Shown here: positions 1 to 48,303 of the stretch, piece by piece
Position numbering within the stretch: the stretch's first letter is position 1
Layout of the letters: each line of letters opens with the position of its first letter
Origin: Gammaproteobacteria bacterium
GTDB lineage: Bacteria > Pseudomonadota > Gammaproteobacteria > Steroidobacterales > Steroidobacteraceae
Assembly: GCA_003132025.1 (NCBI GenBank)
Contig: PKWJ01000059.1
Span: 1 to 48,303 of the forward strand
DNA: 48,303 nucleotides
Direction: 5' to 3'
The notes under the pieces: model-generated
Databases searched by the model: none
What the model was told of the DNA's origin: nothing
Seen by the model: the letters and a program-made list of their open reading frames with translations, nothing else
Translations under genes and position numbers: made by a program

Positions 1-749
1 TTGAGCTGCAGGATCTCGCCGCGTACGTCGACCGTGATCTTGCGCGACAGGTCGCCGTCCGCGACGGCGATCGTGACTTCGGAGATGTTCCTGACCTGAC
101 CGGTCAGATTGCTGGCCATCGAATTCACGCTATCGGTCAGGTCCTTCCAGGTGCCGGCAAGCCCGGGCACTACCGCCTGACCGCCGAGCTTGCCTTCCGA
201 TCCGACCTCGCGCGCCACGCGCGTCACCTCGGAGGTAAAGGCGCTCATCTGCTGGATCATCGCGTTGACCACGGTGGCCGATCGCAGGAACTCACCCTCG
301 AGCAGGCGGCCGTCGACCTCCAGTGGCATGGTCTGCGACAGATCGCCCTTCGCGACCGCCGTGATGGTGCGGGTCACTTCGGTCGTCGGCCACAGCAAGT
401 CGTCGATCAATGTATTGACGCAAGCCTCCATCGCATCCCAAGACCCGCCGCGCCGGTTGACCGTCATGCGATGGCGGGTCTTGCCTTCCTTGCCCACGGT
501 CTGGCCGACCCGACCGAGCTCGAGCGCCATCTGCTGGTTGGAACGGACAATCTCGTTGAAGGTGTCAGCGACCTTGCCAGCAAGGCCGGTCTTGTCACTG
601 GGCAAACGTACCGAAAAATCCCCGTCGCGGACCGCTTGCAACGCTCGCAGCAGTTCACGCAGGTCCAGTCCTGGCTCATGATCCGAGCCGTTGGTCTTCG
701 GCGGTTGGGAGGTCGCACGGCGGGCGGTGGGGGACTGCTGCGTGGCCAT
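1..749 (-). CDS. HAMP-repeat sensor (hybrid) histidine kinase, N-terminal part
   Basis: The gene reads leftward and is cut by the window edge, so only the first 249 residues are visible and there is no stop. A Gln/Ser/Thr-rich leader of about 25 residues is followed by repeated HAMP-type modules. Each module carries a GD(F/L)S signature (residues about 43, 135 and 232), and the later ones share the pattern VNxM followed by a long helix and [17 protein letters not shown]. Modules are spaced roughly 92-97 residues apart. This layout is typical of large soluble hybrid kinases in which tandem HAMPs precede GAF, HisKA, HATPase and receiver domains. Those domains would lie outside the window, so the kinase function is inferred. 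No membrane segment is seen, suggesting a cytosolic sensor. The start ATG at 749 is the only good one. A truncated substrate-binding protein lies upstream on the same strand. Confidence 0.8.
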
Positions 750-1133
750 CAATCGGCTCCATGGCAAAGGCGGTCAGGGGCTATACGACGCGATGGGCTA
801 TCCAATCGCGCATCCGCGCGGCCGGTTGGAGACCCGGTGATCCAGAGATGAAGCGACGAGACGAGCGCGATACCAAGCTGTAATTTTTACAAGCGCTAAA
901 TGAACTGCAACAGCGGAGGAGCAAACAGCTAAAACTGCCTGTGGCGCGGAATGCGCACGCAATCGTTTTGGCGGCGACATGCTGACCCGTTGCGTGCGAC
1001 CTGGTTCATTGTGCCCAGCGTCAAGAATAGCAGAAGGCTATGCACGCGCCAAAACCTGCCAGCCGTGCAGACCTGATCGGTGGTTGCCGCAGGCTCATCG
1101 TGTCGGCAAGCTGCGACAGTTGCGTCGTTAATT
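750..1133. other. intergenic stretch, no gene recognised
   Basis: This interval of about 380 bases separates the truncated substrate-binding protein from the HAMP kinase, both on the minus strand. Short open frames occur on both strands, but none has a ribosome binding site or a recognisable product. The part adjoining 1134 may hold the decayed 3' end of the substrate-binding gene (see that entry). The part near 860-900 is locally AT-richer and could contain the kinase promoter, but I see no convincing -35/-10 pair. Confidence 0.4.
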
Positions 1134-1856
1134 TCAGCAGCCGATTGCGTCCCCTGCATGCCGGAGCATCGATTCCTTCAGGATAAGGACGGCGTCGGCG
1201 TCGTTTGGCCCGAGAGCATTCAGAGCCGCGACGGTCGCACTCTCATCGTCTACGGACCGCGACACGATTGCGATGCCGCTCGAAGGAGCGATCTGCTCGA
1301 AGTTCGCGATCTGAACACGGTCGGGCGGGAAACCCGAATCGAACAAGACAGCCAGGCGCTTAAGTCGCGGCAGCACCTGGCGAAACGCGGCGAGCCGCCT
1401 GCGACTGGCTTCGGCATCAGTGCTTGCGACACCCGTCAGGTTGCCGCCTGGCGCGTCGTTCGACGCGGCAAACTTCGAGGCAACTGGATCCGCGACCGGG
1501 CAGAACACGATGGGTATCTGAGTCGTCGCCGCGCTCGCGGCCTGGGTCGAGGGGCCGAAGATGGTCACGATGACCTTGGGGCCAGCATCGATTCCAGCGC
1601 CGATTGCGGCCTTCGCCTCATCTGCGGAGCGCGCGTTGCGGACGTCGAGGTGGATTCGGGAGGTGTCCGTGAATCCACCCGACTGAAAGCCTTTCCACAG
1701 TCCGGCGATCAGCGCCCCGTAGTCGTCGAGCGGCCCGACGACCAGCACTTGAGGAACCTGCTGTGCCCCGGCTCGAGCGGCGCAAATAAGAAGCAGCGTG
1801 GCCATGACAGTCGCGACCGACACTGCTGGTCGCTTGAGCCGAACTAGCATCCGCAC
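1134..1856 (-). CDS. ABC-type substrate-binding protein (ABC_sub_bind/TrpX-like), C-terminally truncated
   Basis: This is a periplasmic binding protein of the ABC_sub_bind type. It has a signal peptide (residues 1 to about 32, ending ARAGA), then a Rossmann-like lobe with PQVLVVGPLDDYG, the family's IPIVFCPVADPVA region, the GGNLTGVAS motif, and the second-lobe start RLKRLAVLFDSGFPP. Family members usually run to about 320 residues. This one stops at 240, just where the ligand-lobe segment and the final helices should follow, so it probably cannot fold fully. Reading the DNA past the stop in the third frame gives a weak resemblance to the missing part (RLLKL...), which hints at a frameshift, but this is unproven. 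The start ATG at 1856 has a strong GGGGAGG ribosome site. No permease or ATPase is nearby. Solo members often sit beside sensor kinases, as here, and could act as sensor partners. Confidence 0.65.
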   Translation of the reverse strand: MRMLVRLKRPAVSVATVMATLLLICAARAGAQQVPQVLVVGPLDDYGALIAGLWKGFQSGGFTDTSRIHLDVRNARSADEAKAAIGAGIDAGPKVIVTIFGPSTQAASAATTQIPIVFCPVADPVASKFAASNDAPGGNLTGVASTDAEASRRRLAAFRQVLPRLKRLAVLFDSGFPPDRVQIANFEQIAPSSGIAIVSRSVDDESATVAALNALGPNDADAVLILKESMLRHAGDAIGC

Positions 1857-2015
1857 CTCCCCTGTGATCCTGTCTGACTATTTTATTCCAATGCCCGGAG
1901 CAATCGGGGAAAAAGTCCCGACTACTCCCGTGCGGCCTGTTAAAACGGAAAATGAATTGCTACAGCGTTTCGCGCGCAGATCGAGCTCGGTTGCGACAGC
2001 CCGATGAGCGACGTG

Positions 2016-2091
2016 TGGCGCCCCCGGCCGGAGTTGAACCGACGACCTACCGCTTAGGAGGCGGTCGCTCTATCCACTGAGCTACGGGGGC
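2016..2091 (-). tRNA. tRNA-Arg (anticodon CCT)
   Basis: Read on the minus strand this is a complete 76-nt cloverleaf. The acceptor GCCCCCG pairs with CGGGGGC, followed by discriminator G and an encoded CCA (2016-2018). The D arm is GCTC/GAGC. The anticodon stem ACCGC/GCGGT encloses loop CTCCTAA, giving anticodon CCT, which reads AGG. The T stem GTCGG/CCGGC encloses TTCAACT. It lies just downstream of the fumarylacetoacetase-family gene region and is transcribed in the same direction as its neighbours. I looked for a duplicated 3' end or an integrase nearby and saw none. Confidence 0.95.
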
Positions 2092-2099
2092 GACGGGAC

Positions 2100-3005
2100 C
2101 TATACTTCGACCACGCGGTTGCGCAACTCGCCGATGCGGTCGATGCGCGCGACCATTTCGTCACCATCGTGCAGGTACTGCGGCGGCGTCATCGCAAATC
2201 CCACACCCGACGGTGTACCGGTGGCGATTATATCCCCAGGCAGCAACGTCAGGCCGGCCGATAGCGTTGCGATGATCGTCGGTATATCGAAGATCATCTG
2301 TTCCACGCGTGCGCGCTGACGTTCCTGGCCATTGACGGTGAGCGAGAGCTCCAACATTTTCGGGTCGCTGATCTCGTCGCTGGAGACCAGGCATGGCCCA
2401 AGCGGCAAGGTGGTGTCGAGCGACTTACCCTTGAACCACTGGTCATGCCGGCGCTGCAAATCCCGTGCGGTGACATCATTGGCAATGGTATAGCCGAAGA
2501 TATGCTCGAAAGCCGCCGAGGCCGCGATGTCGCGCCCGCCGCGACCGATAACCAATCCAAGCTCGACTTCGTAATCGAGCTTCTGCGTGAGGCTGCGATC
2601 CAGCCTCACGTCGGCGCCCGGACCGATGACAGTCAGTGTCGCTTTGGTAAAGAACTGCGGCGCTACCGGCAGCTTCAGATCGGTGCGCATGGCGGCTGCG
2701 CCTTCCTTGACGTGGTCAACATAATTACGGCCCACGCAGAACACGTTGCGCACCGGCTGCGGAATCGGCGCCAGCTTCTGCACCTGGGACACGGGCAGCA
2801 ACGCATCACCGCTCAAAGCGGCGCGTTCTGCGAGCCGCCGGCAGCAGGCCAGGGCCTCGGCGTCTCCGCGGATGATGGCCAGCACCGAGGACAGATCCGC
2901 CTTCTCCCCGGCGGCTGTTCCAGCGACCGCCAGATCCAGTACGCCCTCGGCCACAACCAGGCCGGCTGCAATCTGGTCCTTACGGCGGAAAGTGATGAAC
3001 TTCAT
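2100..3005 (-). CDS. fumarylacetoacetate hydrolase family protein
   Basis: A 301-residue protein of the FAH superfamily, metal-dependent enzymes that hydrolyse or decarboxylate beta-diketo acids or hydrate 2-oxo-enoates in aromatic catabolism. The C-terminal catalytic domain is clear: NVFCVGRNYVDHVKE at its start, the acidic metal site in LDYEVELGLVIGR, GYTIANDVTARDLQ, KGKSLDTTLPLGPCLV, and the closing GDIIATGTPSGVG loop. The N-terminal ~80 residues (MKFITFRR onward) form the usual small domain. I chose ATG 3005 because MKF is a typical family start. A longer frame upstream to 3110 looks non-homologous. The exact substrate cannot be told from sequence, and there are no catabolic neighbours. 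It is followed after 8 bases by tRNA-Arg on the same strand. Confidence 0.85.
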   Translation of the reverse strand: MKFITFRRKDQIAAGLVVAEGVLDLAVAGTAAGEKADLSSVLAIIRGDAEALACCRRLAERAALSGDALLPVSQVQKLAPIPQPVRNVFCVGRNYVDHVKEGAAAMRTDLKLPVAPQFFTKATLTVIGPGADVRLDRSLTQKLDYEVELGLVIGRGGRDIAASAAFEHIFGYTIANDVTARDLQRRHDQWFKGKSLDTTLPLGPCLVSSDEISDPKMLELSLTVNGQERQRARVEQMIFDIPTIIATLSAGLTLLPGDIIATGTPSGVGFAMTPPQYLHDGDEMVARIDRIGELRNRVVEV

Positions 3006-3182
3006 GATGGCGCTGTAGAGAAATGAGCAAGCCGCGACCCGCTGGCGACTATCCGATTTTAGGCCATTCCAGTTTGCGATTGGCGCCAAGTTACCGTGTG
3101 CGCCGCGCAATGGCTTCGGCTCTGCCGCGGCGATGCGCTGCCGCGGAAGCTAAGTCTACGCGATTTCCAGCTTACAGCGGCG

Positions 3183-3800
3183 TCAGGCTACGACGTGGAG
3201 GCCCTGGCCGAGCGAGGCGACTCGCGCGCCTTGCTGCTGCAGATGTTGCAGCATGCCCTGGAGCAGACCCTGCAGCGGTGGACTCGACTGCTGGCTCGCT
3301 GCCACACCCGCGGCACTGCCCGCTGCAGGAACGCCGCATGATCCGTTGGTGCTGGTGTTGGCGCCGAGATCAGTCATCAACTTGTTGAAAGTGGCGTTTA
3401 GGTTGGCGACACTGTTACTGGTCGATGAACCGGGAGTAGCGATGGAGTTGGCGCTGCCATCCAACGTATCGATCAGTGACTCGAATTTGCCGCGCGCACC
3501 GCCATGATGAGAGCCGTGCCCATGCGGCACGCTGCCGGGGCTGGCGGCACCGGCGGCACCGGCGGCGGCGCCAGTCTGCGTAGCCGATGGTTGGTTCGAC
3601 ACCAGGGCCTGTTGCAACGACTGGGTAAAACTCTGCAGGTCCTGGGCAATCTGGGAGCGGCTGCTGGCGGCTGCGGACGCGGTGCCGGGCGAGGTACCGC
3701 CAGGCGCTGTAAGTGCGTTCGGCACCAGCGCTCGCGGCGCGCCTAGTGCTGAAATCTGATTGGCCCAGAAGCTGGCATTACTGATCGATGCATTTTGCAT
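3183..3800 (-). CDS. Ala/Gly/Ser/Gln-rich low-complexity protein of unknown function
   Basis: This 205-residue protein starts MQNASISNASFWANQ and has no cleavable signal or membrane segment. It is built of short amphipathic helices separated by Ala/Gly/Ser/Pro linkers. One helix, near residues 50-67, is SQIAQDLQSFTQSLQQAL. A His-rich patch (HGHGSHH) lies in the middle, a second helix block is VANLNATFNKLMTDLG, and a C-terminal block is LQGLLQGMLQHLQQQG. The pattern of paired 'LQxxLQxLxxxL' helices resembles uncharacterised proteobacterial proteins often found as single genes, but I cannot assign a function. The reading frame shows the GC-rich third positions of a real gene. It stands alone, between an enzyme gene and an outer-membrane protein gene, all on the minus strand. 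Confidence 0.6.
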   Translation of the reverse strand: MQNASISNASFWANQISALGAPRALVPNALTAPGGTSPGTASAAASSRSQIAQDLQSFTQSLQQALVSNQPSATQTGAAAGAAGAASPGSVPHGHGSHHGGARGKFESLIDTLDGSANSIATPGSSTSNSVANLNATFNKLMTDLGANTSTNGSCGVPAAGSAAGVAASQQSSPPLQGLLQGMLQHLQQQGARVASLGQGLHVVA

Positions 3801-4056
3801 AGACGCCCCGTCGAATTAACCACACCTCGGTTTGCCGTGCGGCAATCGGTTGCCGGCCGATACCTGCCGGTGGATTCATCGCGGCGCCTCAATCAGGCTG
3901 CGTTTGAGTGGAACGCATCACAGATTGGGCCGGCAAATCGCTATTGGCGGGCATCGACCAGCGATTCCGAAGAACCGCCAGCCAGTAGATGCGAAAACAG
4001 TGCCAACCGTCTGTGGCGCGATCGGCAGGTGCCGGCGTCAGCTGTACTTTTTACAG

Positions 4057-4635
4057 TTAGAGGAACCAGCTGACTCCAACGGACAACTGGTCCATGTTGT
4101 AGTGGTAGCCGACATTGTTTCCTTGATCGATCTGGGCGAATTCGGCGCGCACCCGCGCGCCGCCAAATACAGTCACCTCGGTGCCAATACCGAAGGTAAA
4201 TCCCGCATTGTTGGAATTGAAGTCGGGGTAATTGCGATGCAACTGCACGCCGGTGACGCCGGCGATCGCATAACCCGAAAACCACGGTGTCATGGGCAGT
4301 ATGCCCCTGACGTAGCCGCCGTACACGAACGGGATATCCACATGGAAGGGCCCGTAGTCATCGCCGCTTAGTCCACCACCTACGCGGCCCTCGACGGCCA
4401 GGTAAGGATTGAACTGCTCACCGAACTGTGCGAAGGCGATCGTGGGCACCATGGTGCCGAGCCCCGACTCCTTATAAAACACCTCACCGGCACTGGCGCC
4501 GACATAGAATCCGTTGCCGAAATAATCCCCTGAGCTATCGTTACCGTAGCCGTAACCGTAACCGTTGGCCGCCATCGCCACCGTGGACATCATCCCGGTG
4601 AGCCCTAAACCCAGTATTGCAATGCTTCTACGCAC
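4057..4635 (-). CDS. outer-membrane beta-barrel protein
   Basis: A 192-residue protein with a signal peptide (RRSIAILGLGLTGMMSTVAMA) followed by a Gly/Tyr-rich stretch. It continues with alternating hydrophobic/polar strands ending in aromatic residues, as in small eight-strand porin-like barrels: FYVGASAGEVFYK, PYLAVEGRVGGGLSG, FTFGIGTEVTVFGGARVRAEF. The last strand, QLSVGVSWFL, ends in Phe-Leu; a terminal aromatic strand is the BamA recognition feature. The start is taken as GTG 4635, because GGAGG lies five bases upstream and the signal peptide then begins with Arg-Arg. An ATG at 4668 in the same frame has no ribosome site. Function is unknown; barrels of this class range from adhesins to structural proteins. 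It is divergent from the M16 protease gene. Confidence 0.75.
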   Translation of the reverse strand: MRRSIAILGLGLTGMMSTVAMAANGYGYGYGNDSSGDYFGNGFYVGASAGEVFYKESGLGTMVPTIAFAQFGEQFNPYLAVEGRVGGGLSGDDYGPFHVDIPFVYGGYVRGILPMTPWFSGYAIAGVTGVQLHRNYPDFNSNNAGFTFGIGTEVTVFGGARVRAEFAQIDQGNNVGYHYNMDQLSVGVSWFL

Positions 4636-4773
4636 TCCTGCCTCCACATTTAAAGAGCCACCTGGCACCTATGAGCCTACCGTCAGACACGCGCATGGCC
4701 AGCCCGGTTCCGTGCCGCCCCTGATATGCCCAACGCCGCAAGTCTCATTTGGATGACCGTCCGGGATCAAGAA

Positions 4774-4802
4774 TTGATTGTATTTAATGCCAGCGTTTGA
4801 AT
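4774..4802 (+). promoter_or_regulatory. possible sigma-70 promoter for the M16 protease gene
   Basis: TTGATT (4774-4779) and TTGAAT (4797-4802) are separated by 17 bases, about 75 bases before the chosen start at 4878. They lie in an AT-rich pocket that contrasts with the GC-rich surroundings. The -35 matches four or five of six consensus positions and the -10 matches four of six. This is a pattern match only; the divergent barrel gene may share the region. Confidence 0.35.
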
Positions 4803-4877
4803 AGCCGTCAAACCCCCACATCCGGCACGCGCCATCGATCGGTTATCATCGCGCCGCAACCGACACGGAAATACCAC

Positions 4878-7601
4878 ATGATCCTCGCCGCAATGAATCC
4901 TGGCCGTCGACTGCTTGCCGGCGCTGTCTGCACGCTGCTGGCGGTGGCGGGCAGTGCCGCTTCCGCCGCTGAATCTGCGGCCAGCGCATCGACATCGGCC
5001 ACGACTGCCGCGGAGCAAAACGTGCTGCGCGCGACACTGGCGAACGGCCTGCGCGTCATCATCGTGCGCAACACGCTTGCCCCCGTGGTCGCGACGTCGG
5101 TGAACTATCTGGTCGGTTCGGATGAGGCGGCCCCCGGATTCCCCGGCATGGCGCATGCGCAGGAACACATGATGTTCAGGGGCAGCCCCGGCCTTAGCAC
5201 CGAGCAACTCGCGAATATCAGCGCCGTCATGGGCGGTAACTTCAATGCCAATACGCGCGAGAGCATTACCCAGTACCTTTTCACCGTGCCGGCCGAGGAC
5301 ATCGACGTGGCGCTGCACATCGAGGCGCTGCGCATGCAGGGGGTGCTCGATACCGCGCCGGGTTGGGATCAGGAGCGTGGCGCCATCGAGCAGGAGGTCG
5401 CGCAGGATCGTTCCAATCCCGGCTACGTGCTGTACGCGAAGATCCGATCGATCATGTTCGGCGGCACGGTATATGCGCACGACGCGCTTGGGACGCGCGA
5501 ATCGTTCGACAAGACGACCGCCGCAATGCTGAAGAGCTTTCACGACGCCTGGTACGCCCCCAACAACGCAGTACTGATCATCGTCGGCGACGTCGCACTC
5601 GATGCGACACTGCGCGAGGTACGAGAATTATTCGGCGCCATCAAATCCAGGCCCTTGCCGCAACGGCCGCCGCTGCGCCTGCGCCCCGTGCAGCCGCAGT
5701 CCTTCAGCGTAGATACCGACCAGCCGGTAGGCACGCAGATGATCGCCATGCGCGTGCCGGGACTCGATAGTCCGGATTTTCCGGCGCTCGAGGTGCTCGC
5801 CGACGTTCTGAGCAGTCACCGATTCGATCTCTATGGCCTGGTCCCGCAAGGCAAGGCGATCGACGCGGAATTTTCCCTCGATCCGCTGCCGCACGCCGGC
5901 CTTGCATTTGCCGCCTTATCGTTCACCGCCGGCAGCGATCCCAAGGCGCTCGAGGCCGATGTCCGAACCATTCTGATGAAAGTCGCCCGCGACGGGGTGG
6001 CGCCCGAACTGGTCGAGGCTGCCAAGCGCCAGGAGCGCAGCGAGGCGGAATTCCAGAAAAATTCGATCGCCGGATCGGCCGAGATCTGGTCCGACGCGGT
6101 GACGCTATACGGATTGCACTCGCCCGACGACGATCTGGCGCGAATCGAGAAGGTAACGGTGGCCGACGTCAACCGCGTCGCGCGCCGATACCTCGACCTC
6201 AACCGTGCGGTGACGGCGGTGATGGTTCCGCGCGGCTCAGGCCGACCGGTTGCTACCAGCGGGGGTTTTGGCGGACCGGAAAACATCGCTCTTGGAGAGG
6301 CCAAGGCGACCGAGCTGCCGGACTGGGCGCAAGCGGCTCTGACTCGGCTGACGGTGCCGGACTCCACTACGCATCCGGTCGTCTCCACGCTGTCAAACGG
6401 CCTGACGCTGATCGTTCAACCGGAGGACGTCAGCGATACCGTGAGTGTCTACGGCTATATCAGGAATCGACCGGAGGTGCAGGCACCCGCGAATCGCGAA
6501 GGGGTTTCGCAGCTACTGGATCTGCTGCTGCCCTACGGCAGCGAGCAACTCGATCGGGTGGCCTACGAGCAGGCGCTGGATGCGATCGGAGCGCGCGAGC
6601 GCGCCGGAACTGAATTCTCGCTGCAGGTGCTGAGCCAGGATTTCGAACGTGGCGTCGAGCTGCTGGCGGACAATGAACTGCACCCGGCCCTGCCGGCCGC
6701 AGCCCTCGACATCGTGCGCCAGCAGGTGGCCCAGGTGGTCGCGGCTCGCAATAGGAGTCCGGGCCATCTGGCGCAGCATGCCCTGCGGGAAGCGCTGTTT
6801 CCGAAGGACGATCCAAGTCTGCGTGAGGCCACCGCCGAGACCGTAGGCTCGCTCACGCTGCAGGATGTGCGATCCTACTTTCGCGACACCTTTCGCCCCG
6901 ACCTGACCACGATCGTCGTGATCGGCAACATCACGGCGCAGCAGGCGCAAGCCGCGATCGAGAAGCAGTTCGGTGCCTGGAGCGCGAACGGGCCGACACC
7001 GACAATCGATCTGCCGTCGGTGCCGCCGAATGGGGCGGCCCGCATCGCGGTACCCGACGGCAGTCGGGTCCAGGATGAGGTACTGCTGGCGCAGAATCTC
7101 GAACTGACCCGCAGCCAGCCCGACTACTACGCCCTGCAGCTCGGCAGCGCGGTGCTGGGCGGAGGCTTCTACTCGACGCGGCTCAGTATTGATCTGAGAA
7201 AGAATGCCGGCCTGGTGTACTCGGTGGAGTCCGACCTTCAGGTCGGCAGGACGCGCGGGGTGTATCTGGTGCGCTATGCCAGCGATCCGCAAAACGTGGA
7301 CAAAGCACAGGACATCGTGATTCGTGATTTAAAGACGCTGCAGTTGCAACCGGTGGGCGATGACGAACTGCTGCGCGTCAAGGCGCTGCTGTTGCGCAGA
7401 ATTCCGCTCAGCGAGGCGAGCATCGACGATATCGCACAGGGCTTCATCCATCGGCGCGACCTGGATCTGCCACTCGATGAGCCGATTCTGGCCGCCAAGC
7501 GCTATATCGGCCTCGAACCGGCCGAGGTGCAAGCGGCGTTCGAGAAATGGTTGCGCCCCGACGACCTGGTGCGCGTGACCCAGGGTCCGGCGCCGAAATA
7601 G
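4878..7601 (+). CDS. periplasmic M16 (insulinase/pitrilysin) zinc peptidase with two M16 modules
   Basis: This 907-residue exported metallopeptidase has a signal peptide at residues 1-30 (ending SAASA). The inverted zinc motif HxxEH is intact as H93-AQE-H97, and the third ligand is supplied about 75 residues later by E171 or E173 in ERGAIEQEVAQ. The first M16 half (residues ~50-470) includes NAVLIIVGDV, the start of the C-subdomain. The second half (from about residue 495, LSNGLTLIVQPEDVSDTVSV) has no HxxEH, as is usual for the inactive partner domain, and carries the typical GGGFYSTRLSIDLRKNAGLVYSVES segment. Such proteins degrade peptides in the periplasm. The start ATG at 4878 gives a clean signal peptide; the frame is open further upstream without a ribosome site. 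The downstream MFS gene follows closely and may be co-transcribed. Confidence 0.88.
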   Translation: MILAAMNPGRRLLAGAVCTLLAVAGSAASAAESAASASTSATTAAEQNVLRATLANGLRVIIVRNTLAPVVATSVNYLVGSDEAAPGFPGMAHAQEHMMFRGSPGLSTEQLANISAVMGGNFNANTRESITQYLFTVPAEDIDVALHIEALRMQGVLDTAPGWDQERGAIEQEVAQDRSNPGYVLYAKIRSIMFGGTVYAHDALGTRESFDKTTAAMLKSFHDAWYAPNNAVLIIVGDVALDATLREVRELFGAIKSRPLPQRPPLRLRPVQPQSFSVDTDQPVGTQMIAMRVPGLDSPDFPALEVLADVLSSHRFDLYGLVPQGKAIDAEFSLDPLPHAGLAFAALSFTAGSDPKALEADVRTILMKVARDGVAPELVEAAKRQERSEAEFQKNSIAGSAEIWSDAVTLYGLHSPDDDLARIEKVTVADVNRVARRYLDLNRAVTAVMVPRGSGRPVATSGGFGGPENIALGEAKATELPDWAQAALTRLTVPDSTTHPVVSTLSNGLTLIVQPEDVSDTVSVYGYIRNRPEVQAPANREGVSQLLDLLLPYGSEQLDRVAYEQALDAIGARERAGTEFSLQVLSQDFERGVELLADNELHPALPAAALDIVRQQVAQVVAARNRSPGHLAQHALREALFPKDDPSLREATAETVGSLTLQDVRSYFRDTFRPDLTTIVVIGNITAQQAQAAIEKQFGAWSANGPTPTIDLPSVPPNGAARIAVPDGSRVQDEVLLAQNLELTRSQPDYYALQLGSAVLGGGFYSTRLSIDLRKNAGLVYSVESDLQVGRTRGVYLVRYASDPQNVDKAQDIVIRDLKTLQLQPVGDDELLRVKALLLRRIPLSEASIDDIAQGFIHRRDLDLPLDEPILAAKRYIGLEPAEVQAAFEKWLRPDDLVRVTQGPAPK

Positions 7602-7648
7602 AATTCGATGGATTTGCCCGGCATCGCCGCACGTTGGGGCACAAGCGG

Positions 7649-9103
7649 TTGAATCCAGCGCGCTCCGGCGGCGCCGCGGCGCCTGCAACTCCACCGGCAG
7701 CCTCGAGCAAGCGGCTGCTACCGTGGTTGGTCGCAGTGGCGTTCTTCATGGAATCGCTGGACACGACGATTCTGAACACTGCGGTGCCCGTTATCTCGGA
7801 CGCACTGAAGGTGGCGCCCCTGAGCATGAAATCGGTGCTGGCCAGCTATACCCTGAGCCTGGCGGTGTTCATTCCAATCAGCGGCTGGATGGCGGATCGG
7901 TACGGCACGCGGCGGGTGTTTGCCTCCGCAATCGGCCTGTTCAGCCTTGGATCGCTGTTATGCGGGCTGTCGAGCAACATCCACCTGCTGGTTGCGTCCC
8001 GCGTACTGCAGGGCTGCGGCGGAGCCATGATGGTGCCGGTAGGTCGGCTGACACTGGTGCGCACGTTCGCGAAATCCGAGCTCGTTGCCGCGATGAGCTT
8101 CGTGGCCATTCCGGGTCTGGTGGGCCCAATGCTCGGGCCTATTGCCGGCGGCCTGATCGTCGGTTACCTGCATTGGCGGATCATCTTCTTCGTGAACATA
8201 CCGATCGGGCTGGTCGGCCTGGTAATGGTCTACATACATCTGCCCGACTATCGGCGGCAGCATCCCAGGCCGCTCGATATCGTCGGCCTGATCCTGTTCG
8301 GATCGGGTGTGGCACTGCTGTCCTATGTGCTGGAGATATTCGGCGAGCACACACTGAGCGTGGCCGAGATCCTGGGTCTGCTGGCGATTTCCCTGGCCCT
8401 GATCGGCGGCTACGGATTACACGCAACGCACATCAGATATCCACTGCTGCAACTTGGTCTGTTGCGCATCCGCACCTTCAGCGCGGCGGTGAGCGGAAGT
8501 TTCTTCACCCGTCTGGGCATCGGCGGCGTTCCATTCCTGCTGCCGCTGCTCTACCAGATTGGCCTCGGTCTCACACCGATTCAGTCCGGCCTGCTCATCA
8601 TGCCGCAGGCGCTGGCCGCGATGAGCACCAAGTTTCTGATGCGGCCGCTGTTGACCCGCGTCGGCTATCGCGCGGTGTTGATCTCGAACACCCTGACACT
8701 CGGTGTACTGCTGCTACTGTTCGCCACCATAGGATTGCGCACGCCGGTGTGGCTCATAGCGCTGCAGGCGTTCTGCTATGGCGCGTTCACCTCGCTGCAA
8801 TATACGAGCATGAACACGCTGGTATATGCCGACGTCAGCGAGGAGCAAACCAGCGACGCCAGTTCCATTGCAAGTACGCTGCAGCAGATGTCGATCAGCT
8901 TCGGCGTCGCGGCCGCCGGGCTGGCGACCGCGTTCTTCGTTCCCGATCGCTATCGATCCAATCCGAGCGAGCTGATCCACGGTATCCACGAGGCGTTCCT
9001 CGTGCTGGGACTCTTCACTGTGCTGTCCACGGCCGTGTTTCGTACCTTGAAAAGCAGCGATGGCGGCAACGTGAGCCAGCACAAGGTCATTGCCCCAGCG
9101 TGA
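7649..9103 (+). CDS. MFS drug exporter, DHA2 (EmrB/QacA) family, 14 TM segments
   Basis: An inner-membrane proton-driven exporter of about 484 residues. The first helix carries the DHA2 signature WLVAVAFFMESLDTTILNTAVP. Motif A follows as GWMADRYGTRRVF, and motif C as FVAIPGLVGPMLGPIAGG, typical of drug/H+ antiporters. About 14 hydrophobic segments can be counted. The C-terminus is a short polar tail. The start is uncertain: TTG 7649 (MNPARSGG...) is preceded at a reasonable distance by GGGG and gives a normal N-terminus, whereas ATG 7547 in the same frame would overlap the protease gene by 55 bases. The substrate is unknown. No membrane-fusion partner is adjacent, unlike the EmrAB operon near 32 kb. 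It converges on the superoxide dismutase gene 13 bases away. Confidence 0.85.
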   Translation: MNPARSGGAAAPATPPAASSKRLLPWLVAVAFFMESLDTTILNTAVPVISDALKVAPLSMKSVLASYTLSLAVFIPISGWMADRYGTRRVFASAIGLFSLGSLLCGLSSNIHLLVASRVLQGCGGAMMVPVGRLTLVRTFAKSELVAAMSFVAIPGLVGPMLGPIAGGLIVGYLHWRIIFFVNIPIGLVGLVMVYIHLPDYRRQHPRPLDIVGLILFGSGVALLSYVLEIFGEHTLSVAEILGLLAISLALIGGYGLHATHIRYPLLQLGLLRIRTFSAAVSGSFFTRLGIGGVPFLLPLLYQIGLGLTPIQSGLLIMPQALAAMSTKFLMRPLLTRVGYRAVLISNTLTLGVLLLLFATIGLRTPVWLIALQAFCYGAFTSLQYTSMNTLVYADVSEEQTSDASSIASTLQQMSISFGVAAAGLATAFFVPDRYRSNPSELIHGIHEAFLVLGLFTVLSTAVFRTLKSSDGGNVSQHKVIAPA

Positions 9104-9116
9104 GTGTCCCGCTCTC

Positions 9117-9722
9117 TCAGGCATGCGCTGGCTGGGGGGCCTTTAGCGCCTTACAGCGCTGCTCCACCATCGCCCAGTCGACATTCTCGAAAATGATCTT
9201 GACGTAGTCGGCACGCTGCGCCGCGGTGAAATCGATCATGTAGGCATGCTCCCACAGATCGAGCGCGAAGATCACGTCGCAATTCGCCGGCATATGCAGG
9301 TGATGCAAGTCGATCCAGCAGTTATACATGCGATCGTGGCCGCGATCGCGCAGCGTCAGCACCCAACCGACGCCGCGCGTTTTCGCCAGCGCCTCGATCG
9401 AGGCTTTCCAGCCGTTGAAATCGACGTAGTCGTCATGTATCGCGTCGGTGAAGCCGCTATCGGATTTCGGCTGGCGGGGCTTACCGCCCAGCTGTTCGAA
9501 GAACAGCTCGTGCAGCGCCACACCGTTGAACTCGAATGCGAATCGACGGTTATAGCCGTCCAGGGCCAGAGGCGCGGCGCTGGCGGAGCGGTCCGGCGAC
9601 TGCTCGAGCAGTTTATTCAGCTGCTCGACGTAGGTCTTGTAGAGGCCAAGATGCAGATCGATGGCTTTCTTCGACAGGCCCTGGACGCCGGAAAGATCAA
9701 ATGCTCGGACTTGGTAGGTCAC
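9117..9722 (-). CDS. divergent Fe/Mn superoxide dismutase-like protein
   Basis: This 201-residue protein has the fold signature and all four metal ligands of Fe/Mn superoxide dismutases: H24 (IDLHLGLYKTYV), H71 (GVALHELFFEQL), D155 and H159 (DLWEHAYMID). The gateway tyrosine Y31 is also kept. It departs from classical SODs where the metal-adjacent HHxxYV pair becomes LYKTYV, and where the usual WNHxFYW helix is ALHELFFEQL, so two aromatic or His residues lining the active-site funnel are missing. It may still dismutate superoxide or may be a cambialistic or repurposed member. No signal peptide is seen, so a cytosolic location is expected. The start is GTG 9722 (MTYQVRAF). It is transcribed leftward, convergent with the MFS gene. 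Confidence 0.75.
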   Translation of the reverse strand: MTYQVRAFDLSGVQGLSKKAIDLHLGLYKTYVEQLNKLLEQSPDRSASAAPLALDGYNRRFAFEFNGVALHELFFEQLGGKPRQPKSDSGFTDAIHDDYVDFNGWKASIEALAKTRGVGWVLTLRDRGHDRMYNCWIDLHHLHMPANCDVIFALDLWEHAYMIDFTAAQRADYVKIIFENVDWAMVEQRCKALKAPQPAHA

Positions 9723-9841
9723 TGCGCTACTCCATATCGATGGTTGATGCGGATCGCTCGACCGCGGGATGCAATTCTCTCACTTGCGCCACGCCGACAC
9801 AGTCGGTAGCTCGCCGCATCCGCGGTAGGAAGCTGCTCACA

Positions 9842-9866
9842 GTACCGCGGCCGTCAGCCGCGGCAC
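9842..9866. terminator. GC-rich hairpin downstream of the small membrane protein gene
   Basis: CCGCGGC (9845-9851) and GCCGCGG (9857-9863) pair perfectly around a five-base loop. After one mismatch, two more pairs (GT/AC) extend the stem. It lies between the minus-strand small membrane protein gene (ends 9929) and the SOD gene start (9722), so it could end transcription of the former. There is no T run on either side, so a Rho-independent role is uncertain. Confidence 0.35.
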
Positions 9867-9928
9867 CGCTATCCGTTGCGGCGCGGCGAACCATGGTGCG
9901 CCAGCGCCGCGGGCGAGCTATGGCGTTT

Positions 9929-10102
9929 CTACAGCGGAGGACCGCGTCGGCCGCGATACCCGTAGAGCAGGTAAGCCACGACTATCGCTATCACGATCAG
10001 GGCGATGGGACCAATTCCCCATCCCGCGCCCATGCCCCAGTACAGGCCGCCACCGCCGCCAAACAACAGCAGCAGGACAATCAGGACGATCAGCAAATCC
10101 AT
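9929..10102 (-). CDS. small hydrophobic membrane protein (DUF3309-like)
   Basis: A 57-residue protein consisting of two membrane helices, MDLLIVLIVLLLLFG and IALIVIAIVVAYLLYGY. They are joined by a Gly/Trp-rich hairpin (YWGMGAGWGIGP), and the protein ends in a basic tail RGRRGPPL. This composition matches the small DUF3309-type proteins that are widespread in Proteobacteria and often stress-linked. Their role is unknown. ATG 10102 is preceded by GAGGAG at good spacing, which fixes the start. A longer frame extends upstream to 10711 but is antisense to the cyd region. It is divergent from the small gene at 10304 and from cydP. Confidence 0.7.
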   Translation of the reverse strand: MDLLIVLIVLLLLFGGGGGLYWGMGAGWGIGPIALIVIAIVVAYLLYGYRGRRGPPL

Positions 10103-10303
10103 GGTCCAACTCCTCATTAAGTACCGTCGGGACGCTACGCTGCGGCAGTAGCGCGGTCTGTAAGACGGCGCCGCTAGCGAGACGCCTGGCGGCGCGTTCG
10201 CGGCCATCCCCTGTGCTATATGCGCTAGCGCACAGAGCGCGAGCGGCACTGCGCTTAGGATGCTGCGGCCGCGGGCATCGGAATACCTTCGCAGGAGACG
10301 ATC

Positions 10304-10480
10304 ATGGCGACATTGAGAGTCAAAGCCCGCGCCAAGCCAGCGGACGGAGGAGCCAATCAGAACTGCGCGCCTTTGCCCGGCGACGGCCCCCCGCAGGAGC
10401 AAGGGCCGCTCCGGAAGCCGACCGACGCAATCCCGGCAAGCTGCGGCAGCCTCAGGGAATATCTGAAGACCAACCACTGA
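10304..10480 (+). CDS. small protein of unknown function (58 residues)
   Basis: The frame starts at ATG 10304 with an excellent ribosome site, GCAGGAG six bases ahead, and ends with TGA at 10478-10480. The product begins MATLRVKARAKPADGG. It is Pro/Gly-rich in the middle (PLPGDGPPQEQGPL) and ends GSLREYLKTNH, with no membrane segment. I do not recognise a family. It is judged a real gene mainly from the ribosome site and its place directly upstream of the cydP-cydABX operon; base composition alone would not prove it. It may be the first cistron of that operon (53 bases to cydP) or an independent small gene. Confidence 0.45.
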   Translation: MATLRVKARAKPADGGANQNCAPLPGDGPPQEQGPLRKPTDAIPASCGSLREYLKTNH

Positions 10481-10533
10481 CCCGACTGCTCCGCAGATGC
10501 GACTTCGGTCGCCGCCCGGAGTAAAGTCTGCCG

Positions 10534-10722
10534 ATGCAGCGGACAGCGAGGACAGCAACTTCCCGGCGCCAGCATCTGCGGCGCGATCTCGCGTGGCTGC
10601 TGGCGGCAAAATTCGCTGCGCTCGCACTGCTGTGGTTACTGTTTTTTTCGGCCGCGCACCAATCTCCCGTGGATGCGTCGAGCGCGAGCCGCCAGCTCGC
10701 CGTCGCGCCATCGGCGCCGTGA
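10534..10722 (+). CDS. cydP: CydP, small accessory subunit of cytochrome bd
   Basis: A 62-residue single-helix membrane protein. A basic N-terminus (RRQHLRRDLAW) leads into the helix LLAAKFAALALLWLLFFS and a short periplasmic tail. The R-(D/E)-(L/I)-A-x-x-L-A-x-K-x-x-x-L pattern, the length and the position directly upstream of cydA match the CydP family found with cytochrome bd genes in Gammaproteobacteria. Its exact role in the oxidase is not established. The start ATG 10534 has GGAG about 12 bases ahead, a weak site. The gene ends 15 bases before cydA, in the same operon. Confidence 0.75.
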   Translation: MQRTARTATSRRQHLRRDLAWLLAAKFAALALLWLLFFSAAHQSPVDASSASRQLAVAPSAP

Positions 10723-10737
10723 AAGCCGGGTGAATTC

Positions 10738-12279
10738 GTGATCGACCTCGATGTGGTGGGACTGTCGCGCCTGCAGTTCGCCCTGACTGCGCTCTACCAC
10801 TTCCTGTTCGTTCCCCTCACCATCGGCCTGTCCATGATCCTGGTGATCATGGAATCCGTCTACGTCATGACCGGCCGCGAGGTGTGGCAGCGCATGACGA
10901 AATTCTGGGGCCTGCTGTTCGGCATCAATTTCGCCATGGGTGTGGCCACCGGAATCACCATGGAGTTCCAGTTCGGCACCAACTGGGCCTATTACTCGCA
11001 CTACGTCGGCGACATCTTCGGCGCCCCCCTGGCGATTGAAGGATTGATGGCCTTCTTTCTCGAGTCGACCTTCGTCGGCCTGTTCTTCTTCGGCTGGGAC
11101 CGGCTGTCGAAGATCGGGCACCTGGTCGTGACCGCACTGGTGGCACTGGGTTCGAGCCTGTCGGCACTGTGGATACTGATCGCCAACGCCTGGATGCAAA
11201 ATCCAATCGGCGCGCGTTTCAACTACCAGACCATGCGCATGGAACTGTCCTCGTTCAGCCACGTGCTGTTCAATCCGGTCGCGCAGGCGAAATTTGTGCA
11301 TACCGTCGCCGCCGGCTACGTGGTCGGCTCGATATTCGTCCTGGCGATCAGCGCCTGGTACCTGCTGCACGGTCGCAATACGCAGGTCGCCAAGCGCTCC
11401 ATGGCCGTGGCCGCGAGTTTCGGGCTGGCCTGTTCGCTCTCCGTGGTCGTGCTGGGCGACGAGTCGGGTTACGTGGCGAGCGAGAACCAGAAGATGAAGA
11501 TCGCCGCCATCGAGGCCGAATGGCGCACCGAGACGCCGCCGGCGGCCTTCACTCTGTTCGGCTTTCCTGACGTGCAGGCGCGCACGACGCACGCGGCGCT
11601 GAAGGTGCCCTGGCTGCTTGGCCTGATCGCCACCCGTTCCATCAATAAGCCGGTCCTCGGCATCTACGACCTGGTGGAGCGCGCCCGCATCCGGATACTC
11701 AGCGGCATTCAGGCGCACTCAGCGCTCCGTTTGTTGCGTGCCAACCCGGCCGACACCGAAGCCAAGGCGCAATTCGAAGCTCACCAGACGGATCTCGGCT
11801 ACGGGCTGCTGTTGCTGCGCTACGTGCAGAACCCGTCGGAGGCAACGCCTGCGCAGATCGACCTGGCCGCGTGGTCGACGGTGCCGAACGTGCCGGTACT
11901 GTTCTGGTGTTTCCGCATCATGGTCGGCATCGGACTGTTCTTCATCCTGCTGTTCGCCGTGGCGATCTATCTATCGACACGTCATCGCTTTGAGCAGACG
12001 CATTGGTTCCTGCGGGTCGCGCTGTGCAGCCTGCCGCTGCCATGGATCGCCGCCGAACTGGGCTGGATTGTCGCTGAATATGGGCGCCAGCCTTGGGCCA
12101 TTGACGGCGTGCTGCCCACATTTCTGGGCGTCTCGACCCGGCCGGCCGGCAATGTGATCGCCTCGCTGACGGGATTCGTGGTGTTCTATTCGGCGCTGGC
12201 TGCGGTCGAGGTGTTCCTGATGGCGCGCATGATCCGCCGCGGGCCCGACGGCCTGGGCTACTGGCCGCCGCAGGTCTGA
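10738..12279 (+). CDS. cydA: cytochrome bd ubiquinol oxidase subunit I
   Basis: The haem-bearing subunit of the inner-membrane quinol:O2 oxidoreductase, which reduces O2 with high affinity and resists sulfide and nitric oxide. The protein has 513 residues. Haem ligands are present: H21 (ALYHFLF), H188 ([11 protein letters not shown]) and M395 (CFRIMVG). The proton-channel acids E101 and E109 lie in [17 protein letters not shown]. The quinol-binding Q loop (about residues 245-380) contains [13 protein letters not shown] and FTLFGFPD and is of the long E. coli type. [12 protein letters not shown] precedes the last helices. The start is GTG 10738. It forms an operon with cydP, cydB (8 bases downstream) and cydX. 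No cydDC assembly exporter is in the window. Confidence 0.97.
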
Positions 12280-12287
12280 GGATCACC

Positions 12288-13424
12288 ATGCCCGATTACG
12301 AAACACTGCGGGTGATCTGGTGGCTGATCCTCGGCACGCTGCTGATCGGCTTTGCAGTCACCGACGGCTTCGATCTGGGCGTGGGCATCATCTTCCGCTT
12401 CGTCGGCCGCACCGATGAGGAGCGCCGCGCGCTGCTGGAATGCATCGAGCCGGTATGGGAGGGCAACCAGGTGTGGTTCATCCTCGCGGGCGGCGCCGTG
12501 TTCGCCGCCTGGCCGCTGCTATACGCGGCGTCGTTCTCCTGCCTCTATCTGGCCATGTTCCTGATTCTGGTCGCGCTGATCCTGCGGCCGGTGGGATTCA
12601 ATTTCCGCAATAAACTGCCGGACCCGCGTTGGCGCAATTTCTGGGACTGGACGCTGCTGGTCGCCGGTGCGCTACCGGCGCTGCTGTTCGGGGTCGCATT
12701 CGGCAATCTGTTCCTCGGGATAGCGTTCCACTTCGACGAGCTGATGCGGCCGGTGTATACCGCCGGCTTTCTCAGCTTGCTGCAGCCATTTGCTCTATTG
12801 GCGGGTGTGGTCAGTCTGTCGATGCTGGTTCTGCACGGAGCAAGCTACGCCGCGCTCAAGGCCGGCGAGCCGATGTCGGCCCGGGCGGCGTCGATCGGCG
12901 GTGCGGCCGCGATCGCCTTCGTCATCGCATTTGCGGCTGCCGGCGCCTGGCTCGCGACCGGGCTGGATGGCCAGACAATCACGTCGGGCGCTGACCCGAT
13001 GGGCGCCTCCAATCCGCTGTTGAAGAGCGTCGTGGTCCTGCGGGGAGCGTGGCTCGGCAACTACCGCGCGCACCAGATACTGTGGTTCGCGCCGGCGGCC
13101 GCGCTGCTCGCGGCCGGGTTCGCCGGGGTAATGCTGCGCATCGGTCGGCCTGGCGCTGCCTTTATATCGAGTGCCCTGGCCGTGAAAGCAACGATTCTCA
13201 CGGCCGGAATCGCGCTGTTTCCGTTTTTGCTGCCCTCCTCCACCGATCCGAGTCAGGGCCTCACCATCTGGGATGCATCCAGCAGCGCCAAGACGCTGTT
13301 CATCATGCTGCTGTGTGTGATCGTGTTGCTGCCGATCGTGCTCGCCTATACGGCGTGGGTGTTCCACGTGCTCAGGGGCCGGATCACCCTCGAGTACATG
13401 CGCAAGCACGGCAGCTGGTACTGA
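12288..13424 (+). CDS. cydB: cytochrome bd ubiquinol oxidase subunit II
   Basis: The structural partner of CydA, 378 residues. The N-terminus [31 protein letters not shown] and [24 protein letters not shown] are diagnostic of CydB. Asp in TDGFDLG (about residue 29) and the following acidic side chains lie near the proton path in known structures. Eight or nine membrane helices can be counted, ending with a short cytoplasmic tail ([11 protein letters not shown]). GAGG ahead of ATG 12288 supports the start. It lies 8 bases after cydA and 21 bases before cydX. The length matches the family. Confidence 0.97.
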
Positions 13425-13445
13425 AATCCAAGGACATCGGCAACC

Positions 13446-13568
13446 ATGTGGTACTTCAGCTGGATATTGGGACTCGGCCTGGCACTGTGTTTCGGCATAC
13501 TGAACGCGATCTGGTATGAGATCCTGGAGAGCCAGCGGGAAGCAGCCGCGCGTCAGCCGCCGCCGTGA
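13446..13568 (+). CDS. cydX: CydX, small subunit of cytochrome bd
   Basis: A 40-residue single-helix protein. It begins MWYFSWILGLGLALCFG, the hallmark N-terminus of CydX/YbgT, continues ILNAIWYEILE, and ends with a short polar tail rich in Ala/Pro. CydX stabilises the haems of cytochrome bd in the inner membrane. The start ATG 13446 has AAGGA about 11 bases ahead. The gene follows cydB by 21 bases and completes a cydP-A-B-X operon. It ends 9 bases before the stop of the convergent Nramp-like gene, leaving little room for a terminator. Confidence 0.93.
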   Translation: MWYFSWILGLGLALCFGILNAIWYEILESQREAAARQPPP

Positions 13569-13577
13569 CGTCGAGCC

Positions 13578-14906
13578 TTAAGATCCGGCCGGGATCAGCA
13601 TCCCGACCGACGCTGCGGCCATCAGCAGCACCGTGATCCAGCCCAGCGCCAGTGACGATCGGCTGGCGGTGTAAGCGCCCAGCACCGAGGGCCGCATCGC
13701 CAGCAACAGAATCAGCACCATCAGCGGCACCGCAACGACGCCGTTGATGACCGCGCTGTAGAACAGCGCCTTGATCGGGTTGATCGAGGTAAAACCCAGG
13801 CCGAGACCTGCGATCATCGACACGGCTATAACCCCATAGAAGCCGCGTGCGTCGGCGGCCTTGAATGCGAGACTTCCGGGCCAGCCCATCGCCTCGGCGA
13901 TGGCATACGCGGCTGATCCGGCCAGCACCGGCACGCCGACCGCACCTACGCCGAGTATTCCCAGAGCAAACAGATAGAACGCAAAATCGCCGGCCAGTGG
14001 CCGCAGCGCCTGCGCCGCCTGGGTGGCGCTCTGTATATCGGTGACGCCGGCGACGTGCAGCGTGACCGCCGTGGCCAGGATGATAAAGAAGGCCGTCAGA
14101 TTCGAGTACAGCATCCCGCTCCAGGTGTCCCAGCGGATGCGGCGCAACTCGCGTGGCGCCGCGGCGGCATCCTCGATAAGTGAGCGGTCATCCCGTAAGG
14201 CGCGCAGATCCTCGACTTCCTCGGAACACTGCCAGAAAAACAGATAGGGACTGATCGTGGTGCCAAACACACCCACCACCACGGTTGCCGTTGCGGCATC
14301 AAACGCCAGCCGGGGCAGGAACGTGCGCAATGCCACTTGACCCCAGGGGACGCGCACCGTGAACAATACCGCGGCATAGGACAGCAACGACAGCGTGACC
14401 CACTTCAGGAACTTGATGTAGCTGTGGTAGGGCACAACTACCTGGGCCGTCAGCGATGCCGCGACCAGCGCCACGGTCAGCAGGTGACGGTTGCCGCCCA
14501 CCATCAGTGCCAGCACATCGCCCATGGTCGCCACGTCGGCCGCAATGTTGATCGTATTGGCCACCAGCAGCAGTCCGACCGCGGCGTAGAGCACCCAGGG
14601 AGGAAAGGCCTGCTTGATGTTTACCGCCAAGCCCTTGCCTGTGACGCGGCCGATCCGCGCACAGATCGACTGCACGGCGGCCATCAGCGGGTATGTGACC
14701 AGCATGGTCCACAACATGTTGAGGCCGAACTGCGCGCCGGCCTGCGAATAGGTGGCGATGCCGCTCGGATCGTCGTCGGCGGCCCCGGTGACGAGGCCCG
14801 GGCCCACGCGCGCCAGCGGATGTTCACTCAGGCGTTGCCTGATCTGTTTAAAGGTCAACAAAGCCCGGCAACCAAAGCACGATTCGGAATGGTGCGTCAA
14901 CGCCAA
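13578..14906 (-). CDS. Nramp-family (NRMT-like) divalent metal transporter
   Basis: An inner-membrane carrier of about 442 residues and 11 helices. The first helix has GPGLVTGAADDDPSGIATYSQ: the classical Nramp DPGN metal site is DPSG here, and the TM6 metal motif, normally Ala-x-x-Met-Pro-His, reads GTTISPYLFFWQ. These are features of the Nramp-related branch rather than of MntH. Some members of that branch carry Mg2+ instead of Mn2+ or Fe2+, so the substrate is uncertain. A 40-residue hydrophilic loop (SEEVEDLRALRDDRSL...) follows TM6. The start is weak: TTG 14906 has no ribosome site, and TTG 14861 or 14858 nearer the first conserved segment are alternatives. It lies 36 bases after the Crp/Fnr regulator gene on the same strand and may be co-transcribed. 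Confidence 0.85.
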   Translation of the reverse strand: MALTHHSESCFGCRALLTFKQIRQRLSEHPLARVGPGLVTGAADDDPSGIATYSQAGAQFGLNMLWTMLVTYPLMAAVQSICARIGRVTGKGLAVNIKQAFPPWVLYAAVGLLLVANTINIAADVATMGDVLALMVGGNRHLLTVALVAASLTAQVVVPYHSYIKFLKWVTLSLLSYAAVLFTVRVPWGQVALRTFLPRLAFDAATATVVVGVFGTTISPYLFFWQCSEEVEDLRALRDDRSLIEDAAAAPRELRRIRWDTWSGMLYSNLTAFFIILATAVTLHVAGVTDIQSATQAAQALRPLAGDFAFYLFALGILGVGAVGVPVLAGSAAYAIAEAMGWPGSLAFKAADARGFYGVIAVSMIAGLGLGFTSINPIKALFYSAVINGVVAVPLMVLILLLAMRPSVLGAYTASRSSLALGWITVLLMAAASVGMLIPAGS

Positions 14907-14940
14907 TCAGCGCCAACGAGTGGAGCTACTGGAGCGGGGT

Positions 14941-14959
14941 GTCTACGCGGAGCGTAGAC
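14941..14959. terminator. hairpin at the 3' end of the Crp/Fnr gene
   Basis: GTCTACGC (14941-14948) and GCGTAGAC (14952-14959) form an eight-pair stem with a three-base loop. It overlaps the regulator's stop codon and precedes the Nramp-like start by about 35 bases on the minus strand. There is no T run, so it could be a weak terminator, an attenuator or an mRNA-stabilising stem between two cistrons. Confidence 0.35.
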
Positions 14960-15650
14960 GATTGTAGGAGTCGCGATCGGACTTGTAGCATCCGCAGGCG
15001 GCGGCCATGAGCCCGCGCCGGTCCAGTACCGTGATGTCGCCGCGGCTGTAGTGAATCAAACGCCGTTGCTGCAGGGCGCTGGCCGCCTTGGTGACGCCGA
15101 CCCGGCGCACGCCGAGCTTTGAGGCCAGGATTTCCTGGGTCGCATTGAAGCTGTTCGCGCGCGACCGATCCTGAGTCATCAGCAGCCGGCGGGCCAGACG
15201 AGCCTCGAGCAGGTGGAAATGGGCGCACACCGCGGCCTGGGCGAGCTGGCTTATGCGCACGTGAATGTAGCGGCTCAGCCGGCGTCGCAGAGATTCGCTG
15301 CGTCCGAATTCACGGCGCAGGAAGGCAGCATCCATGCGCAAGGCAGATCCGGCGCCCAGCACTACGGCGCGCTCCGGCGACAGATCGCCGTCGAGCACCA
15401 GGGTGATGCCCAGCATGCCCTCGTTGCCGATCAGACCCACTTCGAATGCGGGCGAATCCGGGGTCGGCATGATCAGCGACATGAAACTGCTGGTTGGAAA
15501 ATAGACGCTGGTGAGCGGCTGCCAGGGGACGTACAGCACCTCGGCGATGCCAAGTTGCACGGTGTCACAGCCCGCCAGAATGCGCCGGCGGTCGGACTTT
15601 GGCAGTGCCGCCAGCAAGCGATTGTCCGCGGCACCGTTTGACGTCGACAT
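14943..15650 (-). CDS. Crp/Fnr-family transcription regulator
   Basis: A 235-residue cytosolic regulator. A cyclic-nucleotide-type beta-roll (residues ~20-130, with VYFPTSSFMSLIM and VGLIGNEGMLGI) is followed by a long dimer helix and a winged helix. The recognition region is ILASKLGVRRVGVTKAASALQQRRLI, then YSRGDITVLDRRGLMAAACGCY. The E/R pair that binds cAMP in Crp and the N-terminal cysteine cluster of Fnr are both absent, so the ligand is unknown. This branch is common in soil Proteobacteria. The start is taken as ATG 15650 (MSTSNGAADN), the usual family N-terminus; AGGAG lies only two bases ahead, and an in-frame GTG at 15665 is possible. Neighbours suggest it may control the adjacent Nramp-like transporter or envelope genes. 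Confidence 0.85.
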   Translation of the reverse strand: MSTSNGAADNRLLAALPKSDRRRILAGCDTVQLGIAEVLYVPWQPLTSVYFPTSSFMSLIMPTPDSPAFEVGLIGNEGMLGITLVLDGDLSPERAVVLGAGSALRMDAAFLRREFGRSESLRRRLSRYIHVRISQLAQAAVCAHFHLLEARLARRLLMTQDRSRANSFNATQEILASKLGVRRVGVTKAASALQQRRLIHYSRGDITVLDRRGLMAAACGCYKSDRDSYNRLRSA

Positions 15651-15767
15651 GACTCCTGCGGTCACGGCGGATCACTCATCCCCGTATGGACGTATATTGA
15701 AGCGAGCTCGCAAGCCGCGGGCGCAGGGACAGCCTCGCAAGAAGCCGGTGTCCCCGGCCGTCTAGCA

Positions 15768-16781
15768 TTATCGTGCGGACACGCGGCTGTTCTGGATGAC
15801 CACTTCGACACGTCGGTTCTGCTGCCGTCCGGTTGCAGAGCTGTTATCCCCTATCGGCGAGCTCATGCCCTTGCCCGAAGCGCTCAGGCGGCCCGAATCG
15901 ACGCCCTGCTCCACCAGAAAGGACTTTACCGAGTCGGCACGTCGCTGCGACAAGCCGAGATTGTAGTCTTCGCCACCGATGTTGTCGGTGTAGCCCACGA
16001 TCAGCGCGGTGCGGTCCACGTACTTGTTGAGAAATACCGCCAGCTTATCCAGATGAGCATCGCCGCCCGAGTTCAGATTGGCGGTGCCACTGGAAAACAA
16101 AACGTCACCGAGTGTCAGTACCAGGCCACGGTCCGTGACGCGTGCCTGCAGCCCGTTGATCTGCCGCTGTAATTCATCGGCCTGGCTGGCTGCGTCCGCC
16201 GCGGCGGCGCGCGCCGCGTCGGCCTGCTGCGCCTGATCGCTGGCATTGGCTTGCGCCGCATCTGCGCGGCTGTTCGCGGCGTCCGTCATCTGCTGCTGGT
16301 TAGCGGCGTTGGCCTGTGCCATGTTGGCGCGCTGATTGGCGGCGTCCGTCATCTGCTGCTGGTTAGCGGCGTTGGCCTGTGCCATGTTGGCGCGCTGATT
16401 GGCGGCATCGGCTTCCTGGGTTCGAGCCTGCAGCCGCATGGCTTCCCGCTGCTCGGTCAGGCCCTCGCGCTGATCGATCGCGAGCTGGCTTTCCGCTTCG
16501 GCGCGGGCGATGGAGATTTTCCGATCCGCCATGAACTCGAGATGAGCGGAGCTAACCTTGTCGGTATTCGGTTTCTCGGCTGCCGTGACGGCAATGTTGG
16601 CCTGTTCCATCGCCAACGGAGCCCGGCTTCCCAACTGCGGATCGGACTGCAACGCGGTCAGCCGGGCGCGTAGCATGGCCGCACCATCCGGCTCAACCGG
16701 CACGCTCGCGCAGGCAGTCAGCAATACCGCGGCTACGGCCGCAGCGATCAGCGTGTGGCGGCTGGAAATTAAAGCGTTCAT
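15768..16781 (-). CDS. OmpA-family lipoprotein with DUF4398-like N-terminus
   Basis: A 337-residue envelope protein. The signal peptide ends with lipobox LTAC (Cys about 24). Residues ~30-115 form a helical DUF4398-like region (PLAMEQANIAVTAAEK... AHLEFMADRKISIA). A long Ala/Gln/Asn coiled-coil (about 110-210) contains exact 21-residue repeats of the type AANQRANMAQANAANQQQMTD. The C-terminal ~120 residues are an OmpA domain with peptidoglycan-binding residues in ALIVGYTDNIGGEDYNLGLSQRRADSV and GRQQNRRVEVVI. It probably tethers the outer membrane to peptidoglycan. Its ATG overlaps the TGA of the upstream DUF4398 lipoprotein gene by ATGA, so translation is coupled. Confidence 0.92.
   Translation of the reverse strand: MNALISSRHTLIAAAVAAVLLTACASVPVEPDGAAMLRARLTALQSDPQLGSRAPLAMEQANIAVTAAEKPNTDKVSSAHLEFMADRKISIARAEAESQLAIDQREGLTEQREAMRLQARTQEADAANQRANMAQANAANQQQMTDAANQRANMAQANAANQQQMTDAANSRADAAQANASDQAQQADAARAAAADAASQADELQRQINGLQARVTDRGLVLTLGDVLFSSGTANLNSGGDAHLDKLAVFLNKYVDRTALIVGYTDNIGGEDYNLGLSQRRADSVKSFLVEQGVDSGRLSASGKGMSSPIGDNSSATGRQQNRRVEVVIQNSRVSAR
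16281..16406 (-). repeat. two perfect 63-bp tandem repeats inside the OmpA-like gene
   Basis: Bases 16281-16343 and 16344-16406 are identical over all 63 positions, and five flanking bases also match on the left. The unit encodes 21 residues of the Ala/Gln coiled-coil, so adding or losing units keeps the frame. Partly diverged copies flank the pair. Perfect identity at synonymous sites means the duplication is recent or is being homogenised. Confidence 0.95.
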
Positions 16782-17185
16782 TGATTGACTCCTGAATTGC
16801 GCTGCATCTCCTGGGACAGGGTCTGCGTGCTGTGAATCATCTCGTCATTGACGGCCTGTTCCTTGGTCGCCGATGCCTGCGCGGTCGCGAGCTGCGCGTC
16901 GACGCGCGATTCCTTGGCCAGGCGCTCGGCATCATCCATGCGCTTTTCCTGCACGGCTGTTTCGGCGGCGGCGAGCTTGTCGCGGGCCTCACTCAGTGCC
17001 GGTGAGGCGGCATCGGCGACCCGCGCCTGATCGGCGGCGGCAATGGCCTGCTTGGCCGAGCTCAACGCGACCGCTGGGACCGGAGGCGTGGAGGCACAGG
17101 CCGCGAGCAGCAGTACGCCCCCGAAGCCGAGCAGTGTGGCCGCAGCGGCATGCGGGCGGCGCGTGTTAACAAAAATCCGGGTCAT
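16778..17185 (-). CDS. DUF4398 lipoprotein
   Basis: A 135-residue envelope lipoprotein. A basic start (MTRIFVNTRRPH) leads to a hydrophobic segment and lipobox LLAAC. Mature helices are rich in Ala, Lys, Glu and Asp: LSSAKQAIAAADQARVADAA, then LSEARDKLAAAETAVQEK, then DDAERLAKESRVDAQLATAQ, the DUF4398 pattern. The function of the domain is unknown; these proteins typically occur beside OmpA-like lipoproteins with the same domain, as here. ATG 17185 is preceded by AGGAG at eight bases, which fixes the start; a longer frame to 17485 has no signal sequence at its beginning. The TGA overlaps the next gene's ATG, making a coupled two-gene unit. Confidence 0.85.
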   Translation of the reverse strand: MTRIFVNTRRPHAAAATLLGFGGVLLLAACASTPPVPAVALSSAKQAIAAADQARVADAASPALSEARDKLAAAETAVQEKRMDDAERLAKESRVDAQLATAQASATKEQAVNDEMIHSTQTLSQEMQRNSGVNQ

Positions 17186-17491
17186 CTTGGCTTCTCCTAA
17201 GCGTAGATCGTGGCCGTCCGGTGGAGGGCGGAGCCGCGATTGGGCAGCGAGTCTGGCCCGAAACGGGCCGCTGGTCGGTGCGCTGGCGTACTGAGTGCGC
17301 CGATGGCAGGACGGGGCACCAGCCGAGCCAGGAACGCGGCCCACAGGATCCTGGCAGTATGCATTTTCATGTGGGAAATCAGCAGCATCGGCGGGTGGCA
17401 GCACTGCAATGCGTGCCACATTGCTATAGACTCCCGCGGCTGATATCAGCGCACGACAGGCTTTGCGCCGTGGCATAACGCGCAACAGTTA
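17186..17491. other. divergent intergenic region, no gene
   Basis: About 305 bases separate the DUF4398 lipoprotein gene (minus) from the copper-linked ABC operon (plus), so it should hold promoters in both directions. No coding frame with a ribosome site is seen. It contains the inverted repeat GTGGCA (17395-17400) / TGCCAC (17414-17419) and the palindrome described separately at 17439-17450. Confidence 0.5.
17421..17450 (+). promoter_or_regulatory. possible promoter with overlapping 12-bp palindrome for the ABC/SCO operon
   Basis: TTGCTA (17421-17426) and TATCAG (17444-17449) are 17 bases apart, giving a fair sigma-70 layout 43 bases before the first gene. The -10 lies inside GCTGATATCAGC (17439-17450), a perfect 12-bp palindrome. 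That would suit a repressor or activator operator. Both assignments are pattern-based inference. Confidence 0.35.
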
Positions 17492-18547
17492 ATGAGTACT
17501 GACACGGAAAAACCGCGCTCCAAGCACTTCCTGCGCCGCAGGCAGGTGCTGCAGGCAAGCATCGCCGCCGCTGTGCCTGGCGGCTTGCTGTCGTGCTCCG
17601 GGCAGTCGCGAGGCGATGCGCTCATCGTTGGTGGCCTGCCCGTGACCTGCAATCTGACGCTGCCGATCGCGTGCGTCGCCCGAGCGGCCGCCAACGCTGC
17701 CAGCCCCGGCGCCGCGCCGCGCTTCGAGTACGAATACAGCAAGTACAACGGCTGGCCCGAGGTCAAGGAATCGCTGATGGCGGGGCGGATCCAGGCCGCC
17801 TACATGCTGGCGCCGCTGGTCATGGACCTGGCCGACCGGGGCATACCGCTCAAGATTGTTTCACTGGGTCATCGTTCGGGCGCCGTGATCATGGTGCGCG
17901 CCGATTCCTCATACCTGAACTTCAGGCAGCTGGCCGGCAAACTCATCGCCATCCCCAGTCGCTTCGCGGTCGATTATCTGTTCCTGCGCAAAATGCTGGC
18001 GGCGGAAGGCATGACACCCAAGGACGTGCAGATCGTGGAGATGGCGCCGCCCGACATGCCGGCCGCGCTGTACGCGCGCGCGGTGGATGCCTACTGCACC
18101 GGCGAGCCGTTCGGGGCCTCCGCGCAGCGCGCCGGCTATGCACGTGTGCTGCGCATGACCCGTGACGAATGGCGCAATTATATCTGCTGCGTACTGACGG
18201 TACGCGAGGAACTGATCACGCACAACAGCGCTCTGGTGCAGGATCTGGTCGACCATGTGCTCGGAGCGGGCGTGTGGCTGGACGCGAAACTGGAGAACCG
18301 CAACAAGGCCGTGGCCATCGCCGCCGGCGAGAAATTCTTCAATCAGGATCCCAACATCATCCAGTTCGTGATGGATAATCCCACCGACCGGGTAACCTAC
18401 GGCGACCTGCGCATGATCAGAGCGGAGTTCGAAGACCTGATGCAGCTGTCGCTGGATGCCGGCACCATCAAGCATCCGATCGCATACGAGGCGTATGTGG
18501 ACGAGCGCTTTGCCAGGATCGCCAAGCCGGCGGCGATTGCACTGTAG
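17492..18547 (+). CDS. ABC importer substrate-binding protein (NrtA/SsuA-like), Tat-type lipoprotein signal
   Basis: A 351-residue binding protein. The N-terminus RRRQVLQASIAAAVPGGLLSC combines a twin-arginine-like motif with a lipobox Cys (about residue 35), suggesting export folded and anchoring to a membrane. The body follows the nitrate/sulfonate/thiamine-precursor type: LIVGGLPVTCNLTLPIACVA at the first strand, GRIQAAYMLAPLVMDLADRG, LAGKLIAIPSRFAVDYLFLR, and VDAYCTGEPFGASAQRAGYA lining the ligand cleft. Several cysteines (CNLTLPIAC, YICC) lie near the predicted cleft, which is unusual for NrtA or SsuA. It is the first gene of a five-gene operon with SCO, cupredoxin, permease and ATPase genes. 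The ligand is unknown; nitrate or sulfonate cannot be assumed because no assimilation enzymes are nearby. Confidence 0.85.
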   Translation: MSTDTEKPRSKHFLRRRQVLQASIAAAVPGGLLSCSGQSRGDALIVGGLPVTCNLTLPIACVARAAANAASPGAAPRFEYEYSKYNGWPEVKESLMAGRIQAAYMLAPLVMDLADRGIPLKIVSLGHRSGAVIMVRADSSYLNFRQLAGKLIAIPSRFAVDYLFLRKMLAAEGMTPKDVQIVEMAPPDMPAALYARAVDAYCTGEPFGASAQRAGYARVLRMTRDEWRNYICCVLTVREELITHNSALVQDLVDHVLGAGVWLDAKLENRNKAVAIAAGEKFFNQDPNIIQFVMDNPTDRVTYGDLRMIRAEFEDLMQLSLDAGTIKHPIAYEAYVDERFARIAKPAAIAL

Positions 18548-18562
18548 ATCAGGAGACCAGGC

Positions 18563-19144
18563 GTGACTCGCGCACTCATTGCATTGCTGACGCTGGTTTT
18601 TTGTAGCGCTACCATCAGCGCCGCGGGCGATACCAACCTCATTGCCGGAGTTTTCAGCCCCGCGCGGCTGGCGCCTGACTTCTCGCTGCGCGGCTCCGAC
18701 GGCAGCGAACTTACGCTCAGCCGCTACCGGGGCAAGGTGGTCGCGCTCGCCTTCGGCTACACCTCTTGTACGGCGGTGTGCCCGATCACCCTGGGCGTGC
18801 TGGCCGCGGCACGCAGGAAGCTCGATACGGCGGCAGATCAGGTGCAGATCATCTACGTCACCGTGGATCCGGAGCGCGACAACGCCGAGCGCATGCGCAA
18901 GTTCCTGCAAGGCTTTGATACCAGCTTTGTCGGCGGCACCGGCACCGAGCAGCAGCTGTCCGCGGTACGCGCGGACTATGGAATCACGGTGAGCAAAAAG
19001 ATCCCGATCCCCGGCGGTTACGCGTTGAATCATTCGTCATACATCTACCTGATCGATCGGAACGGCGGTCTGCGCGCTCTGATGCCCTACGGCCACAGCG
19101 CCGACGATTTCGCGCACGACATGCGCATCCTGTTGAACGACTAG
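18563..19144 (+). CDS. SCO1/SenC-family copper protein
   Basis: A 193-residue exported thioredoxin-fold protein. A signal peptide or anchor (ALIALLTLVFCSATISA) precedes the SCO fold APDFSLRGSDGSELTLSRYR. The copper ligands are all present: C69 and C73 in YTSCTAVCP and H157 in YALNHSSYIYLID. VTVDPERDN is the family's conserved loop. SCO proteins insert copper into CuA sites of cytochrome oxidase or other cuproenzymes, or act as thiol oxidoreductases. No cytochrome c oxidase gene is nearby. The start is GTG 18563 with AGGAG ahead, 15 bases after the substrate-binding protein. Lying between the binding protein and the permease of one importer, it is probably functionally tied to transport or to an enzyme that uses the imported ligand. 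Confidence 0.9.
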   Translation: MTRALIALLTLVFCSATISAAGDTNLIAGVFSPARLAPDFSLRGSDGSELTLSRYRGKVVALAFGYTSCTAVCPITLGVLAAARRKLDTAADQVQIIYVTVDPERDNAERMRKFLQGFDTSFVGGTGTEQQLSAVRADYGITVSKKIPIPGGYALNHSSYIYLIDRNGGLRALMPYGHSADDFAHDMRILLND

Positions 19145-19153
19145 CCGCGGCCC

Positions 19154-19564
19154 GTGAGATACACCCGCTGGTTGGCCATCCTGCTGCTCGCGACCGTCGT
19201 CAGCGCGACCGCCTGGGCGGCGCTGTCCCCCGTCAGGTCGGCATCGCACGAGGTCATCTTCGAGATTCCGAAGGGCACCTGGGCGCGCCGCATGGCGGGC
19301 AATAAAGTGGAAATCCTGCCGTCCCGGATTCGCCTGACGCTCGGGATCAGGGATGTTCTGGTGCTGAAGAACATGGACGACGTACCGCAGGCATTTGGGC
19401 CCGTCCTGATGATGCCCGGCCAGAGCTTTCGGCTGCCCTTCGCGGTCGCCTCCGACTACCAGTTCGCCTGCACCGCACACGCCAGCGGGCAGATGACCAT
19501 CATTGTCGAGCCGAAACCGGAATCCGCCTGGGCCAGGGTGTGGTGGCGGTTGCGATCTCTCTGA
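19154..19564 (+). CDS. cupredoxin-like exported protein with an incomplete type-1 copper site
   Basis: A 136-residue protein with a signal peptide or anchor (RWLAILLLATVVSATAWA). It has one Greek-key cupredoxin domain. The C-terminal ligand loop is C106-x2-H109-x4-M114 (FACTAHASGQMTI), matching the Cys-His-Met half of a blue-copper site. The first histidine, expected after NxDD in the loop NMDDVPQAFGP, is replaced by Q79, so the mononuclear site is altered; glutamine can act as an axial ligand in some cupredoxins. The start is GTG 19154, 9 bases after the SCO gene, and the permease follows 9 bases on. It could hand copper to SCO or receive it, or carry electrons in the periplasm. The role is inferred from context only. 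Confidence 0.8.
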   Translation: MRYTRWLAILLLATVVSATAWAALSPVRSASHEVIFEIPKGTWARRMAGNKVEILPSRIRLTLGIRDVLVLKNMDDVPQAFGPVLMMPGQSFRLPFAVASDYQFACTAHASGQMTIIVEPKPESAWARVWWRLRSL

Positions 19565-19573
19565 GGAACACCG

Positions 19574-20332
19574 ATGTCGAAATTGCAGCTGGTACTTCCC
19601 TCGCTGGCGGTGATCGCCGTACTGCTGACTGTGTGGTGGCTCGCGGTGGTGCTGACCGGCAGCGCGATCTTTCCAACGCCCTGGCAGGTGGTCACCGGTA
19701 CGCTGGAACTGGCCCGTGAGGGTACGCTGTGGGATGACATCGGCGCCTCGCTGATGCGGGTCGCCACCGGGTTCCTGCTCGCCGTCAGCATTGCCGTGCC
19801 GCTCGGTCTGTGGATGGGCTGGGTGAAGGGCGCGTTTTCCACGCTCAATCCGCTGTTTCAGATGCTGCGCCCGATTTCCCCGATCGCCTGGATACCGATC
19901 GCCATTCTGTGGTTTGGCGTCGGCAATGAATCGCCGATATTTCTGATATTCATCTCGTCGGTATTTCCGATGGTGGTACAGACCACGGCCGGAGTGCACA
20001 CCATCGAGCGCCGCTACCTGCGCGCGGCCGAGAATTTTGGCGTCTCGCGCTACACGCTGTTTCGCCGCGTCATCATTCCGGCGGTGCTGCCGCAGATCAT
20101 CGTCGGCATGCGCATCGGGCTTGGCGTGGCGTGGCTGGTGGTAGTCGCGGCGGAAATGATTGCGCTTCGATCCGGTCTTGGCTACCTGATCATCGACTCG
20201 CGCAATGCCGGCAATCGCTACGACCTGGTGATCGGTGGCATGGTGATCATCGGGATCATCGGTCTGTCGCTCGATGGCATGATGCGGCTGCTGGAAGGGC
20301 TACGGACGGTGCGGTGGCGCTATGCCCACTAA
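19574..20332 (+). CDS. ABC importer permease (NrtB/SsuC/TauC family)
   Basis: A 252-residue inner-membrane permease with six predicted helices. The cytoplasmic coupling motif EAA...G is AAENFGVSRYTLFRRVIIP (about residues 150-170), which docks to the ATPase. ISPIAWIPIAILWFGVGNESP and VGMRIGLGVAWLVVVAAEMI are typical of the nitrate/sulfonate/taurine permease branch. The start ATG 19574 has GAGGAA shortly ahead. The gene overlaps the ATPase gene by 11 bases. It is the membrane pore of the importer whose binding protein is at 17492. Confidence 0.93.
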   Translation: MSKLQLVLPSLAVIAVLLTVWWLAVVLTGSAIFPTPWQVVTGTLELAREGTLWDDIGASLMRVATGFLLAVSIAVPLGLWMGWVKGAFSTLNPLFQMLRPISPIAWIPIAILWFGVGNESPIFLIFISSVFPMVVQTTAGVHTIERRYLRAAENFGVSRYTLFRRVIIPAVLPQIIVGMRIGLGVAWLVVVAAEMIALRSGLGYLIIDSRNAGNRYDLVIGGMVIIGIIGLSLDGMMRLLEGLRTVRWRYAH

Positions 20333-21062
20333 GATCGCGGTGAAGGACCTGAGGAAAGGCTTTCCGACCGAGCAGGGACACCTGCCGGTCATCGATGACG
20401 TCAGCTTCGAGGTAGCCGACGGGGAATTCGTCGCCATCGTCGGCCCCTCCGGTTGCGGCAAATCAACGCTGTTGAACGTCATCGCCGGCTTTGATCCTCC
20501 CGACCGCGGTTCCGTCACCGTCGATGGCAGCCTGGCAACCGGCCCAAGCTCCAAGCGCATTCTGATGCCCCAGCAGGGTTCGGTTTTCCCGTGGCTGACG
20601 GTGCAGCAGAACCTGATGTTTGGACTCAATGGTCATGCGCCGGGCAATCGAGAACAGATCGCGGACCACTATGCGGCCATCGTGGGTCTGAAGGGCTTTG
20701 AGATGAGCTATCCGCATGAGCTGTCGGGCGGCATGCTCAAGCGCGCCGAACTGGCGCGGGCACTGGTGGTGAAGCCTGAGGTTCTCTATATGGATGAGCC
20801 GTTCTCGGCGCTGGACGCGTTAATGAGCCTGCGCATGCGCAAGGAGCTGCTGCGAATCCTGGCCGAGGAGCGCCATACCGTGGTGCTGGTGACCCACGAC
20901 GTGGAAGAGGCGATTCACCTGGCCGACCGGATCCTGGTGCTGTCGGCGCGACCGACCCGGATCCAGATGTCGTTCGAGGTGCCGTTTGCACACCCGCGCA
21001 CACTGTCGAGCCCCGCGGCGCAGGGCCTGAAGGAAGCCGTGCTGCGCGAACTGGGGGTATAG
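20322..21062 (+). CDS. ABC importer ATPase (NrtD/SsuB/TauB family)
   Basis: A 246-residue nucleotide-binding protein. Walker A is GPSGCGKST, the Q-loop lies in LMPQQGSVFPW, the signature is LSGGMLKRAELARAL, Walker B is VLYMDEPFSALD, and the switch His is in VLVTHDVEEA. The signature starts LSGGM rather than the more usual LSGGQ, which is common in this branch. It drives uptake through the permease with which it overlaps by 11 bases. It closes the five-gene operon; tRNA-Ala lies 17 bases beyond its stop on the opposite strand, so read-through would be antisense to that tRNA. Confidence 0.95.
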   Translation: MPTKIAVKDLRKGFPTEQGHLPVIDDVSFEVADGEFVAIVGPSGCGKSTLLNVIAGFDPPDRGSVTVDGSLATGPSSKRILMPQQGSVFPWLTVQQNLMFGLNGHAPGNREQIADHYAAIVGLKGFEMSYPHELSGGMLKRAELARALVVKPEVLYMDEPFSALDALMSLRMRKELLRILAEERHTVVLVTHDVEEAIHLADRILVLSARPTRIQMSFEVPFAHPRTLSSPAAQGLKEAVLRELGV

Positions 21063-21079
21063 AAGGCCCGCGGATCGAT

Positions 21080-21155
<76 letters not shown>

Positions 21156-21328
21156 ACGAGGCGCGCGATTCTAGCATCCGGTGGCAACGCCGCAAGTCGA
21201 TGGCCAGGCCGCGCAGCCATGCTCCGCGGTCGGAGGAATCTGACGGCGAGCCGAGGCATGCGCGTATATGGCGGCGCTGGCGCCCTGCTTCATGCTAGCC
21301 GGCAGCGGTAGTCACTCGAGGTCGCGAT

Positions 21329-21520
21329 ATGGAGCCCCAGTTCGAACTGCAACGGCTGTTGCGTCGTCAGCGTGAGATCCGCCACGCGATGCGCCAGCCG
21401 GGCGGCGCGCGCGTCACCATGGAGCGCGAGCTGTACACGATCCTGGAACGATTGAAGGACTTTCCGGCAGCGCAGCCCGCGCCGCAGTTGGACTCGGCGC
21501 ACGCGATCTCCGGGCGCTAA
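21329..21520 (+). CDS. small helical protein of unknown function (63 residues)
   Basis: The frame begins at ATG 21329 with GAGG seven bases ahead. The product MEPQFELQRLLRRQREIRHAM is a strongly charged amphipathic helix, followed by a short turn (RQPGGARV), a second helix TMERELYTILERLKDF, and a Pro/Ala tail. There is no membrane segment. Two heptad-like helices suggest a helical hairpin or dimer. I do not recognise a family. It lies between tRNA-Ala and treZ, 53 bases before the latter, and could be the first cistron of the trehalose operon. Confidence 0.5.
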   Translation: MEPQFELQRLLRRQREIRHAMRQPGGARVTMERELYTILERLKDFPAAQPAPQLDSAHAISGR

Positions 21521-21573
21521 ACTCATGATGTCGTGCTTACCGCCTTCCGGCGGCCACGCCTGGAGGCTATGCA

Positions 21574-23409
21574 TTGACATCGGGCGCCCGCAACAGCCGC
21601 CGGTCCACGAGCCGGCACCTAATGCCGTTCGGCGCTGAGTTTCAGCCCGGCGGCAGCGTGCGCTTCAGCCTCTGGGCGCCCAATCAAGAGCGCATCGAAG
21701 TGGAACTGAGCGATGCCGAAACCCGACTACCGATGCAGCGCGAAGCCGACGGCTGGCATCGCCTGACCACCGATCGCGCCGCCCGCGGATCGCGCTACCG
21801 ATTCATCATGCCCGACGGGTTTGCGGTGCCCGATCCCGCCTCGCGCTACCAGCCAGCCGACGTGCACGGCCCCAGCGAAGTGGTCGATCCGCAGGACTAT
21901 GCGTGGCAGGACAGCGATTGGCATGGCCGCCCGTGGAATGCGGCGGTGGTCTACGAACTGCATGTCGGCAGTTTCACCGAGACCGGCACTTTCCTGGGCG
22001 CGATCGAGCGACTGGACCATTTGGTCGAGCTGGGCGTGACCGTGCTCGAGCTGATGCCGGTCGCGGATTTTCCCGGACGCCGCAACTGGGGCTACGACGG
22101 GGTGCTGCCGTACGCACCGGACTCGAGCTATGGCCGTCCGGAGCATCTCAAGGCACTGATCGACGCCGCACACGCGCGTGGACTGATGGTGATCCTGGAC
22201 GTGGTTTACAACCACTTTGGCCCGGAAGGCAATTACCTGTCGCTGTACGCGCCGCAGTTCTTCAATGAACGTCATCACACCCCCTGGGGCGCGGCGATCA
22301 ACTTCGATGCCGACGACAACCACAGCGTGCGCGAGTTCTTCATTCACAACGCGCTCTACTGGCTCGAGGAGTTTCATCTGGATGGCCTGCGCCTCGATGC
22401 GGTACACGCCATCGTCGATGAAAGTCCGGTGCATATCCTGGAGGAACTGGCGCAGCGGGTGCGCAGCGCGGCGCTGCCGCGCAGCGCGCACCTGATACTT
22501 GAAAACGAGCACAACCATGCGCGATGGCTGCAGCGTGGGGCACGCGGCGAGGACACGCTGTACGACGCCCAATGGAACGACGACCTGCATCACGTGCTGC
22601 ACGTAGCCGCCAGCGGCGAATCCGAAGGCTACTATGCCGATTACATCGGCCGCACCGACCGGCTCGGCCGCTCGCTCGCGCAGGGCTTTGCCTTCCAGGG
22701 CGAACTGATGCCGTACCGCGGCGCCCCGCGCGGCGAGCCGTGCGTGCATCTGCCGCCGTCCGCGTTCGTCGCCTTCATCCAGAATCACGATCAGGTCGGT
22801 AATCGCGCGCTGGGCGAGCGCCTGACGGCGATTGCCGATCCGGCGGCGTTGCGCGCCGTGACCGCGCTGTATCTGCTGCTGCCGCAGATTCCCATGCTGT
22901 TCATGGGCGAGGAATGGCACTCCGCCCGCCCGTTCCAGTTCTTCTGCGACTTCGGCCCGGACCTGGCGCCCGCGGTACGCGACGGCCGGCGCCAGGAATT
23001 CGCGCACTTCGCGGCGTTCAGCGACGCCGGCAAACGCGAGCTCATTCCAGATCCGCAGGCCGAACAGACCTTCGACGACAGCAAGCTGGACTGGGAGCGC
23101 CTGGCCGACCCGAGTCATGCCACCACGCTGCGCTGGTATCGCGATCTGCTGGCGGTACGCAGGCGCCACATCGTGCCGCTGCTGCCGGCATTGGCACGGG
23201 CCGGCGAATTCAGCATCGTCGACGACGGCGCGGTGATCGTGCGCTGGCGGGCTGCCGGCGGCGCTGAGCTGACTTTGATGGCCAACCTGTCCGCACGCCC
23301 CGCGCGCGGATTTCCCGCCGAGCATGGCTGTCTGTTGTGGCAGGAGGGTCGCGCCGACGCTGACGGCACATTCTCGCCCTGGAGCTTGCGGTGGACCCTG
23401 AGCGCGTGA
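21574..23409 (+). CDS. treZ: malto-oligosyltrehalose trehalohydrolase
   Basis: This GH13 enzyme releases trehalose from the non-classical trehalosyl end made by TreY. The protein has 611 residues. The N-terminal carbohydrate-binding fold (residues ~15-100) carries VRFSLWAPNQERIEVEL. The (beta/alpha)8 catalytic domain has VVYNHFGPEGNYL, the nucleophile Asp in DGLRLDAVHAI, the acid Glu in LILENEHN, and the third carboxylate in IQNHDQVGNRALGERL. PMLFMGEEW is also typical. The start TTG 21574 has GGAGG eight bases ahead. treY follows 34 bases after the stop in a different frame. No treX or other glycogen-debranching gene is in the window. Confidence 0.95.
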   Translation: MTSGARNSRRSTSRHLMPFGAEFQPGGSVRFSLWAPNQERIEVELSDAETRLPMQREADGWHRLTTDRAARGSRYRFIMPDGFAVPDPASRYQPADVHGPSEVVDPQDYAWQDSDWHGRPWNAAVVYELHVGSFTETGTFLGAIERLDHLVELGVTVLELMPVADFPGRRNWGYDGVLPYAPDSSYGRPEHLKALIDAAHARGLMVILDVVYNHFGPEGNYLSLYAPQFFNERHHTPWGAAINFDADDNHSVREFFIHNALYWLEEFHLDGLRLDAVHAIVDESPVHILEELAQRVRSAALPRSAHLILENEHNHARWLQRGARGEDTLYDAQWNDDLHHVLHVAASGESEGYYADYIGRTDRLGRSLAQGFAFQGELMPYRGAPRGEPCVHLPPSAFVAFIQNHDQVGNRALGERLTAIADPAALRAVTALYLLLPQIPMLFMGEEWHSARPFQFFCDFGPDLAPAVRDGRRQEFAHFAAFSDAGKRELIPDPQAEQTFDDSKLDWERLADPSHATTLRWYRDLLAVRRRHIVPLLPALARAGEFSIVDDGAVIVRWRAAGGAELTLMANLSARPARGFPAEHGCLLWQEGRADADGTFSPWSLRWTLSA

Positions 23410-23443
23410 CCGCGCGCTACACAGGCAGCACGGGCAGCACGCC

Positions 23444-26248
23444 ATAATCCCGCGCGCCACCTACCGCCTGCAGCTGCATCACGGCTTCGGCTTCGAGCAG
23501 GTGGCGCACATAGCGCCGTACCTGCAAGCCCTCGGCGTCAGCCACGCTTACCTGTCACCGTACTTCAAGGCGCGGGCCGGCAGCACCCACGGCTACGACA
23601 TCGTCGATCATCGCCAGCTCAATCCCGAGCTCGGTGAAGACGCCGCCTTCCGCCAGATGTGCGAGGCGCTGAAGAAACACTCGCTGCTGCAGATTCTCGA
23701 CTTCGTGCCGAATCACATGGGGGTGGGCGGTGCGGACAATCCGCTGTGGCTCGACGTTCTGGAATGGGGAGCGGATTCCCCCCATGCCGGGTGGTTCGAC
23801 ATCGACTGGGACCCCGAACGGCGCTACCTGCACAATAAAATCCTGGTGCCCCTGCTCGGCGATCAATACGGCATCGAACTCGAACGCGGCATGCTGCGGC
23901 TGCAGTTTGATGCCACCGAGGGCAGCTTCGCGGTCTGGGCTTACGGCACCCACAAGCTGCCGATCTGCCCGCCACACTACGCCACCATCCTGGGTGACGG
24001 TCAGCGGCAGCTCGAGCAGCTGGCCGATGCCTTCTCCTGGCTGCCGAACTGGCGGCAACAGATGCCGCTACGCGCCGCGGAATTCAAATTGCAACTGGCG
24101 GCGCTGGTGGCCGAGCGTCCCGCGGTGCGCGAGGCAGTGGAGCTCGCGCTGGGCCGCTTCGAAGGCCGCCCGGGCGACAGCGCCAGCTGGCGCGAACTGG
24201 ACGCCCTGATCCAGCAGCAGCACTGGCGCGTGGCGCACTTTCGGGTCGCAGCCGACGACATCAACTACCGTCGCTTCTTCAACGTCAACGATCTGGCCGG
24301 ACTGCGTACCGAAGTGGTGGAAGTGTTCGAGCACATACATCACCGGGTGCTGCGGCTGGTCAAGGACGGGGTGCTCGACGGGCTGCGTATCGATCATATC
24401 GACGGCATGCTCGACCCCAAGGCGTACCTGCGCCGGCTACAGCGACGCCTGACCGCGCGCCGCTCGGGTCGGCACTTCTACCTGGTAGTCGAGAAGATAC
24501 TGGCGACACATGAGAGACTGCACGCCGACTGGCCGGTGGACGGCACCACCGGCTACGATTTTCTCAATCAGGTGCTGGCGCTGCTGATCGACGGCAGCGC
24601 AGAATCCGCCTTCACGAACAGTTATGCCGAATTCACCGGCGAGCGACGATCGTTCCCCGAGATCGCGCGCCTGTCCAAACTCCATATCATGGAAAATGAG
24701 ATGGCGAGCGAGCTCAATGTGCTAGCCCGCGACATGGCGCGCCTGGCACGCCAGAACCCGCGCACCGCCGACTTCACCCGCAATCTGCTGCGCCGGGCGA
24801 TCAAGGAGCTGATCGCGTGTTTTCCGGTGTACCGTACCTACATCGACAGCAACGGCGAGCTGGATGAGGCCGACCAGCACTATCTGAGCCGGGCGCTGGC
24901 CCAGGCGCGGCGCAACGAAACCGAGATCGATCCGAGCGCCTTCAGCTTTCTCGAGCAGGTGTTGACCGGCAATCTGGTGCGCCAGCCACGCAGCGGCTTT
25001 TCGCGCCAGTCGCTGCTGCGATGCGCGATGCGGCTGCAGCAGTACAGCGGACCGGTGGACGCCAAGGGCGTCGAAGACACGGCGTTCTACCGCTATTACC
25101 GTTTCATCGCTGTGAATGAAGTGGGCGGAGATCCGGAGCGCTTCGGCAGCACCATCGGCGCATTCCACAAGGCTAATCTGCAGCGCGTGCAGCACTGGCC
25201 GCATGCGATGCTCGCCACCGCGACCCACGACACTAAGCGCGGCGAGGACACGCGCGCGCGGCTGGCCGCATTGTCGGAATTCGCCGAGGAATGGGCGCAC
25301 CAGCTGCCGGTGTGGACGCGCATCCTGCGCGGTCCATCGGCCCCGGCCGAGCCCGGACCGCGGCCCGACCGCAACGATGAGTACCTGTTGTACCAGCTGC
25401 TGGCGGGAACCTGGCCGTGCGAACTGCTGCAACTGGAGTCGCCGGACGACGAGCGGCTGCGCGCCTATGCCGAGCGTGTGCGTCAGACGATGCTGAAGTC
25501 GATGCGCGAAGCACGGGTGCACACCGGCTGGGCGTTCCCCAATGCCGAGTATGAAGAGGCGATGACGAGCATGATCGACGCGGCGCTGACTGGCGCGCGC
25601 GCCGGGGCATTTTTTGGCGCCTTTCTGCCGTTCACGCGCCGCCTGGCCGCCGCCGGTGCCCACAATGGCGTGATCCAGAGCGTCCTCAAGCTCACCGCAC
25701 CGGGAGTCCCCGACCTGTACAACGGCAGCGAGCTGTGGGACCTGTCGATGGTGGATCCCGACAATCGCCGCGATGTGGACTATGCCACGCGCTGGCGCAT
25801 GCTCGAGCAGCTCGAGGCAGCGTTGCGGGCCGATCGCGGCGACTGCATGCGGCAGCTGTGGCAGCACTGGCACGATGGCAGGATCAAGCTGGCGACCATT
25901 ACCACGCTGCTGGGCCACCGCCGCACCTGTCCCGAACTCTACGCCGACGGCGACTATCAACCATTGCCGGTGCTCGGGCCGCGTACCGAGGAGATCTGCG
26001 CCTACGCCCGCACCGCGGGTCAGCAGATCCTGATGGTCGCGGTGGCACGCTACGCGCGCCGGCGCGAACAGCAGGACTTCGGTGACGACACGCTGCTGGC
26101 GGTTGCCGAGCCGTTGCGCCGCCGGCGCTGGCGCGAGCTGCTGAGCGGGCGCACGCTGCTGCTTGAGGGCGAGCATTTTCGCGCCACTGAACTGTTTTGT
26201 GATCTGCCGGCCGCAGTACTGGCCGTCGATGAGCCGGATGGGGTCTAG
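23444..26248 (+). CDS. treY: malto-oligosyltrehalose synthase, start codon anomalous
   Basis: TreY isomerises the reducing-end alpha-1,4 bond of malto-oligosaccharides to the alpha,alpha-1,1 bond of trehalose; TreZ then cleaves it off. About 934 residues. Catalytic motifs are intact: DFVPNHMGV, the nucleophile Asp in DGLRIDHIDGML, Glu in LVVEKIL, and ATHDTKRGED; the C-terminus has VPDLYNGSELWD. The conserved N-terminus IPRATYRLQLHHGFGFE is encoded from 23447, but the frame contains no ATG, GTG or TTG between the in-frame stop at 23399-23401 and GTG 23501, which lies inside the domain. I placed the start at ATA 23444 as the simplest reading. Initiation at ATC 23447, at GTG 23501 with loss of about 19 residues, or an inactivating start mutation are alternatives. 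Its stop shares CTAG with the convergent GNAT gene. Confidence 0.85.
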   Translation: MIPRATYRLQLHHGFGFEQVAHIAPYLQALGVSHAYLSPYFKARAGSTHGYDIVDHRQLNPELGEDAAFRQMCEALKKHSLLQILDFVPNHMGVGGADNPLWLDVLEWGADSPHAGWFDIDWDPERRYLHNKILVPLLGDQYGIELERGMLRLQFDATEGSFAVWAYGTHKLPICPPHYATILGDGQRQLEQLADAFSWLPNWRQQMPLRAAEFKLQLAALVAERPAVREAVELALGRFEGRPGDSASWRELDALIQQQHWRVAHFRVAADDINYRRFFNVNDLAGLRTEVVEVFEHIHHRVLRLVKDGVLDGLRIDHIDGMLDPKAYLRRLQRRLTARRSGRHFYLVVEKILATHERLHADWPVDGTTGYDFLNQVLALLIDGSAESAFTNSYAEFTGERRSFPEIARLSKLHIMENEMASELNVLARDMARLARQNPRTADFTRNLLRRAIKELIACFPVYRTYIDSNGELDEADQHYLSRALAQARRNETEIDPSAFSFLEQVLTGNLVRQPRSGFSRQSLLRCAMRLQQYSGPVDAKGVEDTAFYRYYRFIAVNEVGGDPERFGSTIGAFHKANLQRVQHWPHAMLATATHDTKRGEDTRARLAALSEFAEEWAHQLPVWTRILRGPSAPAEPGPRPDRNDEYLLYQLLAGTWPCELLQLESPDDERLRAYAERVRQTMLKSMREARVHTGWAFPNAEYEEAMTSMIDAALTGARAGAFFGAFLPFTRRLAAAGAHNGVIQSVLKLTAPGVPDLYNGSELWDLSMVDPDNRRDVDYATRWRMLEQLEAALRADRGDCMRQLWQHWHDGRIKLATITTLLGHRRTCPELYADGDYQPLPVLGPRTEEICAYARTAGQQILMVAVARYARRREQQDFGDDTLLAVAEPLRRRRWRELLSGRTLLLEGEHFRATELFCDLPAAVLAVDEPDGV

Positions 26249-26526
26249 GTCGGCTGCAGCAGATCCTGGTATTGCGGATTGCGCTGCATGAACTGCGCCA
26301 CGAAGGAGCACCGGGGTTTGACGCGCACGCCCTGCTCGCGCGCCAGCTGCAGGGCTCCGGCGACCAGTTCGGCGCCGATGCCGCGGCCGCGCAACGCCGG
26401 CGGCACTTCACTGTGGGTCAGCACGCGTAGATTACCCATGATCTGATAATCGACGAACGCGACCCCGCCCTCGAGCAGCAGCTCGTAGCGGCTGCGCGCC
26501 GGATTGTCGGTCACGGGACCGATCAT
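26245..26526 (-). CDS. GNAT-family N-acetyltransferase, YjdJ-like
   Basis: A 93-residue minimal acetyltransferase. The sequence runs RSRYELLLEGGVAFVDYQI, then LTHSEVPPALRGRGIGAEL with the acetyl-CoA pyrophosphate loop R-G-x-G-x-G/A, then ALQLAREQGVRVKPRCSFV and a C-terminal helix. Proteins of this size and layout belong to the small YjdJ branch of GNATs, whose substrates are unknown. ATG 26526 was chosen because it follows the upstream ABC exporter's stop by four bases; a longer frame would run into that gene. Its stop codon overlaps treY's stop (CTAG 26245-26248). Confidence 0.85.
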   Translation of the reverse strand: MIGPVTDNPARSRYELLLEGGVAFVDYQIMGNLRVLTHSEVPPALRGRGIGAELVAGALQLAREQGVRVKPRCSFVAQFMQRNPQYQDLLQPT

Positions 26527-26530
26527 GCAA

Positions 26531-28306
26531 TCACCGGTCTGCGACTCCGAACTGCAGCGCTGCAACGCGCGCATAGAGCGGGCTCGAATTCATCAACTGC
26601 GCGTGATTTCCCATTGCCACCACCCGCCCGGCCTCCAGTACTACGATGCGGTCGGCCTTGAGCACCGTGGCCAGGCGATGGGCGATCACCAGCGTGGTGC
26701 GGCCGCGCATCAGCTCGGCCAGCGCTGCCTGCACCAGCTGCTCGGACTCGGCGTCGAGGGAACTGGTGGCCTCGTCCAGCAGCAGGATCGGCGCGTCGCG
26801 CAGGATCGCGCGCGCGATCGCGATGCGCTGGCGCTGCCCGCCAGACAGCCGCGTGCCGCGCTCACCGAGGAAAGTATCGTAGCCGGCCGGCAACTGGCGC
26901 AGAAACTGATCGGCCGCAGCCGCTCGTGCCGCCGCCTCAATCTCAGCGTCGTCAGCCCCGGGGCGACCGTAGCCGATATTCTCGCGCGCGCTGGCGCCGA
27001 ACAGCATCGTGTCCTGCGGTACGAAGCCGATCTGGCGGCGCAGTTCTTCCGGATGCAAACGCTTGATATCGTTGCCATCGATCGTGATGCGGCCACTTTG
27101 CGGATCGTAAAAGCGCAGCAGCAGCTGAAAGCTGGTGCTCTTGCCGGCGCCCGAGGGCCCGACCACGGCGACCGTCTCGCCGCGGCTCACCGCCAGCGTG
27201 TAGTCGTCGAGCGCCAGGGTGTCGGGCCGCGACGGATATCGGAAGCTGACGTGCTCGAAGGCGATATCCCCACGCACCCGTGCCGCGAGCGTCAGCGGCT
27301 GGGCTGGAGCCGAGATCGCCGGCCGCGCCTCCAGCAACTCGGTCAGCCGCTCCATCGCCCCGGCGGCGCGCTGCATCTCGCCCCACATTTCGGTCAATGC
27401 GGCCGCCGCGGTGCCGACGATCGCGGCATAGACGAAGAACTGGCTCAGCTGCCCCCAGGTCATGTCGTGGAGCAATACCGCGTGGGCACCCAGCCACAAC
27501 ACATAGGTGATGCCACCGAATACCAGCATGGTACCGACGCCGGTCAGTGCCGCGCGCACGCGCGTGCGGCGGATGGCGGCGACAAAGCTGTCCTCCACTG
27601 CCGCGGCATAGCGCTGGCTCTGCAGTTCCTCGAGCGTGAACGCCTGTACCGTCTGTATGGCGTTGAGCGATTCATCGACTAGACTGCTGGTGTCGGCGAT
27701 CCGGTCCTGGGTAGTGCGCGACAGGCGTCGCACCCGGCGCCCGACCACGATCATCGGCACGATCACTACCGGCATCAGTGCCAGGATCCAGATCGTGAGC
27801 CGGGTGCTGGTGAGCGCCAGCAGTACCACCGCCCCGACCAGGTTGAGCGTCGAGCGCAGGGTGATCGACAGATTGACCCCGGCGATGGCCTGCACCAGCG
27901 TGGTGTCGGCGGTCAGCCGTGACAGTACCTCCCCGGTACGGGTGACCTCGAAGAAGGTCGGATCCATGCGCACCACACGCCGGTAGACCGCCTCGCGCAG
28001 GTCGGCGACCACGCGCTCGCCGAGCCAGGTGACCAGATAGAAGCGCAGTGCGGCAAACACGCCAAAAGCGGCCGCCGCCACCAGAAAGCCGGCCAGGTAG
28101 GTGTTAAGTACCCTCGGATTGGCCGACGACAGGCCATGGTCGATCAGCTGGCGCAGCGCCGCCGGCAGGGCCAGCGTGGCCGCCGCAGCCACCAGCAGCG
28201 CCGCCAGAGCCGAAGCCAGCAGGGCCCAGTGCGGGGCCAGAAACGGCCATAGGGCCCGCAGCGGGCGCAGCGACTTGGCTCTCGGTCGATCTGTAACGTC
28301 CGCCAT
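26531..28306 (-). CDS. ABC exporter, fused membrane and ATPase domains (MsbA/multidrug type)
   Basis: A 591-residue half-transporter that would work as a dimer in the inner membrane. Six helices occupy residues ~20-310 (PLRALWPFLAPHWALLASAL at the start), with the coupling stretch DPTFFEVTRTGEVLSRLTAD. The ATPase domain begins near residue 350: Walker A GPSGAGKST, Q-loop VPQDTMLFG, signature LSGGQRQRIAIARAIL, Walker B ILLLDEATSSLD, switch VIAHRLAT. It could flip lipid or export hydrophobic compounds; the substrate is not evident. ATG 28306 is taken as the start because MADVTDRPRAKSLRPL gives a normal short cytosolic N-terminus. It is followed by the GNAT gene, probably co-transcribed, and is divergent from bactofilin. 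Confidence 0.9.
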   Translation of the reverse strand: MADVTDRPRAKSLRPLRALWPFLAPHWALLASALAALLVAAAATLALPAALRQLIDHGLSSANPRVLNTYLAGFLVAAAAFGVFAALRFYLVTWLGERVVADLREAVYRRVVRMDPTFFEVTRTGEVLSRLTADTTLVQAIAGVNLSITLRSTLNLVGAVVLLALTSTRLTIWILALMPVVIVPMIVVGRRVRRLSRTTQDRIADTSSLVDESLNAIQTVQAFTLEELQSQRYAAAVEDSFVAAIRRTRVRAALTGVGTMLVFGGITYVLWLGAHAVLLHDMTWGQLSQFFVYAAIVGTAAAALTEMWGEMQRAAGAMERLTELLEARPAISAPAQPLTLAARVRGDIAFEHVSFRYPSRPDTLALDDYTLAVSRGETVAVVGPSGAGKSTSFQLLLRFYDPQSGRITIDGNDIKRLHPEELRRQIGFVPQDTMLFGASARENIGYGRPGADDAEIEAAARAAAADQFLRQLPAGYDTFLGERGTRLSGGQRQRIAIARAILRDAPILLLDEATSSLDAESEQLVQAALAELMRGRTTLVIAHRLATVLKADRIVVLEAGRVVAMGNHAQLMNSSPLYARVAALQFGVADR

Positions 28307-28446
28307 GCATAGTGATCCTAACGCGGAGCCGCTTCGGACGTGATCGAACAGCGCTGTCTGTGACCCAGGACACTGGCGCACCAGCCCGGTTTGGCGGTAC
28401 GGTGTGCAGCTCAATACCTCGGAAGCACTATTTGGAGGACTCGCTC

Positions 28447-28962
28447 ATGGCGCTTTGGAAAGACCCCAGCTCGACCCCGAGCCCGACCGCAAGCGGCACC
28501 CCCGCCTCGGGCACCCCGACCACCGTCACGGAACTGCACAAGGGCAGCGAACACACCACATCCGACACCGCCCGGCGCGCCGGCCCCGCACGTGCCGCGG
28601 GCGTGGAATCGATCATCGCGGCCGAGATCACCATCGAGGGCAAGATCACCGGTTCGGGTGATGTGCGCATCGCCGGTCGGTTCAAGGGCGACGTGCAGGT
28701 CGACGGCAACTTCCGCATCGACGGCGGTGCCCGGCTGGAAGGCCAGGTACGCGCCAGCGTGGTCGTGGTCGGCGGCGAGCTGCAGGGGAACATCGAGGCC
28801 GCCAAGCAGGTTGACGTCCTGAGCAGCGGGGTCATCGTCGGCGATGTCAAAGCCGCTTCGATCACGGTTGCGGCCGGTTCGCGCATGCGCGGGCACGTGG
28901 AATTCGGCTGGGATGAAAAGCACGCCGCGGTCGAATTCAAGGGGACTCCGCGCTCGGTATGA
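28447..28962 (+). CDS. bactofilin (polymer-forming cytoskeletal protein)
   Basis: A 171-residue cytosolic scaffold protein. A disordered Ser/Thr/Pro/Gly N-terminus (to about residue 50) precedes the right-handed beta-helix of the bactofilin domain: ESIIAAEITIEGKITGSGDV, then RIAGRFKGDVQVDGNFRI, then ARLEGQVRASVVVVGGELQG, then a closing turn GHVEFGWDEK. The repeating G-x-(I/V) turns every six residues are diagnostic. Bactofilins self-assemble into nucleotide-free filaments that organise cell-wall or polar machinery. The start ATG 28447 has GGAGG eight bases ahead. It overlaps the zinc-ribbon gene by ATGA, so the two are translationally coupled. No M23 peptidase partner lies beside it, unlike many bactofilin loci. 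Confidence 0.92.
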   Translation: MALWKDPSSTPSPTASGTPASGTPTTVTELHKGSEHTTSDTARRAGPARAAGVESIIAAEITIEGKITGSGDVRIAGRFKGDVQVDGNFRIDGGARLEGQVRASVVVVGGELQGNIEAAKQVDVLSSGVIVGDVKAASITVAAGSRMRGHVEFGWDEKHAAVEFKGTPRSV

Positions 28963-29519
28963 GCAGCCTTCGCTCGGGCACGCCTGGTGCCACTCGCGTC
29001 TGCCCGCACTGCAAGGCGACCGTCCTGGAAACCGCGGCAATCTGCCCCGGGTGCCGGCATCATTTGCGTTTCAGCGCCGAGGCTACCCAGGCCAGCGCCG
29101 CCGACGAGGGCTACTGCGCGCTCAGTGTCGAGGGCAGCATCGCCCATAAGCAGGCTTCCGAACCCTGCGAATATTTCATAGTGCTCGATATCCGCGACGA
29201 ACGCGGCGAGCAGCTGGCACGTCAGGTGGTCGGAGTCGGTGTGCTGCAGCCAGGCGAGCTGCGACATCTGCATGTATCGGTCGGCATGCGGCCGGTTCGG
29301 GCCCAAACCGCGAGCCGATCGCAGCCGGCGTTATCGAGCGCCCAGGCCGCCGGCGCCCAGCCAGTCGCCGCCAAGCCGGCCGCCGCGGTGGCCAGATCGC
29401 CGCTGCAGCCCCCGCCCGTAGTCGAATCGCGCCTGCAACCGCGACCGACCGGAAAACCCACCGGTCCCGGATCGACCGGCGGCTCCAGCCCGCGCTTCAG
29501 GAATTTTCACAAGCCCTGA
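28959..29519 (+). CDS. zinc-ribbon protein coupled to bactofilin
   Basis: A 186-residue protein. An N-terminal four-cysteine zinc ribbon (VCPHCKATVLETAAICPGC, residues ~14-32) is followed by a predicted beta-sandwich-like block (CALSVEGSIAHKQASEPCEYFIVLDIRDERGEQLARQVVGVGVL, positions about 57-100 taken together). A long Ala/Pro/Ser-rich, probably disordered tail ends SSPRFRNFHKP. No signal peptide or membrane segment. The ribbon resembles those of proteins that bind nucleic acids or act as assembly adaptors, but I cannot assign a function. The ATGA overlap with the bactofilin stop suggests the two act together, perhaps with this protein as a bactofilin-binding adaptor (inference). Confidence 0.8.
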   Translation: MSSLRSGTPGATRVCPHCKATVLETAAICPGCRHHLRFSAEATQASAADEGYCALSVEGSIAHKQASEPCEYFIVLDIRDERGEQLARQVVGVGVLQPGELRHLHVSVGMRPVRAQTASRSQPALSSAQAAGAQPVAAKPAAAVARSPLQPPPVVESRLQPRPTGKPTGPGSTGGSSPRFRNFHKP

Positions 29520-29541
29520 AGCTGCCCTGAGGCTGCTTCAG
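29494..29541. terminator. bidirectional hairpin between convergent genes, with competing arms
   Basis: The arms CTGAAGC (29516-29522) and GCTTCAG (29535-29541), plus inner GCC/GGC after a T/T mismatch, fold into an 11-pair stem that spans both convergent stop codons. A third arm GCTTCAGG (29494-29501) can instead pair perfectly with CCTGAAGC (29515-29522), so the middle arm has two possible partners. It may serve as a terminator for both genes. No clear T run is present. Confidence 0.45.
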
Positions 29542-30314
29542 CGCCTGGGCTTGCGGAACTTAAGCAGAAACTTGTCGCTCTTGCCGTGCAGCTCGAACAC
29601 CTTGGCGGTGTGCGGGTCATCGGCGTTATGCAGCACATCGCTGGCAGCGACGAATACGAACCCGGCGCTGGTGACCTCCTGCCTGACCAGGCGCTCATCG
29701 ATGCGATGCAGCGTTTCGGTATCGCGTGCGCCGGACCCGGCTTCGGCGGCATGATCCTCGACGATGAACACACCGCCGGGCTTGAGCGCCTTGAAGATCG
29801 CGCTATCGAAGGCCTTCATATCCGGCTTACCGAACATCGCGTTGTGCAGGTCGTGGTAATTCTCCGATGTCCACACCACATCGAGGCCGGAGGGCAGGCT
29901 GAAATCCGCTGCCGGCGTGATGTCGGCGGTCACGTTGGTGCAGGGGTTCGGGGTCGCGGCTTCCGTGTCTGGCGACGGCGGGCGCTCGCGCTTGACCACG
30001 GGGCCCACGCTGGTGGCGTACACGTGGCCCGACGGTCCCACTACGCGGCAGAAAATACGCGTGAAGTAACCACCGCCCGGCATCAGCTCGCCGACCTTGT
30101 CGCCCGGCTTGATGCCGGCAAACGCGATCACCTGTTCCGGCTTGCGATCGGCATCGCGCTGCCGATCACGGTCGGGCCGGGTCGGTTCGGCCACCGCCGC
30201 CTTTATGTAGTCGGGAATCGCAGCCGGCGCCGCGCTGGCACTGAAACTTGCGATCGCGCCCAGCGCCAGCGCGCTGCCGGCTGCGACGCACAGAGTGGTG
30301 AATTTGACGTGCAT
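29538..30314 (-). CDS. exported class I methyltransferase-like protein
   Basis: A 258-residue protein with a clear signal peptide (residues 1 to about 28, ending FSASAAPAA) followed by a Rossmann methyltransferase fold. Motif I is GDKVGELMPGGGYFTRIF, the acidic loop resembles motif II (GHVYATSVGP), motif IV is GLDVVWTSENYHDL, and motif V is KALKPGGVFIVEDH. It matches the predicted-methyltransferase family (COG4798 type), whose members often carry signal peptides. SAM is a cytosolic cofactor, so either the protein acts on something else in the periplasm or binds another ligand; this is unresolved. It is transcribed leftward downstream of the OMF gene, 80 bases away. Confidence 0.8.
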   Translation of the reverse strand: MHVKFTTLCVAAGSALALGAIASFSASAAPAAIPDYIKAAVAEPTRPDRDRQRDADRKPEQVIAFAGIKPGDKVGELMPGGGYFTRIFCRVVGPSGHVYATSVGPVVKRERPPSPDTEAATPNPCTNVTADITPAADFSLPSGLDVVWTSENYHDLHNAMFGKPDMKAFDSAIFKALKPGGVFIVEDHAAEAGSGARDTETLHRIDERLVRQEVTSAGFVFVAASDVLHNADDPHTAKVFELHGKSDKFLLKFRKPRR

Positions 30315-30394
30315 GGGACTGCCTTAAGGTTGGTGGCGATGACTGCGCGCTCGATTATCGACCATCCCTATTGACCACGCGACACGGCGACGGT

Positions 30395-31855
30395 TCACTG
30401 CACCGAGCGCGGCACGCCGCCACCGAGGGCAAGCAGCAATTGCACCGTGTCCTGCAGGCGCTGCGACTGCGCGTGCACCAGACCGACGCGCGCCTGCTGA
30501 TTCTGGCGCTGCGCCTCGAGCACCTGCAGTACACCGCTGTTGCCGACGCTGTAACTCTCGCGAGTCAGCGCCAGGTTTTCAGCCGCGACGGCCACTGCGC
30601 CCTGCTCGCTGGCGAGCAGTTCCTGGTCGTGTTCCAGATCCTCCAGCGCATCGGCCACCTGACCGAAGGAGCTCAGCACCACCTGCTCGTAGCTGGCAAG
30701 TGACGCCTGCATGGCATCGATTGCCGCCTGCCGTCTGGCGCGCAGCGCGCCGTGATCGAACAACGGCTGCGTCAGGCTGCCCGCCAGTCCGCCGGCGGCG
30801 CTGCTGGCATCGAACAGCGTACGCAGGGTATTGGCCTGCAGGCTGGCGGTCGCAGTCAGGCTGACCTGGGGGTACAGATTGGCGCTCGCCACCCCGACGG
30901 CGGCAGTCGCGGCGTGCAGCTGCGCTTCCGCGGCCAGTATGTCGGGGCGCCGATGTACCAGTTCCGATGGCACCGTCAGCGGCAAGCGCGCCGGCAGCTC
31001 GAATTCATCGAGCTTGAAATCCGGCGCCGACCACTGGGCCGGCGTACTGCCGGCCAGTAGCGCCAACGCATGAGTAGCCACGCTCAGGTCGCGGCGCAGC
31101 GGCGGCAGCAGCGTCTGGTCGTTGGCCAACTGGCTTTGCGCATTGAGCACGTCGACGCGTGTGGCCTGGCCCTCGGTGAACGAGTCCTGCACCAGCTTCA
31201 GATCGCTGCGGTCATCGGCCAGCAGATCCTCGAGGTTGTCGATCTGCGCGCGCGCCGTGGCCGCGGCCAGGGCCTGCATCGCGACGTTGCCGCTGACGCT
31301 GAGCGCCGCGGCATCGAGCTCGTGGCGCTGATAATCGGCCAATGCCTGCTGCTGCTCGATCGTGCGCCGCACTCCGCCAGCGAAGTCGAACGCGTAGGTC
31401 ACCGCGGGGCCGATCGAGAAATAGGTGAATGGCGGCAGATGCTCGGAGGGACCCAGGAACGCCGCGCCGTACTTCTGCCGCCCCGCGCCGGCATCCAGAT
31501 CCACATGCGGGTAGCGCCCGGCCTCGCTGGCATCGCTGACCGCCTGGGCTTCGGCCAGCGTGGCGCGCGCAGCCTCCAGGCTGTGGCTGGCCGCCAGCGC
31601 CTGGCGAATGGCGCTATCGAGCCGCGGCGAATTGAGCGGCGCCCACCATCGATCAGGCTCGGGCAGCGTAGCGTCAATGGTCGTGGCGCCGCTGGTCGTG
31701 GCGCCGTCGCCTGGGCTCGGCAGCGCCTCGACCGTATAGCTGCTGGGCGCGGGTGCCGACGGGGCGACAAAGTTCGGTCCGGCCACGCAGCCCGCGAGCA
31801 CCGCGGTGAAGCCAGCCACGCACCACCGCATGCTGTGGTTATTCAATCGCGGCAT
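30395..31855 (-). CDS. efflux outer-membrane factor (NodT/OprM family lipoprotein)
   Basis: A 486-residue TolC-like protein: a signal peptide with lipobox (FTAVLAGC, Cys about 22), mature start GPNFVAPSAPAP, then two OEP repeats. FTEGQATRVDVLNAQSQLAN and SYSVGNSGVLQVLEAQRQNQ are the paired helical-barrel motifs at the equivalent positions of the two repeats. PRVPLTVPSELVHRRPDI-like text appears here as LPLTVPSELVHRRPDI, a NodT hallmark. It forms the outer-membrane channel of the tripartite EmrAB pump. It overlaps emrB by 17 bases and is the last gene of the operon. Confidence 0.93.
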   Translation of the reverse strand: MPRLNNHSMRWCVAGFTAVLAGCVAGPNFVAPSAPAPSSYTVEALPSPGDGATTSGATTIDATLPEPDRWWAPLNSPRLDSAIRQALAASHSLEAARATLAEAQAVSDASEAGRYPHVDLDAGAGRQKYGAAFLGPSEHLPPFTYFSIGPAVTYAFDFAGGVRRTIEQQQALADYQRHELDAAALSVSGNVAMQALAAATARAQIDNLEDLLADDRSDLKLVQDSFTEGQATRVDVLNAQSQLANDQTLLPPLRRDLSVATHALALLAGSTPAQWSAPDFKLDEFELPARLPLTVPSELVHRRPDILAAEAQLHAATAAVGVASANLYPQVSLTATASLQANTLRTLFDASSAAGGLAGSLTQPLFDHGALRARRQAAIDAMQASLASYEQVVLSSFGQVADALEDLEHDQELLASEQGAVAVAAENLALTRESYSVGNSGVLQVLEAQRQNQQARVGLVHAQSQRLQDTVQLLLALGGGVPRSVQ

Positions 31856-33368
31856 GTTTCACCTCCGCAGCGGCGGCGGCGCGCGGCGGGCGCACCAGCA
31901 GCAGCAGTGGCAGCGCCAGCACCGTCAGCACCAGCATCAACTGAAAGTCATCCAGGTAGGCGATCATGCTGGCCTGCGCGGTGACCGCGCGATTGAGCGC
32001 GGCTATGGCCTGGGTGCCCGCGTAGACGCCGAGCGAATGGTTGGCGAGCGTGAGCGGCGTGATGTGCTGCGCCAGCGAGGCATGCACCACCTGCGTATTG
32101 CGCACCATCAGGCCCTGCACGGTCGAGATACCGATGCTGCTGCCGACATTGCGGATCAGGTTGAACAGCGCGGTGCCTTCATTACGCAGGGCCGGCGCCA
32201 GGGTGGCGAAGGTCAGCGCGGCCATCGGCACATAGACGATGCCTATCCCTAAGCCCTGAATCGCTCCCGGCCAGATGATCGACGCCATGCTCAGCTGCAT
32301 CGACAGATGCGTCATCTGCCACAGCGAGAAGGCCGTCAGCACCAGCCCGACACCGATGATCAGCCGCACATCGATGCGCCCGACCAGCCGCCCGACGAAC
32401 AGCATCGCCAGCAGCGTGCCGGCGCCGCGTGGGACCATCGTCAGGCCGGCCTGGAACACCGAGTAGCCCATCAGCCCCTGCAACAGCGGCGGCAGCAGCG
32501 CCAGGGTCGCGAACAGCACGATGCCGACCACGAAGATCAGGATGTTGCCGGTGAGGAAATTGCGATCCTTGTACAGCGCCAGGCGGATGAACGGCCGCTT
32601 GGCCGTCAGCGTGTGCACCACGAACAGGTAGAACGCCAGGCCGGTGATCGCCGTTTCGAGCTTGATCTCACCGGAATTGAACCAGTCCTTGAGCGGACCG
32701 CGATCGAGCAGCAGCTGCAGCGTGCCCACGGCAACGCTCAGCAGCGCAAAGCCGAAGAAATCGAAACTCTTGCGCTGGTGCGAGGTATCGGGGAAATAGG
32801 CCATGACTCCGGCCACCGCGAGGATGCCGAACGGCACATTGATATAGAACACCCAGCGCCAGCTGTAGTCGTCGGTCAGCCAGCCGCCGAGCATAGGCCC
32901 GAGCATCGGACCCAGCACCACGCCGACGCCCCAGATAGCCATGGCACGGCCGTGCTGTGCCGGTGGATAGACGTCGAACAGAACCGCCTGCGACATCGGA
33001 ATCAGGGCCGCGCCGCACAGTCCCTGCAGCACGCGAAACAGCACGATCTGCTCCAGCGACTGCGCCATTCCGCACAGCGCCGAGGCAAAGGTGAAACCGA
33101 TGATCGATACCAGGAACAGCGGCTTGCGGCCAAAGCGATCGGCGATCCAGCCGGTCAGCGGCGTCATGATCGCGGCTGCCACGATGTACGAGGTCAGCAC
33201 CCAGGTCATCTGGTCCTGCGTCGCCGACAGGCTGCCCTGCATGCGCGGCAGGGCGACGTTGGCGATGGTGTTGTCGAGCGCCTGCAGAATCGAGGCCACC
33301 ATCACCGTGAGCGTGATCATGCCGCGATGGAGCGGCACACCCTGCCCGCCTTGCTCGGCCGCACTCAT
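31839..33368 (-). CDS. emrB: MFS multidrug exporter, EmrB type (14 TM)
   Basis: A 509-residue inner-membrane drug/proton antiporter of the DHA2 family. TM1 carries LTVMVASILQALDNTIANVALP, motif A is GWIADRFGRKPLF, and motif C is GVVLGPMLGPMLGG. DRNFLTGNILIFVVGIVLF and the 14-helix count fit EmrB. It starts at ATG 33368, sharing one base with the emrA stop (TGATG), and overlaps the OMF gene by 17 bases. It pumps hydrophobic toxic compounds through EmrA and the OMF. Confidence 0.93.
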   Translation of the reverse strand: MSAAEQGGQGVPLHRGMITLTVMVASILQALDNTIANVALPRMQGSLSATQDQMTWVLTSYIVAAAIMTPLTGWIADRFGRKPLFLVSIIGFTFASALCGMAQSLEQIVLFRVLQGLCGAALIPMSQAVLFDVYPPAQHGRAMAIWGVGVVLGPMLGPMLGGWLTDDYSWRWVFYINVPFGILAVAGVMAYFPDTSHQRKSFDFFGFALLSVAVGTLQLLLDRGPLKDWFNSGEIKLETAITGLAFYLFVVHTLTAKRPFIRLALYKDRNFLTGNILIFVVGIVLFATLALLPPLLQGLMGYSVFQAGLTMVPRGAGTLLAMLFVGRLVGRIDVRLIIGVGLVLTAFSLWQMTHLSMQLSMASIIWPGAIQGLGIGIVYVPMAALTFATLAPALRNEGTALFNLIRNVGSSIGISTVQGLMVRNTQVVHASLAQHITPLTLANHSLGVYAGTQAIAALNRAVTAQASMIAYLDDFQLMLVLTVLALPLLLLVRPPRAAAAAEVKHAAIE

Positions 33369-34492
33369 CAGCGCCGCGCCAGCTGCTTCCCGGTGTGACC
33401 GAACAGACTGCGGTGGTGCTGGGTATCGACCGTCACCTCGGCACTCAACCCGGCATGCAGCGGCGTGGCGTCGGTCAGCTCACCGCTCGCGAGCTGCAGT
33501 CGCACCGGGACGCGCTGTACCACCTTGACCCAGTTGCCGGTGGCATTTTCCGGCGGCAACAGTGAGAACTGCGCGCCGGTACCGGGGCTCAAGCTCACAA
33601 CCTGCGCCTTGAAGCGGCGCCCCGGATAGGCGTCAATGCGGATGTCGGCCGACTGGCCGGCACGCATGTAGGTGAGATCATCTTCCTTGAAGTTCGCCTC
33701 GACCCAGACATCGCGGCTGGAGACCAGGCCGAACACCGGCGTCGCCGCATTGATGTAATCGCCGACCTGCAATTGTTCGACCCTGGCCACGACACCGTCA
33801 CCGGGCGCGCGGATCACGGTGTACGACAGATCCAGGTTGGCCCGATCGAGGGCTGCCTGCGCCTGCATCACCACCGGATGCTCATCGAGCGGTAGATTCG
33901 GATTGCCGCCGAGCAGCGCCAGCACGCTGTCGGCAGTCTGCTGCGCCGAGGTGAGCTGCGACTGCGCCAGCTGCATGGCGTGCTGCACCTGCTCGAACTG
34001 CGCGCGCGAGCTGATGCCCGAGGCCAGCAGCCGCTGCTGGCGCTGAAATTCCTGTTGCTGGTACGCCAGGGTGTCGCGCGCCGCCGCCTGTTCGGACAGC
34101 TGGTGGCGGTAGGTCGCCTTGGCCGCGCCGATCTGCATGCGCGCCGAGGCCAGCTTGGCCTGCGCATCCTCGACCGCGATGCGAAACGTGCGGTCGTCGA
34201 TTCGGAACAGCACCTCGCCGCGGCGTACCAGCTGATTGTCATGCACGTCGAGTTCGATCACGCGGCCCGGCACGTTGGCGCTGATCGTGGTCTGCGCGGC
34301 CTGCACCGATGAATCGTCGGTGGATACGTAGCGCCCGGTGGCCAGGTAGTACCAGAGGGCGGCCACAATCGCGAGCGCGATGCCGCCGCCCATCAGCAGC
34401 CAGCGCAGGCTCAAGCCCCTGGCCGCCGGCGGCGGTTCCACGCGGGTGTCGGTTCGCTCATCCACCTTGGCATCCATGTTCGCGATACTCAC
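33368..34492 (-). CDS. emrA: membrane fusion protein, EmrA type
   Basis: A 374-residue periplasmic adaptor. One N-terminal membrane helix (LSLRWLLMGGGIALAIVAAL) precedes a split lipoyl-like domain: VPGRVIELDVHDNQLVRRGEVLFRID at one half and VIRAPGDGVVARVEQLQVGDYI at the other. A long helical hairpin lies between them (residues ~110-215). A beta-barrel domain with DVWVEANFKEDDLTYMRAGQ and the membrane-proximal GTGAQFSLLPPENATGNWVKVVQRVPVR follows, all typical of the HlyD/EmrA family. It links EmrB to the outer-membrane factor. It overlaps marR by four bases (ATGA). Confidence 0.93.
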   Translation of the reverse strand: MSIANMDAKVDERTDTRVEPPPAARGLSLRWLLMGGGIALAIVAALWYYLATGRYVSTDDSSVQAAQTTISANVPGRVIELDVHDNQLVRRGEVLFRIDDRTFRIAVEDAQAKLASARMQIGAAKATYRHQLSEQAAARDTLAYQQQEFQRQQRLLASGISSRAQFEQVQHAMQLAQSQLTSAQQTADSVLALLGGNPNLPLDEHPVVMQAQAALDRANLDLSYTVIRAPGDGVVARVEQLQVGDYINAATPVFGLVSSRDVWVEANFKEDDLTYMRAGQSADIRIDAYPGRRFKAQVVSLSPGTGAQFSLLPPENATGNWVKVVQRVPVRLQLASGELTDATPLHAGLSAEVTVDTQHHRSLFGHTGKQLARR

Positions 34493-34935
34493 TTCGATTC
34501 GAGTTGCAGCAGCGCGCCCTGCACGCGTTCAAGCAGGCCCACCAGCTGTTCGCGCTCGGCCGGGCTCAGTGGCGACAGCGCTTCCTGGCGCGCCTGATCG
34601 GCCAGCTTCCACATGCGATTCATGATCGGCCGGGCGGCTTCGCGCAGATACAGCCGATGCGCGCGCCGATCCTCCGGATCCGGGCGCCGCTCGATCCAAT
34701 CGTCCTGCTGCATGCGGTCGAGCGTGCGTACCAGCGTCATCGGATCGGTATCGGTGAGTTCCGCCAGCCGCGCCTGGCTGATGCCTTCATTGCGCGACAG
34801 ATGCCCGAGCACCTTGCATTGCGACAGCGTCAGGCCAATCTCGCTGGCGTGACGCTCGAAATGCTTGGCGTACAGCCGGTAAACGTCCTTTACCAGGAAC
34901 CCGAAGTTACGCAGCCGATCCGCAGCTACCGCCAT
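34489..34935 (-). CDS. MarR-family repressor of the efflux operon
   Basis: A 148-residue dimeric winged-helix regulator. N-terminal helices (RLYAKHFERHASEIGLTLSQ) form the dimer. The HTH is ISQARLAELTDTDPMTLVRTLDRM and the wing RRPDPEDRRAHRLYL. MarR proteins that lead an emrAB operon usually repress it and release DNA on binding a phenolic compound. ATG 34935 was preferred over GTG 34962 because a strong palindrome at 34968-34991 would leave no room for a ribosome site before the GTG. It overlaps emrA by ATGA. Confidence 0.88.
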   Translation of the reverse strand: MAVAADRLRNFGFLVKDVYRLYAKHFERHASEIGLTLSQCKVLGHLSRNEGISQARLAELTDTDPMTLVRTLDRMQQDDWIERRPDPEDRRAHRLYLREAARPIMNRMWKLADQARQEALSPLSPAEREQLVGLLERVQGALLQLESK

Positions 34936-34967
34936 TGGCCCGCCAGTCCTGTAATTTCTCACTTCAG

Positions 34968-34991
34968 ATATAATAACAGTAGTTATGATAT
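34968..34991. promoter_or_regulatory. MarR-type operator palindrome in front of marR-emrAB
   Basis: ATATAATAAC (34968-34977) and GTTATGATAT (34982-34991) are inverted repeats with nine of ten pairs matching around a four-base spacer. The site is an AT-rich island in GC-rich DNA, immediately upstream of marR on the minus strand. The size, symmetry and AT content match typical MarR boxes, so autoregulation is likely. The same DNA (TTATTATAT on the minus strand) could include the -10 element. Confidence 0.7.
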
Positions 34992-35069
34992 CCGTAAAGT
35001 GATGCCGCGGCCGCCGCGGGCCGGCGGGCCATCAGCGGACCAGCAGCTGATCGCGTTCAGCCGCGACTG

Positions 35070-35597
35070 CTAGTTGCCGTAGAGCTCGATGCCGGCGGAG
35101 ATTTCCCGCCGCGCGTCGTCGATGCCGCCCCAGCCTTCGATGCGCACCCACTTGCCGGGTTCCAGATCCTTGTAGTGTTCGAAGAAGTGCTGGATCTGAT
35201 GCAGCCGCTGGGGATTGATGTCCTCGTGCTTGAGCCAGTGACTGTAGATCGGCAGTACCTGGTCATCGGGTACTGCGAGCACCTTGGAATCGGCGCCCGC
35301 CTCGTCGGTCATCTTCAGCAGCCCCAGCGGCCGGCAGCGCACCACCACGCCGGGAATCAACGCGAACGGCGTGATCACCAGCACGTCGACCGGATCGCCG
35401 TCCGGCGCCCTGGTGCGCGGCACGTAGCCGTAGTTGCAGGGGTAGTGCATGGCCGTGCCCATGAAGCGGTCGACGAATATCGCGCCGGTTTCCTTGTCGA
35501 CCTCGTACTTGATCGGATCGGCATTCATCGGAATTTCGATGATGACGTTGAAAATGTCGGGCGCCCGATTGCCAGGAGTAACCAGATCCAGTCCCAT
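35070..35597 (-). CDS. ppa: inorganic pyrophosphatase (family I)
   Basis: A 175-residue cytosolic Mg2+-dependent enzyme that splits pyrophosphate into two phosphates. The signature DGDPVDV, in [13 protein letters not shown], carries the metal-binding aspartates. IYVDRFMG-like text appears as [21 protein letters not shown], with active-site Lys, Tyr and Arg residues around it. KVLAVPDD and [17 protein letters not shown] follow as in E. coli Ppa. The start ATG 35597 has GGAGG five bases ahead; the longer frame to 35651 is not homologous. It stands alone, divergent from the YXWGXW lipoprotein gene. Confidence 0.96.
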
Positions 35598-35766
35598 GAA
35601 CACCTCCGCGCAAATGCAGCCGCATCGTAACCGCGAACCGATCGACCGCACATTCGAACTGGGCTACAGTGCAGCCTGCGGCTATGCCGTTGTGACGCAG
35701 CGCACGTCATCCGATGGTGCGCCTCTGCGTTAATTAGCACTAGGAGCAACCTGTGTTGGAGAAAGC

Positions 35767-36093
35767 ATGATGCGTACTCGAGGATTGATGGCCGCGGCCG
35801 CGACAGTTCTACTGGCGACCGCGATGCTCGGCGGCTGCGTAGCGACGGTCCAACCTGCCTATGTCGGCGACACGGTCATGGTGGCCCCGCCGCCGCCGCA
35901 GGTAGAAGTGATCGGTGTCGCCCCGACGCCTGGCTACGTGTGGTTCGGTGGCTACTGGGGCTGGTCGGGTGGCCGGCATGTCTGGATGGCGGGTCATTGG
36001 GGCCCGGGTCGGCCTGGCTACCACTGGGTACCGCACCACTGGGTGGCGGCCGGCGGCGGCTGGCGGCTGGCTCAAGGCCACTGGGAACGCTAG
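35767..36093 (+). CDS. YXWGXW-repeat lipoprotein
   Basis: A 108-residue exported protein. A signal peptide with lipobox LGGC (Cys about 24) precedes a Pro-rich linker (MVAPPPPQVEVIG). Aromatic repeats follow: PGYVWFGGYWGWSGGRHVW, then MAGHWGPGRPGYHWVPHHW and a final LAQGHWER. The Y-x-W-G-x-W/H pattern names the family; its function is unknown and it is widespread in Proteobacteria. GGAG sits five bases before ATG 35767. An 11-pair hairpin 37 bases after the stop may end its transcript. Confidence 0.9.
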   Translation: MMRTRGLMAAAATVLLATAMLGGCVATVQPAYVGDTVMVAPPPPQVEVIGVAPTPGYVWFGGYWGWSGGRHVWMAGHWGPGRPGYHWVPHHWVAAGGGWRLAQGHWER

Positions 36094-36129
36094 CGCAACA
36101 GCGCTTTGCCGGAGCGATCGCGGGCACGC

Positions 36130-36155
36130 ATTGCCGCAGCGAGAGCTGCGGCAAT
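36130..36155 (+). terminator. perfect 11-bp hairpin after the YXWGXW gene
   Basis: ATTGCCGCAGC (36130-36140) pairs perfectly with GCTGCGGCAAT (36145-36155) across a GAGA tetraloop, a stable purine loop. It is 37 bases after the lipoprotein stop and 99 bases before the msrC start. There is no T run, so termination could be Rho-assisted, or the stem could protect the mRNA 3' end. Confidence 0.5.
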
Positions 36156-36253
36156 TGCCACCTGGCGCGCGCACAGCGGGCACATAAGCTGCTAAATTCA
36201 TCGGCATGTGGACCGTGCCACAGGCACGCCGCGAACATCGGGTGAATGCAACC

Positions 36254-36811
36254 ATGAGCGACAAGGCTTCCAAGGTAGCGATCGTCACGCAGGACACGGG
36301 TAGCTCCAGAACCCGTGCCGGCCGGTCCAAAGCCGCGATCTACGAATCGTTGCGAAGCGAGCTGGGAACACTGATCACCGGTCAGACTGATTTCCTCGCC
36401 AACATTTCGAATTTCGCCGCGCTGCTGTTCGGCAGCCTGCCGAATCTGAATTGGACTGGCTTCTACCTGCTGCGTGGCTCGGACCTGGTGCTCGGGCCGT
36501 TCCAGGGCAAGCCGGCCTGCTCGTGCATCGCCATGGGTGACGGAGTGTGCGGTACCGCAGCGCTGCAGCGCGCCGCCGTGCTGGTCCCCAACGTGCATGC
36601 GTTTCCCGGACACATCGTATGCGATGAGGCTTCGCAGTCGGAGATGGTGCTGCCGGTGTTCAAGGATAACCGGCTCATCGGTGTGCTCGATCTGGACAGC
36701 CCACAGCTCGGCCGATTCGACGACACCGATCGCGAACAGATCGAAGCGCTGCTGCGCATGCTCATGGAAGGCACCGAGGTACCGGAGTTCCGGCTCGCGC
36801 CCCCCGACTAG
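36254..36811 (+). CDS. msrC: free methionine-(R)-sulfoxide reductase
   Basis: A 185-residue cytosolic GAF-fold enzyme that reduces free methionine-R-sulfoxide using thioredoxin. The three redox cysteines are in the right places: Cys in PACSCIAMGDGVCGTAA (two) and HIVCDEASQSEMVLPV. LLFGSLPNLNWTGFYLL begins the GAF fold and LIGVLDLDSP ends it. The extra ~25 N-terminal residues before SKAAIYESL look disordered. ATG 36254 gives MSDKASK and is preferred to the in-frame ATG 36206. It converges on the GGDEF-EAL gene. Confidence 0.93.
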   Translation: MSDKASKVAIVTQDTGSSRTRAGRSKAAIYESLRSELGTLITGQTDFLANISNFAALLFGSLPNLNWTGFYLLRGSDLVLGPFQGKPACSCIAMGDGVCGTAALQRAAVLVPNVHAFPGHIVCDEASQSEMVLPVFKDNRLIGVLDLDSPQLGRFDDTDREQIEALLRMLMEGTEVPEFRLAPPD

Positions 36812-36829
36812 CAGAAAGCCGCGTACCCC

Positions 36830-39247
36830 TTAGCCGGTGGCCGAGACGGCAGCGTCGTCTACCTCGTCGCTGCGGCGTACGGTGACCGCCACGACACCGG
36901 TCGTCGGCGCCGGCAAACTGCCCTCATACCAGCGGCGAAATGCCTCTGCCGGCAACGGCGGACTCATGAAGTAGCCCTGCGCCCCGTCGCAGCCCAGCTC
37001 GCGCAGCAGTGCGAAGCCCTGGCCGTCCTCGACGCCCTCGGCGACCACCTTCAGCCCCAGGCCGTGTCCGAGCTCGATGGTCGAGCGCACGATGGTGGTC
37101 AGGTCGCGATCGTCGATCATGTGCGACACGAACGAGCGATCGATCTTCAGCTCGGTGACCGGCAGCTGCATGATATAGCTCAGCGATGAATAGCCGGTGC
37201 CGTAGTCGTCGATCGATAGCTGCAACCCGATGCTGGCAAGGCGCTCGAGCACCTTCTGCGCGTGCGCCGGGTCCTCCATGAACCCGCTCTCGGTGATCTC
37301 CAGGCACACCATGGACGCCGGCACCGAGTGCTCGCTCAACAACGCGCTGATGGCCTCCGGCAGATCGCGATTCATCAGATCGCGCGCCGAGATGTTGACC
37401 GACACCTGCAGCTGCAAGCCGTCGCGGCGCCACACGCCACACTGCCGGATCGCCTCAGCGAGCACCCATCGTGTCAGCACCTTGATGTAGCCGGTGTGCT
37501 CGGCGAATGGGATGAACAGCCCGGGCGGCACCAGCCCTTTGGTCGGATGAACCCAGCGGATCAGGGCCTCGGCCGCGTGCACGGTCGAGGAGGCCAGGGA
37601 CACCTTGGGCTGATAGTACAGGCGCAGCTCACCATGCTCCACCGCATGGCGCAGCTCGCCCAGCAGCGACAGGTGCTCCTGCTGGCTGGTGTCGAACTTT
37701 GGATCATAAACCGTGTAGCCGATCTTGCCGCGCTTGGCGACGTACATCGCGATATCGGCGTTACGCACCAGGGTCTCGGCGTCCGCCGCATGTTCGGGAA
37801 ACAACGCGATACCGATACTGGTGCCGACATCGAGCGGCTGGCCCTGGAAAAAGATCGGCCGCTCCAGCGCTGCGAGGATGCTCTGTGCCAGTTCGATCAC
37901 TTGCGCGGTCTGCAGCGCCGGCACCAGAAGTGCGAATTCATCGCCCCCCAGCCGCGCGACGCAGCCGGCCGTGCCGAGCAGCTTGTGCAGTCGCATGCCG
38001 ACCTGGCGCAGCACGTGATCGCCGACGCCATGACCGAGGGAATCGTTGACGAATTTGAAGCGATCCAGATCCATGACCAGGATCGCCAGCGATTGTCCCT
38101 GGGTCTGCGCCAGGACGATGCCGCGTTCCAGTGCTTCGCCGAACTGCGCGCGATTCGGCAGCTGCGTGAGCGGGTCCTCGTAGGCCAGCTTCAAAATGCG
38201 CTGCTCGCGTTCGGCAATGCCCGCGCGCATATGATCCAGGCCCTGTGCCAGAGCGCCGATCTCATCGTCGCGCTGCATCTGTACCGGCGCGGTGTAGTCG
38301 CCCTGGCGAATGCGCTTGACCGCCGCCAGCAGCAATTCAATCGGACGGGTGATGCCGAGCGCGATCATCACGCTGCCGGCGATCGACAACGCCAGGCTCA
38401 GGATGCCGAGCGCGATCAGTGTAGTGCGCAACGCCTGAAAGCGCGCCATGGCGTCGGCGATTGGCCGCTGCAACACCGCCACGATGTGCTCGCCGGCGCC
38501 CTCGCCCAGGGATACGAATCGGACCTGCTGCTCACCCTGCGACATCTGCAGCAAGCGCGTATCCAGCGCCTCAAGGTACGGCGGCAGCTGCTCGGACATG
38601 GCGCTGGCGGCGGCCGCGGACAGGGTGGTGGCCAGCAGCTCCCAGCGTCCGCGGCGCTCGACCGCGAACGACACGTCCAGGCCGGTCAGCTGCCGCAAGT
38701 CCGCCGCCAGTGCAGCATCGACCGGATAACAATCGACGATCCAACCGATCGTCAGCGGCGCTCGTACCGGCACCGCGATGAGCTGAAATGCGTGATTCTC
38801 GAGCAGGCCGATCGCGGTCGCCTCACCGTCGGTGCGCGCCTGCGTGATCAGTTGCTCGAATTCGAAGCGCCGCGGCGCGGCGCCGGCATGCATGGTGTCG
38901 GCGATGACGTTACCCGCAAGATCGACGTACAGCACCGACTGGGCCTTGATGCGCGCGCGCTGATTGTCGAGCGCCGAGGCGAGCGTCGCGACGTCACCGG
39001 TGGCCGCTGCCTCGCGGAATGCAAAGTCGGAGGCCGAGGCGCCCGCTGCCTGCGCCTCACGCTCGGCGTTCTGTCGCAGCACGCGCGCAAACACCTTCTG
39101 GCCGACGCCCAGTTCATCTTCGATCTTGCCGCGCGCCGCATTATAGCTGGCATGGTTGGTGAGCACGAACTCGGCCACCTGCACGGCGCCGAGCAGCGCC
39201 ACAAGGAACACGATCATGCGCACGCGCAGACTTCGAAATTGCATCAT
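36830..39247 (-). CDS. membrane GGDEF-EAL protein (cyclic di-GMP turnover)
   Basis: An 805-residue inner-membrane signalling protein. TM1 lies at residues ~10-29, a periplasmic sensor domain at ~30-270, and TM2 at ~273-300. A HAMP linker (ITRPIELLLAAVKRIRQGDY) follows. The GGDEF domain has its motif at 434-438 (ARLGGDEFALL) and looks catalytically complete. No RxxD inhibitory site is seen five residues before it. The EAL domain is intact: EAL at 560-562 (AEALIRWVHP), NISARDL, EITES, DDYGTGYSSL, KIDRSF and VAEGVED. So both synthesis and breakdown of c-di-GMP are possible. The start is ATG 39247 or 39244; there is no clear ribosome site. Both neighbours on the plus strand are unrelated. Confidence 0.92.
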   Translation of the reverse strand: MMQFRSLRVRMIVFLVALLGAVQVAEFVLTNHASYNAARGKIEDELGVGQKVFARVLRQNAEREAQAAGASASDFAFREAAATGDVATLASALDNQRARIKAQSVLYVDLAGNVIADTMHAGAAPRRFEFEQLITQARTDGEATAIGLLENHAFQLIAVPVRAPLTIGWIVDCYPVDAALAADLRQLTGLDVSFAVERRGRWELLATTLSAAAASAMSEQLPPYLEALDTRLLQMSQGEQQVRFVSLGEGAGEHIVAVLQRPIADAMARFQALRTTLIALGILSLALSIAGSVMIALGITRPIELLLAAVKRIRQGDYTAPVQMQRDDEIGALAQGLDHMRAGIAEREQRILKLAYEDPLTQLPNRAQFGEALERGIVLAQTQGQSLAILVMDLDRFKFVNDSLGHGVGDHVLRQVGMRLHKLLGTAGCVARLGGDEFALLVPALQTAQVIELAQSILAALERPIFFQGQPLDVGTSIGIALFPEHAADAETLVRNADIAMYVAKRGKIGYTVYDPKFDTSQQEHLSLLGELRHAVEHGELRLYYQPKVSLASSTVHAAEALIRWVHPTKGLVPPGLFIPFAEHTGYIKVLTRWVLAEAIRQCGVWRRDGLQLQVSVNISARDLMNRDLPEAISALLSEHSVPASMVCLEITESGFMEDPAHAQKVLERLASIGLQLSIDDYGTGYSSLSYIMQLPVTELKIDRSFVSHMIDDRDLTTIVRSTIELGHGLGLKVVAEGVEDGQGFALLRELGCDGAQGYFMSPPLPAEAFRRWYEGSLPAPTTGVVAVTVRRSDEVDDAAVSATG

Positions 39248-39492
39248 GGAGTGCCCGCGCGGCGCACTGCCATCGCGAAGCGAACCATCTTGCCGGCGCG
39301 CAGCGATGCGGGTGACATGTGTCAGAGGTCCTGGAACGGGTCTTATGAAAGATGGTAGGGGCGCACCGCGGGTCCGGACGTTAAATGAATCACAGCCTGC
39401 CAACATAAGCATTTTGCGCAATCTGGCGGCGCCTGATACAACCGTGACTGGCGGCCGGTTTGTGACCCAGGTCGCAGCAAAACAGGAGCTCG

Positions 39493-40875
39493 ATGACCAT
39501 AACTGCCAGCGCCGCCCCGATGCCCGCCGCGTCTGCAACCCTGGCGACGTTGGCGGCCGATCTCGCTACCGGACGCGTCAGCAGCCGAGCGCTGCTGGAG
39601 GCGTGCCTCGAGCGCATCGACGACAGCGCCGGCGAGGGCGAGCGGACTTTCCTGCAGGTGGATCGCGACGCCGCGCGTGCCCAGGCCGACGCCGTGGATG
39701 CGCTACGTGCCAGCGGCGCGGCGATGCCCGCGACCGCGGGCATTGCGATTTCGATCAAGGATCTGTTCGACATTGCCGGTCAGGTCACGCGCGCCGGATC
39801 GACCGTGCTGTCGGAGCGCGCGCCGGCGGCAGTGGACGCGCTGAGCGTGGCGCGCCTGCGTCGGGCCGGATTTGTGCTGCTAGGCCGCACCAACATGACC
39901 GAATTCGCCTTTTCCGGCCTCGGACTCAATCCGCACTACGGCACGCCGCGAAATCCCTGGCAACGAAGCGTGGGGCACGTTCCGGGAGGATCATCCTCCG
40001 GCGCCGCGGTCTCGGTCGCCGATGGCATGGCGCACGCCGCGCTCGGCACCGATACTGGCGGTTCGTGTCGGATTCCGGCTGCATTCACCGGACTGGTCGG
40101 CTACAAGCCGACCGCGCACCGTGTGCCGCTGCAGGGCGCGGTGCCGCTGTCGCCCAGCCTGGATTCGATCGGACCGATCGCCCGCTCGGTCGCCTGCTGC
40201 GCACTGCTCGATGCGTTGCTGGCCGCCGAGGCACCGCCCGATTTGCGCGATTGCGCGCTCTCGGGTCGGCACTTTGCCGTGCCGCGCACGCTGGTGCTGG
40301 AAGACATGGATCGGCACGTCGCCGCAGCCTTCGCAACCGCGCTGTCGCGCATCTCCGCGGCCGGGGCGCGCATCGATGAGATCGATGTGCCGGAATTTGT
40401 CGAGCTCGCCGCGATCCATGCCAGGGGCACGCTGTCCAACGTGGAAAGCTTCGCCTGGCACCGCGAACTTCTGGCCACGCACGCGGCCGAATACGACCCG
40501 CGCGTCCGGGCGCGGATCGAGATCGGCGCCACGCTGACTGCGGCCGATTACGCGCTGCTGCTCGCCGCCCGCAGCAGATTCATCGCCAGCGTCGGCCAAC
40601 GCATCGTCGCCTTTGACGCGCTACTGATGCCGACCGTGCCGGTGATCCCGCCGCGCATTGCGGATCTGCAGGCCGACGACGCGTACTTCAGGATCAACGC
40701 GCTGGTGTTGCGCAACCCGTCGGTGGTGAATTTTCTCGACGGTTGCGCGATTTCCATTCCGATGCACGAGATCGGTCGACCGCCTGCCGGACTGACGCTG
40801 GCGTGCAGCGGCGATCTCGACCGTCAGTTGTTCAGCTGCGCGGCGGCCGCGGAGCGCATCGTCGCAGGGCGCTGA
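39493..40875 (+). CDS. amidase (amidase-signature family)
   Basis: A 460-residue cytosolic hydrolase. The catalytic triad is visible: K89 in AISIKDLFD, cis-Ser S167 in PGGSSSGAAVS, and nucleophile S191 in TDTGGSCRIPAAFTG. GRTNMTEFAFSGLG and YKPTAHRVP are also family marks. The substrate cannot be told; the nearest branches include non-canonical GatA-like amidases and indoleacetamide hydrolases, and no gatB or gatC is adjacent, so a tRNA-amidotransferase role is unlikely. The start ATG 39493 has GGAG about six bases ahead. It is a single gene, divergent from the GGDEF-EAL gene with a 245-base gap that shows no other gene. Confidence 0.9.
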   Translation: MTITASAAPMPAASATLATLAADLATGRVSSRALLEACLERIDDSAGEGERTFLQVDRDAARAQADAVDALRASGAAMPATAGIAISIKDLFDIAGQVTRAGSTVLSERAPAAVDALSVARLRRAGFVLLGRTNMTEFAFSGLGLNPHYGTPRNPWQRSVGHVPGGSSSGAAVSVADGMAHAALGTDTGGSCRIPAAFTGLVGYKPTAHRVPLQGAVPLSPSLDSIGPIARSVACCALLDALLAAEAPPDLRDCALSGRHFAVPRTLVLEDMDRHVAAAFATALSRISAAGARIDEIDVPEFVELAAIHARGTLSNVESFAWHRELLATHAAEYDPRVRARIEIGATLTAADYALLLAARSRFIASVGQRIVAFDALLMPTVPVIPPRIADLQADDAYFRINALVLRNPSVVNFLDGCAISIPMHEIGRPPAGLTLACSGDLDRQLFSCAAAAERIVAGR

Positions 40876-41076
40876 TCCGGCCAAAATGCGCTGTCATCGG
40901 CGTCCCACAAGACTGACGACGCGATCTGTAGGCGCAGCGTGCTCAATTGAGTGTTACATCAGCGCCATAGGTAAACTACAGCGTTAGCATTCGTCGCTTA
41001 AGTGAAATGACCCCTGCCGCCACCTGTGTACCCGCTAGACTCCGGCTCACGCGGATGCACACGCCAAGGAAGCCAA

Positions 41077-41457
41077 ATGATTCAGCTATTCAAATCTCTG
41101 CTCGGCGACACATCTCGCGACCACCGGAAAGACAAGCCCGCGCTCCGACCCACAGCGAGCGCGCGGCCTATGCCGACGCAGGCCAACGTTGATTACCGGG
41201 CAGTCTCGCTCGCGCCGAACAGCGCCTGCGACGTCGCGTCGAGCGACGTCGCTGCCGGCAGGCGCTATCTGCTGCGTGAAGCGCCTCGCCTGCCGATGGC
41301 GGGCTGCGCGACGCCGGAGGCCTGCACCTGCAAGTTCCGCAAGCACGCGGATCGCCGCGACGCCGACCGACGTCTGCTCGGATTGGCTGAAACCAACCGC
41401 TGGTATGCCGGCGGCGAGCGTCGCAACCGCGGCGGGCGCAGATCCAAGACGAACTAA
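41077..41457 (+). CDS. conserved Cys/Arg-rich protein of unknown function
   Basis: A 126-residue protein starting MIQLFKSLLGD. A disordered basic stretch is followed by a conserved core YRAVSLAPNSACDVASS, then YLLREAPRLPMAGC, then CTCKFRKHADRRDADRR and a basic C-terminus GERRNRGGRRSKTN. The four cysteines around residues 64-90 could bind a metal, and the HADRR...RR motif recurs in uncharacterised proteobacterial proteins of this length. There is no signal or membrane segment. AGGAAG ahead of ATG 41077 supports the start. Function unknown. Confidence 0.7.
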   Translation: MIQLFKSLLGDTSRDHRKDKPALRPTASARPMPTQANVDYRAVSLAPNSACDVASSDVAAGRRYLLREAPRLPMAGCATPEACTCKFRKHADRRDADRRLLGLAETNRWYAGGERRNRGGRRSKTN

Positions 41458-41482
41458 CCCGCGCCGCGCCCAGGCGCGAAGC

Positions 41483-43258
41483 CTATTGCGGATAGGCCTT
41501 GATGCTTTCGGCGACTGAGTCGGCCACATGCTCCTTGGTGATCACGCCGACCACGTCGCTTGCACGCGGAATCCCGCGCCCGCGCACAACCACCGCCATG
41601 ATGGAGTTACGCCGCCACATGCGGCGGATGACGTCGAACGCCGTCTCGTCCTCGGGCACCACGGTAAAGTTGCGGCTGGCGACCTCGCCCAGGCTCACCC
41701 CGGTATCGGCGCCCTCCAGTCCTCGGCGCAGGCCGGTGTTGACGCGGATCACCCCATAGATGCGACCCTCGTCGGAGACCACTACGTGGCGCAGGCGTCC
41801 AGCGTGCCCGGGCTGGCGCAGATAATCATCGAAACTCGCTTGCGCGGGCAACACCTGAATGTCTGAGTCCATCACATCGCGCGCGGAACGGACCAGGAAC
41901 ATGTTCGCGTGGCGCGCCTTTGGAATCGCACGGCCCCGCCGCACCAGTTTCAAGGTGTAGATGGTCTCGTCAGACAGCACGCGGCGCGTACCGATGCTCA
42001 TCGCCACCGCCACAATCATTGGCATCACGATACTGTAGTCGCGGGTCATCTCGAATATCATTGTGACAGCGGTCATCACAGCGCCGGTTCCACCCCCCAC
42101 CACGGCGCCCATACCGACCATGGCAAACGCCGGAATGCTCAGCTGCATTGGCAGGCCAGCGCTGTTGAACAGCGCGGCAAAACCACCACCCAGTGTGGCT
42201 CCTATGAACAGCGACGGCGAGAAAATCCCGCCGGATGAGCCCGAGCCCAGACTCAGCGAGGTTGCCAACGCCTTGCACACGCACAGCAATCCCAGCAGCC
42301 AGAAAGTGGAGATCTGTCCCGTCAATACCGCCTGTACCGTAGCGTAGCCGACACCGTCGACGTAGTACTGGCCCACGGTGCGCAACAGAAGGTAAATGAG
42401 CACACCGACCAGCAGCATCCCGAGCATGTGCCGAAGATAGCGGTACTTGATCCGATCGAAGATATCTTCGGCCAGATGCAGACCTCGGATGAAACCTGCC
42501 GCCACGATGCCTGCAAGTGCGCCGAGTGCGGCGAACAGCACCAGCACCACCAGGGCGCTCGGACCGACCTCCATCGCCTGTAGTGGCGGCACCTGGAAGG
42601 CGGGAGAATCCCCGAAGAACCAGCGACCCACAAACGTCGCCGTGCCGGTGGCGATAGCGACCGGGAGGAAGGTCTCCACGCTCACCTCGGGCATCATGAG
42701 CTCGATGGCGAACATCACGCCACCAATCGGCGTATTGAAGGTGGAAGCAATACCGGCACCGGCGCCGGCGGCGACCAGTGCGATGCGCTGGCCCGCCGGC
42801 ATACGGATGATCTGACCCAGCGTGGAACCGAGAGCCGAGCCGATCTGGATAATCGGGCCTTCGCGTCCGACCGAGGCACCGCTGCCGATCGCAATGGCCG
42901 AGGCCAGGGATTTCACCAACGCCACTACGGGGCGGATCACGCCTGCTTTGTAGTAGATCGCGTCCATCACCTCCGGCACTCCGTGGCCCTTGGCTTCCGG
43001 GGCAAAATTGCTCACCAGAAAGGTCACGGCGAGGGCACCCAGTACTGGAACCAGGATGACCATCGGTCCCCACGGCGCAGGCGCGGTGAAGACGTTGGCG
43101 TCGTAATGGACCAGTGCCTGACCGGTGAACAGCAGATTGTGAATAAGGCCGATCAATTCTCGAAACAGGACGGCGCCAAGGCCGGTAACGACGCCGAGGG
43201 CCAGCGCCAGCAGCGACAGCTGCCCGAGCCGCAATTGCCGTGGTTCCTCGCCGTCCAT
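41483..43258 (-). CDS. ClC-type chloride channel/transporter with CBS domains
   Basis: A 591-residue inner-membrane protein. Selectivity motifs are GHGVP (residues 91-95, in place of GSGIP), GREGP with gating Glu E133, and GSGSSGGIFSPSLFIG. The position of the internal proton glutamate of E. coli ClcA (E203) is Leu here (L187, after E186), so coupled Cl-/H+ exchange may be altered. The C-terminal ~150 residues (ARDVMDSDIQVLP..., then NFTVVPEDETAFDVIRRMWRR...) form a CBS pair that may bind nucleotide. It starts at ATG 43258, 11 bases after a small four-helix membrane protein on the same strand. Confidence 0.93.
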   Translation of the reverse strand: MDGEEPRQLRLGQLSLLALALGVVTGLGAVLFRELIGLIHNLLFTGQALVHYDANVFTAPAPWGPMVILVPVLGALAVTFLVSNFAPEAKGHGVPEVMDAIYYKAGVIRPVVALVKSLASAIAIGSGASVGREGPIIQIGSALGSTLGQIIRMPAGQRIALVAAGAGAGIASTFNTPIGGVMFAIELMMPEVSVETFLPVAIATGTATFVGRWFFGDSPAFQVPPLQAMEVGPSALVVLVLFAALGALAGIVAAGFIRGLHLAEDIFDRIKYRYLRHMLGMLLVGVLIYLLLRTVGQYYVDGVGYATVQAVLTGQISTFWLLGLLCVCKALATSLSLGSGSSGGIFSPSLFIGATLGGGFAALFNSAGLPMQLSIPAFAMVGMGAVVGGGTGAVMTAVTMIFEMTRDYSIVMPMIVAVAMSIGTRRVLSDETIYTLKLVRRGRAIPKARHANMFLVRSARDVMDSDIQVLPAQASFDDYLRQPGHAGRLRHVVVSDEGRIYGVIRVNTGLRRGLEGADTGVSLGEVASRNFTVVPEDETAFDVIRRMWRRNSIMAVVVRGRGIPRASDVVGVITKEHVADSVAESIKAYPQ

Positions 43259-43269
43259 TTAACTTCCCC

Positions 43270-43620
43270 CTAGGCAGGGCGCCAAAAGGTAATGATCGCG
43301 CCACCGGCGATCACCAAAGCGCCTCCGATCAGGGTCGGCAAGGTCGGTAATGCCCGGAACACGATAAAGTTGATGACCTGCCAGACCACGAACAGCGTCG
43401 CCAGATACAGCCCAATCACGCGCCCGAAATCCAGCGGCGCGAGATTGAGAAACGTCCCATAGGCCAGCAGCAGCACAGCCCCGGCGAGAAACAGTCCAAT
43501 CCGAACCGGGCCGACGTGGTCGTAGATCGCCATGCGCACGACGGCGTCGCCGGCGGCTTCGAGCGTCGTGGCGATCAGCAGTAGAACCAGCAGCGGGACA
43601 GCATTTAAAGCCTTGATCAT
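43270..43620 (-). CDS. small four-helix membrane protein, SMR/EamA-like topology
   Basis: A 116-residue protein with four predicted helices: LNAVPLLVLLLIATTLEAAGD, then GLFLAGAVLLLAYGTFLNL, then IGLYLATLFVVWQVINFIVF, then TLIGGALVIAGGAIITFW. Glu in the first helix (LEAAGD) and the general layout resemble small multidrug-resistance or EamA proteins, although the sequence is not typical of EmrE. ATG 43620 starts MIKALNAVPLL; the longer frame is not credible. It sits 11 bases before the ClC gene and is probably co-transcribed with it. Substrate unknown. Confidence 0.7.
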   Translation of the reverse strand: MIKALNAVPLLVLLLIATTLEAAGDAVVRMAIYDHVGPVRIGLFLAGAVLLLAYGTFLNLAPLDFGRVIGLYLATLFVVWQVINFIVFRALPTLPTLIGGALVIAGGAIITFWRPA

Positions 43621-43787
43621 CCTATTGCCTGCTTCGGTCAGGGTTATTGGTCGGCATCCACGGCGCCGCGATGCTTTCAAGGTTGCCGCGACTGCCACGA
43701 TCGCTGAGTATGTCTTCGGCGCTGGACACACGCCAGCCGCATGAAATAATCGCCGCCGGATCCGTGCTCGAAACGAGGTTCCTGCCC

Positions 43788-44276
43788 ATGCCAAATCGAA
43801 TGATCGCCGGCATGATCGTGTGCGCAGCGCTTGCGCTCGCTACGACAACCATCGCCCGCGCCCAGAGCGCCGCGGACGCTGACAACACCATGCGCGCGAT
43901 GGATCTGCGATTGAGAGCCTTGACTACTGCCCGCAAGGACCTGCAGCAGATGACCGAACACCGTGGCGATAGTGAAGCGGATGCGGCGCGCGACGTCGTG
44001 GACGCCGACAATCTGGTGTTCACCGCCGCAGGAAAAGTGTTCACGGTGGCGTTCTTCGTCAAGTCCATAAAGTCGCCGCACGATTTCGGTTTTGCACAGC
44101 AGCAGTTTCGCCTGGTGGTGGGATTGTTCGTCGCGACGGCCGATGCGCAGCTGCCCCGGATCGAGGATGACCTGCACAAATTGACCGCGCCGGCTGCCGT
44201 TACCGCAGCCACCGGCATTCGCAACGTCATCGTCGACCTGCGGGGGTTTCTCAAGCCGTTCGCGGCCGAACAGTAG
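43788..44276 (+). CDS. exported helical protein of unknown function
   Basis: A 162-residue protein. A signal peptide (MIAGMIVCAALALATTTIARAQS) precedes an all-helical domain: MRAMDLRLRALTTARKDLQQM, then SEADAARDVVDADNLVFTA, then FRLVVGLFVATADAQLPRIEDDL and RNVIVDLRGFLKPFAA. No catalytic motif is seen, so it may be a periplasmic binding or structural protein. ATG 43788 has GAGG nine bases ahead. Its stop is only 48 bases before the annotated pxpB ATG and directly abuts the probable pxpB N-terminal extension, so it may head the pxp operon. Confidence 0.7.
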   Translation: MPNRMIAGMIVCAALALATTTIARAQSAADADNTMRAMDLRLRALTTARKDLQQMTEHRGDSEADAARDVVDADNLVFTAAGKVFTVAFFVKSIKSPHDFGFAQQQFRLVVGLFVATADAQLPRIEDDLHKLTAPAAVTAATGIRNVIVDLRGFLKPFAAEQ

Positions 44277-44323
44277 AAATTCTGAGCACGATACGCACAT
44301 TCTGGGTCAACGAGAGCGCAGCC

Positions 44324-44935
44324 ATGCTCGACGTTCCCGGCGCGACCAACATCGAGTGTCAGCGCCGGATCTGGTGGCTGGCGGAGCATTTCCGATCGCA
44401 CGCCGGGGTACGCGAGATTGTGCCCGGAATGAACAACCTTACGGTCGAACTCGATCATGCGGCGCCGGATCTGGAGAATCTGCTGGAAGCGTTACAGGCG
44501 GCCTGGAGCCGATCCGAGGCCGTGGATTTTCAGTCGCGGCGAATCGAAATCCCGGTTCGCTACGGGGGCGCGGAAGGACCGGACCTGGACGAGGTCGCAC
44601 GACACAGCGGCCTGTCGCGCGAGGAAGTCGTGCGCTTGCATCAAGCGGGAGAATACACCGTGTACTTCCTGGGATTTCAACCCGGCTTTGCCTATCTGGG
44701 CGGTATGGACCGGCGGCTGGCAACGGCTCGTCGCAAGGACCCGCGCCTGGCCGTGCCCGCGGGCTCGCTGGCCATCGGCGGTGAACAGACCGGCATCTAC
44801 CCATCGGCTGCGCCCGGCGGCTGGCAGCTGATCGGCCGCACGTCGGTGCTGCTGTTCGATCCGGCCCGTGATCCGCCATCGCTGCTCCTGCCCGGCGATA
44901 CAGTGCGGTTCGTGAACATCGGCGGCGCTCGATGA
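44324..44935 (+). CDS. pxpB: 5-oxoprolinase subunit PxpB
   Basis: One part of the PxpABC enzyme, which hydrolyses 5-oxoproline (pyroglutamate) to glutamate with ATP. Seen here: IVPGMNNLTVELDHAA, then GEYTVYFLGFQPGFAYLGGM, then PRLAVPAGSLAIGGEQTGIYP and GWQLIGRTSVLLFD, all PxpB/KipI signatures. From ATG 44324 (GAGAG seven bases ahead) it has 203 residues. The family's first strand, however, is encoded just upstream of the ATG in the same frame (TIRTFWVNESAA, from 44288), and no ATG, GTG or TTG precedes it. True initiation could be at CTG 44282, ATT 44279 or ATA 44291. It overlaps pxpC by four bases. Confidence 0.93.
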   Translation: MLDVPGATNIECQRRIWWLAEHFRSHAGVREIVPGMNNLTVELDHAAPDLENLLEALQAAWSRSEAVDFQSRRIEIPVRYGGAEGPDLDEVARHSGLSREEVVRLHQAGEYTVYFLGFQPGFAYLGGMDRRLATARRKDPRLAVPAGSLAIGGEQTGIYPSAAPGGWQLIGRTSVLLFDPARDPPSLLLPGDTVRFVNIGGAR

Positions 44936-45861
44936 TCACTGTCCTCAAGGCCGCCGTCCAAACCACTGTGCAGGATCTGGGCCGGCGCGGCTTTCGCCAT
45001 CTTGGCGTCGGCACGGCCGGCGCCATGGATCGCCTGGCGTTGATGATCGGCAATTATCTGGTGGGAAACACCGCCGACGCGGCGGGAGTTGAATTGTGCA
45101 TGCCTCCAGCGCGTATCCGCCTGGATGCGGCCTGCGGCATCGCCCTGACTGGCGCCGACTGCTCGGCGCGACTGGACAATACACCGGTTATCGTTGGCCG
45201 CTGCGTCGCCGTGGAAGCCGGTCAGACGCTGCACCTGTCCGCCGCGCGCTCGGGCATTCGCGCATATCTGTGCCTATCGGGGGGCATCGACGTACCGCAG
45301 GTCCTGGGTTCACGCAGCACGGATCTTTCGGCGGCGATAGGCGGACTCGACGGACGATTGCTACGTGACGGCGACCTGTTGAAGCTATCGCGCTCCACGC
45401 CACCCCATCGTACGCCGGCCGGTGTGCTACTGCCGCAGATGGGTAACGTGATCCGCGTTGTCGCTGGTCCGGATTGCGATGGCTTTGCGTCCGACTGGCG
45501 CGACGCCCTATTGAAGGCGTCATGGAAGGTGACCAGCCAGAGCAACAGAATGGGTTACCGGCTGGACGGCCCGACACTCATCAGGCAAGCCACGGAAGAA
45601 TTGAAATCGCACGCGGTATTTCCAGGTGTCATTCAAGTGCCGGCGGGCGGCGCGCCCATCGTCCTGATGGCCGATGCGCAGGCCACCGGCGGCTATCCAA
45701 GAATCGCTTCGGTAATCGCGGCCGACCAGTGGCGGCTGGCCCAGATTGCCCCGGGCAAGTCGATTCAATTCGAACTCTGTACCCGCAGCGAGGCACTGCT
45801 GGCCCTGCGTAAGCAGCATGACTATCTGCAACGGGTCGAAAGGAGCCTGCGTGCACATTGA
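44932..45861 (+). CDS. pxpC: 5-oxoprolinase subunit PxpC
   Basis: A 309-residue partner of PxpB, with the same cyclophilin-like fold. It begins LKAAVQTTVQDLGRRGFRHL, then GVGTAGAMDRLALMIGNYLVG, then IRAYLCLSGGIDVPQVLGS, then WKVTSQSNRMGYRLDG and a closing VMADAQATGGYPRIA-type segment (VLMADAQATGGYPRIASV). The length is normal for the family. ATGA overlap with pxpB and an 11-base overlap with pxpA show a coupled operon. Confidence 0.95.
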   Translation: MITVLKAAVQTTVQDLGRRGFRHLGVGTAGAMDRLALMIGNYLVGNTADAAGVELCMPPARIRLDAACGIALTGADCSARLDNTPVIVGRCVAVEAGQTLHLSAARSGIRAYLCLSGGIDVPQVLGSRSTDLSAAIGGLDGRLLRDGDLLKLSRSTPPHRTPAGVLLPQMGNVIRVVAGPDCDGFASDWRDALLKASWKVTSQSNRMGYRLDGPTLIRQATEELKSHAVFPGVIQVPAGGAPIVLMADAQATGGYPRIASVIAADQWRLAQIAPGKSIQFELCTRSEALLALRKQHDYLQRVERSLRAH

Positions 45862-46594
45862 CCTGAACGCGGATCTGGGCGAGGGCTGTGCACACGACGT
45901 AGAGATACTCGCCTGCGTGTCCTCGATCAATGTCGCCTGTGGCTGGCATGCCGGCAGCGCCGATGAAATGCTGGGCCTGGTACGCGCGGCGCATGCCAGT
46001 GGCGTTGCGATCGGCGCGCACCCCAGCTTTCCGGACCGTGCGAATTTTGGCCGGCGGGAAATGAACCTGCCGCTGGACGCGGTGCGCGCAGGCCTGCTCT
46101 ATCAGATTGGCGCACTCGACGCCCTGGTACGGGCCGAGGGCGGCGCGCTGGCACACGTGAAGCCGCACGGCGCGCTGTACAACCAGGCGGCACGCGAACC
46201 CGAGCTGGCGCACTGCATCGCGCAGGCGATACGCGACTTCAATCCGCGGCTCAAGGTCATGGGGCTAGCAGGAAGCCGGCTCATAGAAGCCGTGCGCGCG
46301 CACGGATTGATCGCGCTCGAGGAGGGTTTTGCCGATCGCGGCTATAGCAGCGACGGCCGCCTGCTAGCGCGCGGCACGGCCGGTGCGCTCATCGAGGATG
46401 AGACGACCATGCTGGCGCAGGTCCTGTCCATGGTGAGAACCGGAACCGTCATCGCCCAGGATGGGGAGGCGTGTCATCTTCACGTCGATACCGTCTGCCT
46501 GCACGGCGACGGGCCGCACGCGCTTGCGTTTGCCACGGCGATCCGCTCGCGCCTGCAGCAGGAGGGTATCGAAGTGGCGGCGAGCGCAGGATGA
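45851..46594 (+). CDS. pxpA: 5-oxoprolinase subunit PxpA (LamB/YcsF family)
   Basis: A 247-residue subunit carrying the polysaccharide-deacetylase-like barrel. Conserved blocks are IDLNADLGEGC, then SSINVACGWHAGSADEM, then GVAIGAHPSFPDRANFGRR, then HVKPHGALYNQA, then EGFADRGYSSDGRLLAR and a closing HVDTVCLHGDGPHAL. Asp and His residues of these blocks form the family active site. The start is GTG 45851 with AAGGAG six bases ahead. The pxpBCA operon is complete. Confidence 0.95.
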   Translation: MHIDLNADLGEGCAHDVEILACVSSINVACGWHAGSADEMLGLVRAAHASGVAIGAHPSFPDRANFGRREMNLPLDAVRAGLLYQIGALDALVRAEGGALAHVKPHGALYNQAAREPELAHCIAQAIRDFNPRLKVMGLAGSRLIEAVRAHGLIALEEGFADRGYSSDGRLLARGTAGALIEDETTMLAQVLSMVRTGTVIAQDGEACHLHVDTVCLHGDGPHALAFATAIRSRLQQEGIEVAASAG

Positions 46595-46601
46595 AAGCGC
46601 C

Positions 46602-47678
46602 CTACTTCGGCGCCTTCATGTAGGCGACAGCATCGCCGCGGTAACTGCCGAGAAAGATTGTATCGCCAACCTGCAGCGCGGTCGTACCGTCGCTGAAGGT
46701 CGCGTTCGGCGCCAGGCGCGCGACGACATGTGTCTTCATCGTGGCCGGATCGAGTTTGACGATCGTCGTCCCGTGCTGGCAGTCGCCAGTGGGGCAGCCG
46801 GCCATGAGCTGCTTCGGAGCGACATTCTGGCCCGTCACGTAGAAGCTGCCGTCCGGAGCGTAGTGGATGTTGTCGGGCAGGAAGTCCACCGACACTTTGG
46901 TTTGATTGCTGGGGTCGGCGCGCGCCACCCGTATCACCGAGCTGCCAAAGAACCAGTTGAAATACAGCCATTTCCCGTCGCTCGAGATGGCCACACCGTT
47001 GTCGCCGGTGATGCCGGGCAGCGATGTGAAGCCGCGTCCGGGCTGCCACTGGTACACAGCGCCGGCGTATTGGCCGTTTCCCAATTTCTCCCGACCCTGC
47101 GGATCCTTGGGATCGAAGGTATCGGTGACGATGAAGCCATCATGCGGCAGCGGGGTGACGGCGTTGAGCCAGACGCTGGCCGGCAACACCGCACAGCCGG
47201 TCCAGGTGAGCCGCGGCTCCGCACCGCGCGCATCGATGCTGAACACCTCGACCGACTCGCGCCCCCCGTGGTTGACGGCGTACAGCGTGTGTTGGCCACC
47301 GCTGCCGGCGCGGATCGCAAGGCCGTGCGAGATGAACTGCGCGGCGTCGGGCGCGGGGCAATCCCCGTAGAGCCGGGTATTGCGCTTGACCGCGGCGAGC
47401 GAGGTCTGGGCAATCGAGTGCCAGCGCTTGTCCTTCGCATTCAGCAGGTAGAGATCGCCCGGGCCGGGCGGCGAGCCCGGCAGGCCACCGCCCAACCCAC
47501 TGACCAGGATCCACTGCGTGCCCGGTATCCGTACCAGATCCTCGGGGTGATGCGGGCCGCAGATGAAGTGCAGATCGCCCACCGGCGCACAGCCGTTCTC
47601 ATCCGCCGGCGCACGTGACGACAAACCGACGCATGCGAGAAGGCCGATGGCAGCACCGATACGCAGGTAGAGCTTCAT
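46602..47678 (-). CDS. exported beta-propeller protein (SMP-30/paraoxonase-like)
   Basis: A 358-residue exported protein. A signal peptide (MKLYLRIGAAIGLLACVGLSS) precedes repeating blades: LHFICGPHHPEDLVRIPGTQ, then HTLYAVNHGGRESVEVFSID, then AVTPLPHDGFIVTDTFDP, then NGVAISSDGKWLYFNWFFGS and DNIHYAPDGSFYVTGQN. The HPEDLV, NHGGRES and DNIHY motifs resemble calcium-binding lactonases and arylesterases. Four cysteines near GCAPVG and GCPTGDC may form disulfides. A substrate cannot be named. ATG 47678 gives a proper signal peptide. It converges on the pxp operon, ending eight bases away, and is divergent from the TIR gene. Confidence 0.75.
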   Translation of the reverse strand: MKLYLRIGAAIGLLACVGLSSRAPADENGCAPVGDLHFICGPHHPEDLVRIPGTQWILVSGLGGGLPGSPPGPGDLYLLNAKDKRWHSIAQTSLAAVKRNTRLYGDCPAPDAAQFISHGLAIRAGSGGQHTLYAVNHGGRESVEVFSIDARGAEPRLTWTGCAVLPASVWLNAVTPLPHDGFIVTDTFDPKDPQGREKLGNGQYAGAVYQWQPGRGFTSLPGITGDNGVAISSDGKWLYFNWFFGSSVIRVARADPSNQTKVSVDFLPDNIHYAPDGSFYVTGQNVAPKQLMAGCPTGDCQHGTTIVKLDPATMKTHVVARLAPNATFSDGTTALQVGDTIFLGSYRGDAVAYMKAPK

Positions 47679-47796
47679 GCAATGCTCGGCAAGCGGCCGC
47701 GCCGCGCGTGGGCGCACACTGGCCGCGTGGCACGCCGCCTGTCAACCCAACCAGGTCACGGGGTCGCCAGGCGGCTGCGGTGCAGTTTCCCCGTGG

Positions 47797-47813
47797 TCAA
47801 TTGAAACAATTGA
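47797..47813. promoter_or_regulatory. perfect inverted repeat in the TIR gene upstream region
   Basis: TCAATTG (47797-47803) and CAATTGA (47807-47813) form a perfect 7-3-7 inverted repeat. It lies in an AT-rich pocket between the divergent propeller and TIR genes, about 110 bases before the chosen TIR start. It resembles a dimeric repressor site; no regulator can be named. Confidence 0.45.
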
Positions 47814-47907
47814 TGGCCCAACGCACCATAGAATCGCTCTACACTTGATCCAACGAATCGGGTCGCATTGCGGACGCGGGCCGGTTGGCAACAAGCCGGG
47901 GTTCCAC

Positions 47908-48303
47908 TTGCCCGACATTTTCCTTTCCTATGGCCACGGCGATGAGGCGACCGCCAGGCGGTTTGCCGAGAGCTTCGAGCGCGAGGGTTTCAGTGTGTGG
48001 TGGGACGCCAGCCTGCGTTCGGGGGACGCATTCGACGCAACCATTGAAGCGGCGCTCAGGAGCGCAAAGGCGGTTGTGGTTCTGTGGTCCGCGATCTCGG
48101 TGCAGTCGCGCTGGGTACGGGCGGAGGCGACGCTGGCCGAGCGCAACAAAACACTGATGCCGGTGATGATCGAACATTGCGATCGGCCGATCATGTTCGA
48201 GCTGATGCATACGGCGGATCTTTCCCACTGGAACGGGGATCCGAACGACCTGGCCTGGCAGACGTATCTTTCCGGGCTGCGTCGACTGGTCGAGGCGGGT
48301 GGG
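47908..48303 (+). CDS. TIR-domain protein, N-terminal part
   Basis: The gene runs off the right edge; 132 residues are visible. It is a bacterial TIR domain: PDIFLSYGHGDEATARRFAE (strand A and helix A), EREGFSVWWDASLRSGDAFD (BB loop region), AVVVLWSAISVQSRWVRAEA with the probable NADase glutamate E73, then TLMPVMIEHCDRPIMFEL and LSHWNGDPNDLAWQTYL. In similar proteins the TIR domain is followed by adenylate-cyclase or TPR modules, which would be beyond the window. So it may be a signalling enzyme rather than a defence effector. TTG 47908 gives the usual (M)PDIFLSY start, with GGGG ahead; an in-frame TTG at 47845 is an alternative. Confidence 0.8.
   Translation, partial: MPDIFLSYGHGDEATARRFAESFEREGFSVWWDASLRSGDAFDATIEAALRSAKAVVVLWSAISVQSRWVRAEATLAERNKTLMPVMIEHCDRPIMFELMHTADLSHWNGDPNDLAWQTYLSGLRRLVEAGG

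Follow-up and report, generated by a model that had tools for sequence, protein, structure and literature searches.

A conserved five-gene operon of a NitT/TauT-type ABC importer with SCO and cupredoxin proteins and its possible role in copper uptake

Introduction

What would an ABC importer of the nitrate, sulfonate and taurine class do with two copper proteins encoded between its binding protein and its permease? The question is raised by an operon in a window of 48,303 nucleotides (contig PKWJ01000059.1), for which a first-pass annotation had described five plus-strand genes with intergenic gaps of 15, 9 and 9 bases and one overlap of 11 bases. The open reading frame table reproduced this layout to the base (Table 1). 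The annotation had further suggested that the importer is linked to copper and that no named system has this composition. The latter agreed with our literature searches, in which a system of this composition was not found described.

Table 1. Genes and candidate metal ligands of the operon, in window coordinates
Feature	Position	Strand	Details
Substrate-binding protein (SBP), NMT1_2/SsuA-NrtA type, twin-arginine signal	17492..18547	+	351 aa; Pfam NMT1_2 4.5e-29
SBP Cys53 codon, loop preceding first helix (GGLPVTCNLTLP)	17648..17650	+	Cys in 81/81
SCO1/SenC copper chaperone / thiol-disulfide protein	18563..19144	+	193 aa, GTG start; PF02630 5e-36
SCO CxxxC copper ligands C69 and C73	18767..18781	+	each conserved 78/79
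SCO His157 copper ligand	19031..19033	+	conserved 79/79
Membrane-anchored cupredoxin	19154..19564	+	136 aa, GTG start; AF2 pLDDT 93.9 and Foldseek
Cupredoxin Gln79 codon, where type 1 copper proteins carry their first His ligand	19388..19390	+	Gln 77/78, His 1/78
Cupredoxin copper loop C106-x2-H109-x4-M114	19469..19495	+	conserved 78, 78, 75 of 78; aligned to amicyanin loop
ABC importer permease	19574..20332	+	252 aa; PF00528 (BPD_transp_1) 5.6e-21
ABC importer ATPase	20322..21062	+	246 aa; PF00005 (ABC_tran) 1.1e-29

Conservation and distribution of the operon

The five genes form one strongly conserved unit. Identical order and strand of all five were found in 73 of 80 related loci, and in the other seven the locus is cut by a contig edge. 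The earlier view that the copper genes are no accidental neighbours was thus borne out, and the genome search for the five-gene order that had been proposed with it showed that the linked flanking genes vary. No flanking gene conserved across genera was found among the related loci compared, and it is this variation of the flanks that sets the five genes apart as a unit. The five proteins also show correlated evolutionary distances, with r between 0.70 and 0.79 (71 rows). Of 98 relatives, 12 gave a match to the cupredoxin, and precisely these 12 carry the operon-type SCO.

Homologous operons that regularly lack SCO and cupredoxin had been named as evidence that would speak against a link to copper. 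In the close family there are none, since both genes are present in all 73 loci with a contig spanning the region, whereas more distant importers (L147 and L149-L153, SBP identity 27-37%) lack both.

The loci range over Pseudomonadota and metagenome-assembled genomes labelled Acidobacteria and Polyangiaceae. Duganella, Roseateles, Massilia and Steroidobacter are cultured genera with the unit. In a phylum-wide sample, the cupredoxin profile was matched in at least two of 398 genomes, namely by the window's own protein and by a degenerate copy in genome G391; this count is a lower bound, with at most 10 candidates scored per genome. Spread by plasmids was not indicated in 72,556 plasmid records, in which the cupredoxin had no match and all matches of SBP, SCO and permease had less than 60% identity.

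The SCO protein and the cupredoxin

The SCO protein belongs to the SCO1/SenC family (PF02630, 124 bits, cut-off 22.8), and its three copper ligands, described as intact in the first-pass annotation, are all present and conserved in nearly every aligned sequence (Table 1). The nearest solved structures are chains of Blr1131 (4wbj, 4txo), which we take to be ScoI, a chaperone loading CuA. The SCO protein of the operon shares its domain and its CxxxC and His ligands with such chaperones; unlike them, it lies inside an importer operon and not with an oxidase. The SCO reading frame is broken in one locus (L034), which is counted among the 73.

The cupredoxin matched Pfam PF00127 (Copper-bind) weakly (E 0.026, 15.4 bits, below the cut-off of 21.2), and the assignment was therefore based on the AF2 model and on Foldseek. 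The model (pLDDT 93.9) places a cupredoxin fold between an N-terminal helix (2-24) and a C-terminal helix (125-135), and the best 50 of 788 Foldseek matches at E<=10 were all cupredoxin-fold copper proteins or domains, with E down to 1.1e-5 and amicyanin, purple cupredoxin and CuA domains among them. Fold and copper loop (C-x2-H-x4-M) are those of amicyanin and plastocyanin, from which the protein differs by a membrane anchor, the C-terminal helix and a conserved Gln at the first His position. The His-Cys-His-Met set of type 1 (blue) copper proteins is hence incomplete, with Cys, His and Met kept; Gln79 was assigned to the position of the missing His from N-x4-P-(H/Q), a spacing known from amicyanin. 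As Gln stands for the first His ligand, the cupredoxin is probably a weak carrier of Cu(I) rather than an electron-transferring blue copper protein.

Cupredoxin copies outside the operon were found in the family of G391. Operon cupredoxins of this family have Q79, C106 and H109 in 20 of 20 and M114 in 19 of 20, whereas the Cys-His-Met set is missing in 15 of the 17 outside copies read and kept in two. Full-strength binding protein was found in none of the 14 genomes with an outside copy only, and the identical search gave a full-strength match in six of six operon genomes. Taken together, the missing ligands and the missing SBP tie copper binding to the importer. Four of the 15 ligand-less copies occur alongside the operon, as a second cupredoxin of the genome, and nine of the 15 have His instead of Gln at place 79. 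All outside copies may go back to a single origin, so that the loss of ligands would not represent many independent events. The persistence of a cupredoxin relative in these 14 genomes without the binding protein would also fit chance neighbours with separate functions, an extremely improbable explanation that we hold to be refuted by an order kept in all 73 untruncated loci, in distant taxa and with changing flanks.

The importer and its binding protein

With an NMT1-type SBP (NMT1_2, 102.4 bits, cut-off 24.7), a BPD permease (75.5 bits, cut-off 26.4) and an ABC ATPase (104.2 bits, cut-off 25) encoded together, the transporter belongs to the NitT/TauT (NMT1/SsuA) class. It shares the folds of its three components and the NMT1_2 domain with SsuACB, NrtABC and TauABC. 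NrtA has a twin-arginine signal like the operon SBP, and two adjacent arginines occur within the first 45 residues of 81 of 81 SBP sequences. Unlike these importers, the operon encloses two copper proteins and comes with no conserved assimilation enzyme.

Among the NCBIfam models listed (for the ATPase, the best 25 of 200), SBP, permease and ATPase stayed under the cut-off of every one. The best model of the SBP was the aliphatic sulfonate family TIGR01728 SsuA_fam (105.5 bits, cut-off 163.5), and the nitrate importer models ntrB (149.7 of 209.05 bits) and ntrCD (194.5 of 291.8 bits) were not reached either. Permease and ATPase matched best to SaoP (NF040733, 183.4 bits, cut-off 295) and SaoA (NF040729, 202.3 bits, cut-off 360) of the selenocysteine-assisted organometallic (SAO) system. 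For this system, the available text of one review proposes that selenocysteine residues of related SAO proteins coordinate metal, and it describes a UxP motif in the SBP (PMC13188914). Identity with the SAO importer SaoX/SaoP/SaoA was rejected on these scores, on 45.7 of 300 bits for the SBP against SaoX (NF040735), and because the open reading frame of the window's SBP reads through without in-frame stop or UGA and thus encodes no selenocysteine; the SAO importer is a cousin only.

The closest solved structure to the SBP is 3un6 from Staphylococcus aureus, zinc-bound according to its title. The place of the invariant Cys53 is taken by His in 3un6 and in the R. albus relative, by Cys in the nearest sister L147 and by Asp, Ser or Thr in seven others, so that Cys or His is limited to the closest of the relatives compared; these statements rest on alignment and secondary structure, the structural model of the SBP being moderate (pLDDT 72.5). 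No Cys is conserved at >=90% in the aligned permeases.

Genomic context and the nature of the cargo

The main rival explanation has a small molecule, organic or sulfur-containing, as the cargo and copper as a tool, with SCO and cupredoxin acting on cargo or SBP as periplasmic redox partners in thiol-disulfide exchange, electron transfer or repair. Such a cargo would suit the sulfonate, nitrate and taurine class of SBP, permease and ATPase, and several neighbours are in keeping with it. In Duganella and Rugamonas, genes for a DsbD-type thioredoxin-domain protein (with its DsbD_TM domain below the cut-off) and for MsrA/MsrB lie upstream on the same strand. A small c-type cytochrome gene follows the operon in two loci (L097 and L110), the R. 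albus relative (28% identity) adjoins cooS, and the Methylocystis relative (29% identity) adjoins genes for OsmC and acyl-CoA dehydrogenase. However, none of these clues extends beyond a single lineage or two loci, the flanks of the related loci hold no conserved assimilation enzyme, and a cupredoxin without the usual first His would be unfavourable for fast electron transfer. We consider this explanation possible, if doubtful.

Contrary to the first-pass annotation, which had seen no oxidase nearby, a cytochrome bd oxidase is encoded at 10738-13424, 4 kb upstream with minus-strand genes intervening, although this enzyme uses haem and needs no copper. Delivery of copper to a periplasmic cuproenzyme, such as the CuA centre of an oxidase, with the ABC part supplying another maturation component as NosDFY does for NosZ, seems improbable. 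The kinship of the SCO protein to Blr1131 would suit it, as would CoxB, which is matched in 94 of the 98 relatives (90 over cut-off; 11 of 12 genomes with and 83 of 86 without the operon), and NirK, which is over cut-off in three of 12 operon genomes and seven of 86 others, at most a slight excess. Yet the operon is patchy (12/98) while CoxB is near-universal, and, unlike NosDFY, the ABC part includes a binding protein and is of the importer type. Maturation of nitrous oxide reductase was rejected, as NosZ over cut-off was absent from all 12 operon genomes and present in three of 86 others. PCuAC (7/12 with, 61/86 without the operon) and CcoN over cut-off (7/12 and 42/86) complete the five copper-related families tested in the 98 relatives, none of which clearly tracks the operon.

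With regard to regulation, counting palindromes and 8-mers in 81 upstream regions revealed no operator motif common across lineages, repeats being shared within lineages only, and no sigma-70-like promoter site was found in a scan of 17100-21300.

A possible route of copper import

Tentatively, with a probability of roughly 40%, we favour an importer of copper or a copper complex that is fed by a periplasmic copper relay. The five genes would then encode one machine. In it, copper would be collected by SCO through two Cys and one His and by the anchored cupredoxin through its three ligands Cys, His and Met, and then handed to the Tat-exported binding protein. This protein would hold the metal, either alone or within a small complex, at a site including Cys53 near the cleft and pass it to permease and ATPase for import. 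Rather unlikely as it stands is the narrower version, an ABC-type copper importer in which Cu(I), or copper in a small complex, reaches the SBP from the anchored Gln-for-His cupredoxin and SCO and goes on to a NitT/TauT-type permease.

For copper import we counted the conservation, spread and distance correlation of the unit, its variable flanks, the conserved ligands and their loss outside the operon, together with the zinc of 3un6 and the limitation of Cys or His at place 53 to the closest relatives. Against it we counted the permease without conserved Cys, the sulfonate-type best model of the SBP, the lack of a tracking copper family and of a shared operator and, as limits, the moderate SBP model, the possible single origin of the outside copies, the two of 17 that keep the site, the four of 15 in operon genomes and the nine of 15 with His79. 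Of the earlier proposal, the part that copper genes belong with the importer stood (73/73 spanning loci), whereas the copper-complex cargo is a hypothesis that draws no support from the permease (no Cys at >=90%) or from the five copper families (none clearly tracking).

Comparison with other systems

In the available text on a haloarchaeal operon, cupredoxin and SCO occur together with redox partners, namely thioredoxin and cytochrome c biogenesis proteins, but without an ABC importer (PMC11218638). In Thioalkalivibrio, an ABC transporter lies beside the gene for thiocyanate dehydrogenase, a copper enzyme, and its authors suggest copper acquisition; the cluster holds two permeases, two ATPases, copCD and the TcDH gene, and SCO1 is unmentioned in the main text (PMC5328954). 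This cluster was rejected as the same system because of its different ABC make-up and the missing term SCO1 in the main texts, and no Pfam name among 10 scanned neighbours in the window corresponds to thiocyanate dehydrogenase (judged by Pfam names only). The available part of a survey of Haloferax copper genes lists SCO proteins and notes no operon of this kind (PMC9240420). Bacterial inner-membrane copper importers named in the accessible sections of a review are of the MFS type (CcoA) or the CopD/YcnJ type, none being ABC with a binding protein, and few have been characterised (PMC7558416).

Should its cargo prove to be copper or a complex of copper, the unit would be the first importer of the ABC type with a binding protein known to us for this task, and Duganella, Roseateles, Massilia and Steroidobacter would make it readily accessible to genetics. 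With another cargo, the unit would nonetheless be an example of an importer with copper chemistry as an integral part. The Gln-for-His cupredoxin and its ligand-less relatives provide a natural test of what the ligand set is for.

Composition and family assignment

The operon was described in the first-pass annotation as a binding protein, SCO protein, cupredoxin, permease and ATPase. Gene calls on the window placed all five exactly as described, with 15, 9 and 9 bases between successive genes and the last two overlapping by 11 bases. Pfam assigned the binding protein to NMT1_2, the SCO protein to SCO1/SenC, the permease to BPD_transp_1 and the ATPase to ABC_tran, and the cupredoxin was weakly detected (E 0.026, below cut-off). 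None of the NCBIfam models listed passed its cut-off for the binding protein, permease or ATPase. The best models were SsuA_fam for the binding protein (105 bits, cut-off 163) and the permease and ATPase models of the selenocysteine-assisted organometallic system, SaoP for the permease (183 bits, cut-off 295) and SaoA for the ATPase (202 bits, cut-off 360, among the best 25 of 200 models). In kind, the system is an ABC importer into which copper proteins are built. Neither a description of this five-protein combination nor a name for it was found in the open-licence literature, a negative that weighs little; this agrees with the earlier statement that no named system of this composition is known. 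The available part of a copper-handling review names CcoA-type MFS and CopD/YcnJ-type proteins for inner-membrane copper import in bacteria, and its two mentions of ABC transporters there concern export and NosZ maturation (PMC7558416). Copper acquisition is suggested, in an excerpt of another article, for an ABC transporter adjoining thiocyanate dehydrogenase (PMC5328954).

Conservation and distribution

When a single genome of each species was scanned by short-peptide matching, which detects close relatives, the binding protein had at least 87 relatives; 80 of them were retained. All five genes occurred in the same order and on the same strand in 73 of these loci, and in the other seven (L035, L039, L051, L052, L057, L060 and L064) the contig breaks off within the operon or shortly before its remaining genes. 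The proposal that the genes are linked as a unit and not accidental neighbours is thus strongly supported. One of the 73, L034, has a broken SCO frame and an outer-membrane porin-type gene (Alginate_exp) interposed between cupredoxin and permease. Relatives were found in Burkholderiales, Steroidobacter, Cellvibrio, and MAGs labelled Acidobacteria and Polyangiaceae.

The cupredoxin profile matched 12 of 98 relatives (the window's genome counted; up to 40 candidates per genome scored), and the same 12 genomes carried a strong SCO match (at least 195 bits, the next being 111 bits). Among 369 genomes sampled from the class (up to five candidates per genome scored), a full-strength binding protein was found in the window's genome alone; the runner-up, at 237 bits (L118, extended as L147), is part of an importer that lacks both SCO and cupredoxin. 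The operon is thus uncommon, patchy in distribution and inherited whole. Pairwise distances of the five proteins correlate (r 0.70 to 0.79; 71 rows, L034 excluded), as expected for common inheritance.

The copper proteins

In the SCO protein, C69 and C73 are kept in 78/79 sequences and H157 in 79/79; its closest solved structures are chains of Blr1131. In the predicted cupredoxin structure (pLDDT 93.9), a cupredoxin barrel stands between an N-terminal helix (2-24) and a C-terminal one, and Foldseek matched it to amicyanin, purple cupredoxin and CuA domains. The ligands of the copper loop C106-x2-H109-x4-M114 are well kept (78/78, 78/78 and 75/78). Place 79, taken to be that of the first His ligand from the amicyanin N-x4-P-His spacing, holds Gln in 77/78 sequences and His in one. 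Such a presumed three-ligand site with Gln suggests a Cu(I) carrier rather than a typical electron-transfer protein.

In the family of genome G391, the cupredoxin profile matched 34 of 195 genomes (up to 20 candidates per genome scored), adjoining binding protein and SCO in 20 and standing alone in 14; lone status was read from the surroundings or gene in 13 and from absence of the binding protein in G916. A full-strength binding protein was present in all six operon genomes searched but was absent from all 14 genomes with a lone cupredoxin; ten of these gave weak matches alone (up to 69 bits). Operon cupredoxins kept Q79, C106 and H109 in 20/20 and M114 in 19/20. Seventeen outside copies were read, one of them by eye (13 from importer-less genomes and four second copies in operon genomes; the counts leave out three further copies), and the Cys-His-Met set was missing in 15 (11/13 and 4/4, respectively), nine of which have His instead of Gln at place 79.

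L214 and L215 (initially seen as L179 and L187) are the two outside copies with an intact set, and both look like recent losses; in L214 a permease/ATPase remnant still lies beside the cupredoxin. The binding protein was not found in the L214 genome, and L214 is an operon seen in decay. Outside cupredoxins may go back to one origin; the tree gave one change, poorly supported. Median dN/dS was 0.16 (15 pairs) among six closely related outside cupredoxins, indicating purifying selection, and 0.30 for cupredoxins and 0.09 for binding proteins in the operon (36 pairs each). Thus, the fold can persist without copper, but retention of the copper site goes with the operon. The strongest argument for copper binding in the service of the importer is this inside/outside contrast, although it could derive from a single event or a few.

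Outside relatives without copper ligands were seen at L197-L210 and L154 in the same family, with purifying selection in the six genomes L198-L203; these relatives probably represent copper-free cupredoxins retained for another role. Ligand-less copies often lie near a LON-domain gene (by eye).

The binding protein and possible cargo

Mean column identity was 83% for the permease, 80% for the binding protein, 79% for the ATPase, 71% for the cupredoxin and 64% for SCO, which puts the binding protein near the top of the five in conservation. A twin-arginine pair and Cys53, His127, Cys202, Cys232 and Cys233 are present in 81/81 sequences. The latter four are each common to some outsiders and therefore not special to the operon, whereas Cys53 recurs, among nine outsiders, in the nearest sister L147 only; an R. 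albus relative has His at this place, and the remaining seven have Asp, Ser or Thr. Cys53 aligns with a His in 3un6, an S. aureus structure that contains zinc according to its title.

Two copper proteins, the invariant binding-protein Cys and retention of the copper site with the operon fit a cargo of copper or of a small copper complex, to which a probability of about 0.4 is given. However, the aligned operon permeases have no conserved Cys, and the kinship of the binding protein is sulfonate-like; import of a non-copper ligand, with the copper proteins in redox handling, is a slightly less likely alternative. That the operon is a delivery module for a cuproenzyme is improbable. A further point against copper as cargo is that none of five copper-related families clearly tracked the operon in 12 operon genomes versus 86 operon-free relatives: NosZ (0 versus 3), CcoN (7 versus 42) and NirK (3 versus 7), all over cut-off, PCuAC (7 versus 61) and CoxB (11 versus 83).

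Neighbourhood and related importers

No flanking gene was conserved across genera in the operon loci, as judged from rough gene calls that missed some genes and from neighbours named largely by eye. Some neighbours confined to single lineages are nevertheless suggestive. Upstream of the binding protein, Duganella/Rugamonas loci (e.g. L082) have a methionine-repair neighbourhood of same-strand genes for MsrB, a DsbD/thioredoxin-type protein and MsrA. The DsbD-type gene was seen in nine loci; MsrA was called in eight, where its end is 35-48 bases from the binding protein. In L097 and L110, a small cytochrome gene lies 8 bases past, or overlaps, the ATPase gene end, and its product is presumably similar to the haem domain of the urate hydroxylase PuuD. 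Steroidobacter-type loci are preceded by an apparent chemotaxis cluster (by eye). In the window, a Pfam scan found OmpA, Crp-type, NRAMP and cytochrome bd genes upstream and alpha-amylase family genes downstream, none evidently related to the operon.

Coordinates of features in the window and in related loci
Feature	Location	Remarks
Small c-type cytochrome	L097:4050-4421	L097 and L110 are MAGs labelled Acidobacteria and Polyangiaceae
Small c-type cytochrome	L110:13576-13956	Directly after operon
Decayed operon	L214:7283-8213	Ligand-intact cupredoxin and 128-residue remnant joining permease and ATPase pieces
Nearest sister importer	L147:3971-5218	37% binding-protein identity; TCHLTCP motif; without SCO or cupredoxin
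Cytochrome bd oxidase subunits I and II	Window 10738-13424	4 kb upstream of operon; followed by NRAMP-type gene on opposite strand
tRNA-Ala (ggc), ARAGORN	Window 3526-3615	Without Rfam match at gathering threshold; likely a false call or relic

The sister importer L147 is flanked by polyketide-synthase-like and thioesterase-like genes (by eye). A more distant cousin, consisting of permease, ATPase and binding protein, was seen in four gammaproteobacterial genomes (L149, L151, L152 and L153), adjoined by apparent CheA, CheB and ParA genes (by eye). Chemotaxis-like neighbours occur both with these cousins and with the Steroidobacter-type loci of the window-type operon.
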